Below, one piece after another: positions 1 through 46,263 of a stretch of DNA of 46,263 nt (the first letter of the stretch is position 1; the number at the start of each line of letters is the position of its first letter). This stretch comes from Flavobacteriales bacterium (GTDB taxonomy: Bacteria; Bacteroidota; Bacteroidia; Flavobacteriales_D; Cryomorphaceae). The notes beneath the pieces are model-generated. The model saw nothing but the letters and a program-made list of their open reading frames with translations. It made no database searches and was not told the DNA's origin. The translations under genes and the position numbers were made by a program. Location of the stretch: assembly GCA_007125175.1 (NCBI GenBank), contig SLDS01000130.1, forward strand, positions 1-46,263, written 5' to 3'.

Positions 1-1895
1 AGTTCCTCGTCGGGTCCTCCGATGGTAATGCTGGCTGTTGCGGGCGTCTCACATCCATTGTTGTCAAAGACTGTCACGGTATAGGTGCCTGCGGGGAGAT
101 TCGAAGCAGTAGGCGTCTGCTGTGCTGCCGGGTCATCCCACTGATATGAGTAGGATCCGCTCCCTCCACTGGCTTGGGCGGTAGCACTTCCATTGCTTTC
201 GCCAAAACAGAGTACATCCGAACTACTGATGATGGCCACGTTCAAGGGAGCGCTTGGCTCACTGATGGTCACTTGCAAGCCCGCAGTGCAGCCCACCCCA
301 TCCGTCACGGTCACGGTATAGCTGCCCGCAGCAAGATTTTCGGCGCTTGGCCCTGTTTGGCTGGCGGGGTCGTTCCAAGTGAAGCTGTAAGGAGGCACTC
401 CACCTGTGGCCTCCACACTTGCTGCTCCCGTAGCTTCGCCCTGGCAGAGTACATTTTGTATGCTGATCGTGCTAATGATGATTTCATCGGGAGCTACTAG
501 GGTGATACTCAGGCTTGCCTCACAATTGTTGGCATCAGTTGCAGTGACGATGTAGGTACCTTCACTCAGGTTGTCGAGGTTGTTGCCGCTCATGGGCGGT
601 ACTGTATTCCAGGAATAGGTGTAAGGAGCGGTTCCTCCCTCAGCGATTACCTCTATGCTCCCATCGCTATCGCCGCTGCAAGTGGGATTGACTTCCTCTA
701 CAATGTCAATGCTCAATTCCTCATCGGGCTCCTCTATGACTATCTCGAGGCTCTCTTCGCAGCCATTCTGGTCTGTAGCAGTTACGGTGTAGGTGCCTAC
801 GCCCACTCCACTAAGCTCAGGGCCGAGGGTCTCCGGATCGGTATCCCAAGTGTAGCTGAAACCTCCATTCCCCCCGGTGGCATTGACAAGTATGGATGCA
901 TCGCTGCCTCCGAGGCAGCTCACATCATTCAGCTGAACCACTGAGATTAGGATAGGGTTGGGTTGTGAAATATTGAAGGGCACACTCAGGGTGCAATCGT
1001 TCGCATCGGTAATCAGCAGGCTGTAAGAGCCTGCACTGAGATTGCCAATGGAAGGGCTATCCGTGCCCGGATCGGGCGACCATGTGTAACTGTAGGGAGG
1101 CGTGCCACCGCTTACCGAAGCCACTGCACTGCCATCGCTGTCGCCCGGACAGGTGGCCGGTGTGGTGCTGATGCTGGCTGAGAGAGGTGCATCCGGCTCC
1201 GACACCGTGACCTCTGCAAAGCCTATACAGCCATTTACATCGGTAATGGTCACGGTGTATATACCGGCAGCCACATTGCTTATTGAAGCTCCCGACTGCG
1301 GGGGTGAAGTGTTCCACAAGAAGGTATAAGGCGGGGTGCCTCCCTGGGGTAGTATGGAGATGAATCCAGTGCTTTCGCCAAAACAGGCCACATCGATGCG
1401 CTCATCCAATACCCCACTCACGGGATCGGGTTGCGTCAGTGTGATTTGACCGCTGCTTTCACAGCCCAATTGATCAGTTACTGTCACGGTGTAGGTGCCG
1501 GCAGCGAGATTGGTGGCTGTGGCACCGCTTTGATTGCCGGGATCGTTCCACTGGAAAGTGTATGGTGGGTTTCCACCGCTCACCATCACTGTGGCCTGCC
1601 CATCGGTGGCCCCATTGCAGGATACATTGTTGCCACCGGCAAATTCGGGGCTGCTCAACACCAGCTCCAGCGGTACATTTTCCGAAAGGGTAAAACTCAC
1701 ACTGTCGGTACATCCTTCCCGGTCTTCTACCACAAGGCTGTACACTCCCGGTGATAGGCCGAAAATGTTTTGGTCGCTGGAGCTGAAGCCATCGGGGCCA
1801 GTCCAGTTGAATTCGTAGGGTGTTTCTCCACCGGTCACGCTCACGTTGATGGCCCCGTCCTCATCGCCCCCGCACTCGATATTGCTCACGTCGCT
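1..1895 (-). repeat. Eight tandem SprB-type repeats
   Basis: Each unit is about 240 bp (80 aa) and follows the pattern C-x-G-x-x-[DST]-G-x-[AI], then GG-[TSN]-xPYxYxW, then a [LV]-x-[AE]-GTYTVTVTD turn, then NGC. Conserved cysteine blocks (for example VSCNGATDG, PTCSGDSDG, VLCFGESNG) lie near 1880, 1630, 1390, 1145, 910, 680, 440 and 200. The units are diverged in sequence, so this is an old protein-level repeat and not a recent DNA duplication. The array continues past the left edge. Confidence 0.85.
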
Positions 1896-3299
1896 CGATA
1901 TTTCCAGCACCGATACCCGAATCTCGGCAGTGGCACTGGCGATGCAGTCGCTCACAGTGGTGGTCACGGTGTATTCCTGATCCTGCGGAGGACTGGCCGT
2001 GGGCTCCATGATGTTGGGATCGTTCAAAAATAAAGGCGGCTCCCAGCTGAAGGCGGTTCCTCCATCATTTACCGTGAAGGTGAGTGAGTCACCCTCACAG
2101 ATGAAGGAGAGTGGTGGATTCACTGAGACGAGCAGTTCTTCAAGGATGTTCACCACAAGACTATCCGTGATCGTACCCGGGCACAGTGGGTTTCCGATAT
2201 ACACGATGAAGGTGAGGTCTCCTGCCTGAACTCCGGTTTCGAAAGGAGCAATATTGATACTGGCCGTGGCCTCATTGGCTGGAATGGTGATGGTTTTAGG
2301 GGCATCAGGGTCGGGATTGCCGCCAATAAGTGGGTAATCACCACCGTTGATGGCCGTTCCACCGATGAAGTACACCACCTCGAGTGGGTTGGCAGTCACT
2401 GGGCTGCGGGTGAAGGTGACAGTGCCATTATTGCAGCCTTTTATCATGTCATCGATTTCGCCATCGGTGGTGGCGGTGAGGGTAACGCCGCTACTCTCAA
2501 TAGCCTCTACAAAGACCGAGCTATCCCAGCGGCGGTCACCCACATCGGCGATGGCCAGCTTGAGTCGAAAGGTGTCGCAGGCGGTGACCACCCTTTCGGC
2601 AAAAAGTCCTGTGGTCCAGCCATCGTATTCGAATACGGTATTGAAGCCCGGGGGATTGCTCACGAAAAATTCCGGGTTTTGGGGAGGAAAGCCAATGTCT
2701 GGGTTTCCATTGTTTACTGTGTTGATGCTCACAGGTATGCTTGTGCCGGGGATGAGGGCTATGTTCTCAAATGCTCCCAGGCCGGGTGTTCCGTCAATAC
2801 CGGGGCCGCTGATGAAGAAGCCAAAGGCATCGTTGAAGACAGTGCCGACATACTCCTCATATTCTTCGCTGGCAAAGGTGAAGTTGAAGCGGATGGTGTC
2901 ACCGATAGGGATGATATCAAACTCGAATACGCATGCATCGAAGCTGGTTCCCCCCGAAATCACATTGATCAAGGGGTCGCCAGGAGTGCCCCACTCAGTG
3001 GTGGTGCTGCTGCTCAGGTTGGGGCCATACATGTCGATAATATTGCCCGTGGACAAGACCAAGCCGGTGCCGCTATCAAAGTTTGGGATAGCTGAAATGT
3101 CGTAGGTGCCGTAAGCACTATCGGCACAGGTAATGCTCGGATTGAGAATTTGAACCCCATTTCCCGTGATGAGGTCGGCGAGTTCTTCCGGGCTTCCGCC
3201 AAATCCCAAATCAATATTTTGGGCAGAAACACCTGCTGAGAATGACATAAGCAGGAGGGAAAGATACAAGCTAAGGTGGTTGTGCATCGTTTTTTTCAT
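1..3299 (-). CDS. Choice-of-anchor L / SprB-repeat surface protein (C-terminus beyond window)
   Basis: The frame is open from an ATG at 3299 to the left edge (at least 1,099 codons), so the C-terminus is missing. The N-terminus is a signal peptide (MKKTMHNHLSLYLSLLLMS, then SAGVSAQ). Residues about 25-270 match the choice-of-anchor L domain: GNGVQILNPSITC, a TGLVLSTG turn, FDFxFASEEYEEYV-like segment and DAFGFFISGP. A Calx-beta-like segment follows (about 270-370), then one PKD/Ig-like unit, then eight SprB-type repeats of about 80 residues. In this phylum such proteins are usually exported by the type IX system and act in adhesion or gliding. The expected C-terminal sorting domain is outside the window, so that role is inferred. 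The product could equally be a passive matrix adhesin. The domain calls are from pattern reading only. Confidence 0.88.
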   Translation of the reverse strand, partial: MKKTMHNHLSLYLSLLLMSFSAGVSAQNIDLGFGGSPEELADLITGNGVQILNPSITCADSAYGTYDISAIPNFDSGTGLVLSTGNIIDMYGPNLSSSTTTEWGTPGDPLINVISGGTSFDACVFEFDIIPIGDTIRFNFTFASEEYEEYVGTVFNDAFGFFISGPGIDGTPGLGAFENIALIPGTSIPVSINTVNNGNPDIGFPPQNPEFFVSNPPGFNTVFEYDGWTTGLFAERVVTACDTFRLKLAIADVGDRRWDSSVFVEAIESSGVTLTATTDGEIDDMIKGCNNGTVTFTRSPVTANPLEVVYFIGGTAINGGDYPLIGGNPDPDAPKTITIPANEATASINIAPFETGVQAGDLTFIVYIGNPLCPGTITDSLVVNILEELLVSVNPPLSFICEGDSLTFTVNDGGTAFSWEPPLFLNDPNIMEPTASPPQDQEYTVTTTVSDCIASATAEIRVSVLEISSDVSNIECGGDEDGAINVSVTGGETPYEFNWTGPDGFSSSDQNIFGLSPGVYSLVVEDREGCTDSVSFTLSENVPLELVLSSPEFAGGNNVSCNGATDGQATVMVSGGNPPYTFQWNDPGNQSGATATNLAAGTYTVTVTDQLGCESSGQITLTQPDPVSGVLDERIDVACFGESTGFISILPQGGTPPYTFLWNTSPPQSGASISNVAAGIYTVTITDVNGCIGFAEVTVSEPDAPLSASISTTPATCPGDSDGSAVASVSGGTPPYSYTWSPDPGTDSPSIGNLSAGSYSLLITDANDCTLSVPFNISQPNPILISVVQLNDVSCLGGSDASILVNATGGNGGFSYTWDTDPETLGPELSGVGVGTYTVTATDQNGCEESLEIVIEEPDEELSIDIVEEVNPTCSGDSDGSIEVIAEGGTAPYTYSWNTVPPMSGNNLDNLSEGTYIVTATDANNCEASLSITLVAPDEIIISTISIQNVLCQGEATGAASVEATGGVPPYSFTWNDPASQTGPSAENLAAGSYTVTVTDGVGCTAGLQVTISEPSAPLNVAIISSSDVLCFGESNGSATAQASGGSGSYSYQWDDPAAQQTPTASNLPAGTYTVTVFDNNGCETPATASITIGGPDEE

Positions 3300-3322
3300 G
3301 TCGCTCGTGATTCTGTGATGAT

Positions 3323-3685
3323 TCACTGGCAGGCATTATCGCGCTCCTTGGCGGATATGCTCTGAATGTTTTTAATCTGGTCTAAACCAATGAGCGCAGC
3401 GATCCTTTCGGTGATCTCTGTGCTGATGTCATCTATTCGCTTGGGATATGCCGCATCTACGGCGATAATCCATTTGGCCTGTTCTGGGCAGTGTCGGTAC
3501 ATTTCCATGTGCTCATGGCTGCGCATTTCCTCTTTCAGGTCTATCTGGTCCACATCGGCAGCCTGATCATAGGCCAACTCAAAGTACCGGAAATACCGCT
3601 CCTGCTCCTGGCCAAAGGCTGAAAACGTGAGTAGTGAAAACGCTCCAAGGAGAAAGCTTAAGCTAAGGGGAGAAATTTTGATCAT
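3323..3685 (-). CDS. Small secreted protein of unknown function
   Basis: The product is 120 aa from the ATG at 3685. A GTG at 3703 would add six residues, but the ATG gives a cleaner signal peptide (MIKISPLSLSFLLGAFS ... FSAFGQ). The mature part is hydrophilic and acidic, with no family I recognise. It contains HEHMEMYRHCPEQ and a C-terminal Cys (DNACQ), so it has two cysteines that might pair in the periplasm. Only 23 bases separate it from the start of the giant surface protein on the same strand, so the two are probably co-transcribed and might be functionally linked. No promoter of the TAnnTTTG type was found upstream. Confidence 0.7.
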   Translation of the reverse strand: MIKISPLSLSFLLGAFSLLTFSAFGQEQERYFRYFELAYDQAADVDQIDLKEEMRSHEHMEMYRHCPEQAKWIIAVDAAYPKRIDDISTEITERIAALIGLDQIKNIQSISAKERDNACQ

Positions 3686-3814
3686 AATCAGAAATTTGAG
3701 CACTTTACGTACTTAATCAAGAATAAAAGTAGGTCTTGAAAAGCGCTGGATTCGGCATTTTAACCAAAGTTTTGAAGAAGCGAATCTCAATAAGTTTTGC
3801 ACTCCTACATCTTG

Positions 3815-4576
3815 CTATCCTTTTTGCGGCAGCTCTATGTGCTCATTCCTCTGTCTTATGGCTTCATAGAGGAGTAGGGCTCCAGCCACTGATACATTGA
3901 GCGAGCCGGTTTCCCCCTTCATCGGGATGTGAATATCGGCATCACATACAGATTGGAGAGCCGGAGAAATACCGAGCTCTTCGGAGCCGAGAATCATTGC
4001 CAAGGGGCCCTTCAGGTCTTTTTGCTGAAAAGCGTGCTTACCCCTCTCGTGACAGCCAACAATCTCGAGTCCCGATTGCTTCAGGAATTTTACGCTGTCA
4101 ACCAGAGATTTCACCCTACATACAGGCAGCCGCATCAGCGCGCCGGCCGAGGTCTTGACGGCATCTTCATTCACCTGGGCAGCCCCCTTCTCGGGAATGA
4201 CCACGGCATGGGCTCCGGCACATTCAGCGCTCCGGCATATCGCTCCAAAGTTGCGCACATCGGTGATGTGATCCAGAATGAGCAGCAGGGGTGTCTCGCC
4301 GCTTTCGTATATCGCAGGTATCAACCACTCCAGCTTGCTGTATTCTATGGGAGAGGTGTAGGCAATCACCCCTTGATGGTTTTTGCGGGTGATCTTGTCC
4401 AACTTTACCTTGGGCACAAATTGATACGGGATATCTGCTTCGCGGAGGTCATTCATCAGTTTGCGGGTACTGTCTTGCTGAAGCCCCTTCTGGATGAATA
4501 CCTTGTCTATGGATTTGCCGGATTTGAGCGCTTCGCTCAAGGGATGCATTCCGTAGATGATGTCTGCTTTGTTCAT
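3815..4576 (-). CDS. rlmB: 23S rRNA (guanosine-2'-O-)methyltransferase, TrmH/SpoU family
   Basis: This is a SAM-dependent SPOUT methyltransferase. The family methylates the 2'-O of G2251 in 23S rRNA. The 253-aa protein begins with the substrate-binding domain (IIYGMHPLSEALKSGK). The SPOUT domain follows, with RNFGAICRSAECAGAHAVV, then ILGSEELGIS, then the knot segment IPMKGETGSLNVSVA. A longer frame starts at 4609. The ATG at 4576 is preferred because it lies 16 bases after the upstream stop, follows an AGGAGGG-like purine run and matches the usual family N-terminus. It is the last gene of a minus-strand run starting at the Omp85-like gene. The family is clear; the exact rRNA position is inferred, and a TrmH-type tRNA target is less likely. 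Confidence 0.9.
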   Translation of the reverse strand: MNKADIIYGMHPLSEALKSGKSIDKVFIQKGLQQDSTRKLMNDLREADIPYQFVPKVKLDKITRKNHQGVIAYTSPIEYSKLEWLIPAIYESGETPLLLILDHITDVRNFGAICRSAECAGAHAVVIPEKGAAQVNEDAVKTSAGALMRLPVCRVKSLVDSVKFLKQSGLEIVGCHERGKHAFQQKDLKGPLAMILGSEELGISPALQSVCDADIHIPMKGETGSLNVSVAGALLLYEAIRQRNEHIELPQKG

Positions 4577-4592
4577 TCTTAGCTTTCCCTCC

Positions 4593-5867
4593 TTAGTATA
4601 CCCTGCCATTGCGCCAGGCTTCTAGAGACCGGTACCAGGAGGGCTTGTAGTAATCCTCTCGCATGAGGTTAAAGTGGTTGTCGGTAAATGGGTTGATTAC
4701 CTTGACAAAATTGAAGGTAATGCTCATTGGATTGTTTTCTTCGCCGTATATCCAGGTTTCCTGAGTGGCACTGCGGTATACCTTGTTGGGCTTGCCGTAG
4801 ATGATGTATACCAAGCCCCTGTCTGTGCGCCAGCCATCTACATGAGCGCTGAAGAATTGATTGGCCTCTTCCACCCGGGAGTAATAAGCTGCTATGCTGG
4901 ATCGCGCACGTTCCTTATTCCCGCACCACTGCAGCCAATAGCTTTCGAAGCGCCTCTTGGGCTGCTGATCGGCAGCAATGCGGTTGTACTCCTTGCTGCT
5001 CACCAGGTAGCGAAAGGTCTCGTAGAGGCCTGACATTTCTGTGAGCTCAGGGTGGTCATCGTGGGAGACGAAGAGGGTGAAGCCCTCCTTCTGCCCGGGG
5101 TCTACCTGAAAGTGATAAAACCCGGCATCACCCGAGGTGAACATGGTTTTGTTCCAAGGGTCGAGCATCAGCGTAAAGGTGGAGTCGGGTGTGTAATCAA
5201 ATGAGCGTGGCTCGTAGTAGGAGAAGGGTGGGGGAGGCAGTGGAAAATCCCTTTTGAAGTACTTCACATGTACCACTCCTGTCGGGTTGCTATTGTTTTT
5301 GATGACATAAGTGCTGTGGGGAGCAATGCGATCGGTAAAGAGTGGAATCTTGAGGTCGCTCTCGTAGGCACTGAAGAAGTGCCTGGAATTGGGATGGTCT
5401 TTGGACACCGCAAAGAATTTGACCACCTCGCGTTTTTTGTTCATGTCGATGATCTGCACCTTGAGGTTGTATTGCAATCCATCTTGGAGGTGTATCACTG
5501 CCGAGGCCAGAATGTCTTTCGCCCGCTTGCTATTGTCGACATCAGAGAATTGAAAGGTTTTGCTCTTGAGGCGCAAGGTGCTGCCATCACCAAGGATGTA
5601 GGGGCTTACTTTTACCCTCACCTTTGCGGCAAAATCGGGTGAATCGTCGCGGATGTACAGCAGGTTTTCGGTGTTGAGCTTGATGAAGAAGAGCGAAGAA
5701 TCTTTTGAAAGGTGGTATACCTGAAAGCTTGAGGTGATCTTGAGATCCTGGGCATTGTAATCGACGATGGGGGTGCGCGTGATATTTTCTTGGTTGCCAC
5801 AGCGCTGCAGGCTCAGCATGGCTGCAAAAAGTGCGAGCATACCAAGGGCGCGCCACAGTTTGCGCAC
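4593..5867 (-). CDS. GWxTD domain-containing protein
   Basis: This Bacteroidota-specific family has unknown biochemical function. The C-terminal third carries the defining motif GWRTDRG followed by LVYIIYGKPNKV and an ETWIYG segment. The N-terminal part is beta-rich. The best start is a GTG at 5867, eight bases after the rmuC stop. It gives MRKLWRALGMLALFAAMLSLQRC, a positively charged then hydrophobic export signal with a Cys at the expected lipoprotein position, although Arg at -1 is atypical. A longer frame from 5954 would overlap rmuC by 80 bases, and an ATG at 5840 is also possible. The protein is probably exported and perhaps lipid-anchored. Its place between rmuC and rlmB says little about its role. 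Confidence 0.82.
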   Translation of the reverse strand: MRKLWRALGMLALFAAMLSLQRCGNQENITRTPIVDYNAQDLKITSSFQVYHLSKDSSLFFIKLNTENLLYIRDDSPDFAAKVRVKVSPYILGDGSTLRLKSKTFQFSDVDNSKRAKDILASAVIHLQDGLQYNLKVQIIDMNKKREVVKFFAVSKDHPNSRHFFSAYESDLKIPLFTDRIAPHSTYVIKNNSNPTGVVHVKYFKRDFPLPPPPFSYYEPRSFDYTPDSTFTLMLDPWNKTMFTSGDAGFYHFQVDPGQKEGFTLFVSHDDHPELTEMSGLYETFRYLVSSKEYNRIAADQQPKRRFESYWLQWCGNKERARSSIAAYYSRVEEANQFFSAHVDGWRTDRGLVYIIYGKPNKVYRSATQETWIYGEENNPMSITFNFVKVINPFTDNHFNLMREDYYKPSWYRSLEAWRNGRVY

Positions 5868-5874
5868 AGCGGCA

Positions 5875-7191
5875 TCAGGCCTCCAGGCTTTTCGAGGGCT
5901 TGAGGCCAAGGTCTTCGAGTTGCTGAGCTTGTTTGATAAGGCTTCCACGACCATCGCGGAGTTTTTTCATGGCGTCGCGGTATGAGCTTTCCGTTTTTTC
6001 AATGTGCGTGCCAATCTTGTTCATGTCTTCTACAAAGTTGGCAAACTTTTCCAGAAGTAGCTTACCTCTGCGGGCAATTTCTAAGGCATTTTCATTCTGG
6101 TATTCGTGCTTCCAGGTGGATGCAATGATGCGCAGCGAAGCGATCAGTGTGCTTGGACATACCAAAATGATGTGATTTTGATAGGCTTCGTCAAAGATTT
6201 GCCTGTCTGAATTGAGTGCAGTGAGATAAGCGCCCTCTATGGGTACAAAGAGCAGAATGAAGTCGAGGTTTTTACCCATGGCCTTATTCTGATAATTTTT
6301 TCCGGAAAGGCCACGAATATGGGTGCGCATGGACTGAATGTGTGCTTGCAGAGCCGCTTGCCGCTCTTTTTCATCCTCCTCATGGGTGTAGCGTTCGTAA
6401 GCTGTAAGCGACACCTTGCTGTCGATGATCACCCACTTGTCGTCCGGGAGTTTCACCATGACATCGGGTTGCAGCCGCCTGCCTTCCTCGGTGGTGAAGC
6501 TCTGCTGTGTAAAGTACTCCCTGTCTTTCACAAGGCCTGAGCGCTCCAGGATGCTCTCCAGAATGTACTCGCCCCAATTGCCTTGTATTTTGCTGTCGTT
6601 CTTGAGCGCTTTGGTGAGGTTTTCGGCCTCTACACTCATGCGCTGTCCCGTTTCTCTGAGGTGCTTGATCTCTTCCTTGAGGCTACTGGTATTCACCAGG
6701 CTCTCCTTGTGGGTGCTCTCTACCTTGCCTTCGAATTCTTTGATCTTGATCTTGAGTGGCTCGAGCAGTTGATCAATGGAGGTGCGGCTTTGATGCTGGA
6801 ATTTTTCCGACTTTTCAGTAAAAATGCGGTTGGCGAGGATTTCAAAGTCCTTGCGAAAGCTCTCCTGCATGTGGGCGATGTCTTCTTTTTGGACTTTGAT
6901 CTGCTGTTCGACCGACTCCTTAGCCGTCTCAAGTTGGGCGCATTTAATGCGTTCTTGTTCCAGTTCTCTCCGGAAGCCCTCCCTCTCTGAGCGGGCTTTG
7001 TCAAGCTCGCTGCGCAAGAGCTCAGCCTGCTTGTCGGCTGCGAGGCAAGCTCCCTTGAGCCGCTCTTGCTCCTGCAGCAGTTGTTCTCGCTGCCCGGCTT
7101 GCTCTGCGCTGCCGCGCCGCCACAGGGCATAGCCCGCTACCAGTCCGATTGTTAAGCCTGCAATGACAGTGATGAGGTGAGAAATCTCCAA
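5875..7191 (-). CDS. rmuC: DNA recombination protein RmuC
   Basis: The 438-aa protein has an N-terminal membrane anchor (about residues 6-24, LITVIAGLTIGLVAGYALW). A long coiled coil of about 160 residues rich in E, K, Q and R follows. The conserved RmuC core begins near GNWGEYILESILERSGL, with QPDVMVKLPDDKWVIIDSK as the PD-(D/E)XK-like acidic/Lys motif and FVPIEGAYLTAL further on. In E. coli, RmuC limits recombination at inverted repeats; the catalytic activity is a family-level inference. It sits 13 bases after the L,D-transpeptidase gene and precedes the GWxTD gene, so it belongs to the same minus-strand run. The length is normal. Confidence 0.92.
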   Translation of the reverse strand: MEISHLITVIAGLTIGLVAGYALWRRGSAEQAGQREQLLQEQERLKGACLAADKQAELLRSELDKARSEREGFRRELEQERIKCAQLETAKESVEQQIKVQKEDIAHMQESFRKDFEILANRIFTEKSEKFQHQSRTSIDQLLEPLKIKIKEFEGKVESTHKESLVNTSSLKEEIKHLRETGQRMSVEAENLTKALKNDSKIQGNWGEYILESILERSGLVKDREYFTQQSFTTEEGRRLQPDVMVKLPDDKWVIIDSKVSLTAYERYTHEEDEKERQAALQAHIQSMRTHIRGLSGKNYQNKAMGKNLDFILLFVPIEGAYLTALNSDRQIFDEAYQNHIILVCPSTLIASLRIIASTWKHEYQNENALEIARRGKLLLEKFANFVEDMNKIGTHIEKTESSYRDAMKKLRDGRGSLIKQAQQLEDLGLKPSKSLEA

Positions 7192-7204
7192 GCCGAGGTG
7201 GGAA

Positions 7205-7897
7205 TCAATTGTTGAGTATCACCACAAATGTACCAACTTCTACCCGATTGAAGAGGTCGATTATGTCGGCATTGGCCATGCGCACACAACCCTTGCTGGC
7301 GGGCACACCGAGGAGGCCTTCTTCGTGGGTGCCGTGGATGAAAATGCCCCGCTCGTATGAGTCGCAGCCCTCGCCACTATTCACCTTGTCTTCCAATCCT
7401 TTGAGGTGAAGTATGCGCGAGGTGATAAGGTCTTCTCCACTCGAGCGGGCTTCGCTCAGTATCTCGGCCTTCTGTCCGGTGGCTTGCTTGCTTTTCAGGA
7501 TGCTGCATGCTTCGAGTTCATCGCCTACCTTATCGGCGATTCGGTGCAAGCCCGCCGGGGTTTGGTAGCTGCCCATTTTGCTGCCGATACCTTTTTTCGC
7601 AGTGCTTATGCTGTAGCTCTGTACCACGGCGTCCCCATCAATCAGATACATACGCTGCTTTTTGGCCGCCACGTATACGAAGCGATCGAAGCTCACACCA
7701 CGGTATTTTACCGAAAGGTACTCCCTGAGAAAGCTCACCATATCGGGACTGAGCTCAAAGGAGCTATCCTTCGGCCTTGCTGCGGTCAGGGTGAGCAGGG
7801 CAGTGAAGAGGATCGAAATCCTGATGAAGGTATGTTTAAAAGAAACTGACAAAGCCAAAGTGGAGCTTACCTCCACGCAGTTGAATTTGATTATCAA
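7205..7897 (-). CDS. L,D-transpeptidase (YkuD) family protein
   Basis: YkuD-fold enzymes cross-link peptidoglycan or attach proteins to it through a catalytic cysteine. Here the motif is IFIHGTHEEG, then GVPASKGCVRM, giving the His and Cys of the HxxxxxxxSxGCxR signature. Earlier parts of the fold appear as YVAAKKQRMYLIDGD and GSYQTPAGLHRI. An export signal (RISILFTALLTLTA) lies near the N-terminus. There is no ATG in the upstream part of the frame. Candidate starts are TTG 7897, GTG 7876, TTG 7858 and TTG 7852, all overlapping the end of the Omp85-like gene, so the given start is the longest possibility. Translation is likely coupled to the upstream gene. The family call is firm, but whether the enzyme makes 3-3 cross-links is unknown. 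Confidence 0.88.
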   Translation of the reverse strand: MIIKFNCVEVSSTLALSVSFKHTFIRISILFTALLTLTAARPKDSSFELSPDMVSFLREYLSVKYRGVSFDRFVYVAAKKQRMYLIDGDAVVQSYSISTAKKGIGSKMGSYQTPAGLHRIADKVGDELEACSILKSKQATGQKAEILSEARSSGEDLITSRILHLKGLEDKVNSGEGCDSYERGIFIHGTHEEGLLGVPASKGCVRMANADIIDLFNRVEVGTFVVILNN

Positions 7898-9572
7898 ATT
7901 GTCTGCCCAATGCGTATGTCAACGAAAAGATGCCCGCAGCAGTTTCGAAATTGATGCCACCACCGAAGCCAATGGGAGTGTCTGTCTCGAAGTCGGCCGC
8001 AATGCGGTTTTCGTATACGCCTTGATCCAAAAATAAGAATATATTGCTGTTTTCGTCGAGCAGGAATCGATATTCCATTGTGCCGATGGCAAATCCCGTG
8101 GCGAAGATGGCCTGCTCATCAAAGCCGCGGATGCTCCGCAAACCCCCAATGCGAAAGGCCTCGTTGAGAAACATATTCTCGTTGAGGAAGTAGCCACTTC
8201 TCACGCGAAACAAGACCGTTGATCGCTTGCCAATGGGCTGGTGATAGCCCACTTCGGCCCTGGCATTGTAGAGCTCGCTCCGCATGCGCAGTCCCTCGTA
8301 GAAGGAGTCGTCCACAGCGCTATTTCGCTCGATGCGCTTGGTGCCGGCCGATACCTCTGCCTCGATGTAGTAGCCGCTGCGGGGGTTGAAGCGGTAGTCC
8401 AGCGTATTGGTCATCACCCCGAGGCCTATGCTGGTGGTGCGGGAATCCACGAATCGCCCTTGCTGATAAGCGGTGGGAGAGATCACATTGGCCTGGAAGT
8501 CTTCTACGAATATCTTGATGTGCTTGCCCCCCATGAAGTAATATTGCAATGCGCCGTGCAGATTGACCTGCGAGAAAATGGTGTCCTGTCTAAAGAGGTT
8601 CATCTTAAGCTCGGTGCCGATGGGTGAGTTGAATACGAATGGATAATTAAATCGCAGGTCGAGCTGCTGGGTGCGTGTCTGAAGGCGCTGCCAGCGCAAG
8701 TTGATGGCTTCGCCCCGCTTGAGGGCATTCATTAGGTCGAGGCTCACATCGCCTGTGATGAGCACCTCACCTGTCACAGGGTCGGGCAGTACCCCGAGTA
8801 CACCATCGAAGTTGCTCGCTTTCTTTTCATCCAAATAGAGGTACACATCGGCCTTGCCTTCACGCATGCCCACCTCGTAAGGCTTGATGACCTTTACGTA
8901 AGGAAGTTCCCGCAATCGATTGGGTATACGACTCAGCAGCTTTTGGTTGTAAGGGCTCTTAGGGGCTATGCCTATGTGGTTTTCTATGACCCTTCGATTG
9001 GTTTGCAAGTCACCTTTAATGATGAGGCTATCGATCACGGTATAGCTATTCAGCTGCATGTTGAGCACAGCGCTGATCGCATCGGGCTGGATGAGAATGC
9101 TATCGAGTGCCAATTGGGCGAAGGGGTAGCCATGCTCTTCGGCGTAGTCGAGCAAGGATTCAATGAGCCGAGACACCTCCCGTGGCCGGAAATCGGTTTC
9201 CAGGAAAAAGCGTTCCCGGAAGCCCACCTTGCTCAAAAACTCCTCGCGCACATTGCCTTTCTTCAAAGCGGCCCATTGGAATGCATTGCCCACACTCACT
9301 TCGGCATAGGCGCTGTCGCCCCGCCACGCCACATTGTCTACGCTAGCCGCAATATAGCCCTCCTCTATGAGTTCGAAGCGCAGGGATAGCAAGTACTGCT
9401 GCACTGCCAAACTGTCGTCAAATGCCTTGGGCAACTTTGTAGAAGGTGGCTTCCCTTCGTACTCTGTGAAATCCACTGAAAGATACTTTTGGCCCATAGC
9501 CGAGCCAACGTTGAGAATCATCATCAAAACGCAGGAGAGGCGGACTATAGCCGCTATTTGCCAATCTTTCAC
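7836..9572 (-). CDS. BamA/TamA (Omp85)-family outer membrane protein
   Basis: The 578-aa protein has a signal peptide (IVRLSCVLMMILNVGSAMGQ). POTRA-like periplasmic segments cover about residues 30-230, and a C-terminal beta-barrel covers about 250-578. The barrel carries the conserved lid-loop motif GGLRSIRGFDE and ends in an aromatic beta-signal (LHFGFVSFF). Omp85 proteins insert barrels into, or move substrates across, the outer membrane. This one is shorter than BamA (five POTRAs, about 800 aa) and resembles the smaller TamA-like members frequent in Bacteroidota. It leads the run with the L,D-transpeptidase, RmuC, GWxTD and RlmB genes. The substrate is unknown, and it may be an accessory assembly factor. 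Confidence 0.88.
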   Translation of the reverse strand: MKDWQIAAIVRLSCVLMMILNVGSAMGQKYLSVDFTEYEGKPPSTKLPKAFDDSLAVQQYLLSLRFELIEEGYIAASVDNVAWRGDSAYAEVSVGNAFQWAALKKGNVREEFLSKVGFRERFFLETDFRPREVSRLIESLLDYAEEHGYPFAQLALDSILIQPDAISAVLNMQLNSYTVIDSLIIKGDLQTNRRVIENHIGIAPKSPYNQKLLSRIPNRLRELPYVKVIKPYEVGMREGKADVYLYLDEKKASNFDGVLGVLPDPVTGEVLITGDVSLDLMNALKRGEAINLRWQRLQTRTQQLDLRFNYPFVFNSPIGTELKMNLFRQDTIFSQVNLHGALQYYFMGGKHIKIFVEDFQANVISPTAYQQGRFVDSRTTSIGLGVMTNTLDYRFNPRSGYYIEAEVSAGTKRIERNSAVDDSFYEGLRMRSELYNARAEVGYHQPIGKRSTVLFRVRSGYFLNENMFLNEAFRIGGLRSIRGFDEQAIFATGFAIGTMEYRFLLDENSNIFLFLDQGVYENRIAADFETDTPIGFGGGINFETAAGIFSLTYALGRQFDNQIQLRGGKLHFGFVSFF

Positions 9573-9621
9573 AATTGCTTGAATAACCCGAAGCTCAAGT
9601 GTATATTATACAAGCCAAGGA

Positions 9622-9629
9622 CAAATTTA
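9622..9629 (-). promoter_or_regulatory. Candidate -7 element TAAATTTG (minus)
   Basis: Read on the minus strand this is TAAATTTG, an exact match to the Bacteroidota TAnnTTTG -7 consensus, about 50 bases before the ATG of the Omp85-like gene. No TTG is seen 19-20 bases upstream, so it would be a -33-poor promoter. It is paired back-to-back with the plus-strand candidate at 9652. Confidence 0.42.
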
Positions 9630-9651
9630 CGGTCTATTCGTAGCTTTACCG

Positions 9652-9659
9652 TATATTTG
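9652..9659 (+). promoter_or_regulatory. Candidate -7 element TATATTTG (plus)
   Basis: This exact TAnnTTTG match lies 26 bases before the ATG of the small lipoprotein gene at 9686. The -33 region is weak. The identical octamer lies before the RND exporter gene at 22271. Confidence 0.5.
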
Positions 9660-9685
9660 TGGATTAACTCTCTAGCAAACGAGAA

Positions 9686-9820
9686 ATGAAAAAAACCTCC
9701 ATATTCTTTCTGCTCCTATTTGCAGCTGGGATCGTGATGTCATCGTGCCGCTCGCAAAAGCAGGCCTGTGCCGCTTACAGCCAAGTGGAGTACGTGAAAG
9801 ACAACCAGTCGAATAGCTGA
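9686..9820 (+). CDS. Tiny lipoprotein, 44 aa
   Basis: This short gene is not obvious from length alone. It reads MKKTSIFFLLLFAAGIVMSSC, a complete lipoprotein signal with lipobox MSSC (Cys at residue 21). A mature peptide of only about 24 residues follows, beginning CRSQKQACAAYSQVEY and ending NQSNS. Supporting evidence is the AAAATGAAAAAA start context, the correctly placed lipobox and a TAnnTTTG element 26 bases upstream. Very small lipoproteins with a C-x-A-Y motif are common in this phylum and have no assigned function. It is transcribed away from the Omp85-like gene. The call rests on signal quality, not on a recognised family. Confidence 0.72.
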   Translation: MKKTSIFFLLLFAAGIVMSSCRSQKQACAAYSQVEYVKDNQSNS

Positions 9821-10099
9821 TTTTTCAGCCCTATTGCCAGTTTGGGATAGCTCCATAATTCGCGATGCGGAAATGCCGAGATATCCGGCGTGGCTTCGAT
9901 TGCTAGTGATCGTGATGAGTCTGTGTTTGAAAATGCTGATTCGACACTCCACCGCTTCCTTTGTTTGTTTCTGCCTTTCGGCAAAATTTGACTTGCGATT
10001 TTAGACTCAAGTTGAGCTAGGCTTTGTACACCCTACAGAGCTCATTTTTTTGCATGGATGTGCGCCACGGGTAAAAGTGCAGCTCCGAATCTTCCAGAT
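9821..10099 (+). other. 279-base stretch without a convincing gene
   Basis: This lies between the tiny lipoprotein and the convergent OsmC gene. On the minus strand an open stretch without an ATG runs from about 10050 to 9775. It contains a basic segment (KGRNKQRKRWSVESAFS) that faintly recalls the C-terminus of DDE transposases. It runs antisense into the lipoprotein gene and has no family I can name. No clear terminator was found. Confidence 0.4.
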
Positions 10100-10510
10100 T
10101 CAGTCAGGATAGACAATTTCCAGCTTTTGCAAAATGTCGGGATGTAGGCTGAGGGCTACCGGACATGATTTAGCAGCAGCATGCAAGCCTTTCCTATCCT
10201 TGCTGCTCAAGTTCCTTTCGGGTATTTGCATCCGAATGTGTATCTCTGATATGCGCCTTGGCTTCTCGGCCATGACTTTGATTACTTCGGCTTTGACCTC
10301 ACCGATAACAATGCCGCGCTCCCTGGCGTAAATACCCATGAGCGTGAGCATGCATGAAGCAAGTGATGTGGCGGCCAAGTCAGTAGGTGAAAAGGTCTGC
10401 CCCAGTCCCTTATTGTCTCTCGGGGCATCAGTATGTAGGTGCTCACCGGATTCGATATGGGTGCAGAGGGTGCGCAAATTTCCCGAGTAATGCACTGTAG
10501 AAGTCGGCAT
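10100..10510 (-). CDS. OsmC family protein
   Basis: This 136-aa protein is of the OsmC/Ohr fold, whose members reduce organic peroxides with a pair of redox cysteines. Both cysteines are present: Cys53 in TSLASCMLTLMG and Cys116 in AAKSCPVALSL, with the family segment GQTFSPTDLAATSLASC between the two halves. The subgroup looks like YhfA/OsmC-like proteins and not Ohr itself, so a detoxifying role is probable but unproven. It starts about 34 bases from the divergent gene at 10545, so the two may share a control region. No exact TAnnTTTG element was found on its strand. Confidence 0.88.
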   Translation of the reverse strand: MPTSTVHYSGNLRTLCTHIESGEHLHTDAPRDNKGLGQTFSPTDLAATSLASCMLTLMGIYARERGIVIGEVKAEVIKVMAEKPRRISEIHIRMQIPERNLSSKDRKGLHAAAKSCPVALSLHPDILQKLEIVYPD

Positions 10511-10544
10511 AAACTTTGTACTTTAGAAGTCTGTTAGAATTTAA

Positions 10545-11333
10545 GTGAAAATAACAGGATTTACATATCTCATCAAGCTCTTTTCTCTGCTGATCGTACT
10601 TACAGTCATTCAGATAAAATCTTCCAATGCCCAAGAGCTCAAGACCAAGGAAACGATCTTTGACGAGGCCTCTGTGGTGTACAAAGAAAGCTATTTCGGA
10701 GGTTTAATGCTGCATACTAATGGCTTTGGAGGGCATTTTTCATATGGCAGGAATATCACGGCCTTCAAGTCCAGGGTCTATCAAATCGATGCTGTATTTA
10801 TCAAGCATCCCAAAGAAATCAGGAGTTTCAACGCGTTCAGCGAAAATAGCAGGAGCTTCATTTTCGGTAAGCTCAATACCTTTCTTGTACTCCGGCCAAC
10901 GATTGGCAACAGGGTGATGAAATTCGATAAAATCCGAACAAGTGGGGTAGCAGTAGGCTATTCTTGGCGCTTGGGCCCATCTTTGGGGATTACCAAGCCC
11001 ATCTATCTGGAAGTGCTGGATGAAGATGCTTCTTTTTTTCGTGTTTCTGTTGAAAAGGCCACTGCAGACCTGTTTCAAGATAGACCCATTTACGGAAGGG
11101 CCGGTGGCCTCCGAGGGCTCAATGAGATACAGTTTCACCCCGGCGTTCACGGTGCACTTGCACTAAACTTTGATTACGACCCCCAGCGCCAAGGCATCAA
11201 AGGCCTGGAAGTGGGGCTCAGTGTGGATTATTTCCCGCTCGGGGAGGTAGAGATCATGGCCTTGGCAGAGAACACCAAGCTCTTCGTCAACTTATTTGTA
11301 ATTTTGCAGATCGGAAAAAAAGTGAATCCATAG
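10545..11333 (+). CDS. Outer-membrane-like protein of unknown function, adjoining lipA
   Basis: The 262-aa protein starts at a GTG (no usable ATG until residue 55). The start is supported by the signal peptide: MKITGFTYLIKLFSLLIVLTV, then SSNAQ. The mature part alternates hydrophobic and polar residues with many aromatic and glycine turns (GLMLHTNGFGGHFSYGR, ALNFDYDPQRQG, LEVGLSVDYFPLG). This pattern fits a small beta-barrel or other outer-membrane protein. Its stop codon directly abuts the lipA ATG (TAG then ATG), so translation is probably coupled. I do not recognise a named family. The link with lipA may be only transcriptional. Confidence 0.75.
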   Translation: MKITGFTYLIKLFSLLIVLTVIQIKSSNAQELKTKETIFDEASVVYKESYFGGLMLHTNGFGGHFSYGRNITAFKSRVYQIDAVFIKHPKEIRSFNAFSENSRSFIFGKLNTFLVLRPTIGNRVMKFDKIRTSGVAVGYSWRLGPSLGITKPIYLEVLDEDASFFRVSVEKATADLFQDRPIYGRAGGLRGLNEIQFHPGVHGALALNFDYDPQRQGIKGLEVGLSVDYFPLGEVEIMALAENTKLFVNLFVILQIGKKVNP

Positions 11334-12212
11334 ATGGCTGAGACAGAAGTGTTGGAATTGGAGCAGAAAGTACGGGTGCAAAAACCGAAATGGCTTCGTG
11401 TGAAGTTGCCAACGGGAGAGAGTTACAGGAATGTGCGAAAGATAGTCGATGAGCACAAGTTGCACACCATTTGCGAAAGCGGTAACTGCCCGAATATGGG
11501 TGAATGCTGGGGTGCCGGTACGGCCACTTTTATGATTCTCGGCAATATTTGCACCCGATCTTGTGGTTTTTGCGCAGTTAATACCGGGAGGCCTGAGGCC
11601 GTCGACGAGTTTGAGCCCGGTCGTGTAGCGCGCTCCGTAAAGCTCATGGGAGTGAAGCACTGCGTGATTACGAGTGTAGATCGCGATGACTTGCCCGATG
11701 GTGGAAGCGGTATATGGGTGCAGACGGTGCGTGCCATTCGCCATCAATCTCCAAGCACAACCCTCGAGACATTGATTCCGGATTTTGCCGGCAATTGGTC
11801 CAACCTGCAGGCCATCATAGATGTAGCCCCTGAAATAGTGTCGCATAACCTCGAAACGGTACGTCGGCTCACCAAGGCTGTGCGTATACAAGCCAAGTAC
11901 GACCGGAGCCTAGAAGTTTTGCGACGTCTCAAGAAAGGAGGGATGCGCACCAAGAGCGGTGTGATGCTGGGCCTCGGCGAAAGTGAAAAAGAGGTGCTGG
12001 AAACCATGGACGACCTCAGGGCCGTGAATGTGGATATCCTCACCCTCGGACAGTACCTGCAACCCACCCGAAAGCACCTTCCTGTCGAAGATTTCATTAC
12101 CCCCGAGCAATTTGCCTTCTACAAAGAAGTAGGCTTGGAGAAAGGCTTCCGCTATGTGGAAAGCGGGCCATTGGTGCGCTCTTCCTACCACGCGGAGAAG
12201 CACATGTTCTAA
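11334..12212 (+). CDS. lipA: Lipoyl synthase
   Basis: This radical SAM enzyme inserts two sulfurs into protein-bound octanoyl groups to make the lipoyl cofactor of 2-oxoacid dehydrogenases and the glycine cleavage system. Both iron-sulfur sites are visible. The auxiliary cluster motif is C-x4-C-x5-C ([12 protein letters not shown], near residue 47). The SAM-cluster motif is C-x3-C-x2-C (CTRSCGFC, near residue 73). [13 protein letters not shown] and the C-terminal [11 protein letters not shown] segment (the conserved RSSY serine ligand) are also present. At 292 aa the length is normal. It begins directly after the preceding gene's stop. Confidence 0.97.
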
Positions 12213-12248
12213 ATCTGCTTTAGGCTGCGCATGCTGCGGGCCAAAATG

Positions 12249-12256
12249 TACCTTTG
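12249..12256 (+). promoter_or_regulatory. Candidate -7 element TACCTTTG before gap
   Basis: This exact TAnnTTTG match lies 22 bases before the gap ATG. The twelve bases TACCTTTGCGGC recur identically at the rimP promoter (30649-30660). No clear TTG at -33. Confidence 0.55.
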
Positions 12257-12278
12257 CGGCCCCACCTAAACAACACGT

Positions 12279-13298
12279 ATGAACAAGCGCCTACGCCTTG
12301 GCATAAATGGCTTCGGTCGTATAGGCCGCAGCCTGAGCCGACAAATCCTCTCACAGCCCGAAGGCCTCTTTGAGCTGGTAGCTATCAACGATCTGGGCCG
12401 GGAAGAGGCCATGGCCCACCTGCTGGAATACGACAGCATACACGGGCGCTGGCCCGCTGAAATCTTGCACCATCAGGGCAGCCTGAAGGTCAATGGGCAA
12501 GTGCTAGCCCTGCACCACGAGCGCCAGCCGCAACACATTCCATGGGCCAAGCACCGTGTAGATGTGGTGCTGGAATGCACCGGTAAGTTCAAGACGGCTG
12601 CTTCTGTGCAAGGCCATCTGCATGCCGGTGCTCCAAGAGTCATCATCAGCGCAGTGCCCTCTGGCGAGCCGGTCAAGACCATCGTAATGGGCGCCAATGA
12701 AGATACACTCGACGGCAGCGAAAGCATCATTTCCAATGCTTCCTGCACCACCAACTGCGCGGCTCCCTTACTCGATATAGTGGACAAGGCCTGTAGCATT
12801 GAGAGCGGCTACATCACCACGGTACACTCCTATACCGGCGACCAAACCCTGCACGACACCTCCCACAGCGACTTGCGACGGGCGCGCGCAGCCGCACTCT
12901 CTATCATTCCCACCACCACCGGTGCCGCAAAGGCCGTGACCAAGGTTTTTCCGCATCTGGAAGGCAAGCTGGGAGGGGCGGGCATCAGGGTGCCGGTACC
13001 CAATGGATCGCTTACCGATATTACCTTTATCGTGGAGCAAGCCCTCGAAGTCAGTGCGCTCAATGCCCTTTTTGCGAAAGCTGCCTCAAGCGGCCCCTGG
13101 AAGGGCTATCTGGAGTATACCGAAAAGCCCTTGGTAAGCGTAGATGTGCTGGGAAATCCGCATTCATGTATCTTCGACGCCCAGCTCACCTCAGTGATAG
13201 GCAATATGGTAAAAGTGGTAGGCTGGTATGATAATGAGATGGGCTACACCCACCGGCTCGCCGACCTGATGTGCTACTGGTCTGGCAAGTGGAATTGA
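12279..13298 (+). CDS. gap: Type I glyceraldehyde-3-phosphate dehydrogenase
   Basis: This glycolytic enzyme oxidises glyceraldehyde-3-phosphate to 1,3-bisphosphoglycerate with NAD(P) and phosphate. The 339-aa protein has the nucleotide-binding GINGFGRIGR, VAIND (Asp favouring NAD), the catalytic NASCTTNCAAPLLD (Cys near 156) and the HSYTGDQ catalytic His. SLSIIPTTTGAAKAV-like and WYDNEMGYTHR motifs follow. The usual HSYTNDQ appears as HSYTGDQ, a minor change. The stop codon's last base is the first base of the inverted-repeat element downstream, so the final residues (WSGKWN) may have been remodelled by its insertion. It is monocistronic as far as can be seen. Confidence 0.96.
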   Translation: MNKRLRLGINGFGRIGRSLSRQILSQPEGLFELVAINDLGREEAMAHLLEYDSIHGRWPAEILHHQGSLKVNGQVLALHHERQPQHIPWAKHRVDVVLECTGKFKTAASVQGHLHAGAPRVIISAVPSGEPVKTIVMGANEDTLDGSESIISNASCTTNCAAPLLDIVDKACSIESGYITTVHSYTGDQTLHDTSHSDLRRARAAALSIIPTTTGAAKAVTKVFPHLEGKLGGAGIRVPVPNGSLTDITFIVEQALEVSALNALFAKAASSGPWKGYLEYTEKPLVSVDVLGNPHSCIFDAQLTSVIGNMVKVVGWYDNEMGYTHRLADLMCYWSGKWN

Positions 13299-13487
13299 AC
13301 CCGGATAATGCATTAGAACTTCGTAGTGAGGGCTAAAAGTGGGATAAAATAAGCCGGTTTAACGACTGAGGCATAGCATCGCTATGGTGAAGGAGAAACG
13401 CCTTATTTTGAAGCGGTTTTAGGACGTAATACCTGCCTGCCCTGCCGGTACGGCTAGGCGGGGATTTTCTAATGCATTATCCGGGTT
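13298..13487 (+). mobile_element. 190-bp MITE-like inverted-repeat element
   Basis: Perfect 21-bp terminal inverted repeats lie at 13298-13318 (AACCCGGAT ... CATTAGAA) and 13467-13487. Inside is a long hairpin: AAAATAAG (13346-13353) and GTTT pair with AAAC and CTTATTTT (13402-13409). Its apex is the hairpin CATAGC-ATC-GCTATG (13372-13386). A second inner hairpin, GCCG-GTA-CGGC, lies near 13444-13454. No open frame is present and no clear target-site duplication is visible. This structure fits a non-autonomous element or a dispersed structured repeat. Copy number elsewhere cannot be judged from one window. Confidence 0.7.
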
Positions 13488-13589
13488 GAATGTGCCTGGC
13501 TTTCTGATACTTGAATTCTAAGGCGTACAGCACGGGCTGTTCTCGGCGCTTATCCTTTGCCTGGGCATTCGCAGAGCTGTGCTCCGTGG

Positions 13590-14399
13590 CTATTGCTCAG
13601 GGAGGCTTTCCCTGCTCATCAGGTGCGCTGCGGCATCGCCATGAAACTGGGCATCGGTAAGATGGCTCTTGAGCCTCATGCCACTTTCGTCAAATACAGC
13701 ATAGGTGCATGGCCCCATCCAATCGCCTGTATTGATGTACACTCCGCCCTTGCTGAGATTGATGGCCATGGGCAGGTGCCGGTGTCCAAAAATGTAATAA
13801 TCCCTTTGCTGGACGGCATCCATATCTTCGCAAAACTGGGCCAGCCATTCCTCCTCCTTTCCGAGAAAAATGCGGTCTTTTTCACGATTGGCCTTGCGGC
13901 TGCTCTTGGAGAAAAAATTGGCCAAGCCAATACCAAAATTGGGGTGGAAACGGGCGAACAACCACTGACTCACCCTTGAGGCAAAGACCTTTTTGAGCAA
14001 CTTGTAGCCGTGATCGCCGGGCCCCAAGCCATCACCGTGCCCTATGAGGAAGTGCTTGCCCAGCAATTCCCGCTCCACTGGCCCGCGGTGCAGTTTCACT
14101 CCCAGCTCATTGGGGATATAGTCGAAAATCCACATGTCGTGATTGCCGGTGAACCAGTGTATGGGAATGCCCGCATCGCTCATTTTGGCGAGTTGCCCCA
14201 ATAGGCGCACGTGGCCGCGCGGCACCGCATTTTTGTACTCAAACCAAAAGTCGAATACATCTCCGAGTATAAACAGCTCGGCTACATCGCTTTGAATGCC
14301 TTCGAGAAAATCCACGATTTTCTTCTCTCTCTCCAGGCTTCGATTTGCGTCGGGAGCCCCGAGATGAAAGTCGGAGAGGAAATAGTACTTCTTAGCCAT
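13590..14399 (-). CDS. lpxH: UDP-2,3-diacylglucosamine diphosphatase
   Basis: This calcineurin-like phosphoesterase hydrolyses UDP-2,3-diacylglucosamine to lipid X in lipid A synthesis, at the inner face of the cytoplasmic membrane. All metal-binding blocks are visible in the 269-aa protein: SDFHLG (residues 9-14), GDVFDFW, GNHDMW, HGDGLG and GHRHLP. The length is slightly longer than the E. coli enzyme (240 aa). The UDP-binding insertion lies between HGDG and GHRH. It follows the TlpA-like gene on the same strand by 36 bases. Together with lpxK in the same run it points to shared control of lipid A genes. The homologue LpxG/LpxI is excluded by the motifs. Confidence 0.9.
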   Translation of the reverse strand: MAKKYYFLSDFHLGAPDANRSLEREKKIVDFLEGIQSDVAELFILGDVFDFWFEYKNAVPRGHVRLLGQLAKMSDAGIPIHWFTGNHDMWIFDYIPNELGVKLHRGPVERELLGKHFLIGHGDGLGPGDHGYKLLKKVFASRVSQWLFARFHPNFGIGLANFFSKSSRKANREKDRIFLGKEEEWLAQFCEDMDAVQQRDYYIFGHRHLPMAINLSKGGVYINTGDWMGPCTYAVFDESGMRLKSHLTDAQFHGDAAAHLMSRESLPEQ

Positions 14400-14435
14400 G
14401 GATTGAAAGTGCCAAGCGGACTCTTGAGAGCAGAT

Positions 14436-15590
14436 TTAGCCGCCGAATATTTCGTCCATCTTGTTCTGAAGGGCCCGGCCGCGCAGTTTAGTGGCAACGA
14501 TCTTGCCTTCAGGGTCAATGAGAAGCGTAAAGGGTATGGACTGTACATTGTACATTTTGGCGGCAGCCGAATTCCAGAATTGAAGATCGCTTACCTGCGG
14601 CCATTCCAGTTTGTCTTCTTCAATGGCTTTGATCCATTTGTCCTTGTCGCGATCCAGCGACACGCCGTATATCTCAAAGCCTTTGTCTTTGTACTTGTTG
14701 TACATCTGTACTATTCGCGGATTCTCCAGCCTGCAGGGTTTGCACCAGGAAGCCCAGAAGTCAATGAGCACATATTTTCCCCTGAGGGAGGAGAGGGCAA
14801 TCATCTCGCCGCTGGGATTGGGCAGGACGATCTCAGGTGCTTCACTGCCCGGTGCCAGAAGGTTTTGGGCGGCCAGCTGTCGCTCGGCCTGGGCTGTTTT
14901 TTCAGCCAGCACATCGAAAAAGTAGTTGCCGGCCATTCGCGGTTCGAGGGCGTCGCGCACTTTCTTGTAGCGTTCAATGTCTTGCATGATGTCAAGGCGC
15001 TGCAGGATGGAATAATTGGCGATGCTCGATGGTTTTTCATCGATATGGGCAATGAGGTAGTCCCGGTATTCTTTGCGGGTATTGTTGTAGGTGTTGCCGA
15101 GCTGCACGCGCAAAGCTTGATCACCACCTGCCGCAGCTGTTTGCAAAGCATTCATGGTGGAGTCGAGTATGCGTTCATAGCGGCTACCCTCCACAAAGTA
15201 ATTGCGGATGTCTTCGGAATCTTCCGAGCCACTCACCCTGTAATCGTTCTTGATGTTGTCGAGGTCGGCACTCAAGTCCACATCAGTATGGGTGCTGTCG
15301 AGGGCCAGAAATATGGGTGGAATTTCTTCCTGAGCGCCTTCGAATTCAAGGGTGTAGAAGCTCAGGCGTCCGGTATTGACGTAAAATTCAAAGTTTCCAT
15401 CAGCACCCAGCTTCGCAGAACTTATGGTGTCGGGAAGGGCTTGGCTGTGGCGCAATAGGGTCAATTGAACCCCATCTGCATTCGCGATTTGTCCATGCAG
15501 TTTTGAGCCTTCATTGCTTTCCTGATCGCAAGAGGAGAGTGCGAATCCCAGGCTTAGCACGATCGAGAATGTTCTCAGCTTGCTGTTCAT
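14436..15590 (-). CDS. TlpA-like thiol-disulfide lipoprotein with DUF4369 domain
   Basis: The 384-aa lipoprotein has signal MNSKLRTFSIVLSLGFALSSC (lipobox LSSC). A DUF4369-like N-terminal beta domain spans about residues 30-130 (KLHGQIANADGVQLTL ... GNFEFYVNTG). A helical middle and a C-terminal thioredoxin/AhpC-TSA domain follow, with redox site WASWCKPCR and the cis-Pro segment SIPFTLLID. Members act as periplasmic reductants, for example in cytochrome c maturation or disulfide repair. Its start overlaps the gatB stop by four bases (ATGA), indicating translational coupling. The substrate is unknown. Confidence 0.92.
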   Translation of the reverse strand: MNSKLRTFSIVLSLGFALSSCDQESNEGSKLHGQIANADGVQLTLLRHSQALPDTISSAKLGADGNFEFYVNTGRLSFYTLEFEGAQEEIPPIFLALDSTHTDVDLSADLDNIKNDYRVSGSEDSEDIRNYFVEGSRYERILDSTMNALQTAAAGGDQALRVQLGNTYNNTRKEYRDYLIAHIDEKPSSIANYSILQRLDIMQDIERYKKVRDALEPRMAGNYFFDVLAEKTAQAERQLAAQNLLAPGSEAPEIVLPNPSGEMIALSSLRGKYVLIDFWASWCKPCRLENPRIVQMYNKYKDKGFEIYGVSLDRDKDKWIKAIEEDKLEWPQVSDLQFWNSAAAKMYNVQSIPFTLLIDPEGKIVATKLRGRALQNKMDEIFGG

Positions 15591-17053
15591 GATTCGAGTA
15601 TTTCTTTGAGTAGTTGATTGGCAATTTTCGGATTGGCCTTTCGATCGGAGCGCTTCATTAGCTCTCCCATAAACAGCCCGAGCATTCCTTTATTGCCTTT
15701 TTTGTAGGCTTCCACCTTGTCGGGATAGCTCGCCAGCACATCCTTGATGATGCCCTTTAGCCATTCGTCGTCGCTTTTTTGTAGGACTTGCTTTTCCTCA
15801 GCAAGCGCTTCGGGCCAGGCATCTTTTCGCTCCAGCATGAGGGGGAAGAGCTTTTGGGAGGCAAGGCTGTAACTCACCTTTTCAGAGTCGATCAGTGCGA
15901 TCAGAGCCGCAATCTTTTCCGGAGCGATGGGAAAATCTTCGATCCCCGTAGCACTCTGATTGAGGTAGCTCTTGATGTCGCCCATCAGCCAGTTGGCTGC
16001 GGCCTTGTGATTGTCCGTGTGCTCGATGATTTTCTCGTAGTAGAGAGCGATTGGTTTGGACTCGATGATGAGATTGGCATCGTATTCCGAGAGGCCGAGT
16101 TTCTGGGTATAGCGCTCGAAGAGCTGTCTTGGCAAGGGAGGCATGGAGCGCTGCACCTCATCGATGCTTCCTTGCTCAAGCAGCAGTGCCGGCATGTCCG
16201 GCTCAGGAAAATAGCGGTAGTCGTGGGCATCTTCTTTTCCCCTGAGGGTAAATGTAGTGCCGCTCACCGCCTCGAAGCTGCGGGTCTGTTGTTCCACATC
16301 CTGCCCATTTTCGATCAGGGCGATTTGCCGCTTCATTTCGTAGCTGATGGCCCGCTGCACATTGCGCAGGGAGTTCATGTTTTTTACCTCACAGCGCTTG
16401 CCGAAGGTGCTGCTGCCCTTGAGCATCACTGAGACATTGGCATCGCAGCGCATGCTGCCTTCCTCCATATTGCCGTCGCATATGTCGAGGTAGCGCACAA
16501 GGCGGCGTATCTCAGCAATGTAGTTGTAGGCCTCCTCAATGCTTCGAATGTCAGGTTCCGACACGATTTCCAGCAGGGGCACTCCGGCGCGGTTCAGGTC
16601 TACAAGGGTGTTGTAGGGATCCTGATCGTGAATGCTTTTCCCCGCATCCTCTTCGATGTGGATTCGGGTGATTCCGATGCGTTTCTGATTGCCATCAGCA
16701 TCTTTGACGCTCAGTGAGCCATTGACGCATATCGGGGTTTTGTCTTGGGTGATTTGATAGCCTTTCGGCAAATCGGGGTAGAAATAATTCTTTCTGGCGA
16801 AGTGCATCTCCCGGGTGAGCTGGCAATCGGTGGCCAGGCCGAGGCGTATGGCGTGTTCGATCACAGCCTCATTGAGCCGTGGCAGGGTGCCCGGATGGCC
16901 CAGAGTGAGCGGACAGGTATTGGCATTGGGGAGGTCGCCATAGGCATTGGGAGCTCCTGAATAGGCCTTGCTCGCCGTGATGAGTTGGGCGTGGATTTCG
17001 AGGCCCACTACCAGCTGGTATTTGTCCAGAATTTCCGGCCTTTCTTCAATCAT
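15587..17053 (-). CDS. gatB: Asp-tRNA(Asn)/Glu-tRNA(Gln) amidotransferase subunit B
   Basis: GatB is the tRNA-binding kinase subunit of GatCAB, which converts Glu-tRNA(Gln) or Asp-tRNA(Asn) to the amidated forms. The 488-aa protein has the opening YQLVVGLEIHAQL, the core block CPLTLGHPGTLPRLNEAV, ARKNYFYPDLPKGYQIT, the SMRCDANVSV motif and the EVKNMNSLRNV segment. A C-terminal YqeY-like helical tail ends it. The Cys ligands of the zinc site found in some GatB proteins are not evident. It overlaps both neighbours by ATGA (15587-15590 and 17050-17053). gatA and gatC are not in the window. Confidence 0.96.
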   Translation of the reverse strand: MIEERPEILDKYQLVVGLEIHAQLITASKAYSGAPNAYGDLPNANTCPLTLGHPGTLPRLNEAVIEHAIRLGLATDCQLTREMHFARKNYFYPDLPKGYQITQDKTPICVNGSLSVKDADGNQKRIGITRIHIEEDAGKSIHDQDPYNTLVDLNRAGVPLLEIVSEPDIRSIEEAYNYIAEIRRLVRYLDICDGNMEEGSMRCDANVSVMLKGSSTFGKRCEVKNMNSLRNVQRAISYEMKRQIALIENGQDVEQQTRSFEAVSGTTFTLRGKEDAHDYRYFPEPDMPALLLEQGSIDEVQRSMPPLPRQLFERYTQKLGLSEYDANLIIESKPIALYYEKIIEHTDNHKAAANWLMGDIKSYLNQSATGIEDFPIAPEKIAALIALIDSEKVSYSLASQKLFPLMLERKDAWPEALAEEKQVLQKSDDEWLKGIIKDVLASYPDKVEAYKKGNKGMLGLFMGELMKRSDRKANPKIANQLLKEILES

Positions 17054-17859
17054 AGTCTTTCTATCATTCCGCGAAAGAGTGGAACCATTTTTTTGCTGGC
17101 CTCATTGGCTGCCCGCACCACATCATCGTGGGTTGTTTCTACAATCTTGCCCTCCACGCCCAGATCAGTGATCACGCTCATGCCAAAGCATTCCATGCCC
17201 ATATGTCTGGCGGCAATTACCTCGGGTACGGTACTCATCCCCACGGCGTCGGCACCTATGATGCGCACATATTTGTACTCTGCGGGGGTTTCGAGGCAGG
17301 GGCCGGTGAGGCCGGCATAGACCCCTTCTTGCAGCTTGGTGCCCTGCTCCTGAGCCACCTCTTTGGCGAGTGCGATCATCTCATTGCTGTAGGCTTCGCT
17401 CATATCCGGGAAGCGGGGACCCCAATCATCGCGGTTGGGCCCCATCAGGGGATTGGTGGGAAAGAGGTTGATGTGGTCGCTGATAATCATCAGGTCTCCA
17501 ATGCTGAAATCCGGGTTGACCCCTCCGCAGGCATTGGACACCATAAGGCGTTTTACCCCAATAAGGGCCATGATACGCACAGGGGCCACCACCTGATCCA
17601 TCCCATAGCCTTCGTAAAAGTGGAATCGGCCGCGCATGGCCACCACCTTTTTCGAGCCGAAATGCCCAAATGCCAAAGTTCCCTTATGCCCTTCGACGGT
17701 ACTGCGGGGAAAACCGGGAATCTCTGAGTAGTTAAGCTCGCGCTCAATTTCAATTTGCTCGCCGAGGCTGCCCAGGCCTGAGCCCAGAATAATGCCCACA
17801 TCGGGTACGAATGGCATGGCTTCCTTTACAAAGTGCAGTGATTTATCGAGTTCCGACAT
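17050..17859 (-). CDS. Purine-nucleoside phosphorylase
   Basis: This trimeric-type (PNPH/PunA) phosphorylase cleaves (deoxy)inosine and guanosine to base plus ribose-1-phosphate for purine salvage. The 269-aa protein shows the phosphate-binding GIILGSGLGSLGE, GHKGTLAFG, the loop MRGRFHFYEGY and SNACGGVN. GVYAGLTGPCLETPAEY and the base-recognition MSTVPEVIAARHMG follow. The start overlaps the end of lpxK by 17 bases and the stop overlaps gatB by four, so it lies in the middle of a coupled operon. The class is clear; nucleoside specificity cannot be read securely. Confidence 0.94.
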   Translation of the reverse strand: MSELDKSLHFVKEAMPFVPDVGIILGSGLGSLGEQIEIERELNYSEIPGFPRSTVEGHKGTLAFGHFGSKKVVAMRGRFHFYEGYGMDQVVAPVRIMALIGVKRLMVSNACGGVNPDFSIGDLMIISDHINLFPTNPLMGPNRDDWGPRFPDMSEAYSNEMIALAKEVAQEQGTKLQEGVYAGLTGPCLETPAEYKYVRIIGADAVGMSTVPEVIAARHMGMECFGMSVITDLGVEGKIVETTHDDVVRAANEASKKMVPLFRGMIERL

Positions 17860-18886
17860 AGTTTTCTATAAGTTGCTTAAATGCTTCTCCTCCATCAAAG
17901 AAGCGAACTTCAATAGGCCATTGAAAAATTGGCATCTTGTGTCGCTTTATATCAGGAAGATAGGGCTGGAGTCGCATTGTATCTTTCTCTGTAGTGAGCA
18001 CAGCGGCCCGGCCGGGCGCAAAGCTACCAATAAAATCGCGAATCCGCTTGAAATCACGGGTGCTGAAGCTGTGGTGATCGCTGTAGCGAAAATGGCTTTC
18101 CACAGGGTATCGATCCCGTGCTTCCGCTTCGAAGAGGCTGGCATCGGCGATGCCACTGAGCAGGAGAATATGAGCAAACTCACCGGCTGCCATCTTGGCA
18201 TCGGTATCTATTGCCCGGGGCTCACCGTAGGCGAGCTGCGAGAAGAATACCGGGCAGCTGAGGTGGGCAAAGTCCCGGGCCATCATTTGGCGCTCGCTTT
18301 CCGTACTTTCGGGAGGGCATTTGGATATTACAATGGCGTGGGCATCTCGGGCTCGGCAGGGGTGGTCGCGCAATTGGCCTGCGGGTAGCACGCGATCGCG
18401 TGTGAAAGGTCGCTGCCAGGTAGTGAGAAGGATGCGTAAGCCGGAGGCGAGTTTTCGGTGCTGCATGGCATCGTCGAGCAGAATGGCCTCCAAATCTGGA
18501 TGGCGCTGACGCAGTAGCTCAATGCCACGCAACCTCTTACTGTCTACAGCTACGATGCTGGCGGGATGCTTGTGCTTGAGCAGCAGGGCCTCATCGCCAC
18601 ATTCGGATGGAGTGCTGGTATTGCTCACTTCTACAAAACCCTTGGAGCTTCGGCCGTAGCCGCGGCTCAGCACCCCTATGCGCCGCTGCGAGAGCATGCG
18701 CATTAGGTAGTCGGTATGAGGTGTTTTTCCCGTGCCGCCGAGGGCGAGGTTTCCCAAAACGATCAGTGGAAAATCAGGTGCTTCTGATCGGAATATTTTT
18801 TTGTCATAGAGCTTGTTGCGCATCCAGAGCACAGCGCCATACAATTTGCCGAAAGGCGCAAACCACTTGCTAAAATATCGGATCAT
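17843..18886 (-). CDS. lpxK: Tetraacyldisaccharide 4'-kinase
   Basis: LpxK phosphorylates the 4'-position of the lipid A disaccharide at the inner membrane. The 347-aa protein starts with MIRYFSKWFAPFGKLYGAV, the usual membrane-associated N-terminus, so the ATG at 18886 is preferred over the frame extended to 18970. The Walker A motif is GGTGKTPHT (residues 50-58), with the preceding strand LIVLGNLALGG. LLDDAMQHR is the DGxQH-type acidic/His motif of the family, and VLTTEKDTMR lies near the C-terminus. It leads the coupled run lpxK-PNP-gatB-TlpA-like. A palindromic promoter region separates it from the divergent Nif3-like gene. Confidence 0.93.
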   Translation of the reverse strand: MIRYFSKWFAPFGKLYGAVLWMRNKLYDKKIFRSEAPDFPLIVLGNLALGGTGKTPHTDYLMRMLSQRRIGVLSRGYGRSSKGFVEVSNTSTPSECGDEALLLKHKHPASIVAVDSKRLRGIELLRQRHPDLEAILLDDAMQHRKLASGLRILLTTWQRPFTRDRVLPAGQLRDHPCRARDAHAIVISKCPPESTESERQMMARDFAHLSCPVFFSQLAYGEPRAIDTDAKMAAGEFAHILLLSGIADASLFEAEARDRYPVESHFRYSDHHSFSTRDFKRIRDFIGSFAPGRAAVLTTEKDTMRLQPYLPDIKRHKMPIFQWPIEVRFFDGGEAFKQLIENYVGTR

Positions 18887-18994
18887 GAGGATGAAAGGCT
18901 GAGGGAAAGGAGCGCGATGTGGCTTGTACTTGTCGCGATACACCGGCCTCGTCCCGGCCTGTGCATGCAAAGATGCAGGTTTTTTGCAAAGTGT

Positions 18995-19002
18995 ACTTTT
19001 GA
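18995..19002 (+). promoter_or_regulatory. Candidate -7 element TACTTTTG before the Nif3-like gene
   Basis: This exact TAnnTTTG match lies 22 bases before the ATG at 19024. It overlaps the perfect palindrome at 18998-19013. No TTG at the expected -33 distance. Confidence 0.48.
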
Positions 19003-19013
19003 TGCATCAAAAA
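18998..19013. promoter_or_regulatory. 16-bp perfect palindrome between divergent genes
   Basis: TTTTGATGCATCAAAA is a perfect inverted repeat covering the end of the plus-strand -7 element and the expected transcription start of the Nif3-like gene. Its shape and position suit an operator for a dimeric regulator, but no regulator is identified. Chance palindromes of this length are uncommon, though not impossible, in AT-rich DNA. Confidence 0.4.
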
Positions 19014-19023
19014 TGGTGTCGAT

Positions 19024-20127
19024 ATGCATACAATAGCCGATGTAGTACAAGCCTTGGAGGAGCTGGCACCTCCAACTTATGCCGAATCATACGACAATCC
19101 CGGATTGATCGTGGGCGACAAGCAGGCCAAGGTGACGGGTGTTCTGGTCTCACTGGATTGCCTGGAGTCGACGGTGGATGAGGCCCTCGAGAAGGGCTGC
19201 AATTTGGTGGTGAGCCATCACCCCATCGTATTCAAGGGCTTGAAGAAGCTCACAGGCAGCAATTATGTGGAGCGCACGGTGCTCAAGGCCATTCGGTCGG
19301 GAGTGGCCCTCTACGCCAGCCATACCAATCTCGACAGTGTGGTAGAGGGGGTAAGCGGTCGGATTGCCAGCGTATTGGGCTTGCAGGATCAGAAGGTCTT
19401 ATCACCCAAGTCGGGTCTATTGTCCAAGCTTACGGTATTCGTTCCGAAAGATGAGGCAGCCTCTTTGCGCACAGCGCTTTTTGCAGCGGGGGCAGGCCGC
19501 ATCGGGGCTTACGCCGATTGCAGTTTCAATCTCGATGGTACGGGAACCTTTACGCCACAAGATGAGGCCAATCCCCATATCGGTGAGCGCGGTCGCACAG
19601 AGTATGCCGAGGAGAGCCGCGTGGAGGTGATGCTGCCGAGGCATAAAGAGGGAGCTGTGCTGCACGCCATGCGCGAGGCCCATCCCTACGAGGAGGTGGC
19701 TTACTATCTGCACCACATTGCCAATGCCAACCAATATGTGGGTCTGGGCATGTACGGCGAACTGCCCGAGAGCATGAGCCTTGGTGATTTTTTTGCCCTT
19801 GTCAGGAAATCATTTCATTTGCAGGTGATTCGTCATACGGCCACCGATTTGAGTCGTTCGGTGCAGCGGGTGGGCTTGTGCGGTGGTGCCGGTAGTTTTC
19901 TCTTGCCGGCAGCCCGGGCCGCAGCCTGTGATGTGTTCATCAGTGGCGATTTTAAGTACCACGAATTCTTTGACGCCGAGGGGCGCATTGTGATAGCCGA
20001 TATTGGACACTATGAAAGTGAGCAGTTTACGATTGATCTTTTGGCCGAGTTTTTGACCAAAAAATTTAGTACTTTTGCCACCCATTTGACGGAAGTGAAT
20101 ACCAATCCCGTCCATTATTATTACTGA
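19024..20127 (+). CDS. Nif3-like dinuclear metal-centre protein
   Basis: The 367-aa protein belongs to the YbgI/Nif3/YqfO family, toroid-forming proteins with a di-metal site and no settled function (GTP cyclohydrolase-like or metal-chaperone roles have been proposed). Visible metal-site segments are NLVVSHHPIVFKGLKKL and ALYASHTNLDS in the N-terminal half. SGDFKYHEFFDAE and IADIGHYESEQF lie in the C-terminal half. The middle (about residues 130-240) is the inserted PII/YqfO-like domain of the longer family members (VMLPRHKEGAVLHAMREAHPYEEVAY split by normal linkers). The downstream coiled-coil gene starts three bases after its stop, a pairing often seen in this phylum. Confidence 0.92.
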   Translation: MHTIADVVQALEELAPPTYAESYDNPGLIVGDKQAKVTGVLVSLDCLESTVDEALEKGCNLVVSHHPIVFKGLKKLTGSNYVERTVLKAIRSGVALYASHTNLDSVVEGVSGRIASVLGLQDQKVLSPKSGLLSKLTVFVPKDEAASLRTALFAAGAGRIGAYADCSFNLDGTGTFTPQDEANPHIGERGRTEYAEESRVEVMLPRHKEGAVLHAMREAHPYEEVAYYLHHIANANQYVGLGMYGELPESMSLGDFFALVRKSFHLQVIRHTATDLSRSVQRVGLCGGAGSFLLPAARAAACDVFISGDFKYHEFFDAEGRIVIADIGHYESEQFTIDLLAEFLTKKFSTFATHLTEVNTNPVHYYY

Positions 20128-20130
20128 TCT

Positions 20131-20931
20131 ATGGCTCAAGCAAAAACAAAATCCAAAAGCACAAGTACCCCGGAAGAAAAATTGCGCTCTCTGTACCGAT
20201 TGCAGATCATCGACTCCCGAATTGATCGCATTCGCATCGTGCGCGGTGAGCTCCCCCTGGAAGTAGAAGACCTGGAAGACGAGATAGAAGGCTTGGCTAC
20301 CCGCCTCAGCAAAATGGAGGAGGAAAAGCAGCGCCTGGAAACCGAGATCAGCAATAAGAAAAACAGTATCACTGACTCCAAGGCGCTGATCAAAAAGTAC
20401 AAGGAGCAGCAAAACAATGTGCGAAACAACCGCGAATTTGAGTCGCTGAGCAAGGAAATCGAATTCCAGGAACTGGAAATGAAATTGGCTGAGAAGCGCA
20501 TCAAGGAGTTCAGTGCACAGATCGAGGCAAAAGAGGAAGTGCTGCAAGCCACCCGTGAAGAAGTGGAGGGCCGCAAAAAAGATTTGGAGAATAAAAAGTC
20601 CGAGCTGGACGAGATTGTCAATGAGACCAAGCGCGAGGAAGACCTCTTGCTGGAGCTCTCTGATAAGGCCAAGAAGAGCATAGATGAGCGCCTTGTGACT
20701 GCTTATTTGCGCATCCGCAATGGCTCGAAGAATGGATTGGCTGTAGTGCCCATCGATCGCGAAGCATCGGCGGGTTCATATATCAAGATTCCACCACAAA
20801 GGCAGTTGGATGTGGCTGCACGCCAAAAAATTATTGTGGATGAACACAGCGGCAGAATCCTTGTGGATGCCGAGTTGGCCACGGAGGAGCAAGAAAAAAT
20901 GGAGGCAGAAATCGCCAAATTGCTCAAGTAA
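20131..20931 (+). CDS. Coiled-coil protein with cysteine-free C4-type zinc ribbon remnant
   Basis: The 266-aa protein is a long charged coiled coil (about residues 15-185). The C-terminal domain belongs to the C4-type zinc-ribbon (DUF164-like) family. The family normally has CxxC twice, in a GACGGCF...IPPQ block and a CEHCGRIL block. Here these read EASAGSYIKIPPQ and VDEHSGRILVD: the first pair is Ser/Ser and the second Asp/Ser. The fold context (IPPQRQLD, GRILVD) is preserved, so the frame is intact but zinc cannot be bound by Cys. The gene follows the Nif3-like gene by three bases and ends before a strong terminator. Function is unknown; an RNA/ribosome or structural role has been suggested for relatives. 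Confidence 0.85.
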   Translation: MAQAKTKSKSTSTPEEKLRSLYRLQIIDSRIDRIRIVRGELPLEVEDLEDEIEGLATRLSKMEEEKQRLETEISNKKNSITDSKALIKKYKEQQNNVRNNREFESLSKEIEFQELEMKLAEKRIKEFSAQIEAKEEVLQATREEVEGRKKDLENKKSELDEIVNETKREEDLLLELSDKAKKSIDERLVTAYLRIRNGSKNGLAVVPIDREASAGSYIKIPPQRQLDVAARQKIIVDEHSGRILVDAELATEEQEKMEAEIAKLLK

Positions 20932-20953
20932 AACCCATAGAAGTTCAGTTCTT

Positions 20954-20989
20954 AAAAAAATCGTCTCCAAGGAGACGATTTTTTTTTTT
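20954..20989. terminator. Bidirectional Rho-independent terminator
   Basis: A GC-rich stem TCGTCTC / GAGACGA (20961-20967 with 20972-20978) has loop CAAG. It is flanked by A7 on the left and a long T run on the right, so it can terminate transcription from both sides. It lies between the convergent coiled-coil gene (plus) and radical SAM gene (minus). Confidence 0.92.
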
Positions 20990-21014
20990 GTGGCTTTTGC
21001 ATCAAGCCGGGGCC

Positions 21015-22043
21015 TCATACCCACACACGGGTGCCTTCCGTACAATTGGTACAGATGTCGATTTCACTACGCGATTTGAGCACGGCGTTTCGGAATCCCT
21101 GATAGGCTGCGCTCTCCCATATTTGGCGAAAGCCGCCAGCAGATGAGAACTGCCCCAACTGATGGCTGGCGTCCTTGTCAAAACAGCAGGGAACCACACG
21201 CCCATCCCAAGTGAGCACGCAGCTGTGCCACATCTTCCAGCAGTGATTGTACATGACATTTTTGATGCGGTAGCTGCCATCGGCCTGCTTGCGGTATCGG
21301 GAGTAGCGTTCGTTTTTTGGAATCAGTTCATTGCCATGCTCATATTCGTATACCTGTGCACTCTTGAAGCGCAAGGCATCCACACCGATCTCTTTTGCAA
21401 GCTTCTGTATGTCACCGATCTGATGCTCATTTGGTCGTACCACAAGGAATTGAAAGATGATGAGTGGCCAGCGCGATTTCAGTTTTTTTCTGGCTTCAAT
21501 CACATTTCGCGTGCCTTCAAGTACCTTTTCCAATCGACCGCCACGACGGTATTGCTCGTATACGGCCTGAGTGCTGCCATCAATGCTCACCGTGAGTTGA
21601 TGCAGTCCGCTGCGCACGATCTCTTCGCCCTTTTGAGCTGTGATGAAGTGCGCATTGGTGGAGGTGGAGGTGTAGATACCTTTTGAGGCGCTCATGGCAA
21701 ATAGCTCACAGATATCCGGGTGAATGAAGGGCTCCCCCTGGAAGTAGTACTGCATGTGCTGCAGGTAAGGAGCGGTCTCTTCAAGCAATTCTGTGAGCAG
21801 CTCCATTCTGAGCCGACCTGTGGGTCTTGAGAATTGCTTTAGGCCGCTGGGGCATTCCGGGCAAGCCAGATTGCATGCAGTGGTGGGCTCCACAGCTATG
21901 GACATGGGCATGCCGCGGTGCACACTTCGGCCCAGAAATCGAGACCGCTTGTAGCTGCTGTAGAGCTGCATGGCATTGAGCAGACGTCGTGGGCTGCTGT
22001 GGCGCAGCAGGTAGGAGCCTACCCTGCGGCTGAGGTAATCCAT
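21015..22043 (-). CDS. Radical SAM/SPASM domain protein
   Basis: The 342-aa protein has the radical SAM motif C-x3-C-x2-C (CNLACPEC, Cys57/61/64) and the core segments FQGEPFIHPD and TVSIDGSTQAVYEQYRRGG. A C-terminal SPASM-type region contributes further cysteines (CWKMWHSC near 266-273, VVPCCFDKD, CTNC near 334), probably binding auxiliary iron-sulfur clusters. SPASM enzymes often modify peptides, but this architecture is also seen in orphan Bacteroidota enzymes. No small precursor peptide gene is visible beside it. The substrate is unknown. The start codon lies only four bases from a TAnnTTTG element, suggesting a leaderless transcript. Confidence 0.9.
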   Translation of the reverse strand: MDYLSRRVGSYLLRHSSPRRLLNAMQLYSSYKRSRFLGRSVHRGMPMSIAVEPTTACNLACPECPSGLKQFSRPTGRLRMELLTELLEETAPYLQHMQYYFQGEPFIHPDICELFAMSASKGIYTSTSTNAHFITAQKGEEIVRSGLHQLTVSIDGSTQAVYEQYRRGGRLEKVLEGTRNVIEARKKLKSRWPLIIFQFLVVRPNEHQIGDIQKLAKEIGVDALRFKSAQVYEYEHGNELIPKNERYSRYRKQADGSYRIKNVMYNHCWKMWHSCVLTWDGRVVPCCFDKDASHQLGQFSSAGGFRQIWESAAYQGFRNAVLKSRSEIDICTNCTEGTRVWV

Positions 22044-22047
22044 AGGT

Positions 22048-22055
22048 CAAATGTA
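22048..22055 (-). promoter_or_regulatory. Candidate -7 element TACATTTG immediately before the radical SAM start
   Basis: On the minus strand the sequence is TACATTTGACCTATG, the final ATG being the start codon. The arrangement is nearly identical at the SPOR gene (35819-35833). Confidence 0.45.
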
Positions 22056-22270
22056 AGCATTGCTTGCGGTATGGTGCTTCAAGATCCTTGCTCGGCCATT
22101 GAAAAGGGAGCTGCGATGCACGGGCTTGGCGCATGTCGGGTCTATTCACATTTTTTCGCAGGTGGCGCCCTGCCTTTCGCAGCGCATTGCGGCCAAGACT
22201 TGCCACAGACTTGGGGTGGCTCGATGTGCATTGCAGGAATGCAAAAGCGCTTTAATCAAACCCGGCTTAC

Positions 22271-22278
22271 TATATTTG
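22271..22278 (+). promoter_or_regulatory. Candidate -7 element TATATTTG before the RND exporter
   Basis: This exact TAnnTTTG match lies 26 bases before the ATG at 22305. It lies inside the frame if the much longer upstream start were used, so it supports the shorter start. No clear -33 TTG. Confidence 0.52.
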
Positions 22279-22304
22279 TCGGCTACGCAAGGCGCGACAC
22301 CGAT

Positions 22305-24707
22305 ATGTGGGAAAAAATTGCCGGCTTTATTCTTCGCAACCGTATTCCGCTTTTGCTGGCACTCGCTATCGTTACTGTTTTCATGGCCTTTCAGGCCCGC
22401 AATGTGCAGTATAGCTACAAGTTTGGCGGCATACTGCCAAAGGATGACAGCACCCAGGTAGAATACGATCGATTTACCAAGCGCTTCAGCGAGGATGGCA
22501 ACATCCTTGTGCTCGGGGTGCAGGGTGCTGAGCTGCATTCTTATCCCGTCTTTTCCGAATGGTACGATCTGGGCAATACCTTGAGGGCCATCGATGGCGT
22601 AGATAGCGTTTTTTCCGAGGCCCATCTTTTCACTTTGGTGAAAAACAGTGAGGAGAAGCGTTTCGACTTGCAAAAAGTGGTGAGCCAAAGGCCGGATTCG
22701 CAGGAAGAGGTGGACAGTCTTGTGGCCATCATCCAATCCCTCCCTTTTTACCGAAGGCTCATCTACAATGACACTACCTATGCCAGCCTGATGATGCTCT
22801 TTGTGAACAGGGAGCGCTTCGAAACCGATTCGCGCATCGAAGTGGTAAGGGCCATTGAGCGCGAGGCTGCAGCCTTCACAGAAAGCACAGGCCTCGAGGT
22901 GCATTATTCAGGTCTGCCCTACATCCGCAGTTTGCAGATGATTCGGATCAAAAAGGAGTTGGGCATGTTCGTAGGTTTGGCCGCATTGGTCACCGCCATT
23001 TTGCTCTTTCTCTTCTTCAAGAGCTTCAGGGTGATGCTGATAAGTCTCGTGGTGGTGGTCATTGGGGTGATATGGTCTCTGGGTACCATAGGTATTTTTG
23101 GCTTTAAGCTCAGCGCCCTGATGGGCCTCATTCCTCCGCTCATCATCGTAATCGGCGTGCCCAATTGTGTATTCCTGCTCAATAAATACCACAGTGAATA
23201 CCGCATCCACGGCAATCAGATCAAGGCCCTGAACCGGGTGATCTACAAGGTGGGCAATGCCACCTTCATGACCAATGCCACCACGGCAATGGGTTTTGCC
23301 ACCTTCATTTTTGTGCAGAGTGCCATGCTCAAGGAGTTTGGAATCATTGCCGCTATCAATATCATCAGTGTCTTCCTGCTTTCGCTGATCATCATTCCTA
23401 CGGTATTCAGCTTCATCGCTCCACCCTTGGAGCGCCATGTCAAGCACCTGGATCGCACCTGGCTGGAGCGCGCTGTAGGCGGCCTGGAGCATCTGGTCAT
23501 TCACCACCGGCCCAAGGTCTATGTGGCCACTGTGGTTCTTGTTGGCCTCGCGGTGTATGGGCTTACCAAGGTGAAAGCCACCGGAAACATTGTCGATGAC
23601 CTGCCCAAAGACGACCAAATCATTACCGATTTGCGCTTTTTCGAACGCAATTTTAGTGGTGTGATGCCACTGGAGGTGCTCGTCAATACACTCGATAGCT
23701 CGCGAATCACTCAGGAAAAGAACCTGAGAAAAATCGAGGCTTTGCAGAAGGAGCTGGAATCCTATGAAGAAATCTCCCGCCCCCTGGCCATCACTGACGC
23801 TGTGAAATTTGCCAAGCAAGCTTATTACAATGGCTTACCTGAGCGTTACAGCCTTATCAGTGGCTATGAAAAGTCCTTTATCGCGCCCTATCTGCGGGGC
23901 AATGAGGACGAAGCCGGAGGGGTGATGCGTCTATTTCTCGACTCCACCCGGCAAGTGACTCGCGTGAGCGCCCAAATCGCCGATATCGGTACCCATGAGC
24001 TCGATTCTCTGATGAACAGACTCAAACCCCGGATTTTTGAAATTTTCCCTCCGGATGCCTACAAGGTGACGCTTACAGGTACGAGTATCGTTTTTCTTAA
24101 TGGGACTACCTATCTGGTAAAAAATCTGTTTATCAGCCTCTCCATCGCCATTGTGGTGATCGCCATTCTCATGGCTCTGCTCTTCAATTCGGCACGAATG
24201 GTGGTGATTTCTCTCATCCCCAACATCATTCCCTTGCTTTTCACTGGTGCGCTTATGGGATATTTCGGCGTGGCTATCAAGCCGAGTACGATACTGGTCT
24301 TCAGCATCGCATTTGGTATTTCGGTGGATGATACCATCCACTTTCTGTCCAAATACCGACAGGAACTCAAACAGCGCTCTTGGGACATTCACGGCTGTAT
24401 TCTCAGAGCTTTGCGCGAAACAGGGGTGAGTATGATATACACTTCAATCATTCTGTTCTTCGGTTTTCTTGTATTTACCGCGAGTAATTTTGGAGGCACA
24501 GTCGCCCTCGGGCTTTTGGTATCCATCACGCTCCTCGTGGCCATGATATCCAACCTTGTGCTCTTGCCGAGCCTGCTGATGTCCTTTCAGCGCAGCCTTG
24601 TCACCAAGTCTTTTCAGGAGCCCCTCCTGGAAATTGTGGATGAGGAAGAAGATATCGACCTGAAAGCACTGGAGCTCAGGCAATCCAAAGAGACTGACAA
24701 AAGCTAA
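22305..24707 (+). CDS. RND/MMPL family exporter (HAE3-like)
   Basis: The protein is 800 aa from the ATG at 22305. The frame is open 129 codons further upstream, but those run antisense through the radical SAM gene start and give no recognisable protein. The shorter form starts MWEKIAGFILRNRIPLLLALAIV, a typical first helix. The two-fold RND repeat is clear: helix 1, a periplasmic domain, then helices 2-6 with VIGVPNCVFLLNKYH. Then comes helix 7 (YVATVVLVGLAVYGL), a second periplasmic domain and helices 8-12 with SIAFGISVDDTIHFLSKYR, the acidic proton-relay motif. It lacks adaptor or TolC partners nearby. Related HAE3/MmpL proteins move lipids or hydrophobic compounds; the substrate here is unknown. 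Confidence 0.9.
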   Translation: MWEKIAGFILRNRIPLLLALAIVTVFMAFQARNVQYSYKFGGILPKDDSTQVEYDRFTKRFSEDGNILVLGVQGAELHSYPVFSEWYDLGNTLRAIDGVDSVFSEAHLFTLVKNSEEKRFDLQKVVSQRPDSQEEVDSLVAIIQSLPFYRRLIYNDTTYASLMMLFVNRERFETDSRIEVVRAIEREAAAFTESTGLEVHYSGLPYIRSLQMIRIKKELGMFVGLAALVTAILLFLFFKSFRVMLISLVVVVIGVIWSLGTIGIFGFKLSALMGLIPPLIIVIGVPNCVFLLNKYHSEYRIHGNQIKALNRVIYKVGNATFMTNATTAMGFATFIFVQSAMLKEFGIIAAINIISVFLLSLIIIPTVFSFIAPPLERHVKHLDRTWLERAVGGLEHLVIHHRPKVYVATVVLVGLAVYGLTKVKATGNIVDDLPKDDQIITDLRFFERNFSGVMPLEVLVNTLDSSRITQEKNLRKIEALQKELESYEEISRPLAITDAVKFAKQAYYNGLPERYSLISGYEKSFIAPYLRGNEDEAGGVMRLFLDSTRQVTRVSAQIADIGTHELDSLMNRLKPRIFEIFPPDAYKVTLTGTSIVFLNGTTYLVKNLFISLSIAIVVIAILMALLFNSARMVVISLIPNIIPLLFTGALMGYFGVAIKPSTILVFSIAFGISVDDTIHFLSKYRQELKQRSWDIHGCILRALRETGVSMIYTSIILFFGFLVFTASNFGGTVALGLLVSITLLVAMISNLVLLPSLLMSFQRSLVTKSFQEPLLEIVDEEEDIDLKALELRQSKETDKS

Positions 24708-24719
24708 GGGAATACCACA

Positions 24720-25583
24720 ATGAAAGGAATCATACTAGCAGGTGGATCTGGGACGCGGCTATACCCGCTCACAATAGCCGTGAGCAAGCAGCTCATGCCG
24801 GTATACGACAAGCCCATGATCTATTACCCACTCTCCACCCTGATGGAAGCGGGAATCAATGAGATTCTCATCATCACCACCCCACACGACAAGGCGCATT
24901 TTGAGCGCCTCCTTGGCGATGGCTCCCGGTTGGGCTGCCGCTTTAGCTATGCAGTGCAGAAGGAGCCCAATGGACTTGCACAGGCTTTTGTAATTGGGGC
25001 TGATTTTATCGGAAATGATAAAGTCGCCCTCATACTCGGCGACAACATCTTCTACGGGATGGGGCTGGAGGCCCTGCTGGAGCAAAATACCGATCCTAAT
25101 GGTGGCTTGGTGTATGCCTACCACGTATCCGATCCCGAGCGCTATGGGGTTGTAGAATTTGACAAGTCGGGAAAGGCCCTGAGCATTGAAGAGAAGCCAC
25201 AGCATCCCAAATCAAACTATGCTGTGCCCGGACTCTATTTTTATGACAATGATGTAATTGACATTGCGAGAAAGCTGCAGCCCAGCAAGCGAGGGGAATA
25301 CGAAATCACGGATGTGAACAAGGAATACCTGCGCAGGGAGCGGTTGCAGGTGGGTATCCTCGATCGGGGCACTGCCTGGCTGGATACCGGTACCTTTGCC
25401 TCACTCATGCAGGCTGCCCAGTTTGTAGAGGTGATCGAGGAGCGGCAGGGGCTCAAAATCGGTTGTATAGAAGAGGTCGCTTTCAAGAAAGGCTATATCA
25501 GTGCCGACCAGCTCAATGAGATTGCACAGCCCCTCGTGAAGAGCGGCTACGGTCAGTATTTACTCAACTTGCTGAAAGCGTGA
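24720..25583 (+). CDS. rfbA: Glucose-1-phosphate thymidylyltransferase
   Basis: RfbA (RmlA) makes dTDP-glucose from dTTP and glucose-1-phosphate, the first step toward dTDP-rhamnose and related surface sugars. The 287-aa protein has the nucleotide-binding [39 protein letters not shown] with the metal-binding Asp, [20 protein letters not shown] and GTAWLDTGT. The length is normal. It lies 12 bases after the exporter gene and overlaps the next gene by four bases, so it is probably in one operon with both. rfbB, rfbC and rfbD are not adjacent. Confidence 0.96.
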
Positions 25584-26557
25584 GGCAGCTCGAACCATAC
25601 CTGCGGGCTTTTGAGGCTGAGCTGAAAAATTATCGGGAGCAGCTTCCCGAGGATGGCCTGCACGCCCCCATTCGCTACATACTCGCCTTGGGAGGAAAGC
25701 GCATTCGGCCTGCCTTGGTTATGCTGGCTGCCGAGGCTTTTGGAAGCGATTTTAGCGAAAGCTTGCCGGCAGCGCTCGCTGTAGAGATCTTCCACAACTT
25801 CTCCCTGGTACACGATGACATCATGGACGCGGCGCCCTTGCGCAGGGGGCAAGCCACCGTGCACCACCGCTGGGATTCCAATCGGGCCATTCTCTCTGGA
25901 GATGCCATGCTCATAGCGGCCTACAAGCAACTCGAGCGCTGCGGCAAGGATAAGCTGCCGGCACTTTTCAGTCTCTTCAACAAAACTGCCTTCGAAGTGT
26001 GCCTTGGGCAGCAGTACGACATGGATTTCGAGAACGAAATGGATGTGAGCACGGAGCGTTATATCGAAATGATCAGTCTCAAGACGGCCGTGCTACTGGG
26101 ATGCAGCCTCAAGATGGGTGCTTTGGTCGCCAATGCTTCCGAAGAAGATGCCGAAAAGCTCTACCAATATGGCAAGCTGGCAGGTATCGGCTTTCAAATT
26201 CAGGATGACTTCCTCGATGCCTTTGGCGATCCCGATCGCTTTGGCAAGCAAGTAGGAGGTGATATCCTTTCGGGAAAGAAGACCTTGCTCAGCACCTATG
26301 CCTTGCAAGTGGCAGAGGGGAGCGAAGCAGCTGAGCTAAAGTCCATTTACAATGGTGAGCGCGAGATGCCTGCAGGAGAGAAGGTGCGCCGCGTTCAAGA
26401 ATTGTTTCGAAGCCTTGGTGCAGGTGAGCACGCCTTGCAGGTAGCCGATCGCTATTTTGAGCAGGCTGCGGGATGCCTGGATGCTCTTCAGCTTCCCGAA
26501 TCCCAAAAGAACGGTTTGAGGGCATTTCTCGACGGGCTTCGTGTGAGGGAGTACTGA
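25580..26557 (+). CDS. Polyprenyl (FPP/GGPP-type) synthase
   Basis: The 325-aa trans-isoprenyl diphosphate synthase starts at a GTG overlapping the rfbA stop (GTGA). Both Asp-rich motifs are present: first [13 protein letters not shown] (Asp79/80/83), second [10 protein letters not shown] (near 208). The GGKRIRP IPP-binding block is also present. The first motif has no two-residue insertion, and Phe74 sits five residues before it. Such an aromatic residue usually limits chain length to C15-C20, so a short-chain product is inferred and a C40 quinone side-chain synthase is less likely. The enzyme supplies isoprenoids for quinones or undecaprenyl carriers. Confidence 0.92.
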
Positions 26558-26623
26558 GACAGGCTCGCAATTGAGCGAACACCCTTCTGCCAATACATTT
26601 CAGACTGGAGGAGACAAGTTCTT

Positions 26624-27535
26624 TCAGCGCTTGCCGATCAGCTGTTCCAGTGCGGTACTGAGTTTTGTGTATTCGAATTCAAAGCCGGTGGCGGCAATCT
26701 TTTCGGCGCTGGCCCTGCTTCCCTTGAGCAGGATTTCGGACATTTCCCCCAGGGCCAGCCTCAAGACAAAGGCAGGTACTGCGGGCAAAATCAAGGGGCG
26801 TCCCAGCGCCTTGGCGATGCTTTTGGTGAATTGCCGATTGTTCACATGATCGCCATTACAGGCATTGTAAGCGCCTTGAACTTCCTTCTTTTCCAGGGCG
26901 TGGAGATACATCTTGCACAAATCATCAATGTGTATGTAGGGCATCCATTGCCTACCCGTACCGAGGGCTGCCCCCAGGCCAAAGCGCACCGGTAGGGCAA
27001 TCTTGGGCAGGGCACCACCTGCTGCGGAAAGCACGATACTGGCGCGAAGCATGGCCACCCTGCAGCGTGGCTCAAAGGCCCTTGCAGCCTCTTCCCACAG
27101 GCGGCAGCACTCGCCAATGAAGCTCTCTGACGGCGGGTCGTCCTCTCTAAAGGTATGTGCGCCCGTGACTGATCCATAATAGTTGATACCACTGGCAGAG
27201 ATGAAAACTTTGGGCCAGTGATCCATCTCGGCACAGCGGCTGTGGAGGAGTTCAGCGGTTTGCACCCGGCTGTTGATGATCTCTTTTTTGCGGGAGCTTG
27301 TCCAGCGCTTATCGGCAATTCCTGCGCCGGCCAGATGGATAATGGCATGACAGTCCTTCAGGGCCTCTTCCTCGATGATTCCTTTTTTGTAGTCCCACTG
27401 GTAGCGCTGTATGGCGCCCTTTTGCTCCCGCTTTCGCGAAAGATGAGCCACCTCGTATCCGCGCTGTAGGAGCATGGTACTCAAAGTGCTTCCAATTAGA
27501 CCGGAACCACCTGTAATGAGCACTTTCTTATTCAT
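26624..27535 (-). CDS. TIGR01777-family NAD(P)-binding protein (SDR-like epimerase)
   Basis: The 303-aa Rossmann-fold protein belongs to the extended SDR group (YfcH/SulA-like, TIGR01777). Motifs: VLITGGSGLIGSTL at the N-terminus, IIHLAGAGIADKRW, SASGINYYGS, and the C-terminal DUF1731-like tail (LILPAVPAFVLRLALGEMSEILLKGSRAS). Biochemical function is not established for the family; a sugar-nucleotide epimerase or reductase is the usual guess. It is convergent with the polyprenyl synthase gene and separated from the upstream FAS1 gene by a terminator, so it likely has its own promoter, which I could not pick out. Confidence 0.93.
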   Translation of the reverse strand: MNKKVLITGGSGLIGSTLSTMLLQRGYEVAHLSRKREQKGAIQRYQWDYKKGIIEEEALKDCHAIIHLAGAGIADKRWTSSRKKEIINSRVQTAELLHSRCAEMDHWPKVFISASGINYYGSVTGAHTFREDDPPSESFIGECCRLWEEAARAFEPRCRVAMLRASIVLSAAGGALPKIALPVRFGLGAALGTGRQWMPYIHIDDLCKMYLHALEKKEVQGAYNACNGDHVNNRQFTKSIAKALGRPLILPAVPAFVLRLALGEMSEILLKGSRASAEKIAATGFEFEYTKLSTALEQLIGKR

Positions 27536-27587
27536 CTGTTTCGCTTTCAGATTGTGATTTCAGGCTGCCATAAAGGCTTTTAATTCA

Positions 27588-27622
27588 ACCAAAAAAACCC
27601 GATGCCATCGACAAGGGGTTTT
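27588..27622 (-). terminator. Rho-independent terminator after the FAS1 gene
   Basis: In the minus direction the RNA reads AAAACCC, a 15-base spacer, then GGGTTTT continued by three more T. The arms are 27616-27622 and 27594-27600. The spacer itself can fold (CGATG-G-CATCG). It lies 50 bases past the stop of the FAS1 lipoprotein gene. Confidence 0.62.
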
Positions 27623-27672
27623 CTTGGGTTTCAAATAAGTCAGAATTTTTCGGATTGCAGACGATCAGACGA

Positions 27673-28641
27673 TCAGGGGATCAGTACGCCAGCGATGCGG
27701 TGCAAGACTCCGTTGGTTCCTTGCACATCTGTTTCCATCACATTTATCACATTTCCTTGATTGTCGGTGATGGTCACAAGATTGTCTTCACCAAAACCAA
27801 TATTGAAGGTCTCACCATTGTTCAATGTAATGACCGGGCCTTCATTGATGTCGGCGGCGCGGATATTTCCCGATACCACGTGGTAAAGCAAAGCTTCGGA
27901 AAGATCTACACCGTCCAGATCTGCCGAAGCAAAAGCGTTGTTATCGGGTGCGAACACTGTGAAGGTCGCATCCGGATCTTCAAGGGTGCTCACCAAGTCA
28001 GCCTGAACAAGGGCATCAGTGAGCGAGGAGAACAAGATGGGATTGTTCTGGGCGAGGTCAACCACATTGGGTAAGAGCAATACTGAGTTGATTCCATGCA
28101 ATACACCATTGGTCGCCAATAAGTCTGCTTGTGTAACGTTTGAAGAGCCATTCAGCGTTATGGTCTGTGCCACATTTCTTATGAAAAGTGAGAGAGGATC
28201 TCCCTCAGGACTTGCATCAGAAAAGGTGGTGGCATAAGTATTCTCCCCCAAGTCCGTAGATCTTACCTCGAGGCCAGCAATTACGTGGTAGCGCAGTATT
28301 TGCTGCACCTCTTCAGCGCCCAGCTCGCCTATAAGCGATATCAATCGCTCTTCTGCCGAGCCTGCGGGAAGGCCGAGCTCGTCAAAAAGTTCCGTGAAGG
28401 CAGCATTGTTTGGTCCAAAAACAGTGAAAGGGCCACTCCCCTCAAGCGTAGGCGTGAGGTCAGCCAAGCTGAGTGCCAGAGCAAGGGTAGAATATTCGGG
28501 GAAACTCGAGAGTAATTGCACCATATTTTGGGTAGGTCCTACGGTGTCGTCGGTGAAGTCATCGTCGTCGCTGCAAGATGACAAAAACAGAGTGCCGCAC
28601 AGAAATAGAGGCAGAAAGAAGTGGGTGACTTTGCGGATCAT
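27673..28641 (-). CDS. Two-domain fasciclin (FAS1) lipoprotein
   Basis: The 322-aa protein has a lipoprotein signal (LCGTLFLSSC, Cys near residue 23) followed by an acidic linker (SDDDDFTDD), a common surface-export-like context in this phylum. Two FAS1 domains follow. The first contains GPFTVFGPNNAAFTEL, YHVIAGLEV and NGVLHGINSVLLLP. The second contains ATFTVFAPDNNAFAS, YHVVSGNI and NGVLHRIAGVLIP. FAS1 domains mediate adhesion or polysaccharide binding. The gene appears monocistronic, ending at its own terminator. The acidic residues right after the lipid Cys suggest, but do not prove, outward surface display. Confidence 0.94.
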   Translation of the reverse strand: MIRKVTHFFLPLFLCGTLFLSSCSDDDDFTDDTVGPTQNMVQLLSSFPEYSTLALALSLADLTPTLEGSGPFTVFGPNNAAFTELFDELGLPAGSAEERLISLIGELGAEEVQQILRYHVIAGLEVRSTDLGENTYATTFSDASPEGDPLSLFIRNVAQTITLNGSSNVTQADLLATNGVLHGINSVLLLPNVVDLAQNNPILFSSLTDALVQADLVSTLEDPDATFTVFAPDNNAFASADLDGVDLSEALLYHVVSGNIRAADINEGPVITLNNGETFNIGFGEDNLVTITDNQGNVINVMETDVQGTNGVLHRIAGVLIP

Positions 28642-28809
28642 GGGTAAGAATTTTGGATTTTGATGTAATGATAACCGAAAGTTAAGTTTCTTGTTCGCCC
28701 GAGCTGAGGAATTAGGTTTTTTTAGAGATTTTCATGGAGTAATCTTTGCTCGCTGAGATGTCTTTGCCTTCATTTTTTGCTTGGGGTTCGCCATATGGGA
28801 TTGCCTCCT

Positions 28810-28817
28810 TACTTTTG
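28810..28817 (+). promoter_or_regulatory. Candidate -7 element TACTTTTG before the MORN-repeat gene
   Basis: This exact TAnnTTTG match lies 57 bases before the ATG at 28875. It lies inside the frame if a longer start at 28746 were used, which argues for the shorter start. A TTCG 19 bases upstream is a poor -33 match. Confidence 0.42.
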
Positions 28818-28874
28818 TCTCGCAATTATCCGGGCCGCATTGCGTTGATGTGCTCACGAATCTCTATCCCGTTC

Positions 28875-30527
28875 ATGTACCTGTCCAAAAAGCATTTTTC
28901 CAGAGGTGATTTCGGCCTCATTGTTTCACTGTTATTTTTTTTATGCCTTTCGGCAAAAGCCCAGGAAGCCCTTGTCCTGCCACAGGAGCCATACAAGGAA
29001 TACTGGGATGCGGCAGCTAAGCAAGTCAAGACGGAGGGCTCATACCTTTGGGGAAAGGAGCACGGTACATGGTACTATTTTGCGAGAAACGGAGCAATCG
29101 AAGAGGAGCGCAACTACTCCTTCGGTCGCCTGCAGGGCCCTACCCGAACCTTTTTTGCGGACAGCGTATTGTCGCGTGAGGCTTTTTTCACCTGGGATGA
29201 GCTCGATGGGCCTTATCTGCGCTACTACCGCGATGGCAAGCTGAGGGAGAAAGGCAGCTATGCAAAGGGCAATAAGCTGGGCCGCTGGCAGTATTGGTAC
29301 CCCTCAGGACAAGAGCATATGGTAGAAGAGTATATAGACACTCAGGATAAACCCTTGCTCATGGCTTTCTGGACACCCGATGGACAAAAGCTCATTAGCG
29401 GTGGCAATGGTCGCATGGAGGAGCACTATGCCAATGGGCAACTCAAATCGCGCGAAACTTACACCGCAGGCCGCATGACGGGCCAATCGGAAACCTGGTG
29501 GCCCCAAGGCAATTTGCGCAGCAGCGGCAGCTATCAAGACGGATTGAAGGAAGGAAGCTGGGAGTACTACCTCGAGTCCGGAGAGCAGTGGAAAACCAGT
29601 ACTTTCAAGGCCGATACCCTGCATGGCCCTTACACGAGCTACTTCGAAAACGGACAAAAATCCGAGGAAGGCCAATTTGAAATGGGGCAGAAGCAGGGTA
29701 AGTGGATATTTCATCGGGAGTACGAGTACAAGGAAATGGAAGGCCGCTTTGAACGCGACCTGCGCGAGGGCCTTTGGCAATATTGGCATCCCAATGGCAA
29801 GCTGCAGAGTGAGGGCCGCTTCGGGAATGACCTGCAGGAGGGTGAGTGGAAAAGCTACTATCCCGATGGCTCCTTATGGAGAAAGGGTGAATATGCTGCC
29901 GGACAGAAGCACGGGGATTGGACCACATACTTCGAGAATGGACAGAAGCTACAGGAAGGCTCCTATCAGCATGGCCTGGAAGATGGTCTGTGGAAGAGTT
30001 GGTTCAAAGACGGCAAGCAATCCGATGAAGGGCATTTTAGCAAAGGCTTGCTCGATGGCTCCTGGCGGGGCTGGTTCCCAAATGGGCAAAGACGCTATGA
30101 GGGTTCATGGAGCAAAAATCAGAAAAACGGCCAATGGAAGCACTGGAATGAAGATGGCCGACTCATTGAGAGTGCTAGCTACAAGGAGGGCAAGCTTCAC
30201 GGCAGTTTTTCTGAGTACAGTGAGCATGGCAGCCCGATTCGCCAAGGCAATTACCGCGATAGCAAGCCCCACGGTACCTGGATATACTTTTTCCCGGAAG
30301 GGGGAAAACAGAGGGAATGCAGCTATAAGGATGGCAAACTCGAAGGCGAAAGCACCATCTACCACCGCAGGGGCGGACACCCCCAATTGGTAGAGAAATA
30401 CCGCGACAACAAGCGCCACGGTATTTCCTCAGAATACTCTCCGGGAGGCAATTTGCTCAGATCGGTCGAGTACGAAAATGGGCGCAAAGTGAAGGTGGTC
30501 AAAGACAATGTGCTCGGTGGACGCTGA
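28875..30527 (+). CDS. Secreted MORN/YwqK-like repeat protein
   Basis: The 550-aa protein starts at 28875. Here the N-terminus MYLSKKHFSRGDFGLIVSLLFFLCLSAKAQ is an ordinary signal peptide, whereas the open frame back to 28746 is not. The whole mature part is about 20 imperfect repeats of about 23 residues of the form G-x-W-x-x-[YW]-[YFW]-x-x-G-[QK]-x-x-x-[EA]-G-x-[YF]-x-x-G-x-x-[HE] (for example HGDWTTYFENGQK, DGLWKSWFKDGKQ). This matches the MORN_2/YwqK family. Such beta-hairpin arrays form long twisted sheets and may bind partners. Annotation as a toxin antitoxin is common for this family but unsupported here: no toxin gene adjoins. Confidence 0.88.
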   Translation: MYLSKKHFSRGDFGLIVSLLFFLCLSAKAQEALVLPQEPYKEYWDAAAKQVKTEGSYLWGKEHGTWYYFARNGAIEEERNYSFGRLQGPTRTFFADSVLSREAFFTWDELDGPYLRYYRDGKLREKGSYAKGNKLGRWQYWYPSGQEHMVEEYIDTQDKPLLMAFWTPDGQKLISGGNGRMEEHYANGQLKSRETYTAGRMTGQSETWWPQGNLRSSGSYQDGLKEGSWEYYLESGEQWKTSTFKADTLHGPYTSYFENGQKSEEGQFEMGQKQGKWIFHREYEYKEMEGRFERDLREGLWQYWHPNGKLQSEGRFGNDLQEGEWKSYYPDGSLWRKGEYAAGQKHGDWTTYFENGQKLQEGSYQHGLEDGLWKSWFKDGKQSDEGHFSKGLLDGSWRGWFPNGQRRYEGSWSKNQKNGQWKHWNEDGRLIESASYKEGKLHGSFSEYSEHGSPIRQGNYRDSKPHGTWIYFFPEGGKQRECSYKDGKLEGESTIYHRRGGHPQLVEKYRDNKRHGISSEYSPGGNLLRSVEYENGRKVKVVKDNVLGGR

Positions 30528-30626
30528 GCGCGCCTGGATGTGTTTTCTGACAAGGCTTGATTGGACTAAAGGCGGCAGTGAGAATCAATACATAAGCCAT
30601 TTTGCCCGGGCTTGCATTATTTCACA

Positions 30627-30656
30627 TTGTTAGCTGAAAAAGAATAACTACCTTTG
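30627..30656 (+). promoter_or_regulatory. Promoter of the rimP-nusA-infB operon
   Basis: TTG at 30627-30629, a 19-base spacer and TACCTTTG at 30649-30656 match the Bacteroidota sigma-ABfr consensus TTG-N19-TAnnTTTG in both elements and spacing. Transcription should begin near 30660-30663, just before the hairpin at 30678. Confidence 0.75.
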
Positions 30657-30677
30657 CGGCATAAAACGAATGAAATC

Positions 30678-30704
30678 AGAGGGGCCGAAGCCCCTCTTTT
30701 TATT
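30678..30704 (+). promoter_or_regulatory. Terminator-shaped leader hairpin before rimP
   Basis: AGAGGGGC (30678-30685), loop CGAA, then GCCCCTCT (30690-30697) form an eight-pair stem followed by TTTTATT. It starts about 15-20 bases after the expected transcription start and ends before the TTG that best fits the RimP N-terminus. It has the form of an intrinsic terminator or attenuator; a 5'-stabilising hairpin is the alternative. Confidence 0.7.
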
Positions 30705-30711
30705 GCCTGTA

Positions 30712-31179
30712 TTGATCACCGAAAGCCACATACGAAAGCTCCTCGAGGAGAAAATTACCGGTAGCGACTACTACGTACTGGGCATCGATATCAAGCCGGG
30801 CAACGTGATACAAGTGGAGCTGGAGAGCAGTGGTCCGGTGAGCATTGAAGACTGTGTGGCCTTTAGCCGGCAAATTGAGCACAACCTGGACAGGGAGGCC
30901 GAAGACTTCTCCTTGCAAGTGAGCTCCCCGGGCCTGGACAAGCCCCTGCGCGACCCCAGGCAATACAAGAAAAACGTGGGCAGGGAGCTCAAGGTGTGGA
31001 TGCCCGATAGCAGCGAGCTGGAAGGGGAGCTTACCCAAGCCGATGAGGAGGGCTTTACACTGCACAGCCGCCGGAAAGAAAAGCAAGAAGGAAAAAAAAA
31101 CAAGGTATGGGTGGAGCGGGATCACCGCTTGAGCTACGCCGAAATACAACAAGCCAAAATCAAGATCAATTTCAAATAA
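30712..31179 (+). CDS. rimP: Ribosome maturation factor RimP
   Basis: RimP assists 30S subunit maturation. Motifs: the N-terminal helix ITESHIRKLLEEKI, IEDCVAFSRQIEHNLD, FSLQVSSPGLDKPLRDPRQYKKNVGR (conserved EVSSPGxDRPL type) and the C-terminal SH3-like barrel ending IKINF. The longest frame starts at ATG 30670, but its first 14 codons (MKSEGPKPLFLLPV) are encoded by a terminator-like hairpin. They have no counterpart in the family as I know it. Starting at TTG 30712 gives 155 aa, the usual length. It is the first gene of rimP-nusA-infB; nusA starts seven bases after its stop. Confidence 0.9.
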   Translation: MITESHIRKLLEEKITGSDYYVLGIDIKPGNVIQVELESSGPVSIEDCVAFSRQIEHNLDREAEDFSLQVSSPGLDKPLRDPRQYKKNVGRELKVWMPDSSELEGELTQADEEGFTLHSRRKEKQEGKKNKVWVERDHRLSYAEIQQAKIKINFK

Positions 31180-31185
31180 GAAGCC

Positions 31186-32421
31186 ATGAGCAATATTAAT
31201 TTGTTCGATTCTTTCGCCGAGTTCAAAGAATTCAAAAACATCGACCGGGAAACCATGATGCGCATCCTGGAGGATGTATTTCGCAGTATGCTCATCAAAA
31301 AGCACGGTACTGACGATAACTTCGACATCATCATCAACCCCGATGAAGGTGACCTCGAAATATGGCGCAACCGCGAAATCGTGCCCGATGGTGAAGTAGA
31401 GGACGAGAACAGCCAAATCGCTTTTTCGGATGCCATCAAGATTGAGCCCGACTTTGAAGTGGGTGAGGAAGCCACCGAGGAGATACGTCTCGAGCACTTC
31501 GGGCGCCGCAGCATTCTCTCCATGAGGCAGAACCTTGTGGCCAAAATCATCGAGCTGGAAAAAGACAGCCTTTACAAAAAGTACAGTGAGCGCGTTGGAG
31601 AAATCATCACCGGAGAGGTATATCAGGTGTGGAAGCGCGAGGTGCTATTGCTCGACGATGAAGGAAATGAACTGATTCTACCCAAATCGGAACAAATACC
31701 CTCCGATTACTTCAAGAAGGGAGACGCCGTGCGTGCTGTGGTGGCCAAAGTGGAAATGCGCAACAACAGCCCCGTGGTTATCCTCTCCCGTACCGCTCCC
31801 GAATTCCTGGAGCGCCTCTTTGAGATGGAAGTGCCCGAAGTATTTGATGGACTCATTACCATCAAGAAGATTGTACGTGTGCCGGGAGAGCGTGCCAAAG
31901 TAGCTGTAGAAAGCTACGATGACCGCATTGATCCCGTAGGGGCATGCGTAGGTATGAAAGGTTCGCGCATACACAGCATCGTGCGCGAGCTCAAAAATGA
32001 GAACATCGACGTAATCAACTACACCGCCAACTTGCAGCTGCTCATCTCGCGCTCGCTCAGCCCGGCCAAGATTACCAATATCAAGATGGACGAGGAAAAC
32101 AAAAAGGCCGAAGTATTCCTCAAGCCCGATCAGGTATCTCTAGCCATTGGCAAGGGTGGGCACAATATTAAGCTCGCCAGCAAATTAACCGGATATGACC
32201 TCGACGTGTACCGCGAAACGGATGAAGACGAGGAAGATGTGGATCTGGAGGAATTTGCAGATGAGATTGATGGCTGGATCATCGACGAGTTGAAAGCCGT
32301 TGGATTGGACACCGCGCGCAGCGTGCTCGAACTGTCCAAAGGCGACTTGGTGTCCCGCACCGACCTCGAGGAAGAAACCATTGAGGAAATTTTTAAAATC
32401 CTGCGAGAGGAGCTTGAATAA
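31186..32421 (+). CDS. nusA: Transcription termination/antitermination factor NusA
   Basis: NusA binds RNA polymerase and modulates pausing, termination and antitermination. The 411-aa protein shows the N-terminal RNAP-binding domain (about 1-130), the S1 domain (GEIITGEVYQVWKREVLLLDD) and KH1 with GACVGMKGSRIHSIVRELKNENIDV. KH2 contains VSLAIGKGGHNIKLASKLTGYDLDVY. A short acidic tail with one helix-hairpin-helix-like unit ends it. It lacks the extra C-terminal repeats of E. coli NusA, normal for this phylum. It lies between rimP and infB in the conserved order. Since NusA can act on terminators, the rimP leader hairpin is a possible feedback site (inference). Confidence 0.96.
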   Translation: MSNINLFDSFAEFKEFKNIDRETMMRILEDVFRSMLIKKHGTDDNFDIIINPDEGDLEIWRNREIVPDGEVEDENSQIAFSDAIKIEPDFEVGEEATEEIRLEHFGRRSILSMRQNLVAKIIELEKDSLYKKYSERVGEIITGEVYQVWKREVLLLDDEGNELILPKSEQIPSDYFKKGDAVRAVVAKVEMRNNSPVVILSRTAPEFLERLFEMEVPEVFDGLITIKKIVRVPGERAKVAVESYDDRIDPVGACVGMKGSRIHSIVRELKNENIDVINYTANLQLLISRSLSPAKITNIKMDEENKKAEVFLKPDQVSLAIGKGGHNIKLASKLTGYDLDVYRETDEDEEDVDLEEFADEIDGWIIDELKAVGLDTARSVLELSKGDLVSRTDLEEETIEEIFKILREELE

Positions 32422-32469
32422 GGCTATTCCTAGCTAATTTCATACTTTCGCAGCCTATAGAACCCATAT

Positions 32470-35163
32470 ATGCCAGGTAGATCAACACCGGTCAGATTAA
32501 GTAAAGCAGCAAAAGAATTCAACGTCGGGCTCAGCACGATTGTCGATTTTTTGAAATCGAAGGGCATTGAGATTGAAAGCAAGCCCAATACCAAAATTGA
32601 CAATGCAGCCTACGAGATCCTACAGGATGAATTTCTGGATTCCAAAAAGCTGAAGGAGAAAGCTCAGAGAACCACGGTAGCCTCTGGTAAGCGCGAGACA
32701 GTGAGCCTGGAGAAGGAACGCGCACCGGAGAAGAAGAGCGGTGAAGAAGAGGATGCGGTGCTGATCAAAAATGTGCAGGGCGCGGATGAAGAAGTGATCA
32801 AGCCAAAGGTAGACAAGCCTGGACTCAACGTTGTAGGCAAGATCGACCTGGACAAGCAGAAGCGTGAGAAGGAGAAAAAGAAGGAAGAGGAAGAAGCCGC
32901 AAAGGCCGCTGAAGAAAAGAAGAAGGCAAGTGAGGCTGAGAAGGCTGCGGATGAGGAAGCCAAAGCCAAAGCCAAGGCTGAAAGTGAAGCTGCCGCCAAA
33001 GCAAAAGAAGAGGCAAAACCTGCCGAGCCGGAAACCATACGGGGCAGCGCTGAAAAGCTCTCGGGACTCACTGTAGTGGGCAAAATTGACCTTCCGGAAA
33101 AGAAGAAGAAAAAGCCCGTAATGAGTACCGATCCCGAAACGGAAACTCAAAAGGGCAAGCGCAAACGCAAGCGCATCGCCAAATCCGAACAATCACCTCA
33201 AACAGGTCGTGGCGACAAAGGAAGAAAAGGCCGCGGAGCAGTCAAGCAGGAGATCAGTCAGGAAGATATCGATAGAGAGCTCAAGCAAACCCTCGCCAAG
33301 CTGAGCGGGGGCAATGTGAAGGGCAAAGGCGCCAAGGTGCGTCGTGCCCGCCGTGATGAGCACCGCAGTCGCGCGGAGGAGCGTGCGATGCAAGAGCAAG
33401 CTGAATCGACGGTGCTGAAGCTCACCGAATTTGTTACCGTGAGCGACCTGGCCAGCTTGATGGATGTTTCGGTTACCGAAGTAATCTCCTCATGCATGAG
33501 CTTGGGCATCATGGTATCCATCAATCAGCGCCTCGATGCTGAGACCATTACAATCATAGCGGAGGAGCTTGGCTACACCGTCGAGTTTACCAGCGCAGAG
33601 GTGCAGGAAGCCATCCCCGTTCAGGAGGATAGTCCCGAAGACCTCACCAAGCGAGCCCCCATCGTAACGGTAATGGGGCACGTAGACCACGGTAAAACCT
33701 CTTTGCTCGATTACCTCCGCAAGGAAAATGTAATCAGCGGTGAGGCAGGAGGGATCACCCAGCACATCGGAGCCTACAGCGTTGAGGTGAGTGATGGGCG
33801 CAAAATTACCTTCCTCGATACTCCCGGTCACGAGGCCTTTACAGCCATGCGTGCCCGTGGAGCACAAGTCACCGACCTCGCCATCATCGTGATTGCGGCT
33901 GATGATGAGGTGATGCCGCAAACCAAAGAGGCCATCAATCACGCACAGGCCGCCGGTATTCCCATGATCTTTGCCATCAATAAGATCGACAAGGAAAATG
34001 CCAATCCCGACAAGATCAAGGAGCAATTGGCCAATATGAACATCCTCGTGGAAGATTGGGGTGGAAAATATCAAAGCGAGGAAATCTCAGCAAAGCACGG
34101 TACCAACGTGGAAGATCTTCTGGAGAAGGTGCTTCTCGAAGCCGATCTGCTGGAGCTCCAGGCCAATCCCAACAAATTGGCCTTAGGTACTGTAATCGAA
34201 TCCAGCCTGGACAAAGGGCGAGGATATGTAACCACCCTGCTCGTGGAGGCCGGTACCATGCGTACCGGCGATGTGGTGCTCGCCGGTCATTATACCGGTC
34301 GCGTCAAAGCCATGTTCAATGAAAGGGGACAAGAGGTGCGCGAAGTGGGGCCATCACAGCCGGTTTCTATGCTCGGACTCAACGGTGCCCCCAATGCCGG
34401 CGATCGCTTCAATGTACTTGCCGATGAGCGCGAAGCCCGAAATATCGCTGCCAAGCGCGAGCAATTGCAGCGCGAGCAAGGCGTCCGCACACAGAAGCAT
34501 GTTACCCTCGATGAGATCGGTCGTCGGATTGCCATTGGAGACTTCAAGGAGCTCAATATCATTCTCAAAGGTGATGTCGATGGCTCGGTAGAAGCCCTCT
34601 CTGATGCCCTGCAGAAACTGTCAACCGATCAGATTCAAGTCAATGTGATCCACAAAGCCGTGGGACAAATCACGGAAAACGACGTGCTTCTTGCCACTGC
34701 CTCAGATGCAGTAATCGTAGGCTTCCAGGTACGACCCTCTGCCGGTGCACGACGTCTTGCAGAGAAGGAAGAGATTCAAATCAAGATTTATTCGGTGATC
34801 TATGCGGCTATCGAAGAGATTCGCGATGCCATGGAAGGCATGCTCAGTGCCAAAATCGAAGAGCGCATTACTGGAAATGCCGAGGTAAGAGAAACCTTCA
34901 AGATTTCCAAAGTGGGCACCATTGCAGGTTGCTTCGTTACCGAAGGCAAAATCAACCGAAACTCCAATGTACGCCTGATTCGTGACGGCATCGTGGTGTA
35001 CACCGGTGAGTTGGGAAGCCTCAAGCGCTTCAAAGATGATGTGAAGGAAGTTACCAAGGGTTACGAATGTGGACTCAACATCGATAAATTCAACGATGTG
35101 AAGGTCGGCGACATAATCGAAGCCTTTGAAGAGGTGGAAGTGAAGCAAACACTTGACAGCTGA
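32470..35163 (+). CDS. infB: Translation initiation factor IF-2
   Basis: IF-2 is the GTPase that brings initiator tRNA to the 30S subunit and promotes subunit joining. The 897-aa protein has an N-terminal winged segment ([25 protein letters not shown]). A long charged low-complexity linker rich in K, E and A (about 80-300) follows, then an IF2_N domain ([17 protein letters not shown]). The G domain has [12 protein letters not shown] (near 402), DTPGHEAF and NKIDKENA, and the C-terminal IF-2 domains complete it. It starts 48 bases after the nusA stop. A TACTTTCG sequence in that gap is one mismatch from a -7 element, so weak internal transcription is possible. Confidence 0.97.
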
Positions 35164-35166
35164 TTT

Positions 35167-35248
35167 GGGCAATTGATTAATCTGCCCGATTGATAAAACG
35201 CAGGTTTCTGCGTCCGTAATTCTGATGCTCTGCGGCCATTTGCAGAGC
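35167..35248. terminator. Cluster of three hairpins between convergent infB and SPOR genes
   Basis: Three short hairpins stand in a row: GGGCA...TGCCC (35167-35187), ACGCAG-GTTT-CTGCGT (35198-35213) and GCTCTGC...GCAGAGC (35227-35248). The last one abuts the SPOR stop codon. None has a T run on either side, so they are not standard intrinsic terminators. They may act as a combined, Rho-assisted or 3'-end stabilising region. Confidence 0.45.
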
Positions 35249-35821
35249 CTAGTTCTTACTGTTGGTACTTCTCAGCGGGGGCAAATTGATCTCGTCCCTG
35301 ACAATGTAGGCATTCGGATACTCCTTCTTAATCTCTTCGCGGAGTGCCTCAGAGGAGAGCTTATCGCGAAAATCACCAACCCGAAGTCGGAAATTGGGTG
35401 CAAGGTAGCTCACATAGGCTGCCACATCAGGGTACTTTTTCAGGAATTCGCCCCGAATCTTCTGAGCCTCCGCACGGCTACCAAAAAAGAGCTGGACCCG
35501 ATAGCCTTCCAAAGATTTTGGATGTTCCTTTCTCAGTGAGTCCAAGAGGTCGATTCGGGCATCTCGGTATACCCTGACTGTGCCGGGGCTTCGATCCACC
35601 GATCGCTCATAGCGCTCAATAAGCGCTACACTCTTCGTTCCCATTTGGCCATCGGCATCGTGAATTTGACGATCTGCGGTATCGCTTTTTTCATCCTTTA
35701 CCCGGTACAGGCGCCAGTCTTCTTCATTGCCTTGAGCCCATGAAGCAGGCGAACAGTAAAGGCCAAAAAAAAGTAAGGGCAGCGCGGCCCCGAAGCGCCA
35801 ATGTGAAGGGAAGATTTTCAT
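35249..35821 (-). CDS. SPOR domain-containing secreted protein
   Basis: The 190-aa protein has a signal peptide (FGAALPLLFFGLYCSPASWAQ) and a C-terminal SPOR domain (YRVQLFFGSRAEAQKIRGEF ... NFRLRVGDFRDKLSSEAL). SPOR domains bind glycan strands stripped of peptide side chains, so a role at the cell wall or septum is likely. The middle is charged linker. The start codon is four bases from a TACATTTG -7 element, in the same arrangement as the radical SAM gene, suggesting a leaderless mRNA. It is divergent from the actA operon. Confidence 0.9.
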   Translation of the reverse strand: MKIFPSHWRFGAALPLLFFGLYCSPASWAQGNEEDWRLYRVKDEKSDTADRQIHDADGQMGTKSVALIERYERSVDRSPGTVRVYRDARIDLLDSLRKEHPKSLEGYRVQLFFGSRAEAQKIRGEFLKKYPDVAAYVSYLAPNFRLRVGDFRDKLSSEALREEIKKEYPNAYIVRDEINLPPLRSTNSKN

Positions 35822-35825
35822 ATGT

Positions 35826-35833
35826 CAAATGTA
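35826..35833 (-). promoter_or_regulatory. Candidate -7 element TACATTTG immediately before the SPOR gene start
   Basis: The minus strand reads TACATTTGACATATG, where the last ATG is the start. It differs at one of 15 bases from the radical SAM start region. No -33 TTG is evident. Confidence 0.45.
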
Positions 35834-35861
35834 GGTCAAAAATTGGGCCAGATGCATCTCA

Positions 35862-35892
35862 TTTGTGATTCGGATTTTGTGCGCTAAATTTG
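35862..35892 (+). promoter_or_regulatory. Promoter of the act-cox operon
   Basis: TTTG at 35862-35865, a 19-base spacer and TAAATTTG at 35885-35892 match the phylum consensus in both elements and spacing. The predicted transcript start near 35898 leaves a leader of about 160 bases before the actA ATG. A second, -33-less TATTTTTG at 36006-36013 lies closer to the gene. Confidence 0.7.
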
Positions 35893-35980
35893 AGTGTGAT
35901 AGACTTTCACAAACCCCTTCCAGCTCCGCTATTTAGAATCATTTTAAATTATTTTAAGCCGTGACAATTTCATGACATTT

Positions 35981-36012
35981 AACCCTCCTTACGGTGGGTT
36001 TATTTTATTTTT
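35981..36012 (+). promoter_or_regulatory. Terminator-like hairpin in the actA leader
   Basis: AACCCTCC (35981-35988), loop TTAC, GGTGGGTT (35993-36000) form an eight-base stem with one T-T mismatch, followed by TATTTTATTTTT. It lies about 85 bases after the predicted start. A second hairpin, CCCC-N7-GGGG (36015-36029), follows directly. No competing antiterminator is obvious by eye. Confidence 0.55.
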
Positions 36013-36055
36013 GCCCCCAAATTTAGGGGTGGAATATCCACTTAAACGAAGAAAT

Positions 36056-37345
36056 ATGGCTTATCATTTGGATGTTGTGATTAGATTGACAAAATCTCTG
36101 GCCCTGACTTCAGCGATGTTAATTGCCCTGGCGTTTCAGGGACTGCACGCGCAGGATGGCGAGAAGCTTTTCAGGCAAAACTGCTCTTCCTGCCACCGTG
36201 TGGATAAGGACATGACTGGTCCGGCGCTCAAGGGGGTGCAAGAGAGATGGGAGGGGAAGGAAGATTTGCTCTACAAGTGGATCAAAAATCCGGCAGCTGT
36301 CGCAGAAATGGGCATACCCTATGTGGATGCCATGCTGGCCGAATGGATGCCGCGTGGAGGCCTCATGAACGCACAGGCAGTCACTGACGAGGAAATTGAT
36401 GCCATTCTTGACTATATTGAAAAGTGGGAGCCGCCGGTGGCTGCCACTGCCGATGCAGGAGAGACCGAAGAAGCAGTAGCAAGAGATGAGGGTATTTCCT
36501 CAGCATGGTTGTACATCATTGTTTTTGTCCTCCTTATTCTCATCTTCTCGCTGTGGGGAGTTCGCTCTTCACTAAGCAAATTGCAAAAAGCGCTCGCTGA
36601 AGCTGAAGGGGAAGAACTGGCTCCGGAGCTTTCATTTGCTGAAAAGGGTAAGATATGGCTCTGGCAAAACAAAGTATTCGTCTCCATTGCAGGTATTCTG
36701 GTACTTGTCTACTTCGTTACCCTGGGATGGGATGCCCTGATGGGAGTTGGCGTATACACCGGCTACACACCCGATCAGCCGATCAAATTTAGCCACAAGC
36801 TTCACGCCGGCGAGAACGGAGTAGCTTGTGTATACTGTCACCACAGTGCCCTGAAGAGCAAGCACGCCGGGATACCTTCCACCAATATCTGTATGAATTG
36901 CCACAAAGCAATCAATGAAGGCAGATCGGAAGAAGGTACAGCCGATATCCAAAAAATATACGCCGCCGTGGGTTGGGATCCTGATAAGCAGGCCTACACA
37001 GGCGAAGAAGAGCCCATCCAATGGGTGAAGGTGCACAACCTGCCCGATCACGCGTACTTCAATCATGCCCAGCACTATGTGGTAGGGCAGATCGAATGTC
37101 AAGAGTGCCACGGGCAAATTCAGGAAGACTACACCGTGGCCGGGCAGTACTCACCCCTTACCATGGGATGGTGCATCAATTGCCACAACGAAACTGCCGT
37201 GCGCATGGATGGCAACGGCTACTACGACGAAGTACACCGACGCCTCGTTGACAACAACAAAGAGGAATTGAAGAAATACCTCGAAGACGGTACCATCACT
37301 GCCCGAGAGCTCGGAGGATGGGAATGCTCAAAATGTCATTACTAA
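36056..37345 (+). CDS. actA: Alternative complex III subunit A, multiheme cytochrome c
   Basis: ActA is the periplasmic multiheme subunit of quinol:cytochrome c oxidoreductase. The ATG at 36056 gives 429 aa with signal sequence TSAMLIALAFQGLHAQ; the frame is open back to 35972 but that part encodes no recognisable signal. Six CxxCH heme motifs are present. CSSCH (near 43) lies in an N-terminal monoheme cytochrome c domain. CVYCH, CMNCH, CQECH, CINCH and C-terminal CSKCH lie in the pentaheme domain. Two transmembrane helices separate the domains (LYIIVFVLLILIFSLWG, VFVSIAGILVLVYFVTLGW). It is first in the operon. Confidence 0.93.
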   Translation: MAYHLDVVIRLTKSLALTSAMLIALAFQGLHAQDGEKLFRQNCSSCHRVDKDMTGPALKGVQERWEGKEDLLYKWIKNPAAVAEMGIPYVDAMLAEWMPRGGLMNAQAVTDEEIDAILDYIEKWEPPVAATADAGETEEAVARDEGISSAWLYIIVFVLLILIFSLWGVRSSLSKLQKALAEAEGEELAPELSFAEKGKIWLWQNKVFVSIAGILVLVYFVTLGWDALMGVGVYTGYTPDQPIKFSHKLHAGENGVACVYCHHSALKSKHAGIPSTNICMNCHKAINEGRSEEGTADIQKIYAAVGWDPDKQAYTGEEEPIQWVKVHNLPDHAYFNHAQHYVVGQIECQECHGQIQEDYTVAGQYSPLTMGWCINCHNETAVRMDGNGYYDEVHRRLVDNNKEELKKYLEDGTITARELGGWECSKCHY

Positions 37346-37367
37346 TCATCAGGTATCACAGCTGAAC

Positions 37368-40300
37368 ATGGCCAACAATAAGAAGTACTGGGTAGGACTC
37401 GAAGAGCTTCACGAGACTGAAGAGTTCCAGATAGCTCAAGAAAATGAATTCGCCCCAAGCAAATCGGTGGACGAGTTCTTGTCCGACACCAAAGACAGCA
37501 CCGACCCTACATCGCGGCGCGACTTTCTGAAGTTTCTCGGTTTTGGAGTGACCGCAGCCACCATCGCTGCCTGCGAAACCCCCGTGATCAAATCCATCCC
37601 TTACGCCAACAAGCCCGAGGAGATCACTCCGGGTATACCCAATTATTACGCGTCTACTTACTACGATGGTAATGACTATGCCAGCGTACTGGTAAAAACC
37701 CGTGAAGGTCGCCCCATTTTCATCAAGCCCAATAGCTCCTCCGGACAGGTTCTGAATGCAAGAATCAATTCATCGGTGCTATCGCTTTATGACAGCACCC
37801 GCTTGCGCGGTCCCCTTGCCAATGGTGAGCCCAGCTCATGGGTCGAGGTTGATGACAAGGTGCGAGAGGGCCTCAAGAAAGCTGCCGATTCCGGAAAGCA
37901 AATTGCCATCCTGAGCCACACCATCATAAGCCCTTCCACAAAGGCCCTTATCGGAAAATTCAAGGAAAAATACGGAGAGGACACTGTGCGTACCATCGCC
38001 TACGATCCCCTTTCTTATCGCGGCATGCGCATCGCCAACGAGCGCTGCTTCGGCGAGGCCTTCATTCCCGACTACGACTTCTCAAAGGCCAAGGTAGTGG
38101 TAAGCATTGCTGCCGACTTCCTCAACGACTGGTTGATGACAGGAAGTTTCACCTCTCAGTATGCCTCTCGACGCAAGCCTGAGGGCGAGTGGATGAGCCG
38201 CCATTATCAATTTGAGAGCATCATGTCGCTTACCGGTACCAATGCCGATAAGCGCGCTGCGATCAAGCCATCGCAGGAACACGATCTGGCCCTGGCTATC
38301 CACGACGAGCTCGCCGGTATGATGGGTGCCTCCAAAGCCGGTGCAAAAACGGATGAGCTGCCGATGGACTTGGTGAAGGCTGCTGCCAAAGATCTCTACG
38401 CGAATCGGGGAAGCTCCTTGGTAATTGCATCATGCAACGATCCCGACTTGCAGGTGATTGTGAATGGAATCAACCAAATGCTCGGCAATTATGGATCTAC
38501 CATCCGCACGGATGTAGAGCTCTTTGTAAAAGACGGTAGGGATGAGGATGTGGCAGCGCTCATCAATGATATGAAGGCCGGCAAAGTGGGTGCCCTGCTC
38601 TGCTACGGAGTGAATCCCGCCTATACATGGCCTGGAGCCAATGCCTTCAAGGAGGGTCTGGAAAAGGTGGATATGAGCCTATCCTTCGCCTCATGGGGCG
38701 ACGAGACAGCCAGCCTCTGCAACTACGTGTGCCCGGATCACCACTACCTCGAGTCCTGGAATGACCACTATCCCAAGACCGGTCAATACGCCCTCACTCA
38801 GCCAACCATCAGCCCTCTGTACGACACCCGTCAAATGCAAGATAGCCTGATGGCATGGGCCGAAATGGATGGCAATTACCACGACTTTATCCGAGAGGTG
38901 TGGAAGCGCTACGCCGGTGAAATGGCGCAAGAAGAGGTGCTTTTCGACGACTTTTGGTACAATTCCCTCCGCAGGGGATCAGTGTACGTTGAGCTGCCTT
39001 CAAGCGGTACCCCGGAATTTGACTCAGCTGCCCTCAGCAGGGCCGTAGCTTCCGCAAAATCAAAGAAAGCGCCCGCCGATGGCTACGAAGTGGTGCTTTA
39101 TACGAAAGTGGGAATAGGAGCGGGAACACAAGCTGTAAACCCTTGGCTTCAGGAGCTGCCCGATCCGATTACCAAGATTACCTGGGACAATTACATCACC
39201 ATGCACCCCGCTGATGTGGAGTCCTTCGGGTTTAAAATGCATTACGGTCAGGAGCTCCCAGCATCGCTGGCCAAGTTGAGCCTCAATGATGTGGAGTTGA
39301 CACTTCCTGTGATTGCTCAGCCCGGACAGAAGCGCGGAACTGTCGGCGTCGCTCTCGGCTATGGCCGTGGAGCCAATGAGGAGGAAGTGGGCCGTGCCGC
39401 CTTCCGCACCACAAGCAATGGCTCTTTCGAGCGCGATTCCGATGGAAAGAAAGTACCCATCGGAGCCAATGCCTACCCTCTGGTTTCCACAGCAAGTGGA
39501 TTGCTCGTATGCCACCGATCTGGCGCGAGCATCGAAGATACCGGCCAGACCTTTAGCATCGCTGCCACCCAAACGCATCACACCCTTATGGGTCGAAGCA
39601 GCGTACTGCGCGATACCGATTTACAACAGTTCAAAACAGCTGAGCCCAGCACTTACAATCCACCTCATGTGCTTCCGATCCACGAAGGTGGTAAGGTTGT
39701 CGACAAGGCCGTAAAGGAAGTAGACCTGTGGCAGAATCACCCTGTAGAGGGAGTGGGCCACCGTTGGGGATTGAGTATCGATCTTTCTACGTGCACCGGC
39801 TGTAGCGCTTGTGTTACGGCTTGCCACTCCGAAAACAATGTGCCGGTAGTGGGCAAGGACGAGGTGCGTAGAGGACGCGACATGCATTGGCTGCGAATAG
39901 ACCGCTACTACTCCTCACCCATGAATATGGAGCTTGCGGAAGACGAAGGCAAGGGAGTGATCAGCGCTTACCGCGAAATGGAGGTGCCGCAATACGACAA
40001 TCCCGAGACCATCCACATGCCCATGATGTGCCAGCACTGCAATCACGCTCCTTGTGAGACGGTGTGTCCGGTGGCTGCAACCACCCACAGCAATGAAGGC
40101 CTCAACCAGATGACCTACAACCGCTGCATCGGTACGCGCTACTGTGCCAATAACTGCCCATACAAGGTGCGCCGATTCAATTGGTTCAACTACAAAGCTT
40201 ACAATAAGTTTGTAGGTGTTAATCCCGCACAGGACGAGATGGCGCGCATGGTGCTCAACCCGGATGTGACGGTGCGCTCGCGCGGGGTAATGGAAAAGTG

Positions 40301-40550
40301 CAGCATGTGTGTGCAGCGCATTCAGGCCGGTAAGCTCGACGCCAAGATGAAAGGCAAGCCTGTAGAGGATGGAGCCGTACAAACTGCCTGTGCTGAGGCC
40401 TGCCCCACGCAAGCCATTCGCTTTGGTGATCTCAACGATACCAAGAGCGTGGTGCGCAAAGAGCACGAAGACAAGAGAGCTTACTACGCCCTTGAAGAGA
40501 TTGGCGTGAAGCCCAATGTGAGCTACAAAGTGAAAGTGAGAAATAGCTAA
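37368..40550 (+). CDS. actB: Alternative complex III subunit B, iron-sulfur/molybdopterin-oxidoreductase-like
   Basis: The 1,060-aa peripheral subunit fuses a molybdopterin-oxidoreductase-like part, which in ACIII carries no molybdenum cofactor, to a ferredoxin part. The Tat-type signal is SRRDFLKFLGFG (RR at 50-51), ending with Cys69, so lipidation is possible. Iron-sulfur motifs lie at about 808-1010: CTGCSACVTAC, CQHCNHAPCETVC, CIGTRYCANNC and CSMC ... CAEAC. The Thr in CIGT is typical of the site that holds a three-iron cluster. These clusters link to the ActA hemes. It starts 22 bases after actA and is followed by actC at 26 bases. Confidence 0.95.
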   Translation: MANNKKYWVGLEELHETEEFQIAQENEFAPSKSVDEFLSDTKDSTDPTSRRDFLKFLGFGVTAATIAACETPVIKSIPYANKPEEITPGIPNYYASTYYDGNDYASVLVKTREGRPIFIKPNSSSGQVLNARINSSVLSLYDSTRLRGPLANGEPSSWVEVDDKVREGLKKAADSGKQIAILSHTIISPSTKALIGKFKEKYGEDTVRTIAYDPLSYRGMRIANERCFGEAFIPDYDFSKAKVVVSIAADFLNDWLMTGSFTSQYASRRKPEGEWMSRHYQFESIMSLTGTNADKRAAIKPSQEHDLALAIHDELAGMMGASKAGAKTDELPMDLVKAAAKDLYANRGSSLVIASCNDPDLQVIVNGINQMLGNYGSTIRTDVELFVKDGRDEDVAALINDMKAGKVGALLCYGVNPAYTWPGANAFKEGLEKVDMSLSFASWGDETASLCNYVCPDHHYLESWNDHYPKTGQYALTQPTISPLYDTRQMQDSLMAWAEMDGNYHDFIREVWKRYAGEMAQEEVLFDDFWYNSLRRGSVYVELPSSGTPEFDSAALSRAVASAKSKKAPADGYEVVLYTKVGIGAGTQAVNPWLQELPDPITKITWDNYITMHPADVESFGFKMHYGQELPASLAKLSLNDVELTLPVIAQPGQKRGTVGVALGYGRGANEEEVGRAAFRTTSNGSFERDSDGKKVPIGANAYPLVSTASGLLVCHRSGASIEDTGQTFSIAATQTHHTLMGRSSVLRDTDLQQFKTAEPSTYNPPHVLPIHEGGKVVDKAVKEVDLWQNHPVEGVGHRWGLSIDLSTCTGCSACVTACHSENNVPVVGKDEVRRGRDMHWLRIDRYYSSPMNMELAEDEGKGVISAYREMEVPQYDNPETIHMPMMCQHCNHAPCETVCPVAATTHSNEGLNQMTYNRCIGTRYCANNCPYKVRRFNWFNYKAYNKFVGVNPAQDEMARMVLNPDVTVRSRGVMEKCSMCVQRIQAGKLDAKMKGKPVEDGAVQTACAEACPTQAIRFGDLNDTKSVVRKEHEDKRAYYALEEIGVKPNVSYKVKVRNS

Positions 40551-40576
40551 TCCCAAGAGAGAAAACACCACGCAGT

Positions 40577-41950
40577 ATGCACAAAGAAGCCGCTATACGA
40601 GAACCCCTCATACTGGGCGATAAAAGCTACCACGACATCACCAATGATGTAGTAGGCCCGATTGAAGGAAAAGCATCCAAAACCTGGTACCTGCTGGTCA
40701 GCATCGCTGGTCTCATCAGCTTATGGGGCCTGGGGTGCATCGTTTACCTCATAGCTACCGGTATCGGTGTATGGGGCCTCAACAAGACTGTAGGTTGGGC
40801 ATGGGACATCACCAACTTTGTATGGTGGGTAGGTATCGGCCATGCTGGAACCCTCATTTCCGCAGTGCTTTTGCTCTTCAGGCAAAAGTGGCGCATGGCC
40901 ATCAACCGCTCAGCGGAAGCTATGACCATTTTTGCAGTAATGATGGCAGCCCTCTTTCCCGGTATCCACATGGGTAGGATCTGGGTAGCTTATTGGGTGC
41001 TTCCTTTGCCCAATACCTTTGGTTCGCTTTGGGTGAACTTTAATTCGCCTCTGCTTTGGGACGTATTCGCCATTAGTACCTACTTCAGCGTATCGCTGGT
41101 ATTCTGGTACATCGGTTTGATCCCTGACTTTGCGACCATACGCGACCGCATGACCAAGCCCCTGGCAAAGAAGATCTACGGTATTCTAAGCTTCGGGTGG
41201 TCGGGTAAGGCCAAGAACTGGACCCGCTTTGAAGAGGTATCACTGGTGCTGGCCGGTCTGGCTACGCCTCTTGTATTCTCGGTACACTCCATCGTATCAT
41301 TCGACTTTGCCACCAGTGTGATACCCGGTTGGCACACCACCATCTTCCCGCCTTACTTCGTGTCGGGAGCTGTATTTTCAGGCTTTGCGATGGTACTCAC
41401 CCTGCTCCTCATCATGCGCAAGGTGATGCGCCTTGAGAATTACATCACCATCAAGCACGTGGAGTACATGAATATCGTGATCATCGTGACGGGTTCTATC
41501 GTTGGTGTGGCCTACATCACAGAGCTCTTCATTTCGTGGTACAGCGGTGTTGAGTACGAGTCCTATGCTTTTATCAACCGCTTCAGCGGCCCTTACTTCT
41601 GGGCTTACTGGGCCATGATGACCTGCAATGTGATCTCGCCCCAGCTCTTCTGGTTCAAAAAGCTCCGAACTAACCTCACCTTTACATTTATCATTTCGAT
41701 TGTGGTGAACATAGGTATGTGGTTCGAGCGGTTCGTGATCATCGTTACCTCTATCCACAGAGATTATGTGCCTTCGAGCTGGTCGATGTTTTACCCAACC
41801 TGGGTTGATATTGGAATATTCATCGGAACGATTGGTATATTCTTTACCCTCTTTCTGCTCTTTGCGCGCTTCTTCCCGGTGCTCGCACTCAATGAATTGA
41901 AAACAATCCTGAAAGTTTCAGGTGAGAAATACAAAAAAGAAGATCACTAA
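40577..41950 (+). CDS. actC: Alternative complex III subunit C, NrfD-like quinol-binding membrane protein
   Basis: The 457-aa membrane protein of the NrfD/PsrC family has about ten helices. After a cytosolic start (EPLILGDKSYHDITNDV), helix 1 is WYLLVSIAGLISLWGLGCIVYLIA. The family segment WVGIGHAGTLISAVLLLFRQKWR contains the His expected near the quinol site. Later segments include ALFPGIHMGR and VFSVHSIVSFDFATSVIPGWHTTIFPPYFV. ActC and ActF are the two related quinol-side subunits; ActC is considered the main site. The stop overlaps the actD start by one base (TAATG), indicating coupling. Confidence 0.95.
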   Translation: MHKEAAIREPLILGDKSYHDITNDVVGPIEGKASKTWYLLVSIAGLISLWGLGCIVYLIATGIGVWGLNKTVGWAWDITNFVWWVGIGHAGTLISAVLLLFRQKWRMAINRSAEAMTIFAVMMAALFPGIHMGRIWVAYWVLPLPNTFGSLWVNFNSPLLWDVFAISTYFSVSLVFWYIGLIPDFATIRDRMTKPLAKKIYGILSFGWSGKAKNWTRFEEVSLVLAGLATPLVFSVHSIVSFDFATSVIPGWHTTIFPPYFVSGAVFSGFAMVLTLLLIMRKVMRLENYITIKHVEYMNIVIIVTGSIVGVAYITELFISWYSGVEYESYAFINRFSGPYFWAYWAMMTCNVISPQLFWFKKLRTNLTFTFIISIVVNIGMWFERFVIIVTSIHRDYVPSSWSMFYPTWVDIGIFIGTIGIFFTLFLLFARFFPVLALNELKTILKVSGEKYKKEDH

Positions 41951-42507
41951 TGGCTAAAGCTCCTCAAATGACTCATGTGGTTCATGCGATGTTTGACGAT
42001 GACCACAAGCTGCTCGACGCAGCGCGAAACATTGTAGCCAAGGGAGTGAAGGTGAAAGATGTGTACTCGCCCTTTCCCATTCACGGTCTCGACCCGGTAA
42101 TCGGCGTGAAGCGCACGCGCATGGCGATCGTGTCTTTCATGTTTGGCATGACCGGCTTGTCTCTGGCATTGCTCGGAATGTGGTACTTCATGGTTTACGA
42201 TTGGCCGATGAACATCGGTGGAAAGCCGAGCTTCTCGCTGCTAGAGAATTTGCCAGCATTTGTTCCGGTGAGCTTTGAGTTTACCGTGCTCTGTGCAGCC
42301 CATGGTATGGCGATCACCTACCTTTTGCGCAATGGTACCCTTCCGGGAATGCCTGCGGTGAACCCCGATCCGCGCACCACTGATGATAAGTTTGTCATGG
42401 AAATCACCAATGTGGAAAATCCCGGTATGGACATGGCCGAGCTTAGTGACCTCCTCAAGGAAGAAGGTGCCATAGAAATCAATCAAAAAAGCCTTTCTGC
42501 GAAATGA
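41950..42507 (+). CDS. actD: Alternative complex III subunit D (DUF3341)
   Basis: The 185-aa DUF3341 protein has a soluble N-terminal domain (HVVHAMFDDDHKLLDAARNIVAKGVKVKDVYSPFPIHGLD split over the fold). Two transmembrane helices follow (MAIVSFMFGMTGLSLALLGMWYFMV and PVSFEFTVLCAAHGMAITYLL). It is a small structural subunit of ACIII without cofactors. It overlaps actC by one base and actE by four (ATGA), so these three are translationally coupled. Confidence 0.94.
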   Translation: MAKAPQMTHVVHAMFDDDHKLLDAARNIVAKGVKVKDVYSPFPIHGLDPVIGVKRTRMAIVSFMFGMTGLSLALLGMWYFMVYDWPMNIGGKPSFSLLENLPAFVPVSFEFTVLCAAHGMAITYLLRNGTLPGMPAVNPDPRTTDDKFVMEITNVENPGMDMAELSDLLKEEGAIEINQKSLSAK

Positions 42508-43139
42508 AGCTGTTGAAAATGTACACCCGCATAGGTCTACTCACATTGATGAGTGCTTTGATTTTGAGCTCCTGCATACGCGACGAACAGAGCCCCGGAT
42601 ATGAGTACACCCCTGACATGTATCGAAGCCCGGCGATCGAGGCTTATGTAGACTATGGCGAAATTCGCGATACCATACGCTACGAGAAGATGCACCAAAT
42701 CAGTGCGCGAAAGCCTGTTCCTGGCACCATTCAATTCAGCGACAATGCCATGAATGACATGCCTTACTCCATTCCCAATACCTTTGATGGGTATGAATTG
42801 GCGGGTAAGACGGTTACTTCTCCCTTGGAGTCTACAGACGACATCGTGGATGCGGGCGCGAAGATTTACACCAACTTTTGCGTGCAGTGCCATGGAAAAG
42901 ACGGACAAGGTGACGGCCCAGTGGTGGTGAATGGAAATCATCCCGCACCCCAACCTTTTAACAAGGGCTTGAAGGATTTGCCGGAAGGCAAAATGTTTCA
43001 CACACTTACCTATGGCAAAGGTGCCATGGGCTCGCACGCCTCACAGCTCACCAAAGAGGAGCGCTGGAAGGTGGTAGCTTTCGTCAAAACCTTGCAAAAG
43101 AAAGGTGAGGCCGAGGGTAAAGACGAAGAGAAAGAATAG
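42504..43139 (+). CDS. actE: Alternative complex III subunit E, monoheme cytochrome c lipoprotein
   Basis: The 211-aa lipoprotein has signal GLLTLMSALILSSC (lipobox LSSC). A tail-like segment, DMYRSPAIEAYVDYG, is shared among ActE proteins. A single cytochrome c domain follows, with CVQCHGKDGQGDGPV and the axial Met in GKGAMGSHASQL. It passes electrons between the ActA hemes and a downstream acceptor, plausibly the aa3 oxidase encoded in the same operon. The C-terminus is a charged tail (EGKDEEKE). Confidence 0.94.
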   Translation: MKLLKMYTRIGLLTLMSALILSSCIRDEQSPGYEYTPDMYRSPAIEAYVDYGEIRDTIRYEKMHQISARKPVPGTIQFSDNAMNDMPYSIPNTFDGYELAGKTVTSPLESTDDIVDAGAKIYTNFCVQCHGKDGQGDGPVVVNGNHPAPQPFNKGLKDLPEGKMFHTLTYGKGAMGSHASQLTKEERWKVVAFVKTLQKKGEAEGKDEEKE

Positions 43140-43160
43140 GCAGCATTTGGACAAAGTACT

Positions 43161-43173
43161 GTCTGAATCAGAC
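43161..43173 (+). other. Short intercistronic hairpin between actE and actF
   Basis: GTCTG-AAT-CAGAC forms a compact five-pair hairpin in the 69-base gap, without a T run. It may influence mRNA processing or relative subunit expression. This is the widest gap inside the act genes. Low significance without comparison. Confidence 0.3.
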
Positions 43174-43208
43174 TTAAGAAGGAATAAACCGAACAAAATA
43201 CAACAAGA

Positions 43209-44489
43209 ATGAATTTTGTATTTTCTAACAAAGCCAAACTCGCCACCTACGTTCTCATCGCGATAGGGGCGCTGACTTTGATTCTCGGCATTTTTGCCGA
43301 TACCAGCGATCATTACGGTAGGCTGTGGTCCAATATCATGATCAATGGTTTTTACTTTTTCGGGATCGCTCTCGGGGCTTTGTTTTTCTACGCCCTATCC
43401 TTTGCCACCGAAACTGCCTGGACGGTGATGCTGCGCCGCGTCATGGAAGGGGTCTTCTCCTTCATTCCGGTAGGAGCAGTCGTATTGGCTGTGGTATTCA
43501 TTGGTGCCACATTCCACTGGAATCACATTTATCACTGGATGGATGATGCCACCATCAGCAAGTACGTGGCAGAGTCGAGCATCGGCAGCGATCACCCACA
43601 GTATTTCTCAACGGCTGAAAAAGCCGAAAAGGCTGGCGAAACCGCAGTGCTCAACGCCGATTATGACCCAATCATCGGCAATAAAACGGCATACCTGAAT
43701 ACTCCATTCTTCTGGATCAGAACCCTCGTGTATTTTGCAACTTTTATACTCTTCGCCCGCTGGTTCCGCAAGCGATCGCTGATGGAGGATGAAAACGGCA
43801 GCTTGGATCTCCATTTCAAGGGCTATAAACGGGGAGCGCTCTTCTTGGTGCTTTTTGCGGTATTTTCTTCTACCCTCAGCTGGGACTGGGTGATGTCCAT
43901 CGATACCCACTGGTTCAGCACCCTCTTTGGCTGGTATGCCTTCTCGGGTATGTGGGTATCGGCCATGAATGTGCTCGCCGTCCTATCCCTTTATCTCATT
44001 TCCAAAGGCTATCTCAAGGATATCAACTCCAGTCATATACACGATTTGGGTAAGTGGGTATTTGCCTTGAGCTTTTTGTGGACATACCTGTGGTTCTCTC
44101 AATTCATGCTTATCTGGTACTCCAATATTCCGGAGGAGGTGACCTATTTCATCACGCGAATTGAGGAATATAAAGTACCATTTTTTGGCATGATGCTTAT
44201 CAACTTTGCCGTGCCTATGTTGTTTCTAATGTCTAGAGACGCAAAGAGAAATCCAAAGTTTTTGATCACTGTGGGAACCATCATTTTCATTGGACATTTC
44301 ATGGATGTATACATGATGATTACTCCCGGAGTGCTTTTTGAGCACTGGCACTTTGGCTGGATGGAAATCGGGCTCTTCCTGGGTTTCACAGGCCTTTTTG
44401 TGAACCGTGTACTGACTGCACTGACCAAAGCATCACTGGTACCGAAGCAATCTCCTTATTTGGGCGAAAGCCAACACCACAGTATCTAA
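43209..44489 (+). CDS. actF: Alternative complex III subunit F, membrane protein
   Basis: The 426-aa polytopic protein is related to ActC (about ten helices). Helix 1 is LATYVLIAIGALTLILGIFA. Recognisable family segments are NIMINGFYFFGIALGALFFYAL, FHWNHIYHWMD, FSSTLSWDWVMSIDTHWFSTLFGWY and WFSQFMLIWYSNIPEE. It pairs with ActC in the membrane and may take part in proton movement. It starts 69 bases after actE and is followed by coxB after 31 bases. Confidence 0.94.
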   Translation: MNFVFSNKAKLATYVLIAIGALTLILGIFADTSDHYGRLWSNIMINGFYFFGIALGALFFYALSFATETAWTVMLRRVMEGVFSFIPVGAVVLAVVFIGATFHWNHIYHWMDDATISKYVAESSIGSDHPQYFSTAEKAEKAGETAVLNADYDPIIGNKTAYLNTPFFWIRTLVYFATFILFARWFRKRSLMEDENGSLDLHFKGYKRGALFLVLFAVFSSTLSWDWVMSIDTHWFSTLFGWYAFSGMWVSAMNVLAVLSLYLISKGYLKDINSSHIHDLGKWVFALSFLWTYLWFSQFMLIWYSNIPEEVTYFITRIEEYKVPFFGMMLINFAVPMLFLMSRDAKRNPKFLITVGTIIFIGHFMDVYMMITPGVLFEHWHFGWMEIGLFLGFTGLFVNRVLTALTKASLVPKQSPYLGESQHHSI

Positions 44490-44520
44490 CACGGAATAGA
44501 GAACAGAATAATACCCGGAT

Positions 44521-45741
44521 ATGGACAAATTACTTTTGGTATTCATCGTCGTTTTGATCATCATCAGCATCGCGCAGATCGCTAAGATGTATCAGATTAC
44601 CTCCAGCATTTCTAAGAAGCGTGAGGAGGATATCTCTCCAGGCACCAATCGGATCAATGCCAATCTCCTGCTCTTCTTCATGATAGCGCTCTTTGTCACC
44701 TTCATTTGGCAATTAATTGCTTTCAAGGATGTGCTCTTGCCTGTGCCTGCATCGGAGCATGGAGCCCTTACAGATCGGCTCTTCAATATCAACTGGTTGA
44801 TCCTGATTCCGGCTTTCTTTATTGTGAATTTCTTGCTCTTCTTCTTTGCATGGAAATACCGCTACAACAAGGAGAGGAAGGCACTCTATCTGGCACACAA
44901 CAATACGCTGGAGATGGTTTGGACCATCATACCGAGCATAGTGCTGGTCTTTATTATCATCTATGGATTGGTGACTTGGAATAAGATCATGGACGATCCT
45001 TCCGAAGATGCAATTCAGGTGGAGCTTTATTCCAAGCAGTTCGACTGGACGGCCCGCTATGCCGGAAGTGACGGCGTAATGGGTGAGGCGAGCTTTTCTG
45101 TCATTTCACCCAGCAATCCATTGGGCTTGATCACCGAAGAAACCCTCGACGAGCAAATCGAAGAACTCAATAAGGAAATCAAACGACTGGAAGAGCGCAT
45201 TGCCAATGAGATCATTCCCGATGGACGTGTCAAGGAGCTCAAGGAACGTATAGGTATGCGCAAGCGACAGCGTGCCCGGGTGATCAATTACCGGCAGAGC
45301 GGTGCGGACTTTTCAACTGCGCTCGATGACAAAGTAGTGCGCGGTGAGTTTCATATCCCTGTCGGCAAAGAGGTGAATTTCCAGATCCGTTCGCGTGATG
45401 TGATTCACAGTGCTTACATGCCTCACTTCCGCGCCCAGATGAATGCTGTACCGGGCATGACGACACAGTTCACCTTTGTGCCTACTATCACAACCGACAG
45501 CATGCGCAGCATTCTCGACGATGAGGAATTCAACTTCGTACTGCTGTGTAACAAAGTGTGCGGTTCGGCGCATTACAACATGCAGATGGACATTATTGTA
45601 GACTCGGAGGCCGACTATAAAAAGTGGCTGGACGAACAGAAAACCTTCGCAAGTGTTCTTGGTTTAGATCAAGAGCCATCTTTCGCAGAAGAGGAGATGG
45701 AGGAAAGTGAAGAAGAAAGTAAAATTGCGCAAAACAACTAG
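44521..45741 (+). CDS. coxB: Cytochrome c oxidase subunit II with coiled-coil insertion
   Basis: The 406-aa subunit II carries the binuclear CuA centre. The site reads CNKVCGSAHYNM (near 342-353, C-x3-C-x3-H-x2-M), with the first His in DVIHSAYMPHFRAQMNAVPGM. Four hydrophobic segments precede the CuA domain (for example LLLVFIVVLIIISIAQI and TIIPSIVLVFIIIYGLVTW), two more than in classical subunit II. Between the two halves of the CuA domain is an insertion of about 55 residues predicted as coiled coil (EQIEELNKEIKRLEERIA ... ERIGMRKRQRARVI). No C-terminal cytochrome c domain is present, so this is aa3- rather than caa3-type. The tail is very acidic. Confidence 0.94.
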   Translation: MDKLLLVFIVVLIIISIAQIAKMYQITSSISKKREEDISPGTNRINANLLLFFMIALFVTFIWQLIAFKDVLLPVPASEHGALTDRLFNINWLILIPAFFIVNFLLFFFAWKYRYNKERKALYLAHNNTLEMVWTIIPSIVLVFIIIYGLVTWNKIMDDPSEDAIQVELYSKQFDWTARYAGSDGVMGEASFSVISPSNPLGLITEETLDEQIEELNKEIKRLEERIANEIIPDGRVKELKERIGMRKRQRARVINYRQSGADFSTALDDKVVRGEFHIPVGKEVNFQIRSRDVIHSAYMPHFRAQMNAVPGMTTQFTFVPTITTDSMRSILDDEEFNFVLLCNKVCGSAHYNMQMDIIVDSEADYKKWLDEQKTFASVLGLDQEPSFAEEEMEESEEESKIAQNN

Positions 45742-45755
45742 TAAAAGCGAGATTA

Positions 45756-46263
45756 TGGCATCTCTTACAGAAGTAAAAACAGACTCTCACGCTTCCGATC
45801 ACGGTCATGCTCACCACGAGGAGAGTTTCGTGTCGAAGTATATTTTTTCACAGGATCACAAGATGATCTCCAAGCAGTTTTTGATAACTGCGGTATTCAT
45901 GGGGGTTATTGCGATGGCCCTTTCAACCTTTTTCCGCTTGCAGTTGGCTTGGCCGGGTGAAAGTTTTGGAATTCTCAACTACTTTCTTGGTGATCGCTGG
46001 GCTCCAGATGGAATCCTTGACCGCAATATGTACCTCTCCTTGGTTACCATTCACGGTACCATCATGGTATTTTTCGTCTTGACAGGAGGGTTGAGCGGCA
46101 CCTTCAGTAATTTGTTGATTCCACTACAAATTGGTGCCCGTGACATGGCGAGCGGCTTCCTGAATATGCTCTCATACTGGTTTTTCTTTGTGTCGAGCGT
46201 AATTATGGTGGCTTCACTTTTCGTGGAAACGGGAGCTGCGAGCAGTGGATGGACCGTGTATCC
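45756..46263 (+). CDS. coxA: Cytochrome c oxidase subunit I (C-terminus beyond window)
   Basis: The heme-copper catalytic subunit is cut off by the right edge after 169 codons. The start at 45756, 14 bases after coxB, gives a His-rich soluble N-terminus (HASDHGHAHHEESF). SKYIFSQDHKMISKQFLITAVFMGV is helix 1. Helix 2 contains LVTIHGTIMVFFVLTGGLSGTF, with the His that binds low-spin heme a, and then LIPLQIGARDMA. Residues of the CuB/heme a3 site are outside the window. Confidence 0.95.

Follow-up and report, generated by a model that had tools for sequence, protein, structure and literature searches.

Among the described systems that come closest to the element analyzed here is the rimP-leader, an attenuator reported by Naville and Gautheret in 2010 with NusA as the proposed effector (PMC2965389). 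In Bacillus subtilis, NusA-stimulated termination in the leader autoregulates nusA (Mondal 2016, cited in PMC12288461); NusA favors folding of the hairpin within the RNA exit channel, and its effect is greatest on terminators that are weak or interrupted (PMC12288461). In Escherichia coli, rimP is preceded by two terminators and the operon is under NusA regulation (PMC6511841); the terminator nearest to rimP is GGGCTTTAGGCCCTTTTTTT, with GGGC..GCCC and seven T residues ahead of a TTG-started rimP. From Flavobacterium psychrophilum, a structured 5′ element has been reported that lies upstream of rimP, is transcribed, is conserved in Flavobacteriaceae and has no Rfam match (PMC9723704). It concerns the same gene in the same phylum as the element studied here; in the main text of that paper it is a list entry only, is not called a terminator, and its scope is one family. 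The rimP-leader was already described in 2010 (PMC2965389), and that NusA autoregulates through termination in the leader is prior knowledge from B. subtilis (PMC12288461); what is new relative to the literature, as far as these papers show, is the phylum-wide extent of the element with rebuilt stems and its fate in a lineage without rimP.

The locus lies on a 46,263-nucleotide contig of a Flavobacteriales bacterium (SLDS01000130.1, in the following the window), with the promoter, the hairpin and rimP-nusA-infB all on the forward strand. The original prediction had described a promoter of the form TTG-N19-TACCTTTG, an eight-pair hairpin with a CGAA loop and a U run in front of rimP, and each of them was found exactly where it had been placed. 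The −33 element TTG (30627..30629) and, at a spacing of 19 nucleotides, the −7 box TACCTTTG (30649..30656) form a promoter of the Bacteroidota sigma-A type with the consensus TAnnTTTG (PMC9723704). In F. psychrophilum this box has been mapped to positions −12 to −5 (PMC9723704), and applying the same placement to the box in the window yields a predicted start site at about 30661, followed by an A-rich, unstructured 5′ leader of 17 nt (30661..30677). The hairpin (30678..30697; arms AGAGGGGC-CGAA-GCCCCTCT, then TTTTATT; about −15 kcal/mol) begins 17 nt past the predicted start site and ends 14 nt before the TTG start codon of rimP at 30712. With the U run TTTTTATT (30697..30704), a 3′ end is predicted near 30700–30702; termination there would yield an RNA of about 42 nt, in which the hairpin is the sole structure (−15.4 kcal/mol upon folding). 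Only two such hairpins occur on the + strand of the window, this one and another at 20955–20984; the latter is a bidirectional terminator between convergent genes, and apart from these two no strong intrinsic terminator was found in the window. The combination of promoter box and GNGGGG-N6-CCCCTC occurs a single time in the 3.35 Mb genome. Directly 5′ of the rimP promoter, positions 28746–30527 encode a 593-aa protein that consists largely of MORN_2 repeats.

The arrangement is conserved across the class Bacteroidia, more often than chance would give. A strict terminator scan, which required a stem of at least five pairs, at least four of them G-C, and a U run within the 120 nt 5′ of rimP, was positive in 121 of 127 distinct Bacteroidia rimP leaders. 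The corresponding controls were empty (0/127 upstream of nusA, 0/127 inside rimP, 0/125 at −600 and 0/127 shuffles), and the opposite strand gave hits in 25/127 leaders, as is expected from the A-rich flank 5′ of the stem. Five leaders were negative even in a looser scan, and a stem is still visible in them by eye. In one of the five, a member of the Rikenellaceae (L137, rimP match at 2501), the stem TTAGGGGAC..GTCCCCTAA is kept and no U run follows; here, the terminator may have been lost or may work otherwise. Of 122 leaders, 92% have a strict TAnnTTTG box 8–35 nt 5′ of the stem, versus 2.3% at random points. The 5′ leader between predicted start site and stem has a median length of 21 nt in the class and an A content of 45%. 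The MAFFT alignment of all leaders lost register owing to unequal loops, and covariation was therefore counted on 31 sequences with an equal loop length (8-5-8). In this subset, 99.2% of the cells are paired and compensatory double changes occur in seven of the eight stem pairs; since the sequences were chosen by structure, which favors pairing, the double changes carry more weight than the percentage. None of 500 shuffles matched the observed covariation, and when the partner columns were slid by one, pairing fell to 57–61%. The class consensus is GAGGGGAC..GTCCCCTC, and covarying stems are exemplified by GAGGGGAC/GTCCCCTC, CAGGGGAC/GTCCCCTG, TAGGGGAC/GTCCCCTA and GAGGCACG/CGTGCCTC. Covariation of the stem and its retention in close relatives, which the original prediction had named as its check, are thus both in evidence.

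Stem and start codon are separated by 8 to about 110 nt, a distance that falls into all three reading frames (35, 41 and 46 of the Bacteroidia leaders, respectively). Because the distance is spread over three frames across the class, the hairpin is not coding, and because it varies this much, a terminator fits better than a mask of the ribosome-binding site or a coding sequence. The same numbers bear on the idea that the hairpin senses nothing and is either a constitutive partial terminator that fixes a low output of a strong promoter or a 5′ hairpin that stabilizes the mRNA or tunes its translation. The hairpin is indeed simple and strong, and in many species it ends 10–20 nt before the start codon, as such a function would have it. 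However, neither the variable distance nor the conserved U run, which is unnecessary for mRNA stability or for masking of a ribosome site, suits an mRNA-stabilizing or translation-tuning role, and a weaker promoter would provide a fixed damper more easily, so that a terminator conserved to this extent would be surprising. We therefore consider a non-sensing hairpin improbable.

Outside the Bacteroidia, the terminator remains and its sequence changes. In 40 genomes from other classes of the phylum (L139–L178), a rimP terminator was detected in 27 by the strict scan and in the others by eye, e.g., as AGTGAGCGTCGAAAGGCACTCACTTTTTTTT, which contains an internal mismatch; the strict scan of a control stretch in the same 40 genomes gave no hit. 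The stems are unrelated to each other (AAGTGGGG..CCCCACTT, TCGCCCG..CGGGCGA, ATAGCCCG..CGGGCTAT, AAGTCCCGC..GCGGGACTT), and in some families it is the 5′ arm that is rich in C. The conserved feature is a terminator at the rimP-leader position rather than a G-rich motif. In agreement with this, a covariance model built from the Bacteroidia stem was rejected as a specific detector: it matched ordinary terminators in every genome, and the element is consequently defined by position rather than by sequence. The pattern GAGGGG..CCCCTCTTTT was searched for in 60 genomes; more than half of the sites lie at rimP and the remainder resemble ordinary terminators. A second copy in the window's genome (C227:10604–10625) was likewise dismissed as a leader, as it lies within a 78-nt gap, shortly after the stop codon of a gene, and resembles an ordinary 3′ terminator. 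One family (f32; L146, L148, L149, L152, L154, L163, L168 and L169) has an interrupted rimP terminator, AGTGAG-C.A-GTC-GAAA-GGC, with a GNRA-like loop in most members; interrupted stems of this sort are NusA-dependent in B. subtilis.

Set against the rimP-leader of 2010 (PMC2965389), the element of the Bacteroidota occupies the same place in the same operon, the 5′ UTR of rimP-nusA-infB. The G-rich 5′ arm, C-rich 3′ arm (GGGc..gCCC) and U run described there are found in the hairpin of the window, both elements lack an antiterminator or a larger conserved structure, and in both the stem is highly conserved within clades. Distances from terminator to start codon are also comparable, with 4–130 nt reported in that study and 8 to about 110 nt in Bacteroidota. 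The two differ in that stems in this phylum do not always follow GGGc..gCCC and in that the groups named in the main text of PMC2965389 are Firmicutes and Gammaproteobacteria, with no mention of Bacteroidetes. The conservation of the stem was used in 2010 to argue for a protein that recognizes a motif; as classes differ in stem sequence, this argument is weakened. Rfam holds an RNA leader of rimP as RF01770 (a model of 102 positions with a gathering threshold of 47 bits), which gave no match at the rimP locus of the window even at E ≤ 10, and a scan of Rfam at gathering and relaxed thresholds returned no relevant family. The element is therefore not a member of RF01770 as modeled. The B. subtilis nusA operon likewise has an intrinsic terminator in its leader; there, the leader is 180 nt long, far longer than the roughly 20 nt that precede the stem in Bacteroidota, and NusA dependence was demonstrated, whereas we infer it for the Bacteroidota.

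That the leader is an attenuator, as originally predicted, is supported by the geometry of promoter, hairpin and start codon and by the conserved, covarying stem found across the phylum. The promoter precedes the hairpin and the 14 nt up to the start codon leave no room for another promoter, so that every rimP-nusA-infB transcript must cross the hairpin, whether it begins at this promoter or further upstream. RNA polymerase starting at about 30661 would reach hairpin and U run after some 40 nt, before any rimP codon has been transcribed, and would then either release the RNA of about 42 nt or read through into rimP-nusA-infB. The leader paired with the 5′ arm, as an antiterminator would, no better than shuffled sequences did (−0.66 versus −1.15 kcal/mol), and a leader peptide would have to fit into the approximately 17 nt that separate start site and stem, in a frame that is not conserved. 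With neither a fitting leader peptide nor a visible antiterminator, the decision would have to lie with factors that ride on the polymerase. Among these, NusA is the best candidate; it is encoded by the second gene (31186..32421; NusA_N, S1 and KH domains, Pfam and NCBIfam TIGR01953) and is presumed to be both sensor and regulated product. Abundant NusA would stabilize the hairpin and increase termination, while polymerase would pass when NusA is scarce. We conclude that the leader probably contains an intrinsic-terminator attenuator by which NusA limits expression of its own operon, with termination and the response to NusA both predicted.

Several observations count against this reading. The stem is strong and canonical (−15 kcal/mol), unlike the weak or interrupted terminators that NusA favors in B. 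subtilis, and no feature of it marks specificity for NusA, as is apparent from the covariance model that matches ordinary terminators. A genuine attenuator could also respond to another input acting on polymerase, such as NusG, ppGpp, NTP supply or the rRNA antitermination machinery, rather than to the level of NusA. Given the short leader of 6–29 nt ahead of the stem, without antiterminator or leader peptide, any polymerase-bound factor could serve, and as the stem varies by class, no sequence-specific RNA binder is needed. We nevertheless regard such another signal as unlikely. In B. subtilis, nusA is known to be autoregulated by termination in its leader (PMC12288461), in E. coli the operon is under feedback from NusA (PMC2965389, PMC6511841), and where rimP is lost the hairpin goes with nusA.

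The last point rests on a single family. In Bacteroidia, rimP and nusA are adjacent in 138/138 loci and therefore cannot be told apart as the target of the element. In family f41, which belongs to a different class (L186–L191, L198, L203 and L216–L218, representing seven genera), none of the 11 genomes, 96–100% complete, gave a match in a search with PF02576 (RimP_N), compared with 49 of the 50 other genomes of the same order. RimP, a conserved factor of 30S maturation, has been lost in f41 or has diverged beyond detection. The operon is headed by nusA, the genes upstream are unrelated and mostly divergent, and infB is retained. The hairpin stands directly 5′ of nusA in all 11 genomes, in ten by scan and in G229 by eye on account of its larger loop. 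A U run follows the stem, examples of which are AATGGGCTGTATGCCCATT, AATGGGCAGAAGCCCATT, AACGGGCAATTGCCCGTT and GGGCGGAAGCCC. In the rimP-bearing sister families, the scan located a similar stem, mostly AUGGGC..GCCCAU, just before rimP and 507–648 nt upstream of nusA in 17 of 22 loci, the other five being negative; none of the 17 has a second terminator between this stem and nusA. In this natural experiment, which provides the strongest of the new evidence, the element follows nusA.

RimP itself might be the feedback signal, as it is encoded first in the operon, binds rRNA and could bind the hairpin, a possibility raised in PMC2965389. Since the hairpin is kept before nusA without RimP, a role of RimP as sensor is nearly excluded and NusA is likely; with the leader kept in 11/11 genomes in which RimP is undetectable, the idea is largely refuted for f41, and the inconstant stem sequence between classes also speaks against it, so that overall we rate it as highly improbable. 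The loss of rimP in f41 was probably one event, which provides many replicates of retention and one experiment; retention of the hairpin beside a shared promoter may in part reflect inertia, and the retention of infB alongside nusA counts against assigning it to NusA alone. The original proposal was that the leader senses NusA or elongation status; NusA as the product sensed has gained independent support through the hairpin before nusA in f41, while termination and NusA control in this phylum keep the status of predictions. The f41 genomes thereby contribute evolutionary evidence on the question, raised in 2010, of which gene product of this operon is served by the leader. Whether the element is an attenuator of the whole phylum that has diversified by class, in which a bare terminator tied to nusA is the entire sensor of NusA activity and the stem is rebuilt in each class, we consider an even call; the readout of NusA would then be the termination step itself, without a recognized RNA motif. 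The element extends the most widespread predicted attenuator to an entire phylum with unusual promoters and unusual translation initiation.

The start codon of rimP deserves attention because the longest open frame begins further upstream, at an ATG (30670..30672) that would turn the hairpin into codons 3–10 and add MKSEGPKPLFLLPV to the N-terminus of RimP. The original prediction had instead taken the TTG at 30712 as the real start, and the evidence agrees with it. In frame, RimP homology (NCBIfam PRK02001) starts at this codon, with PF02576/PF17384 and PRK02001 matching from residue 2 of the resulting protein (30712..31179), as is also seen in the alignment; nusA and infB (IF-2, TIGR00487, 32470..35163) follow as the second and third genes of this essential operon for transcription and translation. 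In none of seven family relatives (the relatives named for the window are Cryomorphaceae/Flavobacteriales genomes) does the RimP frame contain an ATG in the stretch from the start site to the hairpin; two of them (L004 and L006) have a stop codon between hairpin and start. That the ATG at 30670 opens the longest frame is all that speaks for it as the real start, with the hairpin as mere coding sequence; in view of the relatives lacking such an ATG, the two in-frame stops, the start of homology at 30712 and the frame that is not conserved across the class, we take the chance of this to be negligible and regard the ATG as an annotation trap. As a small correction to the original prediction, an additional in-frame TTG lies at 30703, within the tail of the U run. 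An in-frame ATG ahead of the hairpin is present in 15 of 115 leaders of the class, and automatic start calling can thus, as had been suspected, absorb the rimP-leader element into the RimP coding sequence, a warning for annotation in general. In all family relatives read (L001–L008), RimP starts with TTG or GTG. The rimP gene of E. coli is likewise annotated from a TTG, and the weak start may itself contribute to control.
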